Shown piece after piece: positions 1 to 64,000 of a stretch of 64,000 nucleotides of DNA. How positions within the stretch are numbered: the stretch's first letter is position 1; each line of letters begins with the position of its first letter. Location of the stretch: NCBI RefSeq assembly GCF_024713945.1, contig NC_134680.1:191001-255000 (forward strand), given 5' to 3'. The notes under the pieces were generated by a model. That model saw only the letters and a program-made list of their open reading frames with translations. It searched no databases and was not told the origin of the DNA. This stretch comes from Dermatophagoides farinae. Its lineage: Eukaryota; Arthropoda; Arachnida; Sarcoptiformes; Pyroglyphidae. The translations under genes were made by a program, and so were the position numbers.

Positions 1-3000
1 TTTTTTACGCTTTAAATAAGTGATTTTCGAATCAAAATCAAACACCAAACGGAATTTCGTTTCCATTCCATTCGAATTCGATTCTGTTTTGACATAGATT
101 GTCATTGAATGTCAAAATATTTTCCAATCAAGCACTAGACCAAATTATTATTATCATTACAACATCACCAAATCATTGAATCATTGAACTTTACATTTTT
201 GTTTCACATTTCTATCAATAACATCAATTTCAATGTGTCAATTTTTGTATTTTTTTCCTCTGTAGATCAAATTTCAATTTCGTTTTTTTTTATTATTTAT
301 TTTTCTCGGATTTTGTATCGGAATGTTGTGTCGTTGGTGCAGAACTAAACTATGGTCATAAAAAAAATCGATTCTAAACACGAATGAATGAACAGAGGGT
401 CATAATCTTTATTTTTTTTTCTTTTATTCATCAATAACCAATGAAATGATGTAGCTATCATTTTGATCTTTTTTTTTATTGTTACGACATATATGACGAC
501 TTCATCGAATGCTTTTTTTTCTGTCCGGGTGTGTGTGTGCATCTCTAATAAGATCGAGATGATGGCGATAAGACAACATTGTAGTCTCGGAAAATTTTTC
601 AGGTATCCGATTATCGTGCTGCTGTGTTGTTGTCTACTTTTTATTCTCTCCATTTGATTGATTGCCTATAATAAGCTTATTTAAATTGGTGAGTTTTTTT
701 TTAAATAGAAATCAAAATAAATATCATTTTGTTTTGACTTGACTTGACTTTTCACTTTAAAACATTTAGGAGGATTTTTATTGAAGAAAAGAATTTTCAC
801 CTTTTGATTAATCTGCTTGAATTTTATAAGAGAATTTTTTCATTATGAAGAAAAAAAACATCAATGTAACAAATGTTGTTCGAGCTTAATTCGAAAAAAC
901 AAATAAAATCAAACGACCGTCATAATGTGTTTATAATCAACATGGACATTTTTAATCTGTAATGATGATGTATGTATTCCATTTCAATTTCAAGTCTTAA
1001 TTAAATTAAATTTTTGCCCATTTGCCAGAATTTCGTTCTGGTCATCAGCCTTTCGATGGAAAATGACGTTTTTTACATTTTTTTTCCAATCACGATTTAT
1101 AAATTATACAATTTCTTCGATAATTCTTTCAATGTTGGTTACTTTGTAACTTTTTTTGCATCACTGTCAATGTTACATTTTCACAATGTGTGTGTGTAGG
1201 TGTTTCATCTAAATTCACACCCACATCACACACTTAATTTTACTAATCAACCGGATAATCATGCAATTGATGAAATGAAACTTTGATCTTTTTTTTCTCT
1301 TTCTTGATATTTTCACGTTATCGAGAAAAACAAAATACAAAATCATTATCGATGATAGAAAACCAGAATGAAAGAAAATAGAAATTTCTTTCCGATCCAC
1401 TAACACAATGATAATGAAAAATGTCACATTGACAAATTCATTTTTAGGCCCATTTGTTGTTCTTCGATACATTATCATTTGATATAAATAACAGATTATA
1501 AACGAGCATAATATAAATATATTCAAAATGTCGACAATAGGTGATGAAAACATGGGTGTGTGTGTGTAATGAAAGAAAAGAAAGAAATCAATGAGAAAAA
1601 AGTGTCATAGTTCAAAAATAATAATAAATAATCTCTGAATCTGTTGGGTTTTGATCACTCAATCTTTCATCATCATCATCATCATTGTGATTATGATTAT
1701 TACAATTTTTTTCCCATTCTTTCTCCATGTTCCACGTTTCATTTCCCCTGGTTTGTTTTCAGATTAATATAGAGGCTTTTTTTCTATTAATTCCAGAAAT
1801 AATGATCACACAACTACCAACTAAACACAATTTTTTTTCATGCCAACGCCTTTCATTCAAATAATGATTGTCCAAAGAAAAGTTTGTAACAAAAAAAAAA
1901 TTTTTTTTTCTTTTGAAATTCATAAATCTCTAATTATTATCTCATGATTGTATTATTTCCATATAGTTGCTGTTATTGTTTTGTGAAATCTTGGATATTT
2001 ATCAATGTTTTGCTAGGTTCGAATTTTTTTTTTTGGTCACTGTTTTTTTTTGTTTTTATTTTTTTTTTTTTTTTTTTTGGTCACTGGATTTCAAATTTTT
2101 TCAAAAAAAAACTATAAATGATGAGACGAAATTCAAAGTTTTTTTTTATTATTATTTTCCTGGTTTGTCAGTTTTTTCTGTGTTTACTTAACATATGATT
2201 ATTATTTATTACCAAGAAGTCTACTGCATAGAATAACGACAACAAGTGCAAATGACTATATTGAAAACTTCCATGACAACGACGACGACGACGACAACTT
2301 TGTGTATAATTTTTTCCTCTTGTTCAACTTTCTCAATCACAAACTGATGAAAGATCATCTTTGAGATTTACACTGAAAAAAAACGATGTCACCAACGCAT
2401 AGTCATTGAACTTTGTTCAAAAAAAAAAAAAAAAAATGAACAAACACAATAAAAATGTACAGAGTTAGTGAATGAATGAATGAATAACCCCTGGATGGAT
2501 GGATGAATGAAAAAAGGTCATTCAACATGTGGCCATATATATCGTCGACGACGAAGAAGCAGAAGACGGTCACGACCATCATATCAACACAGCGAGAAGA
2601 AAAAAATTTTTTTTTTTTGCCAAGTGGATGAATGGTTTGGAAAATGAAATATAAGTGAAAAAAGTCAAAATACAACTAAACCAATCAAGAACATCATCAT
2701 TTGGTCGTCGAATCGGACAAGTGGGATATGTACAAAAAAAAAACTTTTCTTTCTCTTTATTCGATCCATTCATCCTAATCAAGTCATCTGATATGATGAT
2801 AATGTTGGTGTTGTATATTTTGATATTGATTCTCTCAAACATATGGTTTATTCAAAACTAAGTAAGTGAGTACCCTAGTAATCTAATTTGAAATTAAAGT
2901 TTTTTTCTCGGGCCTCATCGAATCGATTTTTTTTGGGCCCGGTATAATCATCATTATGAATTTCAATTCGATTGAAATTTTCTGGTGACAAGAGAAGATT

Positions 3001-5734
3001 CTTCTGTGTTTTTGTTTTTGTTTTCATTTCGAAAATTGTCTTTTTTCTTTTTCCTAAATGTTTCATGCGTGTTTATTATTTGATTATGTATGCTCGTTTT
3101 TCGTGTTTGTTTGTTTATTGATTCTTATATTAACCAAATAACACACACACACACACACAGAGAGAGAGAGAAAGAAAAAAGCCATAAAATTATTATTATT
3201 TGCCATACGAAAAAACCATGTAAAACAACAAAAAAAAGAAAGAAAAAAGAAACCATGGTCCATGGACCGTAATCTTGATGCAACACCCAACAACACTAAA
3301 CACATACATATGTTAATCATCATTTACTTATTTAGTGTTTCGAAATCATTTCTGTTTTCTTTCATTTTTCTTAGGTCTTAGATTTTATTCCAGAAAGATA
3401 CGAAAAAAAACCGAAACATTTGTATCAAGCATATAGCACACACACACACACAGAAATTTTTTTTTAAAAAAAGGAAGAAATCTGAGACCTGAAGCAATGT
3501 GTCATCAAATTATCAAATGTTTGTGTGTGTGTGTGTGTGTTATGTGTATAATGGAAATTGAGATCAATGAAGAAAAAAAACGATTGGAATCAAATCATCA
3601 TCATCATCACATATTTGACACTGAAATCAACAATCCAATCACACACACACAGACAAAAAGATTTTTTTTCCTCCAAATAATATTTGAATATGATGGCTGG
3701 ATTGGATTGGATTTGTTTGTTCCATAAGGGGATAAATTGAAAAGTTTTTTTTTCTTTTGATGCAAACAAAAATCATCGAAAAATGAAAGAAAGAAAAAGT
3801 TCAAGGCAGAGCATATATGATCCATTGCATTTCCAATGATGAGATGTTTATGGGTCGTTTGTTTTCATTTTTTTTCAACAAAAAAAAAAACTAAATTATC
3901 ATAGCTTTAGGCTTAATTTGGTTTTCAATTTTCTTTTTTTTTAAATTCTTTGAATGAAGCAGAATTTTTTTTTTTGAAAAAACAACCACCGCCCACTCAC
4001 TCGCACCAAACATCTATCAAGATAAAAAAAAATGGACAATCATCATGTCATTATTATCATCGTTTTAATGAAAAAGTTGAAAAAAACGAGAGAAAAAAAA
4101 ATTATAAATGTCGACGATGATGACTGTGGAAAAGTCGAACAAAAGTAAAAGTTTTCCATTTCTATATACATGGCCAGGCAAAGAGGGGTATCAATTCTAC
4201 TGAGAGAGTTGTCCATTTATAAACATATATAAAGCGTAAATCAAAATCAATCGAATCAAATTTTTATGAATCTGAAAGAAAGAAAATATATATAACAATG
4301 ATAAAAAAAAAGACAAAAAAAAACGTGTGATACAACAACAACAATGACAACTAAGTCTACTCATCTTTAATTCGTTTCTCAATACTAATAATTATTTTTT
4401 GTTATTATTATTTCGATCAAAATAATCGATCTACATTGATCAATCAATGATGATGATGATGATGATAATAATGTTATGGTTCACTGATTATTGATGTGTG
4501 ATTTTTTTTCTACTTTTCATGGTTGAACACACAAAACACATGAATTTATTTTCGATATTGGCTATTCATGCATGCTACCACCACACCATCATTGATGATG
4601 AGATGTGGTGGTTCGATAATGACAGTGAAATTCATCATCATTTTATTTTTTTTTTTTTGATTACGGTGTTTTTTTTCTCGATTCTTTCGCCTGATACGAA
4701 TGAATGATTATTTTTTGACTAATTATTGGTTGGTCGTGGGTGCTAAATTTAATTTAATTTAATTTTTTTTCAAGTTGACAAAAAAAACAACAAGTTCATC
4801 ATACATGAATGAATGATGTTGATGAACAACAAGACAAAAAAAAATCATGTCCCAATTTTACCTGATTATTTTCATCATCAGCCAGCAGCCAACAATCAAA
4901 TGGATGATTTTCTGTAGAATGATGAAGATTTCCGATCTCTTTGTCCATTATTTTATTTGTGTTTTTTTTGTTTTTGTTTTGTTTGTCCACATACATCACC
5001 ATGCTTACATCATTCATCTTTTTTTGTTTCATTGTCTGTTGTCAGATACAATGTCTAAAATGATAATGGCGATGATGAAAAGATTTAATTTCTTCTGAAT
5101 GAATGAATGAATGATAATAACCATCATCATCATTGTATTTAATAAACTTTAGACTTGAAACTTAAACACACAGACACACACACACACACATTTATTAGGG
5201 TGGTAAGCTTATGTTATGTGGTTGTTTATTATTGTGCAATATGAAAAACAAAAGAAAATTGAAGAAACAAAAATTCAACTGAATGAATGAATGAATGAAA
5301 TACGGGCTTGGTTGAAAACCATCTTCATTATTACCATACTCTTGTCTTGGTTGAAAACAAAAACCAAGATAATTCACTACAGTTATAGTCCACCTGGATT
5401 CATCCTTGATTGATGTGTTGTCATTATGCATCAGCTTCTGGGCTTTTTTAGTTTTTTCTTTTACTGACTATACATTGGAAACGGATTATTTTCCATACTT
5501 TACATGGCCTGGATGTAATACGTGTATTTACCAACTAAATGCACTAAAAAAAATGACGAAATTCTTCTATTAACCGATTTTTTTGCATTTCATTTCGTTC
5601 ATTTGGCATTATCCAGTTGTTATGATTATGATTAGGGTTATTAACCCTGTGTGTGGTTGTTTTGATGTACCAAAAAAAAATGAAAAGAATTTATTCCAAT
5701 AGAATTGTAACATGCGAATAATATAAACATGAAT
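1..5734. other. Gene-free low-complexity DNA
   Basis: I see no coding exon I can support here. The stretch is AT-rich, with long T and A runs, (CA)n tracts near 3140, 3440, 3520 and 5170, (TGAA)n tracts and (GAT)n tracts. Open frames are short and made of Phe, Lys, Ile and His runs that follow the simple repeats. It may be intergenic DNA or a large intron of a gene lying outside the window; the sequence does not decide between these. Confidence 0.6.
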
Positions 5735-6748
5735 AAATCTCTTTCTCTCTCTAAATAATAATTTTATATGCTAAACGAACCATTGTTCCAGCGTTATTCT
5801 GATTTAGAGGAGCCATCACTTGTGCATTGCAACATCAACACCTTTCACATACACCGAACAGCAAACTTAATGCTAATCGATAAGTTGAAGAAATAGATAT
5901 TTTTTGTATAGAACTGTGGTCGTTGTTGATCTTCCCCTCAATTTCCTAAACAAAAATCTTCAGATTATTAGGATTTTTGACAAGCAATTTTTCAAGAATA
6001 TGGATTCGCAATATTCGGGATTTTTCTTTTCTTCATCATTCATTCAGCTGTTTCTAAACTCTGAATGGAACCATTCGATGTTTGTGTGTGATAACCTTGT
6101 ATCGCATGAAGACATTGAATCGTCAACCGCTGTGGCTTTCTGCAATATTATGTTATGTGAATCAATTGGAAATGAATGAAATAATTTGAATCAATGATTG
6201 GCATTTTTTTGCTGGTGTTTATTTTTCAATTGAAAAGATTCAAATGTTTATTTATATTATCTAGATTCTAGAATATAGTGGTTTCTTTGGGTGCTTTTTG
6301 TTGTTTCCCGCATTTCAATTTATTCAATGCTCTTAATAAATCTCTTTCTCTCTCTAAATAATAATTTTATATGCTAAACGAACCATTGTTCCAGCGTTAT
6401 TCTGATTTAGAGGAGAATAATGTTCGCACATATATAACATCAACAATCACAGATGAAAAGTCAATGACAAGCAATTTTTCAAGAATTGGATTCGCAATAT
6501 TCGGGATTTTTCTTTTCTTCATCATTCATTCAGTGTTTCTTACTCTGAATGAACCATGTGTGTGTGTGTGTGTGTGTGTTACTGACTGACTTATGTTATG
6601 TGAATCAATTGGAAATGAATGATTTGAATCAATGATGGCATTTTTTGCTGGTTTTTTTGTGAAAAGATTCAAATGTTTATTTATATATCTAGATTCTAGA
6701 ATATAGTGGTGGGTGTTTTTGTTGTTTACATTCACTTTATTCAATCTC
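5735..6748. repeat. Degenerate tandem duplication, two units
   Basis: Two diverged copies lie head to tail. Unit 1 is about 5735-6332 and unit 2 about 6333-6748. Both open with the same roughly 80-bp block, from AATAAATCTCTTTCTCTCTC to GATTTAGAGGAG. Both then share a block containing GATTCGCAATATTCGGGA, a block with TTATGTTATGTGAATCAATT, and an end block around TCTAGATTCTAGAATATAGT. Unit 2 is about 180 bp shorter and has gained a (GT)n tract at 6557-6579. No open frame is preserved between the copies, so this looks like noncoding duplication followed by small deletions. I do not recognise a transposon family. Confidence 0.85.
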
Positions 6749-9350
6749 TTAAAAATTCAACCACAAAAATAGATTGAGAATGTTAACATGAGATTATATA
6801 CCACCCTACCAAAAGAAAAAACAATAGATTCACCATTCTGTTTTCTTGAGAATTTTGAATTTTTTTTTCTTAATTTGAAAATTTTCACGATTCAAATTAA
6901 TCTTGTAACAGAATTTCTGGCAAATGCTGAGTGAATGGTTTTTTTTTCTCTCTCTCTTTCTCTTTAAAATCCTTTTTCATTGTCTTTCTTCTTCGTCGTA
7001 ATCGTAACATATTGACCGAAGGTTTCTTGTTGGTTTTCACAATATAATACATGTTTGGCAGGCAAAATTCAAAATAAAAAAAAAATTTCTTCGTTTTGCT
7101 CGTTAATTTGGGTGAACCTTTAGATAGAAACAGACGAATCACCATTATTCAATGGCCAACATAATCATTTCAGTCGTATCCGGCTTATTGAATATATAAT
7201 AAACACATTCTTCAAGTCAAACACTTGACTTAAGAGATGTGTTTGTGTTTAATAAGAAGAAAAAGAAGATGGTGATCATTTTTTTTTCTCGTTTGCTTTT
7301 TTTTTGCTTTGCTAATCAAATACATTTAACGATGGAAAAAAAACTTGTTGGCTATTCATGCAAAGTATGGTAGATGTGTGCATTATATAAACAAAGTGAA
7401 GATTTTGGAATAAAAAAAAGCCGATCACATTAAATCTGATCGTCATCATTGGATTTCTATAGAATTGTAAAAGATTTGTTTCGGACAAATAAAGGCCAAA
7501 TGTCATGTTGTTTGGTCTGACCATGACCATGGTTACACACATTTGATGTGTTTACGATGTTTAATTTTGATACGTCATTACACGAATTCAGAAATAAAAA
7601 TCTTTTTTGCCGTTTACAACCACATTTGAATTGAATTGAATAAACAAATCATTTGGTACTTTCTATGATCTTCATCATTCATTGAGAAATTCAATTCAGT
7701 TGAATTTGAAAACTGTTGGGAAAATCCGGGACAAACTTTTTCATTTTCTTTTTTTGGAACAATTTTTTTTTTTTGATGACATTATCACATATCATCTATT
7801 TATTTTTCCAATGAAATTCCGTTTCTTCTTTGGTTTTTGTTTCAATTGCTGAAAAAGTTCAAATTCAAGTAAATATTTGGTCAACAAATAATAGATCAAT
7901 GGATGGAATCGAATTCGAATTTTATTTGAACTAAAAAAATGATCGGACAACCAGCGCCCTCCATCGGACGATTTTAACAATATCATTATTGATATTCGAA
8001 TTTTATTTGTGGATTGGATCTTTTTTGAATTTTGACTAACCAAAAAATTTGTGCTTGCAAAAAATTTCATTCTCATGAAATTTCTCAACAACAACAGCAA
8101 AAAATTTTTTTGCCAAAAGAGAAAGGGTAAGGAACAGTCAAAGTAAAAATATTTTCTCCCAAAAAATTTTTCTTTCCTATGAATAGAGTCGACCGATTCA
8201 ATTTTTGGTCTGTATAATCATCAATCGATCTTACACCCACCACCACCAACACCAACACCACGGCTAAATAAAAATTTTCCCACTGAAAATTTTGGCTTTC
8301 CTACGATAACAACAACGAAAAAAAATTGTCCAAAAAACGACCTAAACTAGATTAATGATTGACCTCGTCTGTAAAACGACCTTTGACATGATGCAGTTAT
8401 TATCAGGATCTTTTTGCCCAAAAAAAAACCGTAAACAGCAGCAGCAGGTGTGTTCCATGGCCAACTACCAGTGACCCCCATTACACGATCTCGATCATCA
8501 TCATTCATTCATTCATTCATTCATTGATGAACGAGATCGAGAGCGAATTTAAATTTTTCATTCAAAAAAGAACATGTTCAAATTCATTCAGCGGCAATAA
8601 TTTTTTTCTCATCATTGAAAAGCCTCAGAGGAGTAAATATATTTTTTCGTCATCACCACATTTTCATACAACCGACGCACACGCGAAAAAAAATAACGCG
8701 ACCCACTACGAATGGACCAGTTGGCTGGTTCTAATTTCATGTGAAAATATTTTCATTATTGTTCAGATCACCAAAGACCATGGTCAAACATTTAAAAGAA
8801 AACAAAATGAAAACTAGACTAGTAAAAAAGACCTTCACCGCCATCGACAACAACAACAATGGTCCAATGAACCTCCACTATGTACCTGTGGTGGTGGTGG
8901 ACAACAGCAACAGTTCATTCACATTTCCAATGAATTTGAATTGTGAAAATTCCAAATTAGCCCAGCTCACCATTCAAATAGGATTGACACAAAAGAAGCA
9001 AAATCCATTTTTTATGGACAGCATATGCAACAAGTGTGTAAATTGTAAAGAAAAAATCCTTTAACATTGGAATTTTTTTTATTTCCAAAAAAAAATTTCG
9101 GTTTTTTTTTCATTTGTCAAAACTAATGATAAATGTAAGCAAGGACGGGAAAGAAAGAGAGAGCAAGTGATCAACAATGAATAAATATTTCTGAATAATA
9201 AATTTTTTTGCAGTATTTTTTTCAAAATTGAATATTGTCAATTGGTGTTGTTGTTACTTAGGTAGGTAGGTAGGTAGTTAATAATGATAATAATGACAAT
9301 AATGATAATAATAATAATAATTAAGTAGATCCAAATCAAATCGAATCGAA
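6749..9350. other. Noncoding stretch, 3' flank of WASP
   Basis: AT-rich, with poly(T) runs, a (TTCA)n tract near 8505-8525 and, next to the WASP stop codon, a (GTAG)n tract near 9260 and an (ATAATG)n tract near 9285-9320. The part nearest 9350 should include the WASP 3' UTR, since that gene is on the minus strand. I found no supported gene. Confidence 0.5.
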
Positions 9351-9947
9351 TTAATCATCCCAATCATCATCATCATCTGTATCATTTGAATCATTATCAC
9401 TTGAATCACTTGTTTGATTCCAATCTTGTGCACGTTCCTGTAATGCACGTGCTAATGCATCGGCCAATGCACCACCTCTACCAATCATTTCATTGCTAGG
9501 TTTTGCATTTGCGTTTGTATCAACCTTTTTTAGATCAACACCACGACGAATTTGATCTAATAATTGACCACGTACATCAGTGGTTGAACTATTATTTCCA
9601 TTTCCATTTTGACGTTGTTCCGTTGGATCTACATGATTCAATTGTGCCCCACGACGAATTTCCTCCAATAATGCTGAACGATTATCATTTGTTGATGGTA
9701 ATGGTGATGGCTTATTAACGGAAACACCACCACCACCACCACCTGGACCAATTAAAGATGAAGGCGGTGGTGGAGGTGGTGGTGGCGGTGGTGGTACTGC
9801 AGCCGGTGACGATGTCATTTCATTCAATGATGGAGGGGGAGGAGGAGGTGGTGGCGGTGGTGCTGGCGCTAAAGCTGGAGCAGGAATAGCCGGTGCCATT
9901 GTTTGTTTTCGATTATTATTACCCATTGTTGTTGAAAGGCTTGATGA

Positions 9948-9980
<33 letters not shown>

Positions 9981-10631
9981 AAAATGAACTACCGGTTGTT
10001 GCTGTTGTTGTTTATTATGATGACCACCATTATATTGCTGATGTTGACTTTTATTATAATTAGATTTCGAATTTGTTGTTGTAGGCGAAACTACAACAGG
10101 AGGCACTGATGGTATCGATGGTGGCGATAATGGTGGTGGTGGTGGTGGTAATGGTACACCAACTGGACGTCCACCAGTTACGTTTGGCCGTTGTTGTTGT
10201 GGTTGATTAATTATCGTACCATTATTATTATTACCATGATTCCAATCTTGAACAAATTGTTTAATGAATTCTGCTTCATGTTTCAATTGTTCTTGGGTGA
10301 TTCCTTGTGCTTGTAAACATGATATAAGATTTTTATCAATAATTTTATCCATTTCAAATGAACGTGTCTGTGAATTCCAACCAATATGTTGTACATGTTG
10401 GAAATTTGTTGGATTTCCAATATCCGTCTTGGATATTCCCTTCTTTTTATCACGATTACGTTGTTGTTTATCTTTGTAGGGTTTATAGATACGATTAAAT
10501 GATTTATTACGACTACTTGATACTAGTTATGAGAAAAAAAAAGAAATTTGAAGTCAAATTTGTGAAAAAATCAATTTTTTCCGAATCTTACATGAAACAC
10601 CTTGATCAGTTGGCTGTAGATTATGTAACGA

Positions 10632-10662
<31 letters not shown>

Positions 10663-11437
10663 CGTTGTTGTTGATTCTGTGATGAATGTTGTTGAAATTG
10701 TGATTGCATTGCCATTGTTGGATGATTCATCGTCATTTTTTTCTCTAACAAAGTTTTTCACATATCGATAATTAGATGATTAGCAAAAAAAAGACAAATT
10801 TCCAAACCTTGAGATTTCTTTTTTCGGTTTTCCAACTTTCCTTGAACAGTTTCAAGAAAATGTTGTGCTTCTTGTTCATTGGCAAAATATAGACCAGCCA
10901 TACAATCCTAATTTCAGATGAAAAAAAAACTGATGATTCTCAAAAAAAAAAACCGAAAAACCCTCACTTACATGTGCTTCGAACATATGAAATGTAGGTC
11001 GAACGTTTTTATATTCGAACGTCGTATACAATTCCTGTTCCCAGGCCAATGTCTTTTTCTGATTTCAAATTGAAAAATTGAAAAATTTCAAATTTTTTCA
11101 ACAAAAAACATTCACTTACATCGTAATCATAAACACGAATAAAATAGGAACGTTTTGGATTATCTTTGACGAAACAAACAACACCCGTACATTTGATTTG
11201 CCATCGTATATGATCCGGTGGTCGTGTTATCAACAATTGTATGACCGCTGTTGATTGTGACTGAAAAATATTTTAATTCAAATTCAAATTTAAAAAAAAA
11301 CAATCAAATGATGAACATACCAGACATTTTCGTCCTAATAGACTAAATACCAATTCATTTTCATCATCATATAATAGTAATGATTTACGGTTCTCAACAA
11401 TCGTTGATTGTTGTTGTTGCAGTTCTAGTTTCGTCAT
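9351..11437 (-). CDS. WAS: Wiskott-Aldrich syndrome protein (WASP/N-WASP type)
   Basis: Actin nucleation-promoting factor that activates the Arp2/3 complex downstream of Cdc42. Six coding exons by GT-AG reading: 11437-11321, 11260-11120, 11058-10972, 10907-10808, 10744-10592 and 10522-9351; phases agree and give 589 aa. Residues about 5-148 form the WH1 domain (GRKCL, VCFVKDNPKRSYFIRVYDYD, GLYFANEQEAQHF). A CRIB motif, ISKTDIGNPTNFQHVQHIGW, lies at about 229-248. A long proline-rich region follows, with runs of up to 13 Pro, then two WH2 motifs (about 481-502 LLEEIRRG; 518-535 LLDQIRRG). A central helix (551-569) and an acidic tail ending DDDDDWDD complete the Arp2/3-binding VCA module. Two WH2 motifs resemble N-WASP rather than blood-cell WASP. 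I chose the ATG at 11437 because frames upstream of it close with stops. Confidence 0.93.
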
Positions 11438-12030
11438 TTGAATACTTTTCGATGAATCATTTGAATTATCCACACGTAATCATCTGTTTCAAAAAAAATC
11501 TGATCTGATGATTGAAAAATTTTTTTCAATGATAAAATTGAGATTTCGATCGATTTTATTTGTCCTCGTCATCAATTGATGATGATGATCAGCACTTGTT
11601 TTTTTTTAATTTGTGGCTATTTGGAGCTTGACAACGACGACAATCAAAACACTCGACAAACAACAACGGAAAAAAGAAAAAAAATAACTGGAAAAACAGC
11701 TCAAAATTTTCAATGAAATTTTGTATGTTTTTTTTTGCTGTTTGATTTATGATTTGATGATGATAATCGCAACCATCATCAAGAAAAAAACGAGACGTCA
11801 ATGATTAGGCAACCTAAATATTTTTTTTTACATTCATTCATTCAATACCATTCTCGACTCCGCCTTTGTTTTTGTAACGGCTATTTCTACCGAACTGAAC
11901 ACTGTCGAGTCGATTTAGAATTTTATGAAAATTTTTTATTTTAAAAATTTTATTTTCCTAATATAGTTCATTATTATTGTTATTCTTGATTAATTCAAAT
12001 AATTAATTAATTTGAAAATTTGAAAAAATT
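11438..12030. other. WASP 5' flank / ENPP 3' flank
   Basis: 593 bp of AT-rich DNA between two minus-strand genes. It should hold the WASP promoter and 5' UTR and the ENPP 3' UTR. I see no distinct motif or RNA gene in it. Confidence 0.5.
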
Positions 12031-13435
12031 CTATAATTTTTCATCATCATTAAGCATCTGTTTAACATTCGAATATGTACCATTATGATTTAAGAATCGT
12101 TCCGATGGAATGTTCAATATGGTCAACATAAGTGGATATAGATCAATATTCTCGAATTCGATTGGGTGGATATATCCATGACGAAATGCTGGTCCATCAG
12201 CAATGAATAATGGTCTCATTGATTCAAGATAATTATCAAATCCATGGTCACCCCATGAATGATTACGTGGTTGCCAATCATTTGCTGCATTCATGTCCAC
12301 TAATTCATAACCTTCATCGGCAATCATAAACAATGATAAAATGCGACGATTTCCACGATAATGATAACGTTCAGGTATTTCATTCTGTTGATAGATTTGA
12401 AAATGATTTCCATATAATTTTTGTGAACAATTTCGTAGAGCTTGCTGTACTGAATTGATAAGTTCGATATCATCATTATCACTATTATTTGGTTTTGACA
12501 ATGGTATGACGGAAAATACTGGTGATCGACCGATCAACTCAAAATCTAGACCTGGATATAAATGTTGACATTTTTCCAAGTAAATCACACGATTCATCGT
12601 TATATCGCTCATACCATGATCACTAAGTATGATCAGGTTTGTTTCGGATGTTATATTTGTTTGATCCAATAGATCTAAAAAATGTCCAACAATCAAATCG
12701 ATATGTTTGATTTGTTCCCGTACTTCCATACTGAATGGTCCGAATTCATGTGCCTTTCTATCTGGTTGGTCAAAATACATCATTATCAGATTGGCCGGCT
12801 GATCCACATCGTTCATCCATTTGACAACGGTTTCAATATTACTTTGCCAATCATATTTTGGATGAAATGTTCGTTGATAATGAATCCTATAACGACGATC
12901 ATTGTTTTAGGCCATCAGTATATGATGAAATTGAACCAGGCCATTGCATTGAACCACTGAATCTACAACTATTACCATTATCATCATCAATATTGGCTAA
13001 TTGATTAGCAATATAAATTGGTACCGTATGATTGAACATATCCCAATAGAAAATCGATGCACCCGTATCGGTAGAGAATGGTAATTTGGTTAGATTCATC
13101 GGATCGATAAAATAATTATTCACAACACCATGCCATGGTTCATATAATCCAGTTGCAATTGATTGATGATTTGGCATTGTTTTCGTAACGAATGTTGAAC
13201 GCATTTTTCCTTGCACACCATTTACAGCTATTTTCATCAAATTTGGTGTTATCGTTGTATTCATATAATCAGGACGAAATGCATCAAATGATATTACAAC
13301 TAATCGTGGTGGTGGTTGTTGTTCCAAACATTGAGTGGAAATAGCAGATATGAAAACAATTGTTCGAATCGAAATGTTCATGACCATAATGAGAATTATG
13401 GATAAAAATCTTGAAACCATCATCATATTCATCAT
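12031..13435 (-). CDS. Ectonucleotide pyrophosphatase/phosphodiesterase family (ENPP4/5-like), one-base frame break
   Basis: Secreted or membrane-linked alkaline-phosphatase-superfamily enzyme that cleaves phosphodiester or pyrophosphate bonds with two zinc ions. The N terminus has a hydrophobic signal segment (residues about 8-34). Catalytic features visible: SFDAFRPDY (first metal Asp, about 51), TKTMPNHQSIATGLY with the threonine nucleophile (about 84-98), DQPDRKAHEFGP, SDHGM and WGDHGFDN. The gene is intronless here. The frame is interrupted once: the upstream part closes at a TGA near 12900, while the downstream part is open one frame over through the block starting NNDRRYRIHYQ. One surplus base in the A4 run at 12905-12908 accounts for it and would give 467 aa. 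There is no C-terminal membrane anchor. A true pseudogene is possible, but the rest is intact. Confidence 0.85.
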
Positions 13436-13724
13436 TTTGGATTGATCAACAACAACGAGGAAATGTCATGTTATGTTTTAACAATGTCAATTCGATCAAA
13501 TTCATTAATCAATCAATCGACAATCTTCAAAAATCCGAAATTCAATCACACACACAAAGATTGCCTTTTAGCATTGACAATGACAATGGTAATTTGAATC
13601 CATGAATTATGTCACCATTCGATTTATCATTATTTTGATTTCAAAGTATCAATTTTATTCATCAAAAATAATTATCAATTATCAATCTAATCTTGTACAA
13701 TTTTTTTTTCGAAAAAACAGACTA

Positions 13725-16018
13725 TTATTTGGCAACATTATTATTTGCATCAATATTATTATTATCATGATTGGAATATAAATCAGCCAATTGTTGTCGA
13801 TACATTTTCTCAACAACACGACGTTTCATTTTTAACGCTGCTGTTAATACACCGGTTTCATTGGACCAAACATCTGGTACTAAACGTATTCGTCGTGGAA
13901 TTTCTTTTCGGCCCAGCAAAGATTGTATGGCCATTTTCGTGATATCCTCATAAACGGTGCGTTCAATATCTTTATCATTGCATAAATCTTGTATATTCAC
14001 ATCATCTGATTTATTCAGATCTTTAGCCAATTGTTTCAAGGAATTTCTTTCCGGTGTAATTAATGCAACCAGATCATCGGACATAATGTGGCCATATACA
14101 CAGATATTTTCTACATATTGGCTACGTTTTAGAGCAGCTTCAACTTTACCCAATGAAATATATTCACCATTCTGTAATTTAATCAAATCTTTTCGACGAT
14201 CAATAATTTTAAGATATCCATTTGGATATAATTCACCAATATCACCGGTTTGAAACCAACGAATTCCATTTTGATCGGTTTGAAATGTTTCCGAAGTCAA
14301 TGGTGAATTACGAAAATATTCGATAACAATTAGATCACCACCGATAAGAATTTCACCACGTGGATTTGGTTTATCACGTACAGAATAGCCACCTTCATTC
14401 CAATCACGTAATCGAAAGTAAACATCACCCATTGGTGCACCAACAAATCCATAATCTAATCCATGAAAATCCATACAGAATGCAGCACCGGTTGTTTCTG
14501 TTGCACCATAACCAGGCATTAAGATAACATCTAATGCGGCACGAATTCTTGATTCAACAATCGGATCTAATGCTGCACCACCACATATCATTACACGAAG
14601 ATTTCCACCAAATTTTTCACGAATTTTCGAGGAAATTAAATACGTAATCAATGGACTTTGATAACCACGACTAGTCCAATTAGCTTTATAATCAATCAGA
14701 TATTCAATGGCCATTTGAGATATTGTCGAAGTGTTTCGAAGTTTTTCATCAATTTGTTTGAGAATTCTTTCCAATACTAATGGTACCGATGTCATTATTG
14801 TTGGTTTAAGTGATTGAAGATCAGATTTTTGGCCTTTTGCTAAACCTGTAGCCGAATCTATCAATGTGAATGGTGTTGCATAGCCTAATCGAACACCGAA
14901 TAATGTGAAAAATATTTCCAATGTTAATTCCATAATATGTGCCATTGGAAGATATGAAACGTATGTATGCAATGGACCACTATGAGCAACATTTCGTACG
15001 ATTGTGTATAATGCACGAATTGATGCACAAAATTGTCTTTGTGTTATTGTGGCCGCTTTCGGTGTGCCGGTTGTACCCGATGTATACATTATTACTAATG
15101 GATCATCAATATTTGCATCAGGATATGATTGTTGTTGATTATTTTCAATAATTTTTTTCCCAACATCACCTACGGTACTTAAAGGCAAAACCTGAATATT
15201 GGATCCAAAATCAATTGTGGAATTCGGTTTTTGATGACCATCCATATAGATAACTTGTTTGACTGAATTTTGTTGTGATTGATTCAATGTTTTCATAAGC
15301 ATCGGCACACAATTCAATGATGTAATGATCGTATGAACATTTGTTTCTTCAATTCCATGTTTTAAACCTTCGATACCTGAAGAATTTTGAAGAAAAATTT
15401 GGAATATTCTCCATGCTCAAAAACACTATCCAAAAAAAAAAACATACCCATATTCGCATAAACAGTCACTATCGGTGAACCGATACGTAAAATAGATTGA
15501 AAGCAAATCATCCATTCAACACGTGTTTCAGCAAATATTAAGATACGATCGGATTTCTGTACACCATTCGCCATTAAACCTTGTGCAAGATTATTGGTAA
15601 TTTTATCCACATCCATATAGGTAAGCCATTTATATGATGATGATAGACGATATTTTCTGACTTTACCACCACCGCTTTTTTCATCAGGAATTTCTTCTAG
15701 AATTTTTCTATAACCAAGACATGGTTGATCATGACGATTTATTCGTATCGTTTCTTGAAACATTTTTGTTAATGTTGACAGCTCAAATATTGGATGATCA
15801 TAAACACCGGAATCATTACGAATATAAATATCTGTCATATCTGATTTGTCCGATTCATGGCGATGAATACGAAGACGATTATTTTCATTACGACGACGAT
15901 GATTCCATGGTTGTTGTATGATAAAATACAATGGTAATGTAATCCATGTATATAATTGTATTATAATCTTAAATAAGATCATGAATAATGTTTGTTGATT
16001 ATTCAATTTAGGTTTCAT
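13725..16018 (-). CDS. ACSL4: Long-chain acyl-CoA synthetase, ACSL3/4 group
   Basis: ATP-dependent ligase that joins long-chain fatty acids to CoA on ER or lipid-droplet membranes. Two coding exons, 16018-15448 and 15376-13725, joined in phase across ANMG/IEGLKHGIEETN; 740 aa, near the usual 700-720. Residues about 10-40 form a hydrophobic N-terminal anchor. The AMP-binding P-loop YTSGTTGTPKAAT is at about 288-300, followed by PGYGATETTG, the motif GDIGELYPNGYLKIIDRRKD and the KLQNGEYISLGKVEAAL block typical of the ACSL3/4 branch. The symbol says ACSL4, but ACSL3 and ACSL4 are vertebrate paralogues, so a single arthropod gene could bear either name. The ATG at 16018 precedes the anchor directly. 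Confidence 0.93.
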
Positions 16019-19000
16019 CGTTTCGTTTTTTCTGGTTAATTTATTCAAAAACAAAGATGATGACAAAAATTTTTGCAACAACAACAACGACGACGACGAC
16101 GATGAAATGAAGAATGGATGAATGAAAATTTTTTTTATTATAATCTATCCAATGATCAAAATCAAAACGTGAAATACAAATACATCTTCCTGGTAATGTA
16201 TGAGGTGATGGTGGTAATGGTGGTTGCCTCAAAAATGAAATTTACAAAAAAAAATAACTTGTTGCAATAGCAATGGGCAGCTGATAACGAATGGCCACAG
16301 CCCATTCAATGATTGACGAAATTATTTAATTGATCAATCAATCAATCAAAGGATTTGTCTTCTTTATTCTTTAATATTTATCATCATCATCATCATCAGT
16401 ATTTATTATTATATAGATAGATTTAATCCATAATTAGCAGTTATTATTATATTCATCATCAAATTTTGTTTTAGCGATGACTATGATCAAAAAATCATCG
16501 GAAATGTTGTCGTTTTCAACTATTTATCAATTTTGATTGTTTTATCATTTTAACAAAAATCCACCATTTCCGGTATTCGATATATTTACAATATTGCAAC
16601 AAAAGCAACAACCACAAAAATGAATTTTTTTTTTTCATCGACGACGACAACGACATTGATGAAAAAATAGCAAAATAGGAATGTACTTATAATAATCATG
16701 AAAATTTACAGTACATTTACCCAATCACCATCATGAATGAATTTATTCCACACACTCAACTGATCGATCAAGGTAATTTTAACTGGAAGCTTAATTTAAA
16801 TTTAATTTCCCTTTTTTCCATTCTCGACGAAGTAAGGTAAGTAAGTAAGTGTAAAAAAAATACCACAAAATTTTTTTTTCCCATTTCAATCTCCATTTAA
16901 TTATTGTGATTTCAAGGTAAATTCAAAGTAGTTGTGGTGGTGGTAACGGATCACTATTCACACCATCTCATTAGAATGCTAATGATCAATAACAGCAACG
17001 ACAATCAAGTTCAAAAATCAAAGAAAAATCTTTATCTGGAATGTTCTTCTTACGTTCATCTCATCTTATTCAAATATGATGATGATGGACAAATAAACAA
17101 TCTATATGCATCGTCATCAATACAGCAGGTATGTTTTGTGAGTGAAAAACGAGAAACAACAAAACAAAACAGTAAATTCTATAGTATATTCTACACATAT
17201 TAGAATCAAAGTAGGTCATATAGAAATTATCATTTTTTTGTTTTCTTTTTGTTTGTTTCAGAATCGTTTTTTTTCTCTTTTTTTTGTTTTGCTTCTGTGT
17301 CTGTTTTCGTTTCGTATCTTTCAAATGAAATGGAATAACAAAAACAAAAATATGTGGCCATGTCATTCCATTTGATGATTATGTTGAAAATGATGATGAT
17401 GATTCAACAGAGCAGATACAGATGAATGAATAATTTAGAAATTAATCGGATAAATTAGCTTCTCCCAAGTTATAACACACTGTGATCATGTGATCATCAC
17501 CTGACTTTGAAACATTGTTTCCAAAAACAAACAAACAAACTCTATAAACATTCTTATTCTTATCAATCATTTATGATGACCAAAAGAAAAAAACAAAAAT
17601 AAAAATAGTTTTTATCAGTCATTGGTGATAGGATGATGGTGGTGTTTGGTAGATTTTTGCCTGAATATCATCATCATTCAAGATATCATTACCCGAAAAA
17701 GTTTCTTCTGAAAACATAAAGATTTTTTCTCTTTAATACATTTGAATGAATTTTTTATTTCAAAAGTTTTTTTCCCGATAATAAAAAAGGGTTAACCATT
17801 CGAATAAAACTTATTTTTTTATTTTTATTTTTCTAGTTGAATTCGAAAAAAAACCAGAACTTTTTTTCCATGCACACAGACACAGATTGAATCCATTCTT
17901 AACTTATTATTCTGGGTAAATTTTTATATATGCAGAATTACTACTAAAGAATTCGAGCAGAATCATAAATGAATTGAACTAGGGCAAGAATACACATATA
18001 CACTCCAGGCTAACAAGCCAAAAAAGCAAACTAGCAGCAGTAAGATGTGCTTGTGTGTGTGTGTATGTGAAGAATATAGTAGATTTAAATGAAAAAAAAA
18101 GAAAAGAAAAACTAGAATATATCCGGGCATCCAGAGAATATACCGAAAAAAAAGAAACAAACAAGCAAGAAAAAAAATTATATACACTTTTAACTGAACA
18201 TTTTGCAACACACACACATAGACAGACACAGAATTCAATAACAACAACAACAACAACGAAAACGAATCGTTGAACAAATTTTTTTGTTTGTTGTGAGCAA
18301 AATTGAAAGATTATTATTATTATTTTTTTTGCAGAAAGTTTTAAACAATTTTATTTTTGTTATTGTTGTTTTTCTTGGTTATTATGAAGTTTGTTTTGAT
18401 TGTTTTTTTGTTTTCTTTCCAGTGAAAATTATAGAAAACAAATGACGACGAATGAAACATGATGCCCAGAACAATGATGAAAATACATGAATTTCTCTAG
18501 CCATCTCTATAGACACAAAAACAAAATACAATAGTCATCTGGGGTGAAGAAGAAGGTTTGCCATATCTTTATGAAGAGAAAACCTCGACTTTGAAAATGT
18601 GAAAAAAAAAATCTAATCATGTAATACAATTGAATTGAATTGAATTTTCATTCTTCATTCACCACCACTATCAACATCATTGCCATTACCATCATCATCA
18701 TCATCATCATTATTCATTTATTGAATGATATTGGCATTGAAATTCTCTATTCTCTTGTTTTGTTTGCAACATTGAAATTCATTGCCATCATTGCTAGAAA
18801 AAAAATCTTTATATACAGAATTCTCTCACTCTTTCTTGCTCTGCATTCTTTTTATTACTTATTTAATGTGTGTGTGTGTGTTCATCATCATGGATTGATG
18901 AAATTTTTTTTAATCAAATTGTTCGTGTGTTTGTGTAAGTGAACGGCGGGTACGAATGATGAAAAAGAACGAGAATTGAAACATCATCATCATCATCATT

Positions 19001-19480
19001 TTAATAATCAACCATTGTTTGTGTGTTTTCAGATTCATTCACAATGGTAATAAATCTTTAAGATTTGATTAGATTTTCATTCTTCTTTACAAATTATTGA
19101 TTGATTTTTATCCACATCCATCCATGGGTGGTTCGTGAATCGAATCTCGAATACTTGTGTTTTTTTGGCCATCATCCAAATTCAAGAATCATTGGGATTT
19201 TTATTATTATTATTATTGAATCTAATCAATCGATCAATTTTTCATTTTTTTTCGGCAAAAACCAAAAAAAAAGAAGAAAATTCCAAGAATTTGTTTCCCT
19301 TGATCTTGAACAACAAACAAACAAACAACAGCTAAATGCCTCCTAATCATTAAGAAACAACTAAATAATTTTTCTTTTATTTTTGTTGTTGGCATCATGA
19401 AATTGGTATGTGTTTTTTTTAATGATCGATGATGAATTATAAAGATTTTTTTTTAATTTTTAATTTCTAATTAATTTTTG
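16019..19480. other. Head-to-head intergenic region, ACSL and CACNB
   Basis: About 3.5 kb of AT-rich DNA between divergent genes, with (GAT)n and (CA)n tracts and many poly(T) runs. Promoters of both genes should lie here. CACNB genes often use alternative 5' exons, so additional first exons could be hidden, but I could not identify one. No RNA gene was seen. Confidence 0.5.
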
Positions 19481-21812
19481 ATGATGATGAACGGATGTAC
19501 CCGAAAATTGCCACTGATCGATAACCATAAAAAAATGATTCAGGATCCAATCAATTCGAATTATAATAATAATCATAATCATCATCATCATGGTCACCAT
19601 CATGGACATCATCATCATCATGAATCGACTGATGATCGTGAACAACGTGCACGTAATGAACGTTTAGCATTGTTACAATTGGAAAAAGCCAAGGTTTGTT
19701 AATTTTTAATCGAATTTTTTATGATGAAATTTAACTAATTTTTTTTTTTTAAAAAAACCAGACAAAACCGGTTGCATTTGCAGTTCGTACAAATGTTTCA
19801 TACGATGGCAGTGTTGATGATGATTCGCCCATACATGGATACGCCATTTCATTCGGTATTAAAGATTTTCTTCATATCAAAGAGGTATGTGTTTGTTTTC
19901 GATTCGATTTGTTTCGATCAATGATTGATTGTGTGCGTGTTTTTTGTTCTAAACAAAAATTAGAAATACAATAATGATTGGTGGATTGGACGTCTAGTGA
20001 AAGAGAATTGTGATATCGGTTTTATACCAAGTCCAGCTAAATTGGAAGGTCTTCGAACCCAGCAGAGTCAGATAACGAATCGAGCAAAAGTACATTCAAA
20101 ATCATCATCACAAAGTGGTGGTGGTGGTGGCGGTACAAATTTCGTTAATTCAATGATCAATTCGAATTCACATTCGAAATCAAATCTCAGTGATTCTAAT
20201 GCCTCTAATTCGGGTAAGCTTTCTTCATTGGTTTTCATCTTTAATGTTTTTTTTCTAATGATTCAAATTTGTTGTTTCCAGAAAATCCCGATGATAACGA
20301 TATACAGTTGAAACATTTTAAATCATCAGTATCGACACCTACTGTTAAAGAGCGGCGAAAAATTCTATTCAAAAAGGTTTGCAATCAATGGAATATTCTC
20401 CAGTGATTTTTTTTTTTTTTTTTTTTTGATGAAAATTTGTTCCCAAAATTCAGTCTGAACATATGGCACCATATGATGTTGTACCATCAATGCGACCAGT
20501 GGTTCTAGTTGGTCCATCATTAAAAGGTTATGAAGTGACGGATATGATGCAAAAAGCATTATTTGATTTTCTTAAACATCGTTTTGAATCACGTATAATT
20601 ATAACACGTGTTATGATCGATATATCGATGGCAAAAAGATCGGCAAATAATGCAAAGAAAAATTTACTTGAATATGGTAAAATGGAAAATCGTGCCAGTC
20701 TTGGTAAGTGTGTGTTTTGATGATGTCTATCAGGATTAATCTCCAATTTCTTTCTTATTCAATCAATTAAAGCTCAAGTACAAGCAGAAATTGAACGAAT
20801 ATTTGAATTAGCACGTACGATGCAGCTAGTTGTACTTGATTGTGATACAATCAATGATCCAACACGTTTAGCTAAAACTCCATTAGCACCAATTTTTGTC
20901 TATATAAAAGTATCATCGCCAAAAGTTTTACAACGTTTAATTAAATCTCGTGGTAAAGGACAAAGTAAAAATCTAAACGTACAAATGATTGCAGCTGAAA
21001 AATTGGCACAATGTCCAAAGGTAAAGTTTAGTGGTGATAATAATGAGTATTCATCTTCATTCATTTCACAATTTCAAATATAGGAAATGTTTGATGTAAT
21101 ATTGGATGAAAATCACCTTGAAGAGGCATGTCAACATTTAGCCGATTATTTGGAACAATATTGGCGTGAAACACATCCAACAACAACATTATTTGAACCA
21201 CAATTAATGATGGATGCTTCGGGTGGCGGTGGTGGTGGTGGTACAACTACACCATCAATGCCACCACCAACAATATTTTCACCAACAACAATGTTATCTA
21301 CATATGATCCGAATAATTACATGTCATATCCATTGAATTTCAGTGCATATGGTCCATCGGTTGATCCGATGGATGTTAATTATGCAATGGATGCACAAAC
21401 AACACCACAACCAACATCAACGAATCTTTTGTTTTCCCCAACATCAACAATAACAACAACAACGGCAACGACCACGACTAACGATGATTCAGTGTCATCA
21501 TCATATTTTCATGATTCAAGACTTTCCAATTATTCACCAATTACAAACAACAACAATAATAACCATAACCATAACCATATAACAACAACGATCGCACAAT
21601 CATCACATCCTAATGCATGGATTATTACCCGTAATAATGATCATTATATGGATACACAAAATAATAACAATCACCACCATCATCATCATCATTTGGCCGT
21701 TGATCTTCATACACCATCACCACCAACATCGACATCATCATCGTCATCGACATCAACATCACCACCGCCAAAATTACAACCACCATATATTGGTGATGAT
21801 AAACATAGTTAA
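19481..21812 (+). CDS. CACNB: Voltage-gated calcium channel beta subunit
   Basis: Cytoplasmic MAGUK-family subunit that binds the alpha-1 interaction domain of high-voltage calcium channels and controls their surface level and gating. Seven exons: 19481-19693, 19762-19884, 19964-20213, 20282-20376, 20454-20703, 20773-21020 and 21084-21812; phases agree, 635 aa. [17 protein letters not shown] starts the SH3 core, which continues through [13 protein letters not shown] variable HOOK region follows. The guanylate-kinase-like domain runs from about residue 230 ([74 protein letters not shown]). The C-terminal 200 residues are low complexity (Thr, Asn, His, Ser). The N terminus is unusual in having a His-rich block, 13 His in 16 residues at 32-47. 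The ATG at 19481 is preceded by an in-frame stop. Alternative upstream first exons are possible. Confidence 0.95.
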
Positions 21813-23469
21813 AAAAACGGGTTTCTTCCTGTCATTTTTTGTTCTCGATGATGTGGAGGTATTATTGTTGATTGTTTATCGAGCGTTTGATGTATGTCTT
21901 TTTTCCCGTTGTTGTTTTGGCGAAAAGGGCATGAATTTCTCGTTGGTCCAAAAATGAAATTGTAAATTTTCGGATTCTTTTTTGTGTCTCCTTCTTATCC
22001 TGGTGTGTTTTTTTGGATAATTTTTTTACGAATTTATCTATTTTGAGTGTGTACTATGTGCGTGTGTTTAAGTTTGAATTTTCCTTTTTTGAATTTAAAC
22101 ATCGAAAAACACAGCAATTCAGATAAAGAAATGAGATCCGAAAACGAAACGAAACAACCAGAATTAGGAATTTAATTTTACCCACTACTTGCAATACTTT
22201 TCTGTTTTTTTTTCAAAATTCAAAAAAACTTAGAAATGATAGATGAATTTTTTTTTGCCAAATCAAAATAAGTTTTTCATAGAAATTATCTTGGATTTTT
22301 TTTTTTGGTTTTGTTTCATAAGAAACTTTTTTCAGATTTTAAATTATCAATCAAATTCAAAGTGTTCTAGTCATATATACCCATGTCAATGATGAAAACA
22401 CACACTGTTTAATTTTTGATCGGTCTATCGATTGTTCGATCATATGTTTTTTGCTATAATGATAATGATGATGGTGATCAGAACAAAATGTTTTTTAATT
22501 CAACAACAACTAAATATTTGTATTTTGCCTTATAAATTGTTGTTGTTGTTTTTTCAATCGATTTAAACTGAAAAATTTAAACAAACATAATTATCTATAA
22601 TCAGAATATCTATTGAACATGTTTCGATCTCTCATCATTCAATTCAATTATATTCATGTTTTACTTTATTTATTGTTTAAATGAATTGACAATTTTGAAT
22701 CACTTACCATATATTTATTGTTGTTGTTGTTGTTTTTATTTGCTTTGTTGTGTCTCTGTTGATGATGGTCACAATCAGCCAATTTTTTTCTTCAATTTTT
22801 CTGCTTCCGTAAACATACAACACACCTATTGAACACAGTCGTTATATTATTTACCTTGTAATGAAAAAAGAAATTTGTTTGTTTTTTTCTGCTACTTTAT
22901 CCATTGTTGAAATTATCTATTCATTGTGAATTATTTGAAAAATGTTGATTTTAAATTTTTATTTGTTGTTTTTCTGTTTTTCATTCATTTTCGGCTTTCT
23001 AAGCAAAGAAAAAAAATTCTTCCATATGTTTCATTATTACTCAAAAGATTTACAAACACACACAGACACAAATATGCATTTAATTGATTAAAATTTTAAA
23101 ATTTAAAAAAAATTGTGAAATAATCCCTTTTGGAATATCTCATTTTTTCGCAAAAAAATCAAATTCGAATCTAAAAAAAGACTGAATCTGATGGTAATAA
23201 TGCTGCCATCCAGGGGCAACATTTTTCAATGAAAAGAACAGTTATAAACAGTTTTTTCAACGGGAGAGAGAGAGAAGCTCACCTGTTTTGTTTTGTTTTG
23301 TTTTGTTTTGTTTTGTTTTGTTTCGTTTGTTGTCGATAATTTTTTGTGAATCAAACGATACAATCCATTTGAATGATTACGAATTTGCGAGAAAAGAAAA
23401 TTATTTAAATTGTTTTTTTCTTCGTTAGATATGTTATAAATCGTCAATCAATTAATCGAAAAGAAAATA
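21813..23469. other. CACNB 3' UTR and SCYL2 upstream region
   Basis: About 1.65 kb between two plus-strand genes. The first part should be CACNB 3' UTR, T-rich with few features; the last few hundred bases should hold the SCYL2 promoter. Apart from a pentanucleotide repeat at 23284-23323 I see no distinct element. Confidence 0.5.
23284..23323. repeat. (TTTTG)n pentanucleotide microsatellite
   Basis: About eight uninterrupted copies of the five-base unit TTTTG, seen directly in the sequence about 150 bp upstream of the SCYL2 start codon. Such arrays vary in length between individuals. Confidence 0.95.
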
Positions 23470-26164
23470 ATGGAATCAATGTTGAATCGTTTACGTGATA
23501 CAGTATCGGCAACCGTTTATCAAGTTACCAATAATCTATCCACTGCATTGCCGGGTAATCCATTGACAAGAGAATATGAACTATTACGACAGATTGGTTC
23601 AGCTGGTCCGGGTTTATGTTTTAAAATTTATGAAGCAATGAAAAAAAGTACCAAAGAACAGGTATCATTGTTCATATTGGAAAAGAAAACCGATCGATTC
23701 GAACGGAAAGAGAAAGAACAATTATTCGAAACGATCAGACATGGTGTACCACAACTTACACGTCTACGTCATCCATCGATGCTTACCGTACAACATAATC
23801 TGGAAGAAAGTCGTGATCTAATTGCATTCGCTACCGAACCTGTATTGGGTAGTTTAGCAAATTTTTTCGACCAATCCTTTTGTCCGTGATCAGTCGAAAG
23901 ATGGAAAATTTGAATTTTATGATATTGAAATTAAATATGGCCTATTACAGATAGCTGAAGGACTTCAATTTCTTCATAAAGATGCTCGTATTCTTCATCG
24001 AAATATTTGTCCAGAGAATATTGTCGTCAATCGTAATGGTATATGGAAAATTGCTGGATTCGATTTCAGTGTTCAAACAACGAATCCAAATGAACAGCCA
24101 TATAAATTCCCGGTGCTCAAAGTTATTGCAGATTTATCATTAGAAATTCAGGCAAATTTTACCTATTCAGCGCCAGAACATTTTACATCATCCGATTCGA
24201 TTATCGATACAAGTTCGGACATATTCTCTTTGGGTATGGTTGCATTCACATTATATAATAAAGGGAAACCATTATTACCATTTAATGGATCATATCAATA
24301 TCGTCCGGAAAAATTTGTCACCGATTTAAGGGATAAATTATCCACGACCACATCATTATCCTGCATACCGGAAGATTTTCGTAAACATTTTCGGCTATTA
24401 TTAAGCATCGATCCACAACTAAGGCCTGATGCACAACAATTATCGAAATTACAAATATTTCAAGATGTTCTCGTACGAACATTGCAATATTTTGATTGTC
24501 TATTTCAATGGGATAGTGCACAGAAAACACAATTCTATCGAAATCTTCCTGAAGTTTTACAACGAATACCGAAACGTATAAAATTACGTCGAATTGTCAA
24601 TGGTTTGGCAAAAGAATTTGTCAATCCAGAAATGGTACCATTCGTATTGCCACCAATGTTTTTAATAGCTAAAGAAACTGATGATGAAGAATTTCATATG
24701 TGGATCTTACCGGAATTGATACCGGTTTTTCGTTATAAAGAACCAATTCAAATTGGTCTATTTTTATTGAAAAATATGGATTTTCTTGTGGCTAAATTCA
24801 AAACCAAACCCGATGCACTAAAAGAACATATTATACCATTGATATATCGATTTCTTGAATCGGATGCCTATCAAATACAGGAATTATGTTTAAGTGTCGT
24901 ACCAAGTATCATACATTTGATTGATTTTTCTGGATCGAAGAATATGCTTCTACCTCGAATCAAACGATTAGCATTGGAAACAAAATTATTATCTGTACGA
25001 GTAAATTGTCTCATTTGTTTGGGAAAAATATTGGAACATCTAGATAAGTGGCTTGTATTGGATGAAGTGCTACCATTGGTTATGATGATGCCATCACGTG
25101 AACCGGCTGTCATTATGTGTTCAGTTGGTATGATTTAAACAACTTTTTGTTTTGTTTTGTTTCCTGTTTTCTAATTGATTTCATTTTCTTTACATTGCAG
25201 GAATATTCACATTAACAATGAATAGTAATAAGCTTGGTATACCTAAAGAAATGTTGGCCACGAAAATTATTCCATTTCTGGTTCCATTATCCATTGAAAA
25301 TGGATTATCATTACTGCAGGTAAGTTTTGAAAATCCAGATCCATTCAAATTCATTCATTCACTTTCCATTGTTTTGTTCCATAGTATACAACGATAATGA
25401 ATTTAATAAGAGAAATTCTGAATAAAATTGAAGAAGAACATCAAGCAAAAATACGACAATTGGACTCGATTAAAGTGCAACAAGATTCATTTTTTACCGC
25501 TCAACAGCAACAACAAGTGAATGGAACAGGTGATCAAAAATCATTTGATCCATTCAAATTGAATGATACACCAGCTAATAATAATGGTGATAAAACAACT
25601 GTCAATAGTCATGGACCGCTTTCATTGGATGAGAAAGAACGTTTAGCATTTGAAAAAGAACAATCGGAACGTTTAAAAATGAATGAACAACATACAATGT
25701 TATGGATGGGGGACAATGTATCGGCACAGAATTCTGAACCATTAAAATCTAGTCAAAATTCAAAACCACTACCTACAAAAGATTTGACCGATTTGCTTAT
25801 CAATTCGAATCTTAATCTTATGTCAAAACCTTCGACACAATCATTTCCAACTAATGGACAATTGAGTAATGTATTTTCATCATTTCCAGCTCATCAATTT
25901 AATCAACAGCCACCGTCACAACAACAACAACAAAAACCCAATTATTCGGCATTGGATAATATTTCCATACCGAATATTGGCTCAAAATCTACGCCACAAA
26001 CATTAAATTCAATGAAACAATCGACCATTAATCATCATCATCATACACAATCATTAAGTCCGATACGAACGATGAAAACAATGAATACCGTTCAAAGCAA
26101 CATTCAATCATCAAAATCGACAAAACAATTATCCAAAAGTGAATTGGAAGAATTTCTCAATTAA
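23470..26164 (+). CDS. SCYL2: SCY1-like pseudokinase 2, one-base frame break
   Basis: Clathrin-coated-vesicle protein (CVAK104 family) with an inactive kinase domain followed by HEAT-like repeats. Exons 23470-25127, 25201-25319 and 25385-26164. It begins MESMLNRLRDTVSATVYQ and carries LTREYELLRQIGSAGPG, GVPQLTRLRHPSMLTVQH, HRNICPENI in place of the catalytic HRDLKPEN and GFDFSV in place of DFG, so it is predicted catalytically dead. The repeat part includes EFVNPEMVPFVLPP and VRVNCLICLGKILEHLDKW. The C-terminal 200 residues are Gln/Asn/Ser-rich with a coiled coil (LIREILNKIEEEHQAKIRQ). The first exon reads into TGA at 23887 unless one T of the T6 run at 23862-23867 is surplus; removing it restores the kinase frame and exon phases, giving 851 aa. 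Confidence 0.93.
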
Positions 26165-26323
26165 TCCTTTTTTTAATTTCTTTCTTTCTAATCTCTGAAT
26201 TTATTAATGGCCTCGAAAACATTTCAAGTATTTGATCTCGGCATGTTGATATGGATTTTATAATTATTATTATAAATTTTCTTTGTTTCATCTTTGCATC
26301 GTCATTTTTGTTTTTACTCAAAT

Positions 26324-26329
26324 AATAAA
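26324..26329 (+). promoter_or_regulatory. Poly(A) signal, SCYL2
   Basis: AATAAA lies 160 bp after the SCYL2 stop codon. It sits upstream of, and does not overlap, the converging laminin gene's own signal on the other strand. Confidence 0.6.
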
Positions 26330-26508
26330 CTTTTTTAATTAATTAACACGAAATAAAAAATTTGTCACAAAAAAAGTTGTCATTTTATTTTTTAGTCAAT
26401 CAATCATCATTCATTATATAATGATATAAAAAAAAGATAAGCTGATAAGATGAATAGATATAAAAAAAAGTTTATATGTATGGCGATGTATAGGTTGTGT
26501 GTTTTGTT

Positions 26509-26514
26509 TTTATT
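26509..26514 (-). promoter_or_regulatory. Poly(A) signal, laminin beta
   Basis: AATAAA on the minus strand, about 57 bp past the laminin stop codon. With the plus-strand signal at 26324 it suggests the two converging transcripts end within a gap of under 200 bp. Confidence 0.55.
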
Positions 26515-26570
26515 TGGTCGGAAGAAACATTGAAATTTTTTTTTGTTGCATTCTTTGGAATAATTATCAT

Positions 26571-29500
26571 CTAAGCTTGACAATCACGATAAAATTTCGA
26601 TTGTCGTTCAATATTTTCTAGATGATTTTTCATTTCATTATCCAATTCTTCAATCTTACGACGTAGATCATCCAATTTTTGATCATTATTAGCGATATCG
26701 TTTTCGAAATCTATGGTAAAACAAAATGGACAAAAAAAAATGAGACAATGAAGAGAATAATTGTCGTGGTTACCTTCGATTGATTTTAATTTCACTGATA
26801 CATTATTCAACAATGTTGATGCATTATCTTTTAAAGCTTTAGCACGTTTCTTTAGATCATCACTAACTTTAGATTTTTGATCCAATTTCTGTGCTGCTAA
26901 TCGATATTTACGTTCCAGATCATCGACATACTAAATTAATAATCAACGGAATAAATTAATAATTTATAAAAAAATTAAATTATATTCATTTTACTTTGTT
27001 AGCATCTTCAGCACTGCTTGAAGCAGCCATTGCTTCTTTTTCAGCATTTTCAATATTGAATTTATTTCCAGTAAATTTTTTCGTCAAATTATTCAATCGA
27101 TCATTTAGGGAACCAATTTTGCCTTTCGCTTCTTCTGTTTTATCTTTGGCTTCTTCAGCTTTACCTGTTACCTGTTAAAATAATAACAGAATGATTGAAT
27201 TCGATCGGGGATACCCAAATGAATATTGCTTACCTCTTTTAGATCCTGTTCGATACCGATAATCGATTTATTTGCCATATCAATTGAATTTTTTGCTTTT
27301 CGTTGTGCTTCCAACGCTTTATTCAATTCTTGTTTCACTGATTCAGCAACGGATAGAATGTCGTTGGCTTTTTTCCTTAAATTTTGATTGAATAAAAAAT
27401 TTTTTTGAATGAAAAAATGGATTGAAACTCTGATTTAACTTACTTGACCTGATCGGCTTTGATTTTGAGATGTTCAGCTTTTTCCAACGAATCACGTGTT
27501 TCTATCAATATACGATCAATATCTTTTAATCCGGCAATAGTTTTATTAATCTCTAATGCAAGTAAGCGAATTTCATTCTCATCCAATGATATTGTATTTT
27601 GTCGACATTTTTCGGCAATTTCTCGTACATCTTTAGCCTGTGCAACATCATCGCTGAGGAAATTATGAATCTGATCCAACAGATTGTTCACTTCGACAGC
27701 CGTATTTGTTGATGTTTTTAGCCAACATTATTCGTTCGAATGCAGCTTTTGCCTCTTCCAATGCTTCATCGGATTTTTCACGTGCTTCTTTAATACGACG
27801 GAGTTCATCTTTGACGTGACGATCTTTTTCCTGCAAATCTTTTTCCGCTTTTTTCGCTAATTCAACAGCTGTTGATGCTTTTGTTGTTGCACCATGTGTA
27901 CAACTTATACCACCACAACGACCACAACCAGCACCACCACAAAGATTGTCACATTGATCAATGGTAGAGAATCCATCACAAACAAGATTATTAATATTTG
28001 GTAGGCCATTTTCCATTTCTGATATTTCCTGTTGAATATTACGAAGAATTCGATCATTCTCATGATAGGTTAGATTATGTTGTCCTTTTGGTTGATCAAT
28101 CAATTGTTCAGTATTACGACGAATTGTTTGTGAATCGGTTAATATATTACTTGATTCTTCAACCATATTTCTTGATGCACGACTACGACGTTGTGCATCT
28201 TTTGTCATATTATATGCACCTTCAACATTTGCTTCTTGTAGAGCAAATGTTTCATTCTTCAATTGATTTGCTTCCAATTCCAATTCCATGGATTTATTTG
28301 CCAATGCATTTAATTTGAAATTTACATTGATTATATTCGTTTTTGTATCTTCAAGTTGCCTTTCATGATTATTTAATGCTTCCTGTAGATTTGCTAGATT
28401 GGATTTAGCTTCTTCAATCATATGCTGTACACGTTCCAAATCGAATTTATTGATATTTTGTCCTTCAAGAATTTTGTTTATCTCATCTAAATTCAATTCA
28501 ATCTGTGTGAATTGTTTTGTATATGCTCCGGTAGTACCAGTCTGTTTAATTTGACGTGCTTTATCCAACAAATGGAATGTTTCCGTTTTCAATATGTTCG
28601 TTATGTTATCCCAGCTTTCAAAACATTCACCACATGCTTCACAATATGGTACCATACCGGTAAAACCGCGTGCACATCGATCACATTTTGCACCGGATAT
28701 ACCATCAATACAAACACAATCGCCTGTAACTTTATGACATTGCATACTACTTGATCCGGCAGAATTACATTCACAAACTATATATAAAGGAAGGGCAAAA
28801 AAAAATAAATTAAAAAAATGGAAAATAAATATCGGCATGGATAACTTACGTTTACATTGAAGTCTTGGATTTCCATAATGATTAGGAAGACATTCATTAC
28901 AAGCACGGCCCCCAAATGTTGTTTTACAATGACATTGTCCATCGATTTCATTACATTTCATTGATAAAGCACCTTGTGGATCACAGTCACATGGTTCACA
29001 GCCTTGTTGTGAGGCTAAATTCCAATGATTATCGGCACAACGATTACAGGAAATTCCTTCAACATTGGGCAGACATGAACATTGTCCAGTAGTTTGGTTA
29101 CAAAATGCAGATCGTGGATCCGTTCCCAAATGATGACAAACACATTCGGCACAAGAATGGTCAAGTGCATTACCATAATAGCCTGGCTTACATACTTGAC
29201 AATTTGGTCCACCCGTATTGTACAAACAACGAAGACATTCACCTGTTTTTGGATCACAATTTCCAGGTTGACTGATATCAGTATTACCGCTGCAATTACA
29301 GGCGACACATTGACCACCAGGTAAATTGGGATCCCCAAAATAATTTTCATCACAGCGATCACAACGTTCCCCAGCATAACCCGGATGACAATGACAAATA
29401 ACATTCTGTGTACGTGGATCTAATTGACAGGTATGTGCATGTGACATTCCGGAATCTTCAACACCTGGACAAGGACAAGGGCGACAAGGAACGACCATTC

Positions 29501-32500
29501 CGGTCATTCGACCTAAAGGATCCCCATAATAACCGGCAACACATTCTTCACAATGAGCACCGGCTGTATTATCTCGACAATCAATACAGCTTCCTGTTTT
29601 CGAATCACACATATCAGACATTCCATTACAATCACAACGTTGACAATTCGGATAATTCCAATAGCCTGGCTGACATTCATCACACTGCCGACCATATGTT
29701 TCCGGTCGACAATTGCATTGTCCAGTAATTGGGTCACATTCATTATCTAATGCACCAATACGATGACAATCACAAGCTTTACAGCCATCGGGACCAAAAC
29801 CATAATAACCAACATGACAACGATCACAGGTACGTGGTGATACATATTGTTTGCATTGACAAAGACCACCCAATTGTTGACAATCAGCACTATATGATCC
29901 GGTTGGATTACAACTACATGCTATTATATTACGAAAATCATTAGTACAGATTTGAAAATATGAAAATAGCCAACTTACGTTGTGCTCCATCGAACGTATA
30001 GAATCCAGCACTCATCAATGTTTTACGACAATGTTCATCAACTTCTGGTGCACGATTCAAATTATAATAGGGCATTAGACAACGATGTTCATATTCATAT
30101 TGTCTTCGTTGATTTTCTGGTGTACCACCACTTAAAAATGGTATATCGTTTGCTTTCGGAATCAATATAATCTGGCCGATGAATGATTTGAAATTTAGAA
30201 ATTTGTTCATTAAAAAAAACACACAATTGATAACCATACCGAATCAATTAGAATGGAAGGACTTTGTTCATTACCATATGATGGTCGTTCAAATTCATTT
30301 GCATTCAATTCCATCTGATAACGTTGACCTTTTTCCAGACAAATAGAATCGGCAATTGCTGTACGTTCATTTGACAATAAATTTATGGTACGAATATCAT
30401 TTGTTGTGGAATAATTTCCACATGGTCCATATACATCTGTACCATATGGCCGTTTGATCATAAGTTGAGCATTATTGAAACGACCCGATGTTTCTGGTTC
30501 ATAACGAACAACTACATCATAATATTTCGAAATAGGTACATTATCGATTGTGAATTCAATTCCTGAATATGGTGGTAATCGATTAAATCCTTCGCCAGTC
30601 CAATGCATACGTTCATCATAATTTCGTGGTGTTATTATCGGTGAACCTTGTATTGTTTTAGCGTCTTCAGCTTCAAATGTAAGATAATCCGGTGATGGAA
30701 CAAAATAACCAGGTTCAGGTTGATCACAGCGTCTACCGGTTACATGTGGACGACAATTACAGCGGCCAGTTTCCTGATCGCAATCCGGTGAATATGATCC
30801 ACCTGGATCACAATCACAGAATTTACAACCTTCTTCATCCACACCCAAACCATAATAATTAGGCTACAAAGAGGAAAAAAACTCAGAAAATAAGACCCCA
30901 CCATTTGAAACTAGCCGAAAAATACACTTACCGCACATTGATTACAATCACGCCCAACAACATTGCGTTTACAGACGCATTCACCTGTGTTGATATTACA
31001 ACCATGATTACCGACGGTACCCATCTGGTTGCATGAACAAGGTTCGCAGCCATCTGGATTAATTTCATGTAGATTCCAGAAACCCGGTTTACAATGATCA
31101 CAACGACGACCTTCAACATTTTTTTTACAGCTGCAACGACCAGATTCTAGACCTAAAGCTGGATCTGTATATGGGTCACAATTTCCTTCTTCTTTCGAAC
31201 CACGTGGATCACAATCACATTCTAGACAAATTGTAGAATCAAATCAAATTAAAATTCATTCGAATCCGGAAAACAATACGAAACTTACGTTGACAAACAT
31301 AAGGATCATCGAGACGACGATTTGGATCTCGAAAAAACGAAGGCCTACATCGTTCACAATGAACACCCATTGTATTATGCTGACAATCTTCACAAACACC
31401 GCCACTAATATTATTACTGGCCTGATATACAGCCATATCGAAATGACATCGACTTGCATGATTATTACATTCACATTCTGAACGAGCAAAAAAAAAATGG
31501 AAACAAATTCAATTATTCGAGAAAGAATATTAAAAACAACAACAACATACTTTTACAGGCATTTGTTTGACGTCCGATAGCCGGTTTCCATTCAAGATCA
31601 TTATAAAGATCTTCACAAAGTTCACAATTCAATCCTTTTGTATGATGAGTACATTCACAACGCCCATAAACCATATCTGGTATGGTTTCATGATTACTTG
31701 GTATACAACGGCTAGCATGACCATAACAGGAACAAGAACCACGTACAACCATATCATAGATAGCATAATAATATTTTTCTTTCACTTCAATACGTGGATC
31801 AAATAGATTATCACCCAATGTATGTAATTGTGTGAAATTAATTCGTAGGTTAGTAATCTTAAGCATATCTTGAACCTCTTTCGAATATGGATCATCGATA
31901 TGAATGTTCGGTGGCAGCACACGAAAAATCACTTCACCTTCAGTGGATGGCTCGACATTTGAATATCGTGAATCACAAACCAAATCGGTAATACGATTAC
32001 GAGGACCCAATGGTATGCCAGGAAATGATGCACCACAATCATAGGCAAAATATTGATATACTTTCCATGTGCGGCCAAAATCATGTGAACGTTCGATAAG
32101 CATTGCAGCTGGACGAAATGTTTTAAATGTCATTACTAAATGTGTGAAATGAAATTCTGCTTCCAAATCAAATTGTACGTAAACATTTTCCACACCATTC
32201 TCTGCTTGCCACCAGAATTGTCGCCGTTTTTGTCCAACACGTGATACAACATTTTCAATTCCATGATATCTTGCCGTTCCTTTGAATCGATCTCTCGAAT
32301 CACAATAGAAACATTTTTTCTTCTCTTTCAAATGACTAACGACACAGTAACGGACCTGTTGCCGTAGGCCACATGTTGATGATGCTTTTAATCGATCTTC
32401 ACGACCAATCAATAGGTTACCGGTTGCCGGATAACAAGCTTGAAAATCATCGCAACGACCAGATGGATAAATGGCTAAAAAAATATTTTGAAAATGAAAA

Positions 32501-34447
32501 ATGTTCAAAAAAAACTTGATTAGTAAATTTCAAGTGACAGAAATATTTTCAGAAAATAAATAAATAAAAAGAAAAAGTTTTTAAGAATAAAAAAGTGATT
32601 CCCATTTTCCCACAAAAAGAATTAGTTGGAAAATAAAATGAAAAATTTAGTGATGGACCCCAAAACAATAGTTGAAATTCTTCCGAAAAAACAATCAAAC
32701 CCATCGGATGACGATCATCGAATTTATGTCGACTTTTGAGGTCGGTTCCATCCCAATCTTCTTCATCATATGTATGTTCAATTGTGGGTGGTGCCAGTGT
32801 TGGACCATCCAGATCTGGATCATAACCACGAGAACGATTTTCAGCCCAATGAAATGTATCATTATACCATATAAATGGACCGGGCATATGTTTACCACCA
32901 TCACCAATAACCGATGGTCGATTAGATACAATCTGTTGATTACGATTATCATCGGTAACACGACTTTTATGATGTGATTCATAATAATTTCGATGATTTA
33001 ATGATGATTGTGGATAACCACTATTACGTGACCATTCATATGATGATGAACGACCTATTAATAATTATCAACAATCCAAAAGAAAAAAAAGAAGTGAGAA
33101 AAAAAAGCAAAAAAAAAATCAACAAAAACAAACCTACCATTCACAGGATTTATGGGCACTGGTCGTTGTTTTTGTTGTGAATCATGATGATCATTACTGG
33201 TACTGGTGATGGATGTTTCATTCAATTTAAAATATGAAACATCATGTGAATATGGTTTACTATTATAGCCGACACGTTGCTGTCTAGCTATTCTCCAAGA
33301 AAAAATTTCAAATTCATTTTTTTTATATATAACAAAACCAACCCAATCCACTTTTGCAACAAAAAGTCCCATTCACCATTGGAAAAAAAAATTATTTTTT
33401 GGAATATTTATGCTTACCATTACGATCATATTCATCATATTCTCTTTGGTGATGATGGTCAGGATACCTTTGGCATAATGTTACTGTTAATTTTTATACA
33501 AAATTCAAATGAAAAAAAAGAAAAAAAATTAATAAAATGGAATGGAATGACCTGAATGAATGTCAAAGTTCAATTAAGGACAAATGTTTTTATTGTGTGT
33601 GTGTGTGTGCATGCAACATCTAAATTTAGAAATTCTTTTCGTTTTTTTGTTTAGTCTAAAAATAAATGAAATAAAAAAGTAAAGCGAACCAGAAAAATCA
33701 TAATTCAAATAGATTTGTTTCTTTTTCCTTTTTATTTTTTTTTTTTTTAATTTTGGAATTGAATTCCGAATGCAAAATGGAAAATTTTTTGTTACTATGT
33801 GCATGTGTATGTGCTATTTTCTACATTAGGTAAATCTTTCCAATCCTCTTTTGATTGTTTTTGTATTTTTTTTTCAATTTCATTAATCATTTCAGCCATA
33901 TGGAAGAGAGAGAGAAAAAAAATTGCAACTTTAAATTGTGGATGTTAAACACGTTTTTCATGGATGATGATGATGTATAGAATGCCCTAAAAGGCAATCC
34001 TATCATCATCATCAACAGTATCAACAGCATTGTTCCATTCATTCCATTGCCGGATAAGGATATGGCTTTACCTTGTTTTTTCACTTAGCTCTATAACTAC
34101 AAATCTCTATATATGTTTGGAATTCTATCAAAATTGTTTCAGAAAAAATTCTTCAAATAAAATGTCGAAATTTGGCTGTTACATTTTGGGTATTTTTCTA
34201 AAATGTCAATCCAACATGTCAATGACTTGTGTATTTTATCCTCAATGTTGAATAAATTCTTTCTTTTTATTTCAATCGATTAATAAATAATTAACTCACA
34301 TGACAAGAATAGAAACAAGAACACAATAAATAGATGAATAAATTTGGTTCCAAATGAATGGATCAATGATGACCAACTACAACTAGTACTTGGAGTAGTT
34401 GTTGTTGTCTGTGATGACATTTTTAATTGATTATTAATAGTTGACAT
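26571..34447 (-). CDS. LanB1: Laminin subunit beta-1 type, one-base frame break
   Basis: Secreted basement-membrane chain that trimerises with alpha and gamma chains. Exons: 34447-34300, 33483-33418, 33287-33138, 33054-32701, 32474-31551, 31477-31289, 31221-30932, 30863-30240, 30171-29979, 29920-28850, 28777-27444, 27375-27234, 27171-26995, 26930-26774 and 26710-26571; about 1985 aa. Order: signal peptide ([18 protein letters not shown]), an unusual extension to about residue 239, the LN domain ([46 protein letters not shown]), LE repeats, the LF domain, more LE repeats, coiled coil, the beta-knob ([11 protein letters not shown]), a second coiled coil and a C-terminal Cys three residues before the stop for gamma-chain pairing. 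One surplus base in the run at 27715-27719 splits the frame in the coiled coil; correcting it makes all exon phases consistent. A beta-2 name is possible. Confidence 0.95.
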
Positions 34448-37042
34448 TTATATTAATTCGATGATTATTTGTTGAATGAATGTGATTAGAATTTTAGGAA
34501 AAAAAATCGGATCAAATAAAACCCGAATGTTGTGTACAAAAAATTATTTTACAATATGGGTGTGTGTGTGTTTGATAAACAATGATTAGAAAACGTTATT
34601 ATAATTGGATGATGCGATTATGATGATGATGATGATTTAATCAAGATATGAGGGAGATTCACTTTTAACCCAAAATGGAGATATATTTTATTTTTTTGAT
34701 GAATGAAATGAACACACTGAAAAAAAAATTTTCTGGCTAGTATCGTTGGGCTATTTTTTTTTTTTTTTTTTTTGATTCAAATGGAACAGAATGAATATTA
34801 TTATCGTCGATTTGTTATTTTATTGATGAGATCGTATGGTCATTTTGTCAAAGTTTTGGATGGCTGTTGTTAACAATTGCACAAAATGATGAATATTTGC
34901 TGATAATGATGATGATGAAATTATTGTCATTCACCTAGATAGGTGGGTGTATTATTGTATAAATGTGACATTTAACCATTCCCGAGAAGACGGGTTCACC
35001 ATTTGATTGATAGACACACACACACGCATACACACCCTTTGTTGGTATTTCAATAACAAAATAAACCAAACAGATACATCAAACAGGTATTAACATCCTC
35101 AACAACAACCACAGCCACAGCCACACACATACTCACAGTTATTCTTATGGAACTTTACCGATTGTTCAATCAATCAAAGTGGGTGTGTAGGTGTCTGTAT
35201 ATCGGTGTATGTGTGAGTGTGTGAACTGTATATTATTATTTGATGATATAGCCTCTATGTGTATAGATAAGATTGTATGGACTTTGAACAAAATTTTAAA
35301 ATGAAAATATTCATCTCAATGATTATTAGTGAAATAGAGAAACAAATTTATGGAGGCGTCGGTTGAATCCACACACTTATCACATCACACACAAGAGACA
35401 TACATTTTGTACAAAATCATTTCGTGGTCGTAGTGGATCATAATGGGATATTGAACGCGGGCGTGTCATAAATAATAGAGAATATCAATCAAATCATCGA
35501 ATCATTAATAGAAAAAGAGAAAAAAGAGCAGCAATAATAACAAGATAATTTTACCACACTAAACCGCTATTATTGGATTATAGAAAGAAAAAAGGAAAAA
35601 CTGTTTGTATAAAGATTTGGTTGATTATTCGACGAACATGACGACAAAACCACGCCATACGTTTCAAATGGTTGTGATGAATATAATAAGATTCTATATG
35701 CACAAACACACACACACATATAAAACGAAAAGAAAATGGCTGTGTCTAATATGTTGTGTATACCAAAACATTCATTTGATTTTTTTTTTTGTTTTTCGCT
35801 TTTCTCACTTGAAGATGGTCTTGTCTTGTCTTGTCTTGACTTTCGAAAGAAATGGTTTGTATATATTTGATGAATGAAGAAAATCTGTTTGGTCGAATTT
35901 GTTGCTTGAAGCATAACACCATGAATGAATGAATGAATGTGACGAGAACACATGTGGGTGAAAACGACGTTCAAACGATGACTGTGAAATTTTGTTGAAG
36001 ATGATAAAAAAGCCATGATGGTTCAGTAGTATCAATTTCCAACATTTGGTTCTTGTTTAGTTTAGGACAAAAAAAATAATGGTCGTGTAGTGTCTATTTG
36101 TTTTCGATGATATATCCTAGTCTTTTTAGAGACGGATTGATTGAAAAATGAGGGACAACAAGAAAAAAAAATAAATGAACCAAAGTCCGTACAAAGATTG
36201 TCGTCGTTCGATTTTATTGAAAGTGACAATGTGACGATGATAATATTATATAAATAGCGAAAATCAATTGATAATCATTTTTTTTTTTTTGGACTAACAA
36301 ACAAAAATAGTTTATTGATCTGAATTAGCTAAAAATATTCATATTCAAACACAGACACACACACACACACACAACATTCGATCGAATATGAATGCCGGAT
36401 AGTATTGGTGGTGGCCCATTCATAAAGTATAGGAAAAATTTAAAATTTTTTTTAATTTTTCAAAACAAAAAAAAACTTGAAATTTATTCAGTCAGCCAGA
36501 ATAAGAAATTGTGAATAAGAATTTGTTTTTTTTTGGTCAGACATTCAATGGTGGAAAATAATAAGGACAACAACAACAACAAAATTCAATGGATAATGTG
36601 TGTGTGTGGGCGAACCAGTTATGACCACAACACTCAAAAAAAAAAATTTTAATTGAAATGAATCCCATTCATCAATGATTTTATCGATTCGTTAAATAAA
36701 TTCAAAATTAATTCCCAAAGATGATTAGCGATGTATCGATGCCAAAACACAAATCGACCATATGGACAAGCCCAGCTTTTGTAAGCGAAAGAAAAAACAA
36801 CAAAAACATCCATGAAATGACGATAAACTTGATATTGCCGCCTACACGCATGCATGATATATTTCGTTTATTTTTTTCAACATTTTTATAAATAAGGCAA
36901 TATTGCCAAATATATCAAATTTTTTGTGGTCACACACTCACACAAACACACATCAGAGAGACATTCCATAATGATGATGATAAAGAGAAAAAATTAATCA
37001 AAAAAGATTTTAAAAAAAAATGATTCCAATGGAAAAAAATTT
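34448..37042. other. Intergenic region, laminin 5' flank and TBK1 3' flank
   Basis: About 2.6 kb of AT-rich DNA with (CA)n tracts near 35010, 35700 and 36355 and several poly(T) runs, between two minus-strand genes. It should contain the laminin promoter and any noncoding 5' exon. I saw no coding exon, tRNA or transposon here. Confidence 0.5.
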
Positions 37043-39902
37043 TTACGAAACACGTGGTGCCATCAATTGTTGATCGATTGTACTCTAAGTGTGTATATTT
37101 AATAAATTATAAAAAATTAGAAAACAAATGAAAATTTTACAGATAAAATACTTACTCGGAAAAAATCATGACAAAATCTTTATATGCTTCTTTCAGTTTC
37201 TGTGAATCTTCATGTAGGCTATTTAATCTGTAAAAATCAAAGAGAAAAAAAATCGTTTAATTTTCTTCAAGAGAAATCAAAAACAGATCAACATACTCTT
37301 TAAAAATGGTCGATGTAAGTGACAGATTGGATGGTTCAAATGTTGTATGAGTATGGTTAATTGCTGCTGCTGCCGTTGGATTAACCATCGCTGATGATGA
37401 TGGTAAAACGTTGGTCGATTCCAATGAACCGATTGCAGCTGCTGACCATTCTGTTTCGAAATTTTTCACTTCTTTAAATAGATTCATCCACATTTTATTA
37501 TGATCTTCATATGCTGAACAAATATTCATTTCAATTTCAGCAATAACGGGAAGAAAACCATAAAGTTCAGTAATGATTAGCTGTGGTTTAACATAGGCAA
37601 CCTGTGCACCTCTGACAGTTGACAGACAATCAAATAATAATGAAAATAAAAATTCAAAGTTTCAAATTCAAGTTAAAATAGCCTACTTACTGATACCATT
37701 CTTCCAATTTATCGGCAATACTTCCACGTGGATTTATTTCTTTCGCAACAAGATCATTCAATTTTTTACAATGATTGTCCAATTTTAATTTTTCCAATTG
37801 ATGTAGCTGTTCTTCATGGTGATGATTCAGTGATTTAATTTGTTTATCTTTATGTAACATTAGCCATGATTCACGTATTTTCGCTGTATAAATTTTAGCT
37901 CTAGATTGTATGGACAACAAGTGGCGAATACTTTCCAATTCTTTAGATGTTGGCCACAGATCACGTAGTTGTTCCAATTTTTCATCCATAATTGATGACG
38001 ATGAAAGACTTTTAAAATTTGGAATGAATTTTATCATATTGTTTCAATATCTGGTCGGTTACATTGAAATTAAATAATGTGATCGCCGTGTTTGGCTTAA
38101 TAATTGAATCAATCAACAGTTTTATCAATTGTGATAGATAACTATTACATTGCATGAGATTATCTAAACGTTCTTTCAGGATATTTAAATGAAAATTAAA
38201 ATAACCATATTTTTCGTCCAAAATTTTCATATTATGATCGATTAATCGGAGCATATGACAAGGAATCTGGCAGGCTAATTTATAATTGTGAATAAATTTA
38301 TCAATTTGTCGCAACGTTGAATATGCAAGTGATGAACAAAGTTTTGCATATTGTGCATCAACATCTGTATTTATAATTGTGGTAGCAATATCAGGAAATT
38401 TACTCGGTGCAATTGGACCAGTTGTACAACGAATCTTGGAATTCATTTGACCATTTAGTAAAAACAGTGGTGAATGTTCTGTAGTATGAATATCAGTGAT
38501 GATAAAATCATCAGATAAAATGGCAATTACTGTCGATATGGATGATGATCGTCGTTGATTTGATTGTAGTAATGGAATTAATTTAGTTTGTTGTGCCAAC
38601 ATTGTTTCATTTATCATCGATGGCATTTGTTGTTGTCGGTCATTGTGACGACCACCAACAAGATTATGATGATGATTAAGATTATCATTGGGCCACATTA
38701 AAATCTGATCATTTGGTGCCACTTTATACAATGAATCAAATCTTGATTTCAAATCCAAAACTGTTTCATTTGGATAACAATAAATTGAATGCAACGATAA
38801 TGTTCCAACATAATAGACAAATATTACTTTATGTTCAAGAATTTTTGTAACACTTGAAAAAAATTTTTCAAATGACCACATACGATGTGCATCACATTCT
38901 AAAAGACCGGCTAATAATTCCGTAACCAATGGTTGTACGGATGGACTAAGCAAACAAGAATCCGGTAGATTTCTGCTCCATTTAATTTCACCATTTTCAG
39001 ATGTCTGGGTACCAGAAATGATTCCGGATGCTTTTTCCGTGGTTATCTTATACATTGTTTCTTTGTTTTTACGACCACCATATGGTCGAAATGGCAGGCT
39101 GCCAGTTGCAATATGATACAATGTTACACCAATACTCCAAAGATCAACATTTGCTTTGAATGATTTTCCCACTGGTTTTCGTAATACGGCTCTTTCATAC
39201 ATATCTGGATGCTATCAAAGAAAAAAAAATGAAATCGAAAAATGAGAAAATTTCATCAACAACAAAAAAAAACCATACCAAATATTCTTCTGTTCCATAT
39301 AGTGACATAAATTGTTGATCATCATCCAATTCACGTGCAGCACCAAAATCCGTCAGTTTATAAATCGAGGTACCATCTTCGGATACGAATTTCATAATAT
39401 TACCCGGCTTAAGATCACGATGTATAATATTCATATCACGTAAATGTTTCATACCGGCAGCAAGATGTTTGAGAACGAGAAGAAATTCCTTCTCCTCTAA
39501 ACCATTACTATTCATTGGATCATCAAGAATATTGAACAATGATCCTCCGGTACACAATTCCATCACGAGAACTTTTTGTTTTGTATCATTTTCTTCTTCA
39601 ATGGCCAATAATTTGACAATATTTTCATGATTCACTTTTTTCAACACTTCAAATTCACGTTTCTGTACTTCATATGGACGCATATGACTAAGATGATTGA
39701 AACATTTAACCGCTACGGTTTCACCATTATGTTTATTATGGCCAAAATAAACAGCACCAGTAGCACCTTTACCTAGGACAGCATTTGTATTCCATAAATA
39801 ATTTTGTGAACTTTTAAAATTTGATAAGGATGATGATGATGATGATAAACCACTACCGGTAGATGTAGGGGCAATCTTTTGTTTCATCGTTTGTTTAGAC
39901 AT
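37043..39902 (-). CDS. TBK1: TBK1 / IKK-epsilon-type serine/threonine kinase, one-base frame break
   Basis: IKK-related kinase of innate signalling and selective autophagy. Exons 39902-39279, 39211-37691, 37611-37297, 37227-37156 and 37082-37043. Kinase domain: glycine loop LGKGATGAVYFG (about 43-54), AVKCF (Lys66), HRDLKPGN (161), DFG (185) and the activation loop [20 protein letters not shown] with Ser200 matching human Ser172. A ubiquitin-like domain follows (VIFVYYVGTLSLHSIYCYPN), then the dimerising coiled-coil region. The second exon hits a TAA at about 38012 unless one base of the four-base run at 38029-38032 is surplus; removing it opens the coiled coil and restores the phase-2 splice, giving 856 aa, longer than the human 729. 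A Ser-rich N-terminal leader of about 38 residues precedes the kinase. The assignment to TBK1 rather than IKK-epsilon is conventional for an arthropod single copy. Confidence 0.92.
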
Positions 39903-40343
39903 CTTGGATTTGTTTATTTGGCCCAAATATTATTTTGACACACACACACGCACACAGAACAACACAAAATTAGAAATGACGATTACATTTCTTCGTTTTT
40001 TTATATCGTTCTTCAACGAGCCGTAATTATCATTGTTTTCGTCATAACAATTAAAAGATAATTGGAGCAATTGATTTTTTTTTTATTTTTGTTTTGTTTT
40101 CATTCGACAAAAATTGTCAATGTTTAGTGAAACGAAAAAACAAAACAAAACAATTGTTTCGACCTGTCAAACAGGTTGAATCGATGAATTTCTTAATTTC
40201 ACCCATTTTAACATTATAGACAACATACAAACATTAACTGTGTGAAAATAGTGGAATATTAAACTCACGTGTGTGGATGATGTGTTTCAAATTTTTTTGA
40301 TTTTGATTTAAGACAAAAAAAAATTTAAATAAAAAATCAGATA
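39903..40343. promoter_or_regulatory. Bidirectional promoter region, TBK1 / RRP7A
   Basis: 441 bp between the TBK1 (minus) and RRP7A (plus) start codons, so both promoters must lie here or in introns. It holds a perfect inverted repeat, ACCTGT-CAA-ACAGGT, at 40162-40176, and an E-box in the context AACTCACGTG at 40262-40271, 73 bp before the RRP7A ATG. Factor binding at either site is inference. Confidence 0.6.
40262..40271 (+). promoter_or_regulatory. AACTCACGTG element upstream of RRP7A
   Basis: CACGTG E-box flanked by AACT. The last G is 73 bp upstream of the RRP7A ATG. The same oriented sequence occurs upstream of EXOSC9 and the RPC7-like gene. CACGTG is the known binding site of Myc/Max and related bHLH-ZIP factors; its use here is inferred. 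Confidence 0.55.
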
Positions 40344-41279
40344 ATGCAGATTGTCAAAAATGAAGGCTTCAATGTTTTACAGATTAAGTATGACAAGAAT
40401 TCATCGGTTATACGACATTTATATATGAAACGTTTTGTTTTAAATGCCGTATCGCAGCAACAACAACAACAGAAAAATTCTGATCAAGAACAACACGATG
40501 AATGTAAACCTGAAAATCGTACATTGTTCATGTTGAATATACCACCATTCATAAATGAACATCATATTCGATATTTATTCCGTAATTGTGGACAAATTGT
40601 AAAGGTTTATTTCGAAGAGAAGCCATCATATTCAACAGCTACATTAATGTATGAAAAAATAAAAAAATTAGATTCCACCACAATGAATCGAAAACAATCG
40701 AATGAATCAGCAGCAGCACCATCAATTGCAGAATTTTTCACGAAAGAAAATGAAATCATTGCCTATAAAATTTGTTATGTTGTTTTTGGTAAATCAAGTG
40801 GTCTTTCGAATGCTTTAGAGATGGCCCAAACTGATGATCAAATTTATACTTTTGTACCGGATGAAATTGATGATTCAAGTGATAGCCATTGGCTCACTGG
40901 TATGAAATTATGGCAATCACAATATAATCATTCAATAGCTCAACAATATCATCTGGTAAAAATTGCTGAAAAATTTGTAGCTGAATGTGATATGCATTCG
41001 GATGAACAAGACGAACAGAAACAGATGGAAGCTGAACAATTGAATGAACAACAACGACAATCAGATGGATGGATTACGGTGAATCGTCGTTTACGACGTG
41101 ATCGTCGTGCATTAATCGCAAATCAACAACATGATCAAAAAATTGAAGAAAAATATAAAGATCGTGAAATGAAACGAAAATCGATGGAACAAAAATTTGA
41201 TGAACAAATTGCACCAATCATTGAAGCAGCGATGAAAAAGAAAAAGAAAAATCCTCGTGCTACATACAACAGTTTTTAA
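40344..41279 (+). CDS. RRP7A: Ribosomal RNA-processing protein 7 homologue A
   Basis: Nucleolar factor of the small-subunit processome needed for 18S rRNA maturation. Intronless, 311 aa. An RRM-like fold starts at about residue 58 (RTLFMLNIPPFINEHHIRYLF) and resumes after a Ser/Ala-rich insert with AYKICYVVFGKSSGLSNAL. The C-terminal half matches the RRP7 domain: a helical acidic stretch, then DGWITVNRRLRRDRR, then a basic helix with the terminal RATYNSF. The ATG at 40344 is the first in frame. The next gene on the same strand starts about 140 bp after its stop, with a poly(A) signal between them. Its promoter carries the AACTCACGTG element. Confidence 0.88.
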   Translation: MQIVKNEGFNVLQIKYDKNSSVIRHLYMKRFVLNAVSQQQQQQKNSDQEQHDECKPENRTLFMLNIPPFINEHHIRYLFRNCGQIVKVYFEEKPSYSTATLMYEKIKKLDSTTMNRKQSNESAAAPSIAEFFTKENEIIAYKICYVVFGKSSGLSNALEMAQTDDQIYTFVPDEIDDSSDSHWLTGMKLWQSQYNHSIAQQYHLVKIAEKFVAECDMHSDEQDEQKQMEAEQLNEQQRQSDGWITVNRRLRRDRRALIANQQHDQKIEEKYKDREMKRKSMEQKFDEQIAPIIEAAMKKKKKNPRATYNSF

Positions 41280-41302
41280 TAATTGAAATTTTTTTGTAAA
41301 AT

Positions 41303-41308
41303 AATAAA
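41303..41308 (+). promoter_or_regulatory. Poly(A) signal, RRP7A
   Basis: AATAAA 24 bp after the RRP7A stop, inside the short gap before EARS2. It argues for two separate transcripts rather than one dicistronic message. Confidence 0.55.
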
Positions 41309-41419
41309 ATTTTTTATTATATTTTTTTGAATCTGAATTTCTGTTATGTCGTTTATGAACGACCGATTTTTTTCTGTCACATGTTTATAATTCGAATGTT
41401 TGAATTTTGTTGTTTTCAA

Positions 41420-43039
41420 ATGTTTCGAAAAAAGACACAATTGTGGTTATTACGGCCAAAATGGATGACCATTTTATCCATTCGATCCGAATGTTCATCA
41501 ACCGTACGGTTACGTTTTGCACCAAGTCCTACTGGTTTCGTTCATCTTGGTGGTTTACGTACTACATTGTTCAATTATTTATTTGCTCGTAAACATGGTG
41601 GTAAATTTATCGTACGTATTGAAGATACTGATCGTGAACGTATAGTTCCTGGATCATTAGAAAGCATTATGGATATTTTACATTGGTCCAATCTTCAACC
41701 AGATGAAGGTCCTGAATTCGGTGGCGATTATGGCCCATATATTCAATCAGAACGTGTAGAATTGTATCGAGAAATGATTGAAAAATTATTGAAAACCGAT
41801 ACTGTTTATCGATGTTTTTGCACCCATAAACGATTGGAATTATTACGTCGTGAAGCCGTGAAAAATCGTGAAACACCCCGATATGATAATCGATGTCGAT
41901 CATTGAGTAATGAAGAAATTCGTCAGAATTTAGCCGAAAATATACCATATACGGTACGATTAAAACTTTTACCAGGACCAATGGATATCAATGATCTGGT
42001 GTATGGTCGTGTTACATATGATCTTAGTCTTATTGAAGGTGATCCTATTCTATTTAAATCCGACGGATTACCAACCTATCATTTTGCCAATGTTGTCGAT
42101 GATTATCATATGCGAATCACACATGTACTTCGTGGTGTTGAGTGGCTTGTATCGACGCCAAAACATCTAATGATATATGATGCATTCGGTTGGCCTAGGC
42201 CAAAATATGCACATCTTCCTTTGTTGATCAATACAGATGGATCAAAACTATCGAAACGTCATGATCATATTCGTATTTCTACTTATCGTGATCAAGGTTA
42301 TTATCCAGAAGTTGTAATAAATTACCTTACACAAATGGGTGGCGGTTTTGGTCAATTGAACACAGCAGACTGTGATAAAATCTATCCAATTGATAAATTA
42401 GCCGCTGCATTCGATCTACAATCAGTTAATCAAAATAATTGTAAAATAGATGTGGAAAAAATTCGTCTATTAAATCGATTACACATACGGAATCTAATTG
42501 AAAATGATCCAAATCGTATACGAAATGATTTAATCTGCCTTCTCGAACGGAATCGAGAAAAATTTCAATCATTACAACAATTCGATAATCAAGATAAAAA
42601 TTATTTCGATAAATGTCTTCGATGGAGTTCAACACGGATATATACGATAAATGATTTGATTACAAATGATTTTCTATTTCTTTGGTCACAACCAAAATCA
42701 ACATGGGTGATGGAAGACAATTTTTCATTTGGTGGCACGAAACAACAAATTCAGCAAACATTACAGGCAACAATTGATTTATTATGGCAAATGAATGAAC
42801 AAGATTTTGATGATAAAGATGAAATTTTACAAAAACTTCGAATATTCAATAGTAGTGATGAACAGCAAATGAAATTCAGTGCATACATGAAACTTCTTCG
42901 ATTATCGTTGACAAATCTAACAAAAGGTCCACCTGTTGCTGAATCAATATCATTGCTTGGAAAAAATCGTACCATTCAATATATTACAAATTCGATTGAG
43001 CATTTACGAAACAAAAACAACAACAACAACGATCAATGA
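41420..43039 (+). CDS. EARS2: Mitochondrial glutamyl-tRNA synthetase
   Basis: Class I aminoacyl-tRNA synthetase that charges mitochondrial tRNA-Glu (and often tRNA-Gln). Intronless; from the ATG at 41420 it has 539 aa, close to the family's usual 520. A basic, hydrophobic leader suits a mitochondrial presequence. APSPTGFVHLGGLRTTLFNY contains the HIGH-type signature as HLGG; RIEDTDRER follows. SDGLPTYHFANVVDDYHMRI and THVLRGVEWL are further family blocks, and SKLSKRH is the KMSKS-type loop. In-frame ATGs exist further upstream, so the true start could be slightly longer. It converges on EXOSC9 with only 12 bp between stop codons. Confidence 0.93.
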   Translation: MFRKKTQLWLLRPKWMTILSIRSECSSTVRLRFAPSPTGFVHLGGLRTTLFNYLFARKHGGKFIVRIEDTDRERIVPGSLESIMDILHWSNLQPDEGPEFGGDYGPYIQSERVELYREMIEKLLKTDTVYRCFCTHKRLELLRREAVKNRETPRYDNRCRSLSNEEIRQNLAENIPYTVRLKLLPGPMDINDLVYGRVTYDLSLIEGDPILFKSDGLPTYHFANVVDDYHMRITHVLRGVEWLVSTPKHLMIYDAFGWPRPKYAHLPLLINTDGSKLSKRHDHIRISTYRDQGYYPEVVINYLTQMGGGFGQLNTADCDKIYPIDKLAAAFDLQSVNQNNCKIDVEKIRLLNRLHIRNLIENDPNRIRNDLICLLERNREKFQSLQQFDNQDKNYFDKCLRWSSTRIYTINDLITNDFLFLWSQPKSTWVMEDNFSFGGTKQQIQQTLQATIDLLWQMNEQDFDDKDEILQKLRIFNSSDEQQMKFSAYMKLLRLSLTNLTKGPPVAESISLLGKNRTIQYITNSIEHLRNKNNNNNDQ

Positions 43040-43051
43040 TGAATGGGTAAA

Positions 43052-44595
43052 TTATTTTTTCTTTTTCGAATTTTTACCACTTTTTTTACTAAATTCCCAT
43101 TGAAGTTGTACTGTTGCAGATTCTTCATCATCATCATCATCATCGGCAACATTTGCTGCTGCTATAATAGCTCGTTTTTCTTTTTTCGTTTTTTCATTAA
43201 ATTTTTTGATTGTTGTTCGTATATCTGAATCGGTTGCCGCTTTTTTCTTATCCACCACTGTCCATTTTTGTTTATTCATGTTATTCGTTTTTTTATTTCG
43301 ATTTGTTGACTTTATTTGTTCCATATCATAATCATCATTATTTTCCATTCGTGGATCAGTCAATTGTGCAGTACGAATTATTTCAATTTTTGATTGCTCT
43401 TCATGTTCCTTGTCCTCATAATCATCATCATCATCCATATCTAATGGTTCATTTATCTGTATAGCCCATTTGGATGGACCACCAAAACCAATATCAATAT
43501 TGTGAATTTTTTCCAAAATTTCATTATCATTTTCACCATTATTTGATGATGATCATTATGTTGTTCATCACCAAGAACTGGATGTCGATCATAATCACGT
43601 ATGATACATAGATCACCATTGAGCATTGCTTCATAGAAACCATACCGTTCAAATGGTTGTTGTTTTTGTCCACTGGTATTGACATGCATTTCCAATGTTT
43701 GTTTTAAATAATTGGTTACAAATCGTACACGTTCAAATGCTTTGTCCGTACAGGAACGTAATAAACGTTGTGAAAATGAACGTAATGATAATGGTCCAAT
43801 TGATTGTATGGCAACAATTTCTTTATAAACATTTGCACATATTATCAATACATTGTGAAGAAAATCTTCTTCCTCTTCAGTTGGATCACATATAAGCAGT
43901 TGTGTTGCTTTACGTACCAAATGTTCATGTTGTTCAGGTAAAATTTCCTGGTTTTCCGTCAGAATTTTTTTCAAATGTGTACGATCCATAAATTGAAATG
44001 TAACACACAGTGGATAATGAAATAATGTCAATGGTATTGGATTTCGTTCTTCATATGAATGTACAATAATATCACCATTATCAGGTGAAACGGTTGCATC
44101 CGGACGTTTGAAATGCATTAATGATGCTATCGTAGCAATAGATGCAGCTTCAATGAGATTACCATCGAAATTCAGCAATACCAATTTGGTACAAATACAC
44201 CATACCATTTTACCGGTAACAAGACATAGCGATTCTAGATCAAGAACATTGATACGATTAATAATTTTCTCCAACAATCTTGTCGTCAATATTGCTTCGG
44301 TTGGTTGTGAACGTTCAATATTTCGAAGCCATTTTTCTTTACCACCAGCACCAATGTTGATGATAACTTTGAAACGCCCTTCCGATGGTCGTGTAATTCG
44401 TGGTTCATCCAATGTTGCTTCTGTCGATGCATATATAATTGTATTGCCTAGTTGAACAAAACATGAGCCAAATGTAAGGCCAAAATTTACTTGTAAATCA
44501 CGTGATTGATAAAATGTTCGATTATCGATTCGTTTGTTTTCAAGAAGTGATTCGATCAAAAAACTTCGATTACAATTTGGTACAGTTCGTGACAT
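43052..44595 (-). CDS. EXOSC9: Exosome complex component RRP45, one-base frame break
   Basis: RNase PH-fold subunit of the nuclear and cytoplasmic RNA exosome ring; catalytically inert in animals. It begins MSRTVPNCNRSFLIESLLEN, then RIDNRTFYQSRDLQVNFG, EGRFKVIINIG, LDLESLCLVTGKMVW, NLIEAASIATIASLMHFKRP and RNPIPLTLFHYPLC, all RNase PH-domain blocks. After DYDRHPVLGDEQH the frame runs out of homology, while a second frame, open from about 43545, encodes an acidic then Lys-rich tail of about 160 residues like that of other EXOSC9 proteins. One missing base, most simply in the three-base run at 43542-43544, joins them (514 aa). If the break were real, the core domain would still be complete. 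Confidence 0.9.
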
Positions 44596-44788
44596 TTTTT
44601 CCTGGATTGATTTATATATGACAAAGACAGACACAATCAATCCTCAAGATCGTCAAAATTCTAAAAATTGAAACACGTGAGTTATCATCACCTCATTTCA
44701 ACACCATTAGGTTCGAATGGATCAAAATAGCCAATAACATCAACAACATATATGTTTTTCTTCAGGTTCCGACCAACAACAGCGAAAA
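44596..44788. other. EXOSC9 5' flank
   Basis: Upstream sequence of the minus-strand EXOSC9 gene, with the 17-bp E-box element at 44671-44687. Beyond it, the repeat island begins. Confidence 0.5.
44671..44687 (-). promoter_or_regulatory. AACTCACGTG element upstream of EXOSC9
   Basis: Minus-strand reading TGATAACTCACGTGTTT. The core CACGTG ends 79 bp before the EXOSC9 ATG. All 17 bases are identical to 50698-50714 upstream of the RPC7-like gene, in the same orientation relative to transcription. Confidence 0.6.
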
Positions 44789-44852
44789 AAAATAGCGATG
44801 GCTTAAAATAGCGATAGCCGAAAATAGCGACTGACGAAAATAGCGAATGAAA
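44789..44852. repeat. 16-bp minisatellite, four copies
   Basis: Four consecutive 16-bp units, each starting AAAATAGCGA: 44789-44804, 44805-44820, 44821-44836 and 44837-44852. The last six bases of each unit vary. A related TAGCGA motif recurs near 45140. Confidence 0.85.
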
Positions 44853-45191
44853 ATACGCATACGAAAAGAGCGAAAGTGATCAAACATAAACTTATGATTT
44901 TATTTATGAATGTTCCTTTGACAACAAAATAAAAAAAAAAATGAATTTTTATATCAATCAATCAATTTAATTTAAATTAATCAATGCAAATTTCAACATA
45001 AGAATGAAATAAATAAAATAAAAAAGGAATTTCGGCTTTTGCTATTTCATATCGCAACCGAAATTTTTGTTCATCATAATCATAAAACATCAGGAAACGG
45101 ATTCAGCCTTTAAAACCAGAATCTGACGGTTCGGCTATTTTTTAGCGACTTTTTGTGTGGATATAATCAAAGTACACGCAAAAATTGCGAG

Positions 45192-45320
45192 TACACAGAG
45201 AGAAAAAATCAAATTCGATTTACCCAATATCCTGTCAATAAACAGCGTACAAATTCAATGGTAACGTTGTTCATTGACAGGATATTGGGTAAATCATTTT
45301 CGATTTTTTCTCTCTGTGTA
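45192..45320. mobile_element. Fold-back element with 48-bp inverted arms
   Basis: Arms at 45192-45239 and 45273-45320 are reverse complements with only a few mismatches. Both start from the outer end TACACAGAGAGAAAAAATC and end at the inner TACCCAATATCCTGTCAAT. The loop is 33 bp. It has no coding capacity and resembles a nonautonomous hairpin or fold-back transposon relic. I do not recognise the family and see no clear target duplication. Confidence 0.75.
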
Positions 45321-45500
45321 TATAGATATTGCGGCGAATGTACACATACGTTCGTTCACTATTTGATGATTGATCTATCTATTTCACGTGATTTTGAATC
45401 TTCTGAACGTTCATTTCTATACTTATCATTTCCGAGGGTGTTTTGAGAGTGTAAAACTGAAACTGCGAGACGAAGGTTGCGCCTCCGTATCTTATAAAAT

Positions 45501-45710
45501 TCAGCGGCTTGGCTTAGTTTTAACATTATTTGCATCACACGTTGTCGCTGTAAGGTCGCAAATCAATAAATTTTCAAATGAATTATCACCGTTAATGATA
45601 TTTTTATCCAGTGCTAATTTCAAATCACAATAATTGTCTTCACATTCAAAATCTTCTTGACAATAATCCTCTTCAAGCAATAATTGCAATTGATTAATTA
45701 CAGATATCAT
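45501..45710 (-). other. Orphan 69-codon open frame in repeat island
   Basis: From an ATG at 45710 to a TGA at 45501. Its predicted peptide is acidic with several Cys (CQEDFECEDNYCDLK) and less repetitive than the usual spurious frames here. I recognise no domain. It abuts the topoisomerase pseudogene and may be a transposon fragment or chance. Treat it as unproven. Confidence 0.2.
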
Positions 45711-45729
45711 GTAATAAAATAACTTCTAG

Positions 45730-46402
45730 CAAATTGATTATGACTGACCCAGACCATGATGGAACACACATTGCCGGGCTAATTATAAATGCCATTCATT
45801 TTAACTGGCCTACATTGATAAGATTACATTTTCTGGAAAAGTTTATAACACCAATTGTTACAGTGAGTAGAGGAAGTTCAATTCGCGAATTTTATTCTTT
45901 ACCGGATTATGAACAATGGACAAAAAAACATCAAATTATACGAAACAAAGTATAATAAAGGTATTTTTTTTTTTGATTTTGATTTTCTTTCTGAATATTC
46001 TATTTTTTCATTATCAATCATTTGTTTGTCTATAGGTTTAGGGGGAGTGGCAGAAAATGATATTAAAAAATATTTTTCGAATATTAAAGAACATCGAATA
46101 AAATTATGTTATATGGATAACAATGATGATGATGCCATTGAAATGGCTTTCAGTAAAAAAAAGGAATGATTGAAGAATTTGGATCGAAGAAGAAATTAAA
46201 AAACGTTGCCGAGATCCTGTTAATTGGATAAATAAAATCCAGCTTTATGAACAGGATACACGAGAGATTTCCTACAAAGATTTCATCTGCAAGGCATTGC
46301 TAGCCTTCTGTATAATGAAAAATGGACGATCAATATCATCTTTGATGGATGGTTTAAAACCAGTACAACGTAAAATCATCCACACATGTTTTAAACTTTA
46401 TG
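45730..46402 (+). pseudogene. DNA topoisomerase II fragment (pseudogene)
   Basis: Homology to the TOPRIM and early breakage-reunion region of eukaryotic topoisomerase II: IMTDPDHDGTHIAGLIINAI (with the metal-binding DPDHD), FLEKFITPIVTV, FYSLPDYEQW, then after a GT-AG gap at 45961-46035 the blocks KKYFSNIKEHRIKL and DDDAIEMAFSKKK, then ISSLMDGLKPVQRKIIHTCF. It is dead: the exon before the gap is out of frame at its 3' end with TAA-TAA, the frame stops at a TGA near 46167 where the family has Trp, and further stops and shifts follow. Keeping a likely 75-bp intron shows it came from genomic DNA rather than a reverse-transcribed message. The N-terminal ATPase part and most of the C-terminal part are absent. 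Confidence 0.85.
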
Positions 46403-46438
46403 TTTCTATACTCTCTGGAGCCACTAATTCAATGCAGA

Positions 46439-46653
46439 TCAAACAAAGAGATTGTTCATAATCTTTACAATTTTGTAAAATGTGCTTGGTAATCGTGATG
46501 CAATATGATAGTATTTCGTTTCTTCGTTTACGATACCAGCCAAACGGAATTGATATTCAGCTGTTTTCAACCATGTTTCGGGATCGGATTCCCAAAATTC
46601 TTGTAATTTGACCGATACGGATTCAACTTTGTTTGTAACCGTTTTTTCATCAT
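46439..46653 (-). mobile_element. Gypsy-like retrotransposon gag fragment
   Basis: Minus-strand reading gives VKLQEFWESDPETWLKTAEY followed by QFRLAGIVNEETKYYHIASR, the N-terminal Gag pattern of Ty3/gypsy elements in arthropods, ending at a stop at 46439. Only about 70 residues remain; no protease or reverse transcriptase follows. Upstream on the same strand (about 46700-46815) is a non-repetitive stretch with AATAAAG that could be part of a long terminal repeat, but I cannot show a second copy. Confidence 0.6.
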
Positions 46654-46922
46654 TTTTGATTATTATTAACGAAAAATTAAAAAAAAAATCACTGAGTTAC
46701 CAATTATGTAGCGATGCATCACTTGAGGAAGAAGAATGATTACTTACTTTATTAAAACATGCCCGACTCACGGGTCGTTCATCAAGGCTGTGACGCCAAG
46801 AGCGCCACAGAATATAGATTTTTGCAAACTTTAGTGTAAAATTTTATTTTATCAATTTTTAAAATTATTTTGATAGGTTTATACATGAAAAGTACTTGTA
46901 TGGTGTGTATGAAAATAATCCA

Positions 46923-47160
46923 AATTGGTTAGTGCTAACCATTGAGGGTGAGCATTGCAGTTTAGTGCTAACCTTTCTTGGTTAGCATTAACCCATTTTG
47001 ATTAGTTTTTAGGGTTAGCCCTAACCCAGTATTTCCCAACCTTTTTTTCTTCGCGAACCAAAATAAAAATACGAGTAAATACAAAGTTACCCTTTTACAT
47101 ATCCTACGAACCCCCAAGGGTTCGCGAACCACCGGTTGGGAATCACTGCCCTAACCAATT
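46923..47160. mobile_element. Older inverted-repeat element, host of the hAT MITE
   Basis: The left end AATTGGTTAGTGCTAACC (46923-46940) pairs, after removing the inserted MITE and one copy of its target duplication, with GGTTAGCCCTAACC plus AATT on the right. That makes 18-bp terminal inverted repeats with one mismatch. Without the insertion the element is about 109 bp. GTTAGNNCTAAC-like motifs recur inside it. Family unknown. Confidence 0.65.
47028..47148. mobile_element. hAT-type MITE with 8-bp target duplication
   Basis: 121 bp. The left end CAGTATTTCCCAACC and the reverse complement of the right end, CAGTGATTCCCAACC, match at 13 of 15 bases, with a further internal TTCGCGAACC inverted match. 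It is flanked by a perfect 8-bp direct repeat, CCCTAACC, at 47020-47027 and 47149-47156. The 8-bp duplication and the CAGTG-like ends are the hallmarks of hAT elements. It has no coding capacity. Confidence 0.85.
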
Positions 47161-47210
47161 CGGGGAGTGCTAACCCTACTTTCTTTTCTGTGCTTACTTT
47201 CGTTATGTTC

Positions 47211-47404
47211 GGCCTAGTGGTCTAATGGTATGATTCATGCTTAGGGTTTATACACTGCAAGTTGTTTTTATGTGTTATGTTATCGAACACAGAGAAAAAA
47301 AATATCAAGAAAGAAATAATTCGGGCTTATGTGCAACACACACTAATCCCGATTTCCGCCCACTAATTTGCGTGAGGTTTCGGGTTCAATTCCCGGCTAG
47401 GCCC
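47211..47404 (+). tRNA. tRNA-Pro(AGG) with 122-nt intron
   Basis: Acceptor stem GGCCTAG / CTAGGCC (47211-47217 with 47397-47403). The anticodon arm is CATGC, loop TTAGGG..T, GCGTG. The T arm is TCGGG TTCAATT CCCGG, carrying a good B box, and the D arm has a good A box. The sequence after TTAGGG is interrupted at 47247-47368, exactly between positions 37 and 38, the canonical site of nuclear tRNA introns. Anticodon AGG reads Pro. A four-T Pol III terminator follows at 47407. Animal tRNA introns are usually about 10-30 nt, so this one is very long. It could be a functional gene or one invaded by foreign DNA; all stems are intact. Confidence 0.8.
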
Positions 47405-47406
47405 CG

Positions 47407-47410
47407 TTTT
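47407..47410 (+). terminator. Pol III T4 terminator of tRNA-Pro
   Basis: TTTT three bases after the tRNA discriminator base, then CTTTTTT, the expected RNA polymerase III stop signal. Confidence 0.65.
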
Positions 47411-47418
47411 CTTTTTTA

Positions 47419-47603
47419 CAGTAATACCCCGCTTAACGCTGCCCCGTTTAGCGCTGATTCGATATAACGCTGTACAATTACCCTACATTACATTACATTG
47501 TTACATTGTATATGAAGGGTAAAAATAGCCTCGCTTAGCGCTGTTTCGCTTAACGTTCAGAATTTTTGTAACGTAACCCCCCGCGTTAAGCGGGGTAATA
47601 CTG
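47419..47603. mobile_element. Tigger/pogo-like MITE
   Basis: 185 bp bounded by TA dinucleotides (47417-47418 and 47604-47605). The left end CAGTAATACCCCGCTTAACG and the reverse complement of the right end, CAGTATTACCCCGCTTAACG, differ at one base. The CCCCGCTTAACGC core is typical of Tigger/pogo elements of the Tc1-mariner superfamily. More TAGCGCTG and TAACGCTG subrepeats lie inside. It is noncoding, hence nonautonomous. Confidence 0.85.
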
Positions 47604-47605
47604 TA

Positions 47606-47900
47606 ATTCATTAATTAAAAAATGCAATTTTTTTCCTTTAATGAACGATTATCTAATCTCAAAAAATGATTCAAGATAAATTGTGTTGAAACAAAGTTAG
47701 GTCGAAGTTCGGACTCTAATCGTGATTGAATTGTTGAAAGAAACATTTTAAAATTAAATTGTTTTTTACAGCGAAAAAATTCTGGTGTTTTTCGGCTGGG
47801 CCCAATTTTTTTTCTTAGTTTTCGATTCAATAAACTTTAAAATTTATTTTTATTTAAAAAAACGACAAAATGAAAGACAGTTGATAATTGATTTTTTTTA
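47606..47900. other. MCCC1 3' flank
   Basis: AT-rich DNA between the Tigger-like MITE and the MCCC1 stop codon, likely including the MCCC1 3' UTR on the minus strand. Nothing distinct is seen. Confidence 0.4.
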
Positions 47901-50279
47901 TTAGATCGATTCAATCGATTTTAATCGTAAAATAACGGCATTTTTCGACACACTATCACCTGGTTTAAAGAAAACTTGTTCCACAACTCTTTCGGTTTGA
48001 TTTTCATCAAATTTGGCAGTAATTACATGTTCCATTTTCATAGCTGTTAGAATGGCAATTATATCACCATTACGAATTGTATCACCAGGTTTATGGGCAA
48101 TTTTCTCTATGACAGCTGGCATTGGACTGGTAATATTTTTGCCATCAAAAATTGTCGTTGAGGAATCAGATGATTGTTGTTGTTGTTGAATAAAATCCGG
48201 TAATCGTAATTCAAATGTGAATGTACCAAAATTATGATCATAAATCGAAACGGAACGATCACCATGTAGCGAAATATCGAATTTTTTACGATGACCATCA
48301 TCATCAATTGTTATAATCGATACTGGATTTTTTGTTTCATCATTCAAAAATTCTGCTTCAATAGCTAATGTTTGTAATGGTTTTTTGTTATCACCACCAC
48401 CACCATCATCGAAAATATCGATTTGATATCGATTATGACCACGACATTGAATACAAAGTTTTGAATTTTTAGAATTATCGTCATCCACAAATCCTTGTAT
48501 CGAATTCAATTGAATATCATGAATAGAACTATATGAATCTATTGAACCATTCATCCATGGACCTTCAATCGAATTGAATGGTGATGTCCAATCATTATTA
48601 CGGTGGCGATATGATTGTTGATGACGCGATTTTTGTCTATACACAAATGCTATGGCAGCCACAGACTGAATCAGGTGACGATAATTTTCATCCTTGATGG
48701 CCGGTCGACAAAGATCTTGTTGATGTTCGGCTATAAAATCTGTGTATACATCACCAGATTGAAATTTCGGATGCATAGCCAGTCGTAATAGATAATCAAT
48801 ATTGGTTTTCATACCAGTCAGATGATATTCACGTAATGCTTGACATAATTTTCTAAGGGCCGTAGAACGATCCGGTGCCCATACAACCAGTTTAGCAATC
48901 ATTGGATCATAAAAGACAGATACTTCATCACCTTGTCGTACGGCTGTTTCGATACGAATTTCATGTGGCATAAATGATTTTGGTAATGATAATGATTCGA
49001 TAAAACCGGTACATGGTGCAAAATTCGATTCTGGATCTTCAGCATAAATTCGTGCTTCAAATGAATGTCCAATTGGACCATTAATGAAATCGGTTTGTTG
49101 TTTTGGCAATGGTTCACCACCAGCTATACGTAGTTGCCATTCAACAAGATCTAAACCGGTAATCATTTCAGTGACAGGATGTTCAACCTGTAATCGTGTA
49201 TTCATTTCCATAAAATAGAATTTTTGATCACGATTATCGAAAATAAATTCCACGGTACCAGCACCATGATAATCGACAGCTTTAGCTGCTTTTACAGCTG
49301 ATGTACCAAGTTTTTCGCGAATTTCTTCGGTTATATGTGGTGCAGGTGCTTCTTCAATCACTTTTTGATGACGACGTTGACTGGAACAATCACGTTCAAA
49401 AAGATAAACACAATTGCCATATTTATCACCAAAAATCTGTACTTCAACATGACGTGGACGTTGCACAAATCTTTCTAATAGAACAATATCATCACCAAAT
49501 GATTTCATTGCCTCACGACGTGCTGAATCCAATTGATTGAGAAATTCTTGTTCTGTCAATGCTATACGCATACCTTTACCACCACCGCCACGAACTGCTT
49601 TGATCATGACGGGAAATCCAATTTGTTTAGCATGTTCTAATAATCGTTCACTATTCTGTTGTTGATCATCATGAAATCCTGGTATCACTGGAACATCAGC
49701 ATTGATCATAATAGATTTCGATAATGATTTTATTCCCATCGATTTAATGGCATCAGATGTTGGTCCCACGAATATTATATTATTATCAGTGCAAAGTTGT
49801 GAAAATTCAAAATTTTCCGATAAAAATCCATAACCCGGATGAATGGCATCGGACCGTGATTGCTGAGCGATATTCAATAATTTCTCTTTCACAAGATAAC
49901 TATTAGCTGCTGGTGATGGTCCAATATGATAGGCTTCATCAGCCATAGCAACATGCATTGAATGACGATCAGCATCACTATAAACGGCAACCGTTTCAAC
50001 ACCTAAACGTCGTGCTGTACGTATGATTCGACAAGCAATTTCACCACGATTCGCAATCAATAATTTACCAATATTTTTAACCGTCGACGTTTCTGGCCTT
50101 TGACCAATATGTTCCAATTCAACTTTAGATTGCGAATATTGAATTCTATTTTTAATCGATGAAAATGGTTGCCTATAAAAAAACATTTGAATGATAAAAG
50201 AGAAAAACTCAATGAATTGCCATTGCACCATTTACCTCAGAAATGAATAATTTCTCATTCGAATTATACCGGACATCAT
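47901..50279 (-). CDS. MCCC1: 3-methylcrotonyl-CoA carboxylase subunit alpha, mitochondrial
   Basis: Biotin-bearing subunit of the leucine-breakdown enzyme that carboxylates 3-methylcrotonyl-CoA in mitochondria. Exons 50279-50236 and 50172-47901; 771 aa. The short first exon encodes a basic leader (MMSGIIRMRNYSFLR) suiting a mitochondrial presequence. Biotin carboxylase blocks: KLLIANRGEIACRIIRTARR, HPGYGFLSEN, the ATP-grasp glycine loop MIKAVRGGGGKGMRIA, FERDCSSQRRHQKVIEEAPA, EMNTRLQVEHPVTE and GDEVSVFYDPMIAKLVVWA. The biotinyl Lys is in AMKMEH at about residue 727. MGIKSLSKSIM and the AMKMEH form point to MCCC1 rather than PCCA. It is head to head with the RPC7-like gene, 504 bp apart. Confidence 0.94.
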
Positions 50280-50648
50280 GATGATGATGATTTAGGTTTT
50301 TGTTTTTAATTTGGACATTGAATTCAAATAAACTTTTGAGAAAAAATTCCTTGCTAATGATTGCAATGATCATCAGGAGGTTTTTTCAAATCGATAAATT
50401 GTTGTTGTTGATGCCCATCGATAGCCTTGAGGTAACACTTTACATAAACATCATCAACAACAACAGTAAAGAGATGTTCATCATCGTTTATCAGCAATGT
50501 ATACATTATGTGAGTGAGTATTAAGTATCGATAATCAAGATATTTTCAAATGGCGTGACAGCAAACAAGCAACAAGTCGATTTTTGATTTGAATATTGGA
50601 TAGAAAAATTTTCACACACAGTTTCGCGAATGAATAAATCGAAAACCA

Positions 50649-50704
50649 GTTATCAACGTATAAACCGGGTTCTTCTTCATTCGTCGTGTTTATACGTTGA
50701 TAAC
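50649..50704. repeat. Perfect 16-bp inverted repeat in promoter
   Basis: GTTATCAACGTATAAA at 50649-50664 and its exact reverse complement at 50689-50704, with a 24-bp spacer. The right arm runs into AACTCACGTG. It could form a hairpin or hold paired protein sites. Confidence 0.9.
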
Positions 50705-50714
50705 TCACGTGTTT
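50698..50714 (+). promoter_or_regulatory. AACTCACGTG element upstream of RPC7-like gene
   Basis: TGATAACTCACGTGTTT, identical over 17 bases to the EXOSC9 upstream element. The core CACGTG ends 73 bp before the ATG, the same distance as in RRP7A. Confidence 0.6.
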
Positions 50715-50783
50715 AAAAAATTTTTCAATTTTTTTGTTGTTGTTGTTGTTTTTGAATCACGAATCTAAAAATATTTTTCCACC

Positions 50784-51329
50784 ATGAGTGGTAGAAAAAT
50801 GGAACGATATGCTAATCCATCAACATCATCGTCAACAGCGGCAACAACAATGCTTATGGATTCAAATAATGATGATCCATATTCATTGAAATTGGAACGT
50901 TTAGATATTTTAAATATTGATGATACATCTACATTTATGACCGATGTAATTGAACAACGAAAAAGTCTTTATGATGATGCCCGATTAATGACAAGATTAT
51001 TAGGTCTAGATCAATATTCCGATACAATCAATGATGGTGATGGTGAATTAAGGAAGAAAAAAATTAAAGCCAAAAAAAAGAAAACCATTATTCGACGATA
51101 TAACATTGATGATGATGATGATGATCAACCAACACTTGTGGGTGATATAATTGAAAGAAATGATCAAACGGTGGTGAATAAAACAAAAACCAAACAAGAA
51201 GGAGAAGCAACAACCGATGATGACGATGATGATGATAATGATGAAGAATTGGCAAATCCCGATTCAATGGAAGAAGATAATGATTATATGGATTCATATT
51301 TTGATAATGGGGAAGATTTTATTGATTGA
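50784..51329 (+). CDS. POLR3GL: RNA polymerase III subunit RPC7-like (POLR3G/POLR3GL family)
   Basis: Probable RPC7 (yeast Rpc31) subunit of the Pol III-specific heterotrimer involved in initiation. Intronless, 181 aa, somewhat short for a family of about 200-220 aa. The strongest evidence is the C terminus: a long acidic run, then EEDNDYMDSYFDNGEDFID, matching the RPC7 end pattern of an acidic tract followed by DYxxSYFxxGxDF. The middle has a Lys-rich patch (KKKIKAKKKKT), also common in the family. The N-terminal part (YSLKLERLDILNIDDTSTF) is poorly conserved to my eye. The symbol is tentative because the POLR3G/POLR3GL split is vertebrate. Its last 11 bases overlap the end of DCAF17 on the other strand. 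Confidence 0.65.
   Translation: MSGRKMERYANPSTSSSTAATTMLMDSNNDDPYSLKLERLDILNIDDTSTFMTDVIEQRKSLYDDARLMTRLLGLDQYSDTINDGDGELRKKKIKAKKKKTIIRRYNIDDDDDDQPTLVGDIIERNDQTVVNKTKTKQEGEATTDDDDDDDNDEELANPDSMEEDNDYMDSYFDNGEDFID
51318..51323 (-). promoter_or_regulatory. Poly(A) signal overlapping the DCAF17 stop codon
   Basis: The minus strand reads CAATAAAAT: AATAAA includes the TAA stop of DCAF17 (51321-51319). The DCAF17 3' UTR may be only a few tens of bases and lies antisense to the RPC7-like coding region. Confidence 0.45.
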
Positions 51330-53180
51330 TTATTGAATCTGATTCAAATTGATAAACATATAAACATTGTGTATATTGTCGTCGTTCACTGATCATTATT
51401 AAAAAATTATTTCGCCAATGTATTTTGTATTCATGATCTTCAAAATATTCAATTTCCTTCAATTCTATATGACGAATTTGACTGGTTTTTATTGTTGTTA
51501 TTGTTGACGATGATAAATCATTGACGATATGTAGCTGCATACTATTTGAATGATTTACATCAATTGTCAACAATAACATTGTGTCCAATTGATCCAGATA
51601 ATCGGACATAATTATAGATAGTGATGATGATGAGGATTCTGTTTGTTCGAAATTATCATTATAATTGTTCATTCGTAATTCGGATACCTTTATCTTTTGT
51701 ATTTTTTCCATGTCAATCTCTTTTGGAACAACATAAATACGCTGAATATCATGTGGATGATGACGATAAATGGCCAGATAACCACTTGTTACATAATAAA
51801 TTAATCGTTGTATTCCATCAAAATAAATTTGTTGTTCAAATAGTTCGGCATTTAGACTAGGACTATCATCAAAAAGATATTGACGATAACCTCGGTAATG
51901 TTCTCCGGTTTTCGGAAATTCATAAACATAGTAACATGAAAATCCAGATCTTTGTATTTGTGCAAAAAATAACCATGGTATCGGCGGTATGAATTCAATA
52001 TGATCACATTTGAACCGATATAAACATGTTGGCATTTGTTGAACACAGCAATTTGGTTTTAGAAATTGCTGTTGTTGATAATCTATATTCATTAATGTTG
52101 AAGGATCATAGCCGTTAAGTTTAAGAATTTCATCCAAATCATATATGGAAAAAGTGTTTTTGGCCGTAATGAACATAAGTAGATTATTTTGTATGGAAAT
52201 CATCCATTTGGTTATATGGCCAGTTGCTTTTCGTGTAAAATCGATAAATGTACGTAATCGAAATGGAAATAATTTGAAAATTATCAATGAAAATGTTATA
52301 ATGGTCTGTGTTGTTGACAATAAACGCTTTGAAAGAATTTGAGTACTTCGTGTATGAATAATTAATTGTTGATTATTGAAATCATATTCAAGTTCACGAA
52401 AATTGTGTTGACGATTGGAATCAATAGTTAATGGTAATGATTGAAGAATTTCACCTGTACGATGTGATTGTATATAAAGAATGGTGGACATTGTATTCAA
52501 TTCAGGTATTCTTTTCAATACAAGACAATAAAAACCATCAAGAAAATCTTGTTTCGGTAACGGTACTTTATCACAGGACTGATTGAAAAGTTGAAAAATT
52601 GAAATTCAATCAAATTTACAGAATCATGAAAACATACCCATAACAATGAAGTGATGAGGATATAATCTAAAAAACGTTTATATGGAAATGATTGTTGTGT
52701 TGTCGTTGTTGACGGATAAAGTGGTTGCAGTTGAATATCATTATTATTAGGGTTTTTTGTTCTGGAAATTTGAAAACAGAAAAAAATTTAAAACCTTAAA
52801 ATGGAGAACAAAAAAAACTTACAATGTATAACGTTCAGCCATTCGATTGGAATAAATGGATAAACTTTTTTTTTGTTCGGGAAAAAACATTAAAATGAAA
52901 AAAATTGATTCAAATTTAACAAAAAAAAAACTCACTCATCAACCACAATCAAACTGTAATATTGTTGTTTTTTGCTGAATTTGTAATGACCAGGCTGTAT
53001 GAATAAAGATTTTGTAAATTAAAAAAAATTGAAATTTCGAAATCCAAAAAAAAAAAATCAACGCACCATTCGAATCAATGATTTTTGCACATGTTCCTGA
53101 AATAGCCATGGACTTTGGTGATAGTTGCCTAATTCACGTTCTTGTAATAGACGAAATATTGACAATTTTTTTTGTTTCAT
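51319..53180 (-). CDS. DCAF17: DDB1- and CUL4-associated factor 17
   Basis: Likely substrate receptor of the CUL4-DDB1 ubiquitin ligase; multi-pass or nucleolar location has been proposed for the family. Five exons: 53180-53067, 52994-52936, 52864-52823, 52761-52638 and 52578-51319; phases agree, 532 aa against about 520 in human. The recognised similarity is along the length rather than in a motif: ITFSLIIFKLFPFRLRTFID, FTRKATGHITKWMISIQNNL, PPIPWLFFAQIQRSGF and the end segment ERRQYTQCLYVYQFESD correspond to the DCAF17 blocks around VLPFSL, the central PPLLFEV stretch and the C-terminal CYVYQM. Divergent from METAP1, 405 bp apart. Beta-propeller-like content fits but has no clear WD repeat. 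Moderate confidence. Confidence 0.7.
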
Positions 53181-53585
53181 CGTTATCCAAATGATAAAAG
53201 ACTTGACTTGGTTAAAGTGTTTTATAAATCCTTTTTCTTTCACAAAACAAAAATTCACTTAAATGTAACGTATTCTATGCATGGATGTGAAAAAAATGTA
53301 TACCGTTCATTCACGCGATCATCGTTCTAAAATTCGAAACATTGACAAAAGTAAAGATTCCGTTCATTATGAATGGCGTTATTTGTTTTTTTTTTCGTTC
53401 AAGCTTGCCGTGTTTTGTAACCGTGATACAACGATACGATAGATGTATTGCACATGATTTTTCCGAGAAAAATTCGGTCAATTTTTTTTCACTATTTAAT
53501 TCCTAAACAAATTATTATTCAAGTGTCCTTTTTGTCTTTTTTTTCTATAGAAAAATAAATTTTACACAATTCAAACGATCAACAA
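53181..53585. promoter_or_regulatory. Bidirectional promoter region, DCAF17 / METAP1
   Basis: 405 bp between divergent start codons. It must contain both core promoters. No AACTCACGTG element is present, and I see no other clear motif. Confidence 0.45.
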
Positions 53586-54746
53586 ATGACGGCTGTTATT
53601 ACATGTTCTGGTTGTGGTGGTGAAGCATCGACACTGAAATGCCCACAATGTTTGAAATTAGGTATTGAAACATCGGTATTTTGTTCACAGGATTGTTTCC
53701 GTACAGCATGGCCAAAACATAAACTTTTACACCGAAAATTTCCGGATGAAGAATCGAAAAATCAAACGAAACCAACAGCTTCAGCAACAGTAACGAATTG
53801 TCCATATAATCCATGGCCAATGTTTAGCTTTACCGGGCCATTGCGGCCAATGTATCCATTGTCACCAAAACGTACGGTACCCGAACATATAATGCGTCCA
53901 GATTATGCTGATCATCCATTGGGTGAATCAGCATGTGAACAAAGTGTCAAGGGCAGTACACAGATTCGTGTGTTGGATGATGAAGAAATCGAAGGAATGC
54001 GTTTAGCATGTAAATTGGCACGTGAAGTTTTGGATGTTGCCTATGAAGCAGCAGATGTCGGTATTACTACCGATGAAATTGATCGTCTTGTTCACGAAGC
54101 TTGTATTGAACGTGAATGTTATCCATCACCGTTGAACTATTATAATTTTCCTAAATCATGTTGTACATCGGTGAATGAAGTCATCTGTCATGGAATACCC
54201 GATCAACGGCCATTAGAAAATGGTGATATATTAAATGTCGATATAACCGTGTATCATCGTGGTTTTCATGGTGATTTGAATGAAACAATGTTCATCGGTG
54301 AAGTGGCACCACAACATCGAAAATTGGTCCAGGTTACGTATGAAGCATTGCAGAAAGCAATTGCCATTATAAAACCAGGTGAAAAATATCGTGAAATTGG
54401 CAATGTTATACAGAAACATGTATCTGCACATGGCTATTCTGTTGTCAGAAGTTATTGTGGCCATGGTATACATCGATTATTTCATACAGCACCACAGGTA
54501 CCACATTATGCCAAGAATAAAGCTTGTGGTATAATGAAATCTGGTCATTCATTCACTATTGAACCAATGATATCGGAAGGTAATTGGCGTGATCAAACAT
54601 GGCCCGATGAATGGACAGCCGTTACAATGGATGGTCGTCGATCGGCACAATTTGAACAAACATTTTTAGTCACAGATATTGGCTGTGAAATAATGACTCG
54701 TCGAAGGAAAAATGATGGACAACCGTATTTTATGGATAAAAAATGA
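53586..54746 (+). CDS. METAP1: Methionine aminopeptidase 1
   Basis: Cytosolic, ribosome-associated enzyme that removes initiator Met from nascent proteins. Intronless, 386 aa, the usual length. The N-terminal zinc-finger part has [16 protein letters not shown] and [18 protein letters not shown]. The catalytic pita-bread domain has all five metal ligands in expected contexts: [20 protein letters not shown] (two Asp), [20 protein letters not shown] (His), SFTIEPM (Glu) and QFEQTFL (Glu). [19 protein letters not shown] precedes the ligands as usual. The ATG at 53586 gives the canonical N terminus. Nothing odd is seen. Confidence 0.97.
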
Positions 54747-55003
54747 ACGAATCTATCGATTGTCTGTGGTTGTGTGTGTATGAAGAAAATCGATATTTTA
54801 GTCCCAAAGCAAAATGATTGATTGATTGATTAAGTCGTCTCATCTGAATATTTTTTAGTGTTTGAAAAAAAAATTATTTAGTCTGTCTTGCTTTTTAGCC
54901 ATATGAAAATCATCATCACCCTCGCACTTTTAAGATTTGTTGATTGTGAATTTTTTCTGCCAAATTTTAGTGCTGAATTGTTTTTTTCTTTTTGATTCAT
55001 GTG

Positions 55004-55018
55004 AATAAATTGAATAAA
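55004..55018 (+). promoter_or_regulatory. Poly(A) signals, METAP1
   Basis: Two AATAAA hexamers (55004-55009 and 55013-55018), about 260 bp after the METAP1 stop. Confidence 0.6.
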
Positions 55019-55396
55019 ATTTTCCATTTTACGATTAACATTGATTAAAATTTTATTTTCGATGGCTGCAGTCTGTCTACGTGTGTGTGTGTGTGTTATT
55101 GCTCAATTCTGGTCCAAAATGAATGAGAAAAAAATCCTCCTGGATGGAACAAACATCATCGAATGGTTTGCAATTCGAACAATTACATTACATTACTATT
55201 CTTCTTCTATTTCAGATATAGTGGAGAGATGCATTCCATCTCTATAGGCGATTTTATGAGATGGATGCTTTTGGTCTGTTTTCATTGGATTCTGTGGAAC
55301 ACACGCACACAGAGTGCCAGTCACAAAAATTCAACTTCTACCTAGTCAAGTAAGACGGCTTCTACTTGTTATTTTTCGCTCTGGTTTTTTTTTCTT

Positions 55397-55428
<32 letters not shown>

Positions 55429-55915
55429 GCCTTTTCAATTCTATGGTTCAGAATTCTATGTTATGGGGTTCCAGATTGCTCTCTCTCTCTCTCACTTTCC
55501 ATCACTTTTTTTCCTGTTTTCTGTGGATGCGTATAGAATATTTTGGATTTTAATCGCTGGTTCATTTTTTTCACTTCTTCTTTTTCTTCGTTGCTCCACT
55601 GTTATTCATCACTATGCGATGGTTATTCGGATTCGGTTATTATGACCAAAGTGAAGAAAAAAAAACCTATCGAGTGACGAAACCCGAGAATGTGTATTGT
55701 GTGTGTGTGTGTGTGTGTGTGTGCTCGAATGTTATTTTGTGATCTATTCACGATTGGATATTTAGTAATGAGTGATGATGATGAGTGACTAGCCGTTGTT
55801 ATTGGGGAAAAAAAAATTCTCCAATCCTTTCATCATCGAAATCTATTCATATCATTCTTTTCAATAAATTCTCGACATTAATCAAAGTGAATAAATTCTT
55901 TTGACGACAACAACA
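55019..55915. other. Intergenic region with microsatellites
   Basis: Includes a (CT)n tract at about 55394-55422, a second (CT)n tract near 55480, and a (GT)n tract at 55699-55723. The 3' half should carry the promoter and 5' UTR of the Myb/SANT-like gene. No coding exon is supported. Confidence 0.55.
55699..55723. repeat. (GT)n microsatellite
   Basis: About 12 uninterrupted GT units, seen directly; one of the longest dinucleotide arrays in the window. Confidence 0.95.
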
Positions 55916-57022
55916 ATGATGGACAACAATAATGGTGGTCATCATCATCATGATAATAAAATCAATTCGATTGTAACCGCTACTGCTACCACTACCGCCG
56001 CCACCGCCACCACCACCACCACGAAAGGAGGACCAAAAGTAAGTTTATTCGAATTTTTTTTTTTACATTTTTGAAATTTGAAAAAAAACTTTTTCTCCAC
56101 CCCACAGATAATGAAAATGCTGAGTGAAAATAAACTTAAACGATTGAATATTTTGACATTTATCAATGAAAAAAAAGACATTTTATTCACAAAGAAAAAA
56201 TACAAAATCGAAAAAGAACATATATGGCGTGAAATATTCATAATGATGCGTGATTCTGGCATGGTATCAGCGGAAAAAGATTGGCGCTACGTTCGTGATG
56301 TATCATTCTCAAATTGGCGTAAACGTGCACATAAACGTTTGAAATATCTGGCATCCAATGGTTATCGTCTGAATATGGATGAATGTGAATTTCTTATATC
56401 AGATATTCTGGGACAAACACCAGATAAATCGATGATAAAAAAAATTCAAAATGGATTCAAACAACAACAAATGAAAACAACTATTAAACATGAAAATAAC
56501 AATGAAATCGATGACGATGAAGATGAAGTTGATGAAGAAGAGGAAGAAGAAATGATTGAATCCGATGATGAATACATGATTGATTCGGATGAAGAAGATT
56601 CGCAATTTATTATGGATGAAATGTTACTCATACCAAAAATTGTCATCAATGATCATCCAAACAATAAATCTAATTCAATGACCAACAATGAATCATCAAA
56701 TATGAAAAATAATGTTAAAAATCAACCACACGTTATTCATCATCGTAATAATAATAATAATGGTACAACAACAATGGTTAATGGTAATGGTAAACCATCA
56801 TCATCATCATCGAAACCAATAATCCAAAATGTTATTAATAATGATCATCAATATGAATATCAAAGTGAACAAAGATTACTTGAATTGGAGATTGAGAATA
56901 AAATACTGAAAAATCGTTATATGAAATTAAAGATATTGGAATTGGAAAAAAATCTTGGTTTCAGCCATTGTGAACAGGTTAAAGAACTTTTAATTTCATC
57001 GAATCATCATGATCAACGATAA
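55916..57022 (+). CDS. Myb/SANT-like (zeste-type) DNA-binding domain protein
   Basis: Probable sequence-specific DNA-binding protein of unknown targets. Two exons, 55916-56038 and 56108-57022, 345 aa. Exon 1 is low complexity (Asn, His, Thr, Ala). Exon 2 opens with a helical domain at about residues 45-145: LNILTFINEKKDILFTKKKY, IWREIFIMMRDSGM, DWRYVRDVSFSNWRKRAHKR. Its spacing of Trp and basic residues fits the Myb/SANT-like domain of the zeste and apontic group. Then come an acidic block (EVDEEEEEEMIESDDE), a Ser/Asn-rich linker and a leucine-zipper-like coiled coil (QRLLELEIENKILKNRYMKL). The combination suggests a dimeric transcription regulator. I cannot name an orthologue. Confidence 0.7.
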
Positions 57023-57559
57023 TGATGATGATGATGACGACTACTACTTTTATGTGCCAACATTCATGTCAACAATTGAATTAACTTTCTCTTTTCTAAC
57101 CAGCCTCCGACCCACACCAACATACGTATTTTACTCCCTGTTGTCCAACATTGTTTGTTTCAGCTAAACACACACACACACACACACAAACATATCGTAC
57201 AATTTCTTTCGCTCTCAAAAAAAAACCATCAACATCATATCCAATTTTCATTCCGATAAATAATAATCCACATATCGAATCTATAGAACAAGATAATCTG
57301 CAAATCGAACAATTTGATAATTTAACTTTAATGCATATCTCTCATCTACTTTCTCTTTCAATGGGGTAATGATTTATTGATTGATCAATGATTTTTTTTT
57401 TGCTTGTTTTGTTTTTTTGCCAATTGAATAAATTGAATACCTTTTTCTGAAATTTTTTTTTAATGTTTTCTCTTTTGCTAAAAACAATTGACGAAAAAAA
57501 TACAACAAAAATGAAAAGAAAGAAATAATTTAACAATTTAAATAGCTGATGATTCATGG
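57023..57559. other. Convergent 3' flanks
   Basis: 537 bp between the Myb/SANT-like gene (plus) and PPM1L (minus). Includes a (CA)n tract near 57170. Expected to be the two 3' UTRs; no feature beyond that. Confidence 0.5.
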
Positions 57560-59757
57560 TTATGATTCTTCATGAATGGCCGGCTTCGATGATGATGATT
57601 CTTGTTGATTCGATGAAAACTTTTTCTTTATCGGACTAGATTTTTTTATCAATGATGATGATGATGACAAAGAAACAGAATCTTTTGAACAGACATCATA
57701 ATTTTCATCAAACAAAACAACAATGACGGTTATATTATCATATGATTCCCGATTATATGATTCTTTGGCCAATTTTTTTGCTATTGCCAATGCAATCGAT
57801 GATTGTGATGATGATGATGAAATATCATTCGAATCATATGATGATCTATCATGATATTTTGATAATTCATTATTAACAAATTGTACGGCCTGTTCATTGG
57901 TGAATGTATCCCAAAAACCATCGGATGCCATAATCATAAATTTTGGTTTCAATTCTCGCAAATCGAATGATAATATATCTGGATCTGGTATTATTAATCG
58001 ATTATCTTTCAATGGATAATCACCTAATGCCCGAGAAATGGCCAGTATACCGTTTACACGATAAACACCTTTGAGGCTAATATAACCACCAGCTTCAAGT
58101 ATGCGGCGATATTCTTTCAACTTTTTAAAAAATGAAAAAAAATGTCAAACAAAAAATATGATTACAAATCTAAAATCAATACCTGATAGGGTTTATGATC
58201 AAATGACAATGGTATGGTGGCGCCTTTTGAATCGCATAATATACCACGTGAATCACCAACATTTGCAACTAATAATTTATTCGTATGTAATAAACGAATG
58301 GCAATCAATGCCGTAGAACCAGATATATCGGATCGCCGTTGAAATGTTTCCAATAAACGTTTATCGACGTCTATTACTTCATCATTCAATATTGTTTTCA
58401 TTGTTGACATTGTTAATGTTTCAAAACGATTGTTTTTTGCACAGGTATTTTTATCGGAATTTCGGGCCAAAGAAGCATTCATTGTACAAGATTGTAATGG
58501 CAGTTTATCATCATCATTATCATTATTCTTATAAACATGATTTTTAATTCGTTTGACAATTGAATCGAATATTTCTTTATCAGCATATAATGCGGCATTC
58601 TGAAATGGAAATAGATAAATGATATGTCATTTATGAACATTGGATAAAAATCGAACACAAAAAAAACATACCGGACCACCATGACCATCGAATACGGCAT
58701 AATATTCGATACCTAATTCATGGCCAATATTATTGTGAATGGAAAAACAATCTTCCATATTATGACGACGACCTTGCATTGAATAAGCACCAGCCTGTCC
58801 AGAATGAAATTGATTTACAACGGTCTGTTGTTGTTCAAAATATGATCGAATTGTCGAATCGACCGCCGTGAATAGATAACCAAATAATATCGTCACGTTT
58901 AGATAATGAAATAATTTCGATAGAAAATTTTTAAATGAAAATGTCATTGTCGTTGTTGGTGAATGATTTTGATTTAAAGATTGAGCCGTTGTTGTTGTTT
59001 GTGATGGTGATGTTGATGGTGATTGGATCACATTTCGTCGATGATGATGATGAATAATGAATGACGATAGAATGAATAGAATGATTATGGTAAATATTGT
59101 TTCCATACGAAACATAAATACCGTCAATGTTGCTATTGATGGATCAACAAATAGATTATTGATTATCATTGTATAATTATTATATGATTTATTATCACTA
59201 TTATTATTTCCTACGGGCAAATAATCATTGATTGTTGTTGATGATGGTGAAAAAAATGTCAACGTTCTTGTTAGAAAATAATGAAAATTTTCATATGAAA
59301 AATTTACAATATCAACAATGGATGGCCACATTATTGAAATGAAATTATCATAATAATAATAATTAGACATATTTTTACTGGTGATGATGATGGATGATGT
59401 TTCCGATTCCGATATTGATTTTAGCTGTTCTTGTTGTTGTTGATCATTTTCAACAACCTTTTGATCATCATTATCAGTCGAAATAGATGATGATGATGTT
59501 GAAATAGATGAAGACGATGGTTGATCATTATTCGTTATCGGTGGTGATGACGATTGTAGCATAGAAATATCATTATTATCAACAATATTTTGGCATTGAA
59601 CAATGAATGATGCGGTGGTGGTTGTTGATATGATGATGATCATCAAGATGATCAATATGGTCGTCGTCACAGTAGTAGTAGTGCATGCTGAGATTATTTT
59701 CAATAGTGATGATGATCGATGATGACTACGATGATGATGATGATTATTATGGAACAT
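57560..59757 (-). CDS. PPM1L: PPM1L-type membrane protein phosphatase 2C
   Basis: Metal-dependent Ser/Thr phosphatase; in mammals PPM1L is an ER-membrane enzyme acting on stress-kinase and ceramide-transport pathways. Exons 59757-58672, 58599-58183 and 58120-57560; 687 aa, nearly twice the mammalian 360. The PP2C domain starts at about residue 322: AYSMQGRRHNMEDCFSIHNN, VFDGHGG, NVGDSRGILCDSKGATIPLS, FDHKPYQLKEYRRILEAGGY, ISRALGDYPLK, MASDGFWDTFTNEQAVQF and ESYDNITVIVV, with the metal-binding Asp residues in place. A roughly 320-residue N-terminal extension has hydrophobic segments at about 33-45, 211-235 and 282-300, with Ser/Thr/Asn-rich stretches between. A Ser-rich insert precedes DNITV, and a Ser/Lys-rich tail follows. 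The last hydrophobic segment corresponds to the mammalian anchor. Confidence 0.9.
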
Positions 59758-62700
59758 AATTCAAAACCAGAAAAAAAATCAATCCGGATAGCTATGTGGT
59801 ATTTTTACAAAACTAAATAAATATACCCAAAAAAGTTTTCCGCTGTTGTTTTTTGTTTGTTTGTTGTTGTTAAAGAATATTATAAAAGGATTCGACTTGG
59901 TATATTTTATGGTTGTGTATTGAATTGGCATTGAAATTATTTTATTCCAACAATGACACACACAGTAGTTGGCTGGTTGATTTGATTCGTGGTTTTGTTT
60001 TGTCGATGATGATGATGGCATTGATGGCGAATATCATCACCACCATCCAGGAGTTTTTCTTTGCTTATGATGATAATGCGGTGAAAATTTTTTTTCCCAC
60101 TTTTTCAAGACATGATATATAGCCACACACATTCAATTCTTCAACAGAATTAATCAACAACTACACACACACACAAACAGAGAGATGAATTGGAATGAAT
60201 TTTTAGTTATTCATTCACACACAATGACGACTTGGTTAAAATTGATTCAGATGATGATAGTAGTTAATATGTAATATATAGAAAATGGTGATTATCATCT
60301 GCATACGGTGGTTTCGTTTCTTCTTCTTCTTCTTGTTCTGCTGTTGCTTGTTGGTTGAAAATTTATTTTTAGATTTTGATTGAATTCTTGATATATAAAA
60401 ATGAGGAATATTTATTATTATTATTATTAAAAAAAGTGGCTGAGATTTTTTTTTTTTTTCGTTGTTGTTTTTGGCCAAGATTATGATTAGGTTATTAATG
60501 AATCTGGCAAAGGTTTTTTTTGTCATCGAATATGCCAACCAAATGGGCCATATATGTTTTTGCTTCTTTGCTTTTTTCGAATTTTGTTGCTCTTGTTGTT
60601 GATGATGATGATGATGGTGGTAGAGGCCACGTGTCTGTCTGGAAGGGTTTTGTTAAATCTTTTTTTTCGAGAGAGATAAAAAAGTGCTTTATCAGAACCT
60701 TTTTTTTCAAATCAATCGAACGATCAATCAACAAAAAATCATCCCATCACTTGGATTGGCTTCGTTTCGTTGAAATAGATAATGTGTGTCATTAATTTGT
60801 TGATAATAATTATATTACGTCAAAAAAAAAAAATTTTTCTTTTCAAATTATTAGATTAAAATAAAACAAAAATCAGCTGCAAAAAAAACATCGATATCGC
60901 TGAAAATGAAATAAATTTCGGGAAAATTTTTTTTTCTGATTTTTAGAAATTAACTCTTTCGGGAAATTTCCCAGTTTCAGTCAATTCGAATGTTTGAATT
61001 CCGGCCATATATACATGGGTCGAGTTGTTCAACATTTTTTCGAGAGAGAGAGAAAGAGGGAAAAAGGAGTTAAATTGTTCGGAATTTATTCATTTTCAAA
61101 AAGTCATTCATCCATCGATAATGTGATGTATATCGGTCGTTCGTTCGTTTTTTTCATCAAAATAATCACGTTCGATATCACGAATATCGCGTCATGGTCG
61201 TCAATTTTTTGTTGTTTTTCTTTTTATTCGAATTTCAAAAAAAAAACATCAACATCATCATCGTTGTGTGAACTAAAGTGGGTAGCACATCATCATCAAT
61301 GTAGTTTGAATTATCGGGTGTCCAGTTATATTTTATTTTTCTCTCGGTTTTAGATAGATTTTTTTAAATCCCGAAAGACGACGGCAACATTTTTTTTACA
61401 ACAGTAACAAGTAGGTCAAAGATCAATAAGATAGCACATATATGCAAATTAATGATGATGATGATGCTCATGTTTTATGGTGGTATTGGTGGTCAAATTG
61501 AAAAAATTCGGTACACCTCAACGGTCGTCTTTTGAATTTTCTAAATTTTTTTTTTTGCACATTCTCAACCAGCACAGTTCATTCATTCATCATTTGGTTT
61601 GAATGCTGGTTTGTGGTGGCTGCCATTAACAACAATACCTTTATCATAATCAATCAAAAAAGGATGACGACGTCGTCGGTCAAGTATTTCAAACATGTCA
61701 AACATATTAATGATTCCCGAATCGAATCTTTTTCTATTATCCAAATACCATGTTTATCCATCATCATAATCATCATATGACAAATCAAGATAATCATAAT
61801 TAATTGTATGTGAATCATTTCATCATCATCTACTTGGAAACGAATCTTCGGATCATTTTTCTTTCTTGATCGCTTTTTTGTGATAATTAATCGGATTTTA
61901 AAATCATTACGTCCTATTTTAATGGCCGGATATCAACAACAACAACAAAAAAACGTTCGAATATTCGAATGAATTGTTCGTTCAGCTGAAAATCAATTTT
62001 TTTTCATTTGTTTTTTTTCGTTTTCTAGGTGGAAATCGGATTTCAATAGAAAAAATTTTTGCAAATTACCACACACTTCTATTTTTATTTGCCCAAGTGT
62101 ATTTTATTTTATCTGCGTTTATCAAACAATTTTTTTTCCTATTCAAGTAGTAAGATTTGGTTGGTTAAATTTTTTCTGCACTCACTCACTCACTCAGTTT
62201 TTATCGTTTCAAAACCACTTCAAATCATCTATCTCTATCTCATTGATGAACCGTTTGATGGTGTTTATCTTTGTTTTGTTTTTTTTTTCTTGCTTTCCAT
62301 AAAATGTGTGTGTGTGTGCGTATTTTCTGTGTTTAATTAAGTAAACTAAACATACCACAAAACAAAAAACAAAAAATTCATACATGAATCATGACTCATC
62401 CACTCATCATTTTTTTCCATTGAAACGGAACAATTTTTTTTCGCTCGATTTTTGTTAAAAAAAAACAAAATTCGTTTCGTCACGTCACGGTGGGTCATTC
62501 ACCAGAACACTTGAGTATTGGATTGTTTCCAGATTTTAATCCTGCTTCCCTTTGACACACAGACACATCTTTTCAATTTAAGACATCCGCGTTTTGTAGA
62601 CGACCCTAATTTTGTTTGGTACACATACACAACACATATTGTGCAAAGACCTTGGAGAATGAAAATGAAAATCTAGGCCAACGACAACAACACATATGGT

Positions 62701-63955
62701 CAACAATCAACGTTTGTGTGACACCCATTCATCATTGGGACTTTCCAAACTTGTAAACGACGAAAAAAAAGCCAGCTTGTAATCACATCAAATGAAAAGA
62801 AAGCAAAGAAAACCACCATCGACTATTTCAAATACCCGAAATGCACAATCTATACCACACACACACACACACACGTTCAAAGATGCATACTTTTGTGAAA
62901 TGAAAAGGTTTCCGCCCGTCCAAAAATAACCAGCTACAGCAGCATATGGCTATCATCAACAAGTGGTGATTTTCATTGATTATTTCACAAAATTTCAATA
63001 GGTCATTTGCTGCAATTTTTTCTTCAAAATTCTTCCTCTTATTTTTCATCAAAAAAGATTGTTGCATCCACTAATCATCATAATTATCCCTCGCACCAGG
63101 TATGTGTTATGTTGTTCATGGAAATATTTCCTTCTCTTTCTCTTGTTTTATTTCTTTGGATGGATCCAATTTTGAACAAAAGAATGGTTAAGTCAGTCTC
63201 TGTCATTCAATCATTGCAATGTGTTTGTGTTGAAAATGTTTGGATTGCAATTCAAGCTATCTTCTAGTGGTATGGTATAAATGGTTAGTTTTGAAGGTAT
63301 ACACAGTGGTGTGTGCATGTGATCCAATACACACACACATTTGGTTGGGCTTGCCATTTAGATAGAATGGAAAATTGAAGAATTGGTGAGAGAAACAAAA
63401 AAAAAACCCGTCTTTCAACAACAACAACAACAACAACAACACACAGACATATTCGTAGCTTTCTCTCTTCTTTTGAATGCGTAGCATATTTCGGATCTTC
63501 TCATCTTTAATTTTCAATTCTATCCATCAATGTGCAATTGGCACAATTGGCCAGCAAATGAAAAAGTGAAGTGGTGAGAGAGAGAGATTTTTCTATATTT
63601 TTCCACATTGATTATATATATGAACACGAAGACAATGTGTGATTGAGCACATCAACTTAATTGACTTTTGATCTCAACGCATATTTTCTTTTGAATCAAA
63701 ATGTGTTTGTGTCACAATTGAAATTTTCCAATTTTTCTTTGTGTTTCTGGATTATTCTTTGAATATTTAAAATTCCACTATTATTACCATCATCATTTTA
63801 TAATGTGTAAGTTATTTGATCTTTACCATATACAAAAATATCTGTTTTGTGTGAGAATGGAATTTTTTCGTTTTCGTTGTCAAAAACGTAATGTCAACGT
63901 TTTTTTGGTGTCACATAACCCTTTAACATTCATATATCTTACCTTTGGCTCAAAC
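59758..63955. other. Gene-free region at right end
   Basis: About 4.2 kb of AT-rich low-complexity DNA with (GAT)n, (CA)n, GAGAGA and poly(T) tracts. The first part should be the PPM1L promoter. A lone CACGTG occurs near 60630 without the AACT flank. No coding exon or RNA gene is supported. It may be intergenic or an intron of a gene beyond the window. Confidence 0.5.
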
Positions 63956-63980
63956 CACACACACACACACACACACACAC
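63956..63980. repeat. (AC)n microsatellite
   Basis: About 12 AC units near the window end, seen directly. Confidence 0.95.
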
Positions 63981-64000
63981 TGATTTGTGATCGGTTGTTT

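Follow-up and report, generated by a model that had tools for sequence, protein, structure and literature searches.

One of the closest described systems is the ribosome-biogenesis (RiBi) regulon of holozoans, in which Brown, Cole and Erives (2008, PMC2570694) ascribe the E(CG) CACGTG core promoters to Myc:Max. EXOSC1 and POLR3K are on the list conserved across holozoans, and the CACGTG is no more than 80 bp from the transcription start in fly, the limit for holozoans as a whole being 600 bp from the annotated 5' end; that paper also argues that Myc, rather than other bHLH genes, explains the sites across holozoan genomes. Two further studies describe, in fly, an enrichment of CACGTG in promoters of genes for Pol I, Pol III and rRNA processing (PMC2827378) and, in human, a POLR3G (RPC7-alpha) promoter carrying two CACGTG boxes with MYC/MAX occupancy, MYC knockdown lowering POLR3G (PMC10605170). 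Literature searches combining CACGTG with house dust mite, or Myc, E-box and ribosome biogenesis with mites, gave nothing related. Among the matches listed, none was relevant to CACGTG, ribosome-biogenesis or Myc promoters in chelicerates (the single match to the word "chelicerate" was a plant paper), and Dermatophagoides was absent from the papers listed for it together with promoter terms; in the search of Tetranychus/Ixodes bHLH, Myc and Max literature, the accessible text of one mite genome paper makes no mention of Myc.

The window, which is the whole 64-kb stretch of DNA analysed here, resembles the holozoan RiBi regulon in that CACGTG lies near the start of an rRNA-processing, an exosome and a polymerase-subunit gene:

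40344..41279, plus strand: RRP7A-like gene, pre-rRNA processing, 311 aa (PDB 7mq8 RRP7 homolog A, E=4.7e-11)
43453..44595, minus strand: EXOSC9/RRP45-like exosome subunit, ORF of 380 aa (E=4.9e-48; Pfam RNase_PH)
50784..51329, plus strand: RPC7-like Pol III subunit, 181 aa (E=5.4e-4, residues 124-179)

The gene names proposed in the earlier note were upheld by similarity, firmly for RRP7A and RRP45 and modestly for RPC7, and with that same grading the three genes have the functions that characterize the holozoan regulon. The RRP7A-like ORF also has a Pfam RRM_1 match slightly below its cut-off. Matches of the RPC7-like protein are confined to its C-terminal half, including one to Pfam Rpc31 (E=4.4e-6, residues 88-178) with a score under the curated cut-off. 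Relatives of EXOSC9 numbered none in viral_contigs, and 23 pattern matches in genome_contigs yielded 0 confirmed cases.

The word AACTCACGTG occurs exactly three times in the window against 0.09 expected, and at least three copies were reached in none of 100 shuffles. Its sites, 40262-40271 (+), 44674-44683 (-) and 50702-50711 (+), are each on the strand of their gene; these are the copies that the earlier note had placed upstream of the three genes, and the common orientation it described, together with its distances of 73, 79 and 73 nt between CACGTG and the ATG, was reproduced in all three cases. The core word is real in every promoter but proved one base longer than had been described, the sequence common to all copies being the 11 bases AACTCACGTGT:

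40262..40272, plus strand: E-box element AACTCACGTGT upstream of the RRP7A-like gene, 73 nt from the end of CACGTG to the ATG
44673..44683, minus strand: E-box element AACTCACGTGT upstream of the EXOSC9-like gene, 79 nt from the end of CACGTG to the ATG
50702..50712, plus strand: E-box element AACTCACGTGT upstream of the RPC7-like gene, 73 nt from the end of CACGTG to the ATG
44671..44687, minus strand: 17-base block TGATAACTCACGTGTTT in the EXOSC9 promoter, identical to the RPC7 copy
50698..50714, plus strand: 17-base block TGATAACTCACGTGTTT in the RPC7 promoter, identical to the EXOSC9 copy

The 17 identical bases claimed for EXOSC9 and RPC7 are present, the bases immediately outside the block differing on both sides between the two copies, and the RRP7 copy consists of the 11-base core without the remainder of the block. 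All three copies read TCACGTGT, with a T preceding CACGTG on the gene strand; the flank that this lineage prefers is probably AACT on one side of CACGTG, with TGT or TTT on the other.

Our comparisons with other genes rest on 16 curated gene starts, of which three were set by eye (MCCC1-like, 50280; DCAF17-like, 53182; the ORF56111 gene, 55916). The SCYL2-like, PP2C, ORF21087 and ORF33372 genes, the last assigned to a laminin-like gene, were named by reading translations and have uncertain starts, their ORFs having no Pfam match or lying outside the Pfam scan. None of the other 13 starts has the exact word AACTCACGTG in the 300 nt before it, as the earlier note had held for the extended form; the nearest variant there has 2 mismatches and lies 184 nt before the SCYL2-like gene. 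Plain CACGTG is abundant, with 20 sites in the window vs 8.7 expected (10 of the 20 falling within the 28 ORFs supplied for counting), and within 200 nt upstream it marks all three RNA-biogenesis genes vs none of the 13 other curated starts. Among all 37 ATG ORFs of at least 100 aa, listed mechanically, plain CACGTG lies within 200 nt upstream of 5, and AACTCACGTG within the same distance and on the same strand of 3, which are the same three genes. With the gene class given, the chance of finding the element at 3/3 RNA-biogenesis genes and 0/13 other curated starts is 1/560, rising to 4/560 if the glutamyl-tRNA-synthetase-like gene joins a class that was itself picked after the motif was seen. 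A shared 11-base word, a near-fixed distance to the ATG and restriction within the window to three RNA-biogenesis genes are what the sequence itself shows.

Provided that the 5' UTR is not long, placement at 73-79 nt from the ATG (3/3) would fit the 600-bp holozoan form. The core and the gene classes are the same as those in the fly study (PMC2827378), where the Myc E-box belongs to genes for Pol I, Pol III and rRNA processing that respond to nutrients. As in human POLR3G (PMC10605170), an RPC7 gene promoter carries CACGTG here, in a gene only weakly similar to RPC7 and with one box within 600 nt upstream where the human promoter has two. Unlike the fly sequence MAACACGTGYG, the flank here is that of AACTCACGTGT, with 0/3 exact matches and, counted by hand on the better strand, 1 mismatch at EXOSC9, 1 at RPC7 and 2 at RRP7. 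The fly form needs at least two DRE motifs and an E(CG) within 80 bp, and no such DRE cluster lies within 80 bp of the three boxes. Within 300 nt upstream, TATCGAT/ATCGATA is absent at RRP7 and at EXOSC9, and RPC7 has one DRE-type TATCGATA at 50526, about 170 nt from the E-box; two further DRE-like 7-mers lie upstream of RPC7 at 50390 and 50417. Both the MAACACGTGYG flank and the DRE cluster are a fly-specific signature that is not required outside flies.

With moderate confidence, we interpret the element as a promoter-proximal E-box with a CG core, of a kind found throughout animals at genes for ribosome biogenesis and polymerase subunits. A bHLH-zipper dimer, most likely Myc:Max, would occupy CACGTG near the point where transcription begins and would jointly raise expression of these genes when cells grow; Myc:Max binding, the growth response and membership of a wider regulon are inferred from the published fly and human work. 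The T-CACGTG-T flank, unlike the fly consensus, may weaken the predicted Myc:Max binding. The regulon under an E-box factor that the earlier note proposed is plausible, with precedent in flies and other holozoans (PMC2570694, PMC2827378), but is not new in kind, because a regulon that joins rRNA-processing with Pol III genes through an E-box has already been published; three genes cannot establish such a regulon.

A different CACGTG-binding factor with a preference for a 5' T, either a MiT/TFE (MITF/TFEB-like) or a USF-type dimer, could drive the same regulon, with the asymmetric T-CACGTG-T as the deciding feature; we consider this unlikely. The T directly 5' of CACGTG on the gene strand in 3/3 copies is shared with the CLEAR/MiT-TFE motif, and according to PMC7427332 5' T and/or 3' A flanks tell MITF from MYC targets, the MITF consensus being TCACGTGA. 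In PMC1779564, a start-site peak of YCACGTGR is seen in human only and one of the R...Y form in fly only, the latter being spelled RCACGTCY in one passage and RCACGTGY in a figure legend. Against a MiT/TFE or USF dimer, the 3' A is missing, so that full TCACGTGA occurs in 0/3 copies, the three genes are not lysosomal, and the holozoan genome argument for Myc over other bHLH genes, cited above from PMC2570694, points the other way.

A decidedly unlikely reading is that the lineage has re-specified the RiBi regulon, an asymmetric, oriented AACTCACGTGT (partly TGATAACTCACGTGTTT) plus TTTCAA(A)TTTTT at near-fixed distance from the ATG replacing the fly MAACACGTGYG, and being recognized either by a bHLH-zipper dimer other than Myc or by Myc:Max together with a partner fixed on one flank. 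The tract in question takes these forms:

40285..40296, plus strand: possible second shared tract TTTCAAATTTTT in the RRP7A promoter, 13 nt past CACGTG (suggestive)
44663..44673, minus strand: possible second shared tract TTTCAATTTTT in the EXOSC9 promoter, abutting CACGTG (suggestive)
50723..50733, plus strand: possible second shared tract TTTCAATTTTT in the RPC7 promoter, 11 nt past CACGTG (suggestive)

TTTCAA(A)TTTTT lies past the box in 3/3 promoters and is found in 0/13 other upstream regions (150 nt), with 9 occurrences in the window and an offset from the box that varies (13, 0 and 11 nt). A comparable shared 11-mer, allowing one edit, arose in 15/2000 shuffles and in 0/286 triples of the other 13 starts; some such word occurs in 6/560 triples of all 16 starts, the other five triples reflecting GTT-type repeats or the TTGTTTTTGAAT word in RPC7. 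This weaker second shared tract also speaks for the main E-box reading, but is suggestive only, because it is AT-rich and was chosen post hoc. An RRPE-like second element, AAAATTTTTC, was rejected as common to the three promoters because, with 7 occurrences in the window, it lies in 1/16 upstream regions, that of RPC7 only. The word TGATAACT occurs 4 times in the window, adjoining the EXOSC9 box, adjoining the RPC7 box, as the inverted-repeat partner at RPC7 and in EXOSC9 coding sequence; these copies are too few for any judgement.

Chance, that is the post hoc selection of a single word from the many that an AT-rich genome rich in short repeats offers, is very unlikely as an explanation. The word was indeed chosen after reading, only three genes are involved and CACGTG is frequent in the window; when real non-coding segments served as the null without a complexity filter, 321/1500 draws shared some 11-mer and 9/1500 a positioned one. 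Once simple-sequence words were removed, a filter that AACTCACGTGT passes, these fell to 9/2000 for any shared 11-mer and 0/2000 at a fixed position. Among the upstream regions of the 16 curated starts, AACTCACGTGT is the sole non-simple 11-mer common to at least three. An 11-mer with at least 3 G/C in at least 3 of the 16 regions (150 nt) was obtained in 7/2500 dinucleotide shuffles, or in 0/2500 when its positions had to agree to within 10 nt, the corresponding counts for 10-mers being 41/2500 and 2/2500. Orientation alone is not evidence, because the same orientation in 3/3 copies has a coin-toss probability of 1/4. Chance is further opposed by the word holding a known factor site, on a gene class already known to carry that site.

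One further feature overlaps the RPC7 element:

50648..50705, no strand: perfect 18-nt inverted repeat with a 22-nt spacer, its right arm overlapping the AACT of the RPC7 element

Shared descent, in which a dispersed repeat carrying the 17-base block was inserted upstream of EXOSC9 and RPC7, is highly improbable: the 17 identical bases, this inverted repeat, at whose end the RPC7 copy lies and which is of a kind that mobile elements can leave behind, and the repeats with a topoisomerase II-like fragment beyond EXOSC9 speak for it, and against it stand the differing next base on each side of the block, the lack of any inverted repeat listed around the EXOSC9 copy, the bare 11-base core at RRP7 and the conserved distance to the ATG.

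Taken together, the three genes are at present consistent with the established picture, and the E-box, probably of Myc:Max type, is plausibly a new instance of the growth control already described for ribosome-building genes throughout animals. Should the pattern hold across the genome, the animal growth regulon would extend to this lineage, the element would provide a start-anchored signature for locating its ribosome-biogenesis genes, and the T flank would test Myc against another E-box factor as the driver of the regulon.

LC: The 10-base promoter element AACTCACGTG, which surrounds the E-box core CACGTG, has three occurrences across the 64 kb window where 0.09 would be expected, with three or more copies in 0 of 100 shuffles; under Markov models built from the window, the expectation was 0.01-0.07 for orders 1 to 4. 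All three copies that the earlier note had located were thus recovered, each on the strand of its gene, with the end of CACGTG lying 73, 79 and 73 nt from the ATG, as had been claimed, of the following genes:

40344-41279, plus strand: RRP7A-like gene (RRP7), match to human RRP7A, E=4.7e-11
43453-44595, minus strand: exosome RRP45/EXOSC9-like gene (EXOSC9), E=4.9e-48
50784-51329, plus strand: RPC7-like gene (RPC7), match towards the acidic C-terminus, E=5.4e-4; Pfam Rpc31 at E=4.4e-6, below cut-off

No relatives of EXOSC9 were found in the two other sequence collections searched. The exact word common to the three promoters is the 11-base AACTCACGTGT, and the identical stretch reported for EXOSC9 and RPC7 was confirmed as TGATAACTCACGTGTTT. 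The claim that other genes lack the element also held: CACGTG was present within 200 nt upstream of none of the 13 remaining curated starts, and among 37 uncurated ATG ORFs the 10-mer occurred within 200 nt upstream of three, the same three genes. The shared orientation adds little, because it has a chance of 1/4.

Chance was assessed on the 150 nt upstream of each of 16 curated gene starts, counting 11-mers with at least 3 G/C common to at least three regions; AACTCACGTGT was the only one. Dinucleotide shuffles produced any such 11-mer in 7 of 2500 cases, and in 0 of 2500 when its positions had to agree to within 10 nt, while a smaller run gave 11-mers in 0 of 300 and 10-mers in 3 of 300. When 16 real non-coding segments served as the null, a shared 11-mer appeared in 321 of 1500 draws and a positioned one in 9 of 1500; with simple words excluded, these counts were 9 and 0 of 2000. 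On these counts, the element is real at the sequence level. That all three class genes among 16 starts carry it has a chance of 1/560 with the class taken as given, or 4/560 with a glutamyl-tRNA-synthetase-like gene counted in, the class having been named after the motif in both cases.

A second tract, TTTCAA(A)TTTTT, starts 13 (RRP7), 0 (EXOSC9) and 11 nt (RPC7) after CACGTG and was absent from the 13 other curated upstream regions. Shuffling the three leaders produced comparable sharing in 15 of 2000 cases; among real starts it was seen in 0 of 286 triples from the other 13 and in 6 of the 560 triples that can be formed from all 16, the element triple included. We treat this tract as a lead, as it is AT-rich and was picked once the sequences had been seen.

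Two of the genes have divergent neighbours, a TBK1-like kinase gene starting 364 nt from the RRP7 E-box and an MCCC1-like carboxylase gene (47901-50280, E=4.1e-207) starting about 426-428 nt from the RPC7 E-box. A published list of genes whose CACGTG is conserved across holozoans includes MCCC2 (available text of PMC2570694), so the MCCC1-RPC7 intergenic region may serve both genes. The RPC7 element is overlapped at its upstream side by an inverted repeat with perfectly matching 18-nt arms set 22 nt apart (50648-50705), the second longest of four perfect ones in the window (arms of at least 14 nt, spacer up to 60 nt). Around EXOSC9, a AAAATAGCGA-containing unit forms three overlapping 26-nt copies spaced 16 nt (44789-44846), ~200-250 nt upstream of the ATG, and a 57-nt inverted repeat at 45192-45320 (89% complementary, 15-nt spacer, 23-nt perfect stretch inside) may be a small mobile-element remnant. 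Beyond EXOSC9 lies a broken DNA topoisomerase II-like fragment (45740-46460), whose open part, 45740-45952, has a match to TOP2A (E=1.2e-20); further pieces in other frames look TOP2-like by eye. ARAGORN, with introns up to 200 nt allowed, detected a tRNA-Pro(AGG) gene at 47211-47405 with a 122-nt insert or intron in the anticodon loop; neither the default scan nor Rfam at gathering score gave a match.

The earlier note had proposed a common E-box regulon. According to the available parts of PMC2570694, Brown, Cole and Erives found that, in every Myc-bearing holozoan genome they examined, ~50-90% of the ribosome-biogenesis genes that could be identified have CACGTG promoters. EXOSC1 and POLR3K belong to the cases conserved across holozoans, and a nematode having lost Myc showed no CACGTG enrichment. 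Pol I, Pol III and rRNA-processing genes of fly larvae are enriched for CACGTG, and a response to Myc is seen in many ribosome-biogenesis genes (PMC2827378, in part). Additionally, MYC and MAX occupy both of the CACGTG boxes in the human POLR3G promoter, and POLR3G is lowered upon MYC knock-down (PMC10605170, in part). Given these cases, the three-promoter element appears to fit the established regulon; the proposal has strong precedent, and by the same token such a regulon is already known as a kind.

The fly form of this promoter includes the DRE motif (TATCGAT/ATCGATA), and no DRE cluster was found within 80 bp of the three E-boxes. DRE-like sites, spanning 50390-50533, occur in the MCCC1-RPC7 intergenic region:

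50390 and 50417: DRE-like 7-mers (ATCGATA)
50526: TATCGATA, with three occurrences in the window

TATCGATA lies ~170 nt from the RPC7 E-box, and the two 7-mers are more upstream. In fly, MAACACGTGYG is the flank reported, whereas KKYCACGTGRMK is avoided (PMC2570694, same parts). Compared by hand on the better strand, the mite copies differ from the former by 1 (EXOSC9), 1 (RPC7) and 2 (RRP7) mismatches, and by hand comparison each differs from the latter by 4, so that they match neither. A YCACGTGR peak at starts is described for human only and the R...Y form for fly only (PMC1779564, in the text available); TCACGTGT of the mite copies is half of each. Because TCACGTGA binds Myc:Max four- to five-fold below GCACGTGC (PMC4242493, in part), the T adjoining CACGTG would be expected to cost some Myc:Max affinity, and MITF prefers a T next to the core (PMC7427332, in part). 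This T flank is, in our view, the sole point worth following.
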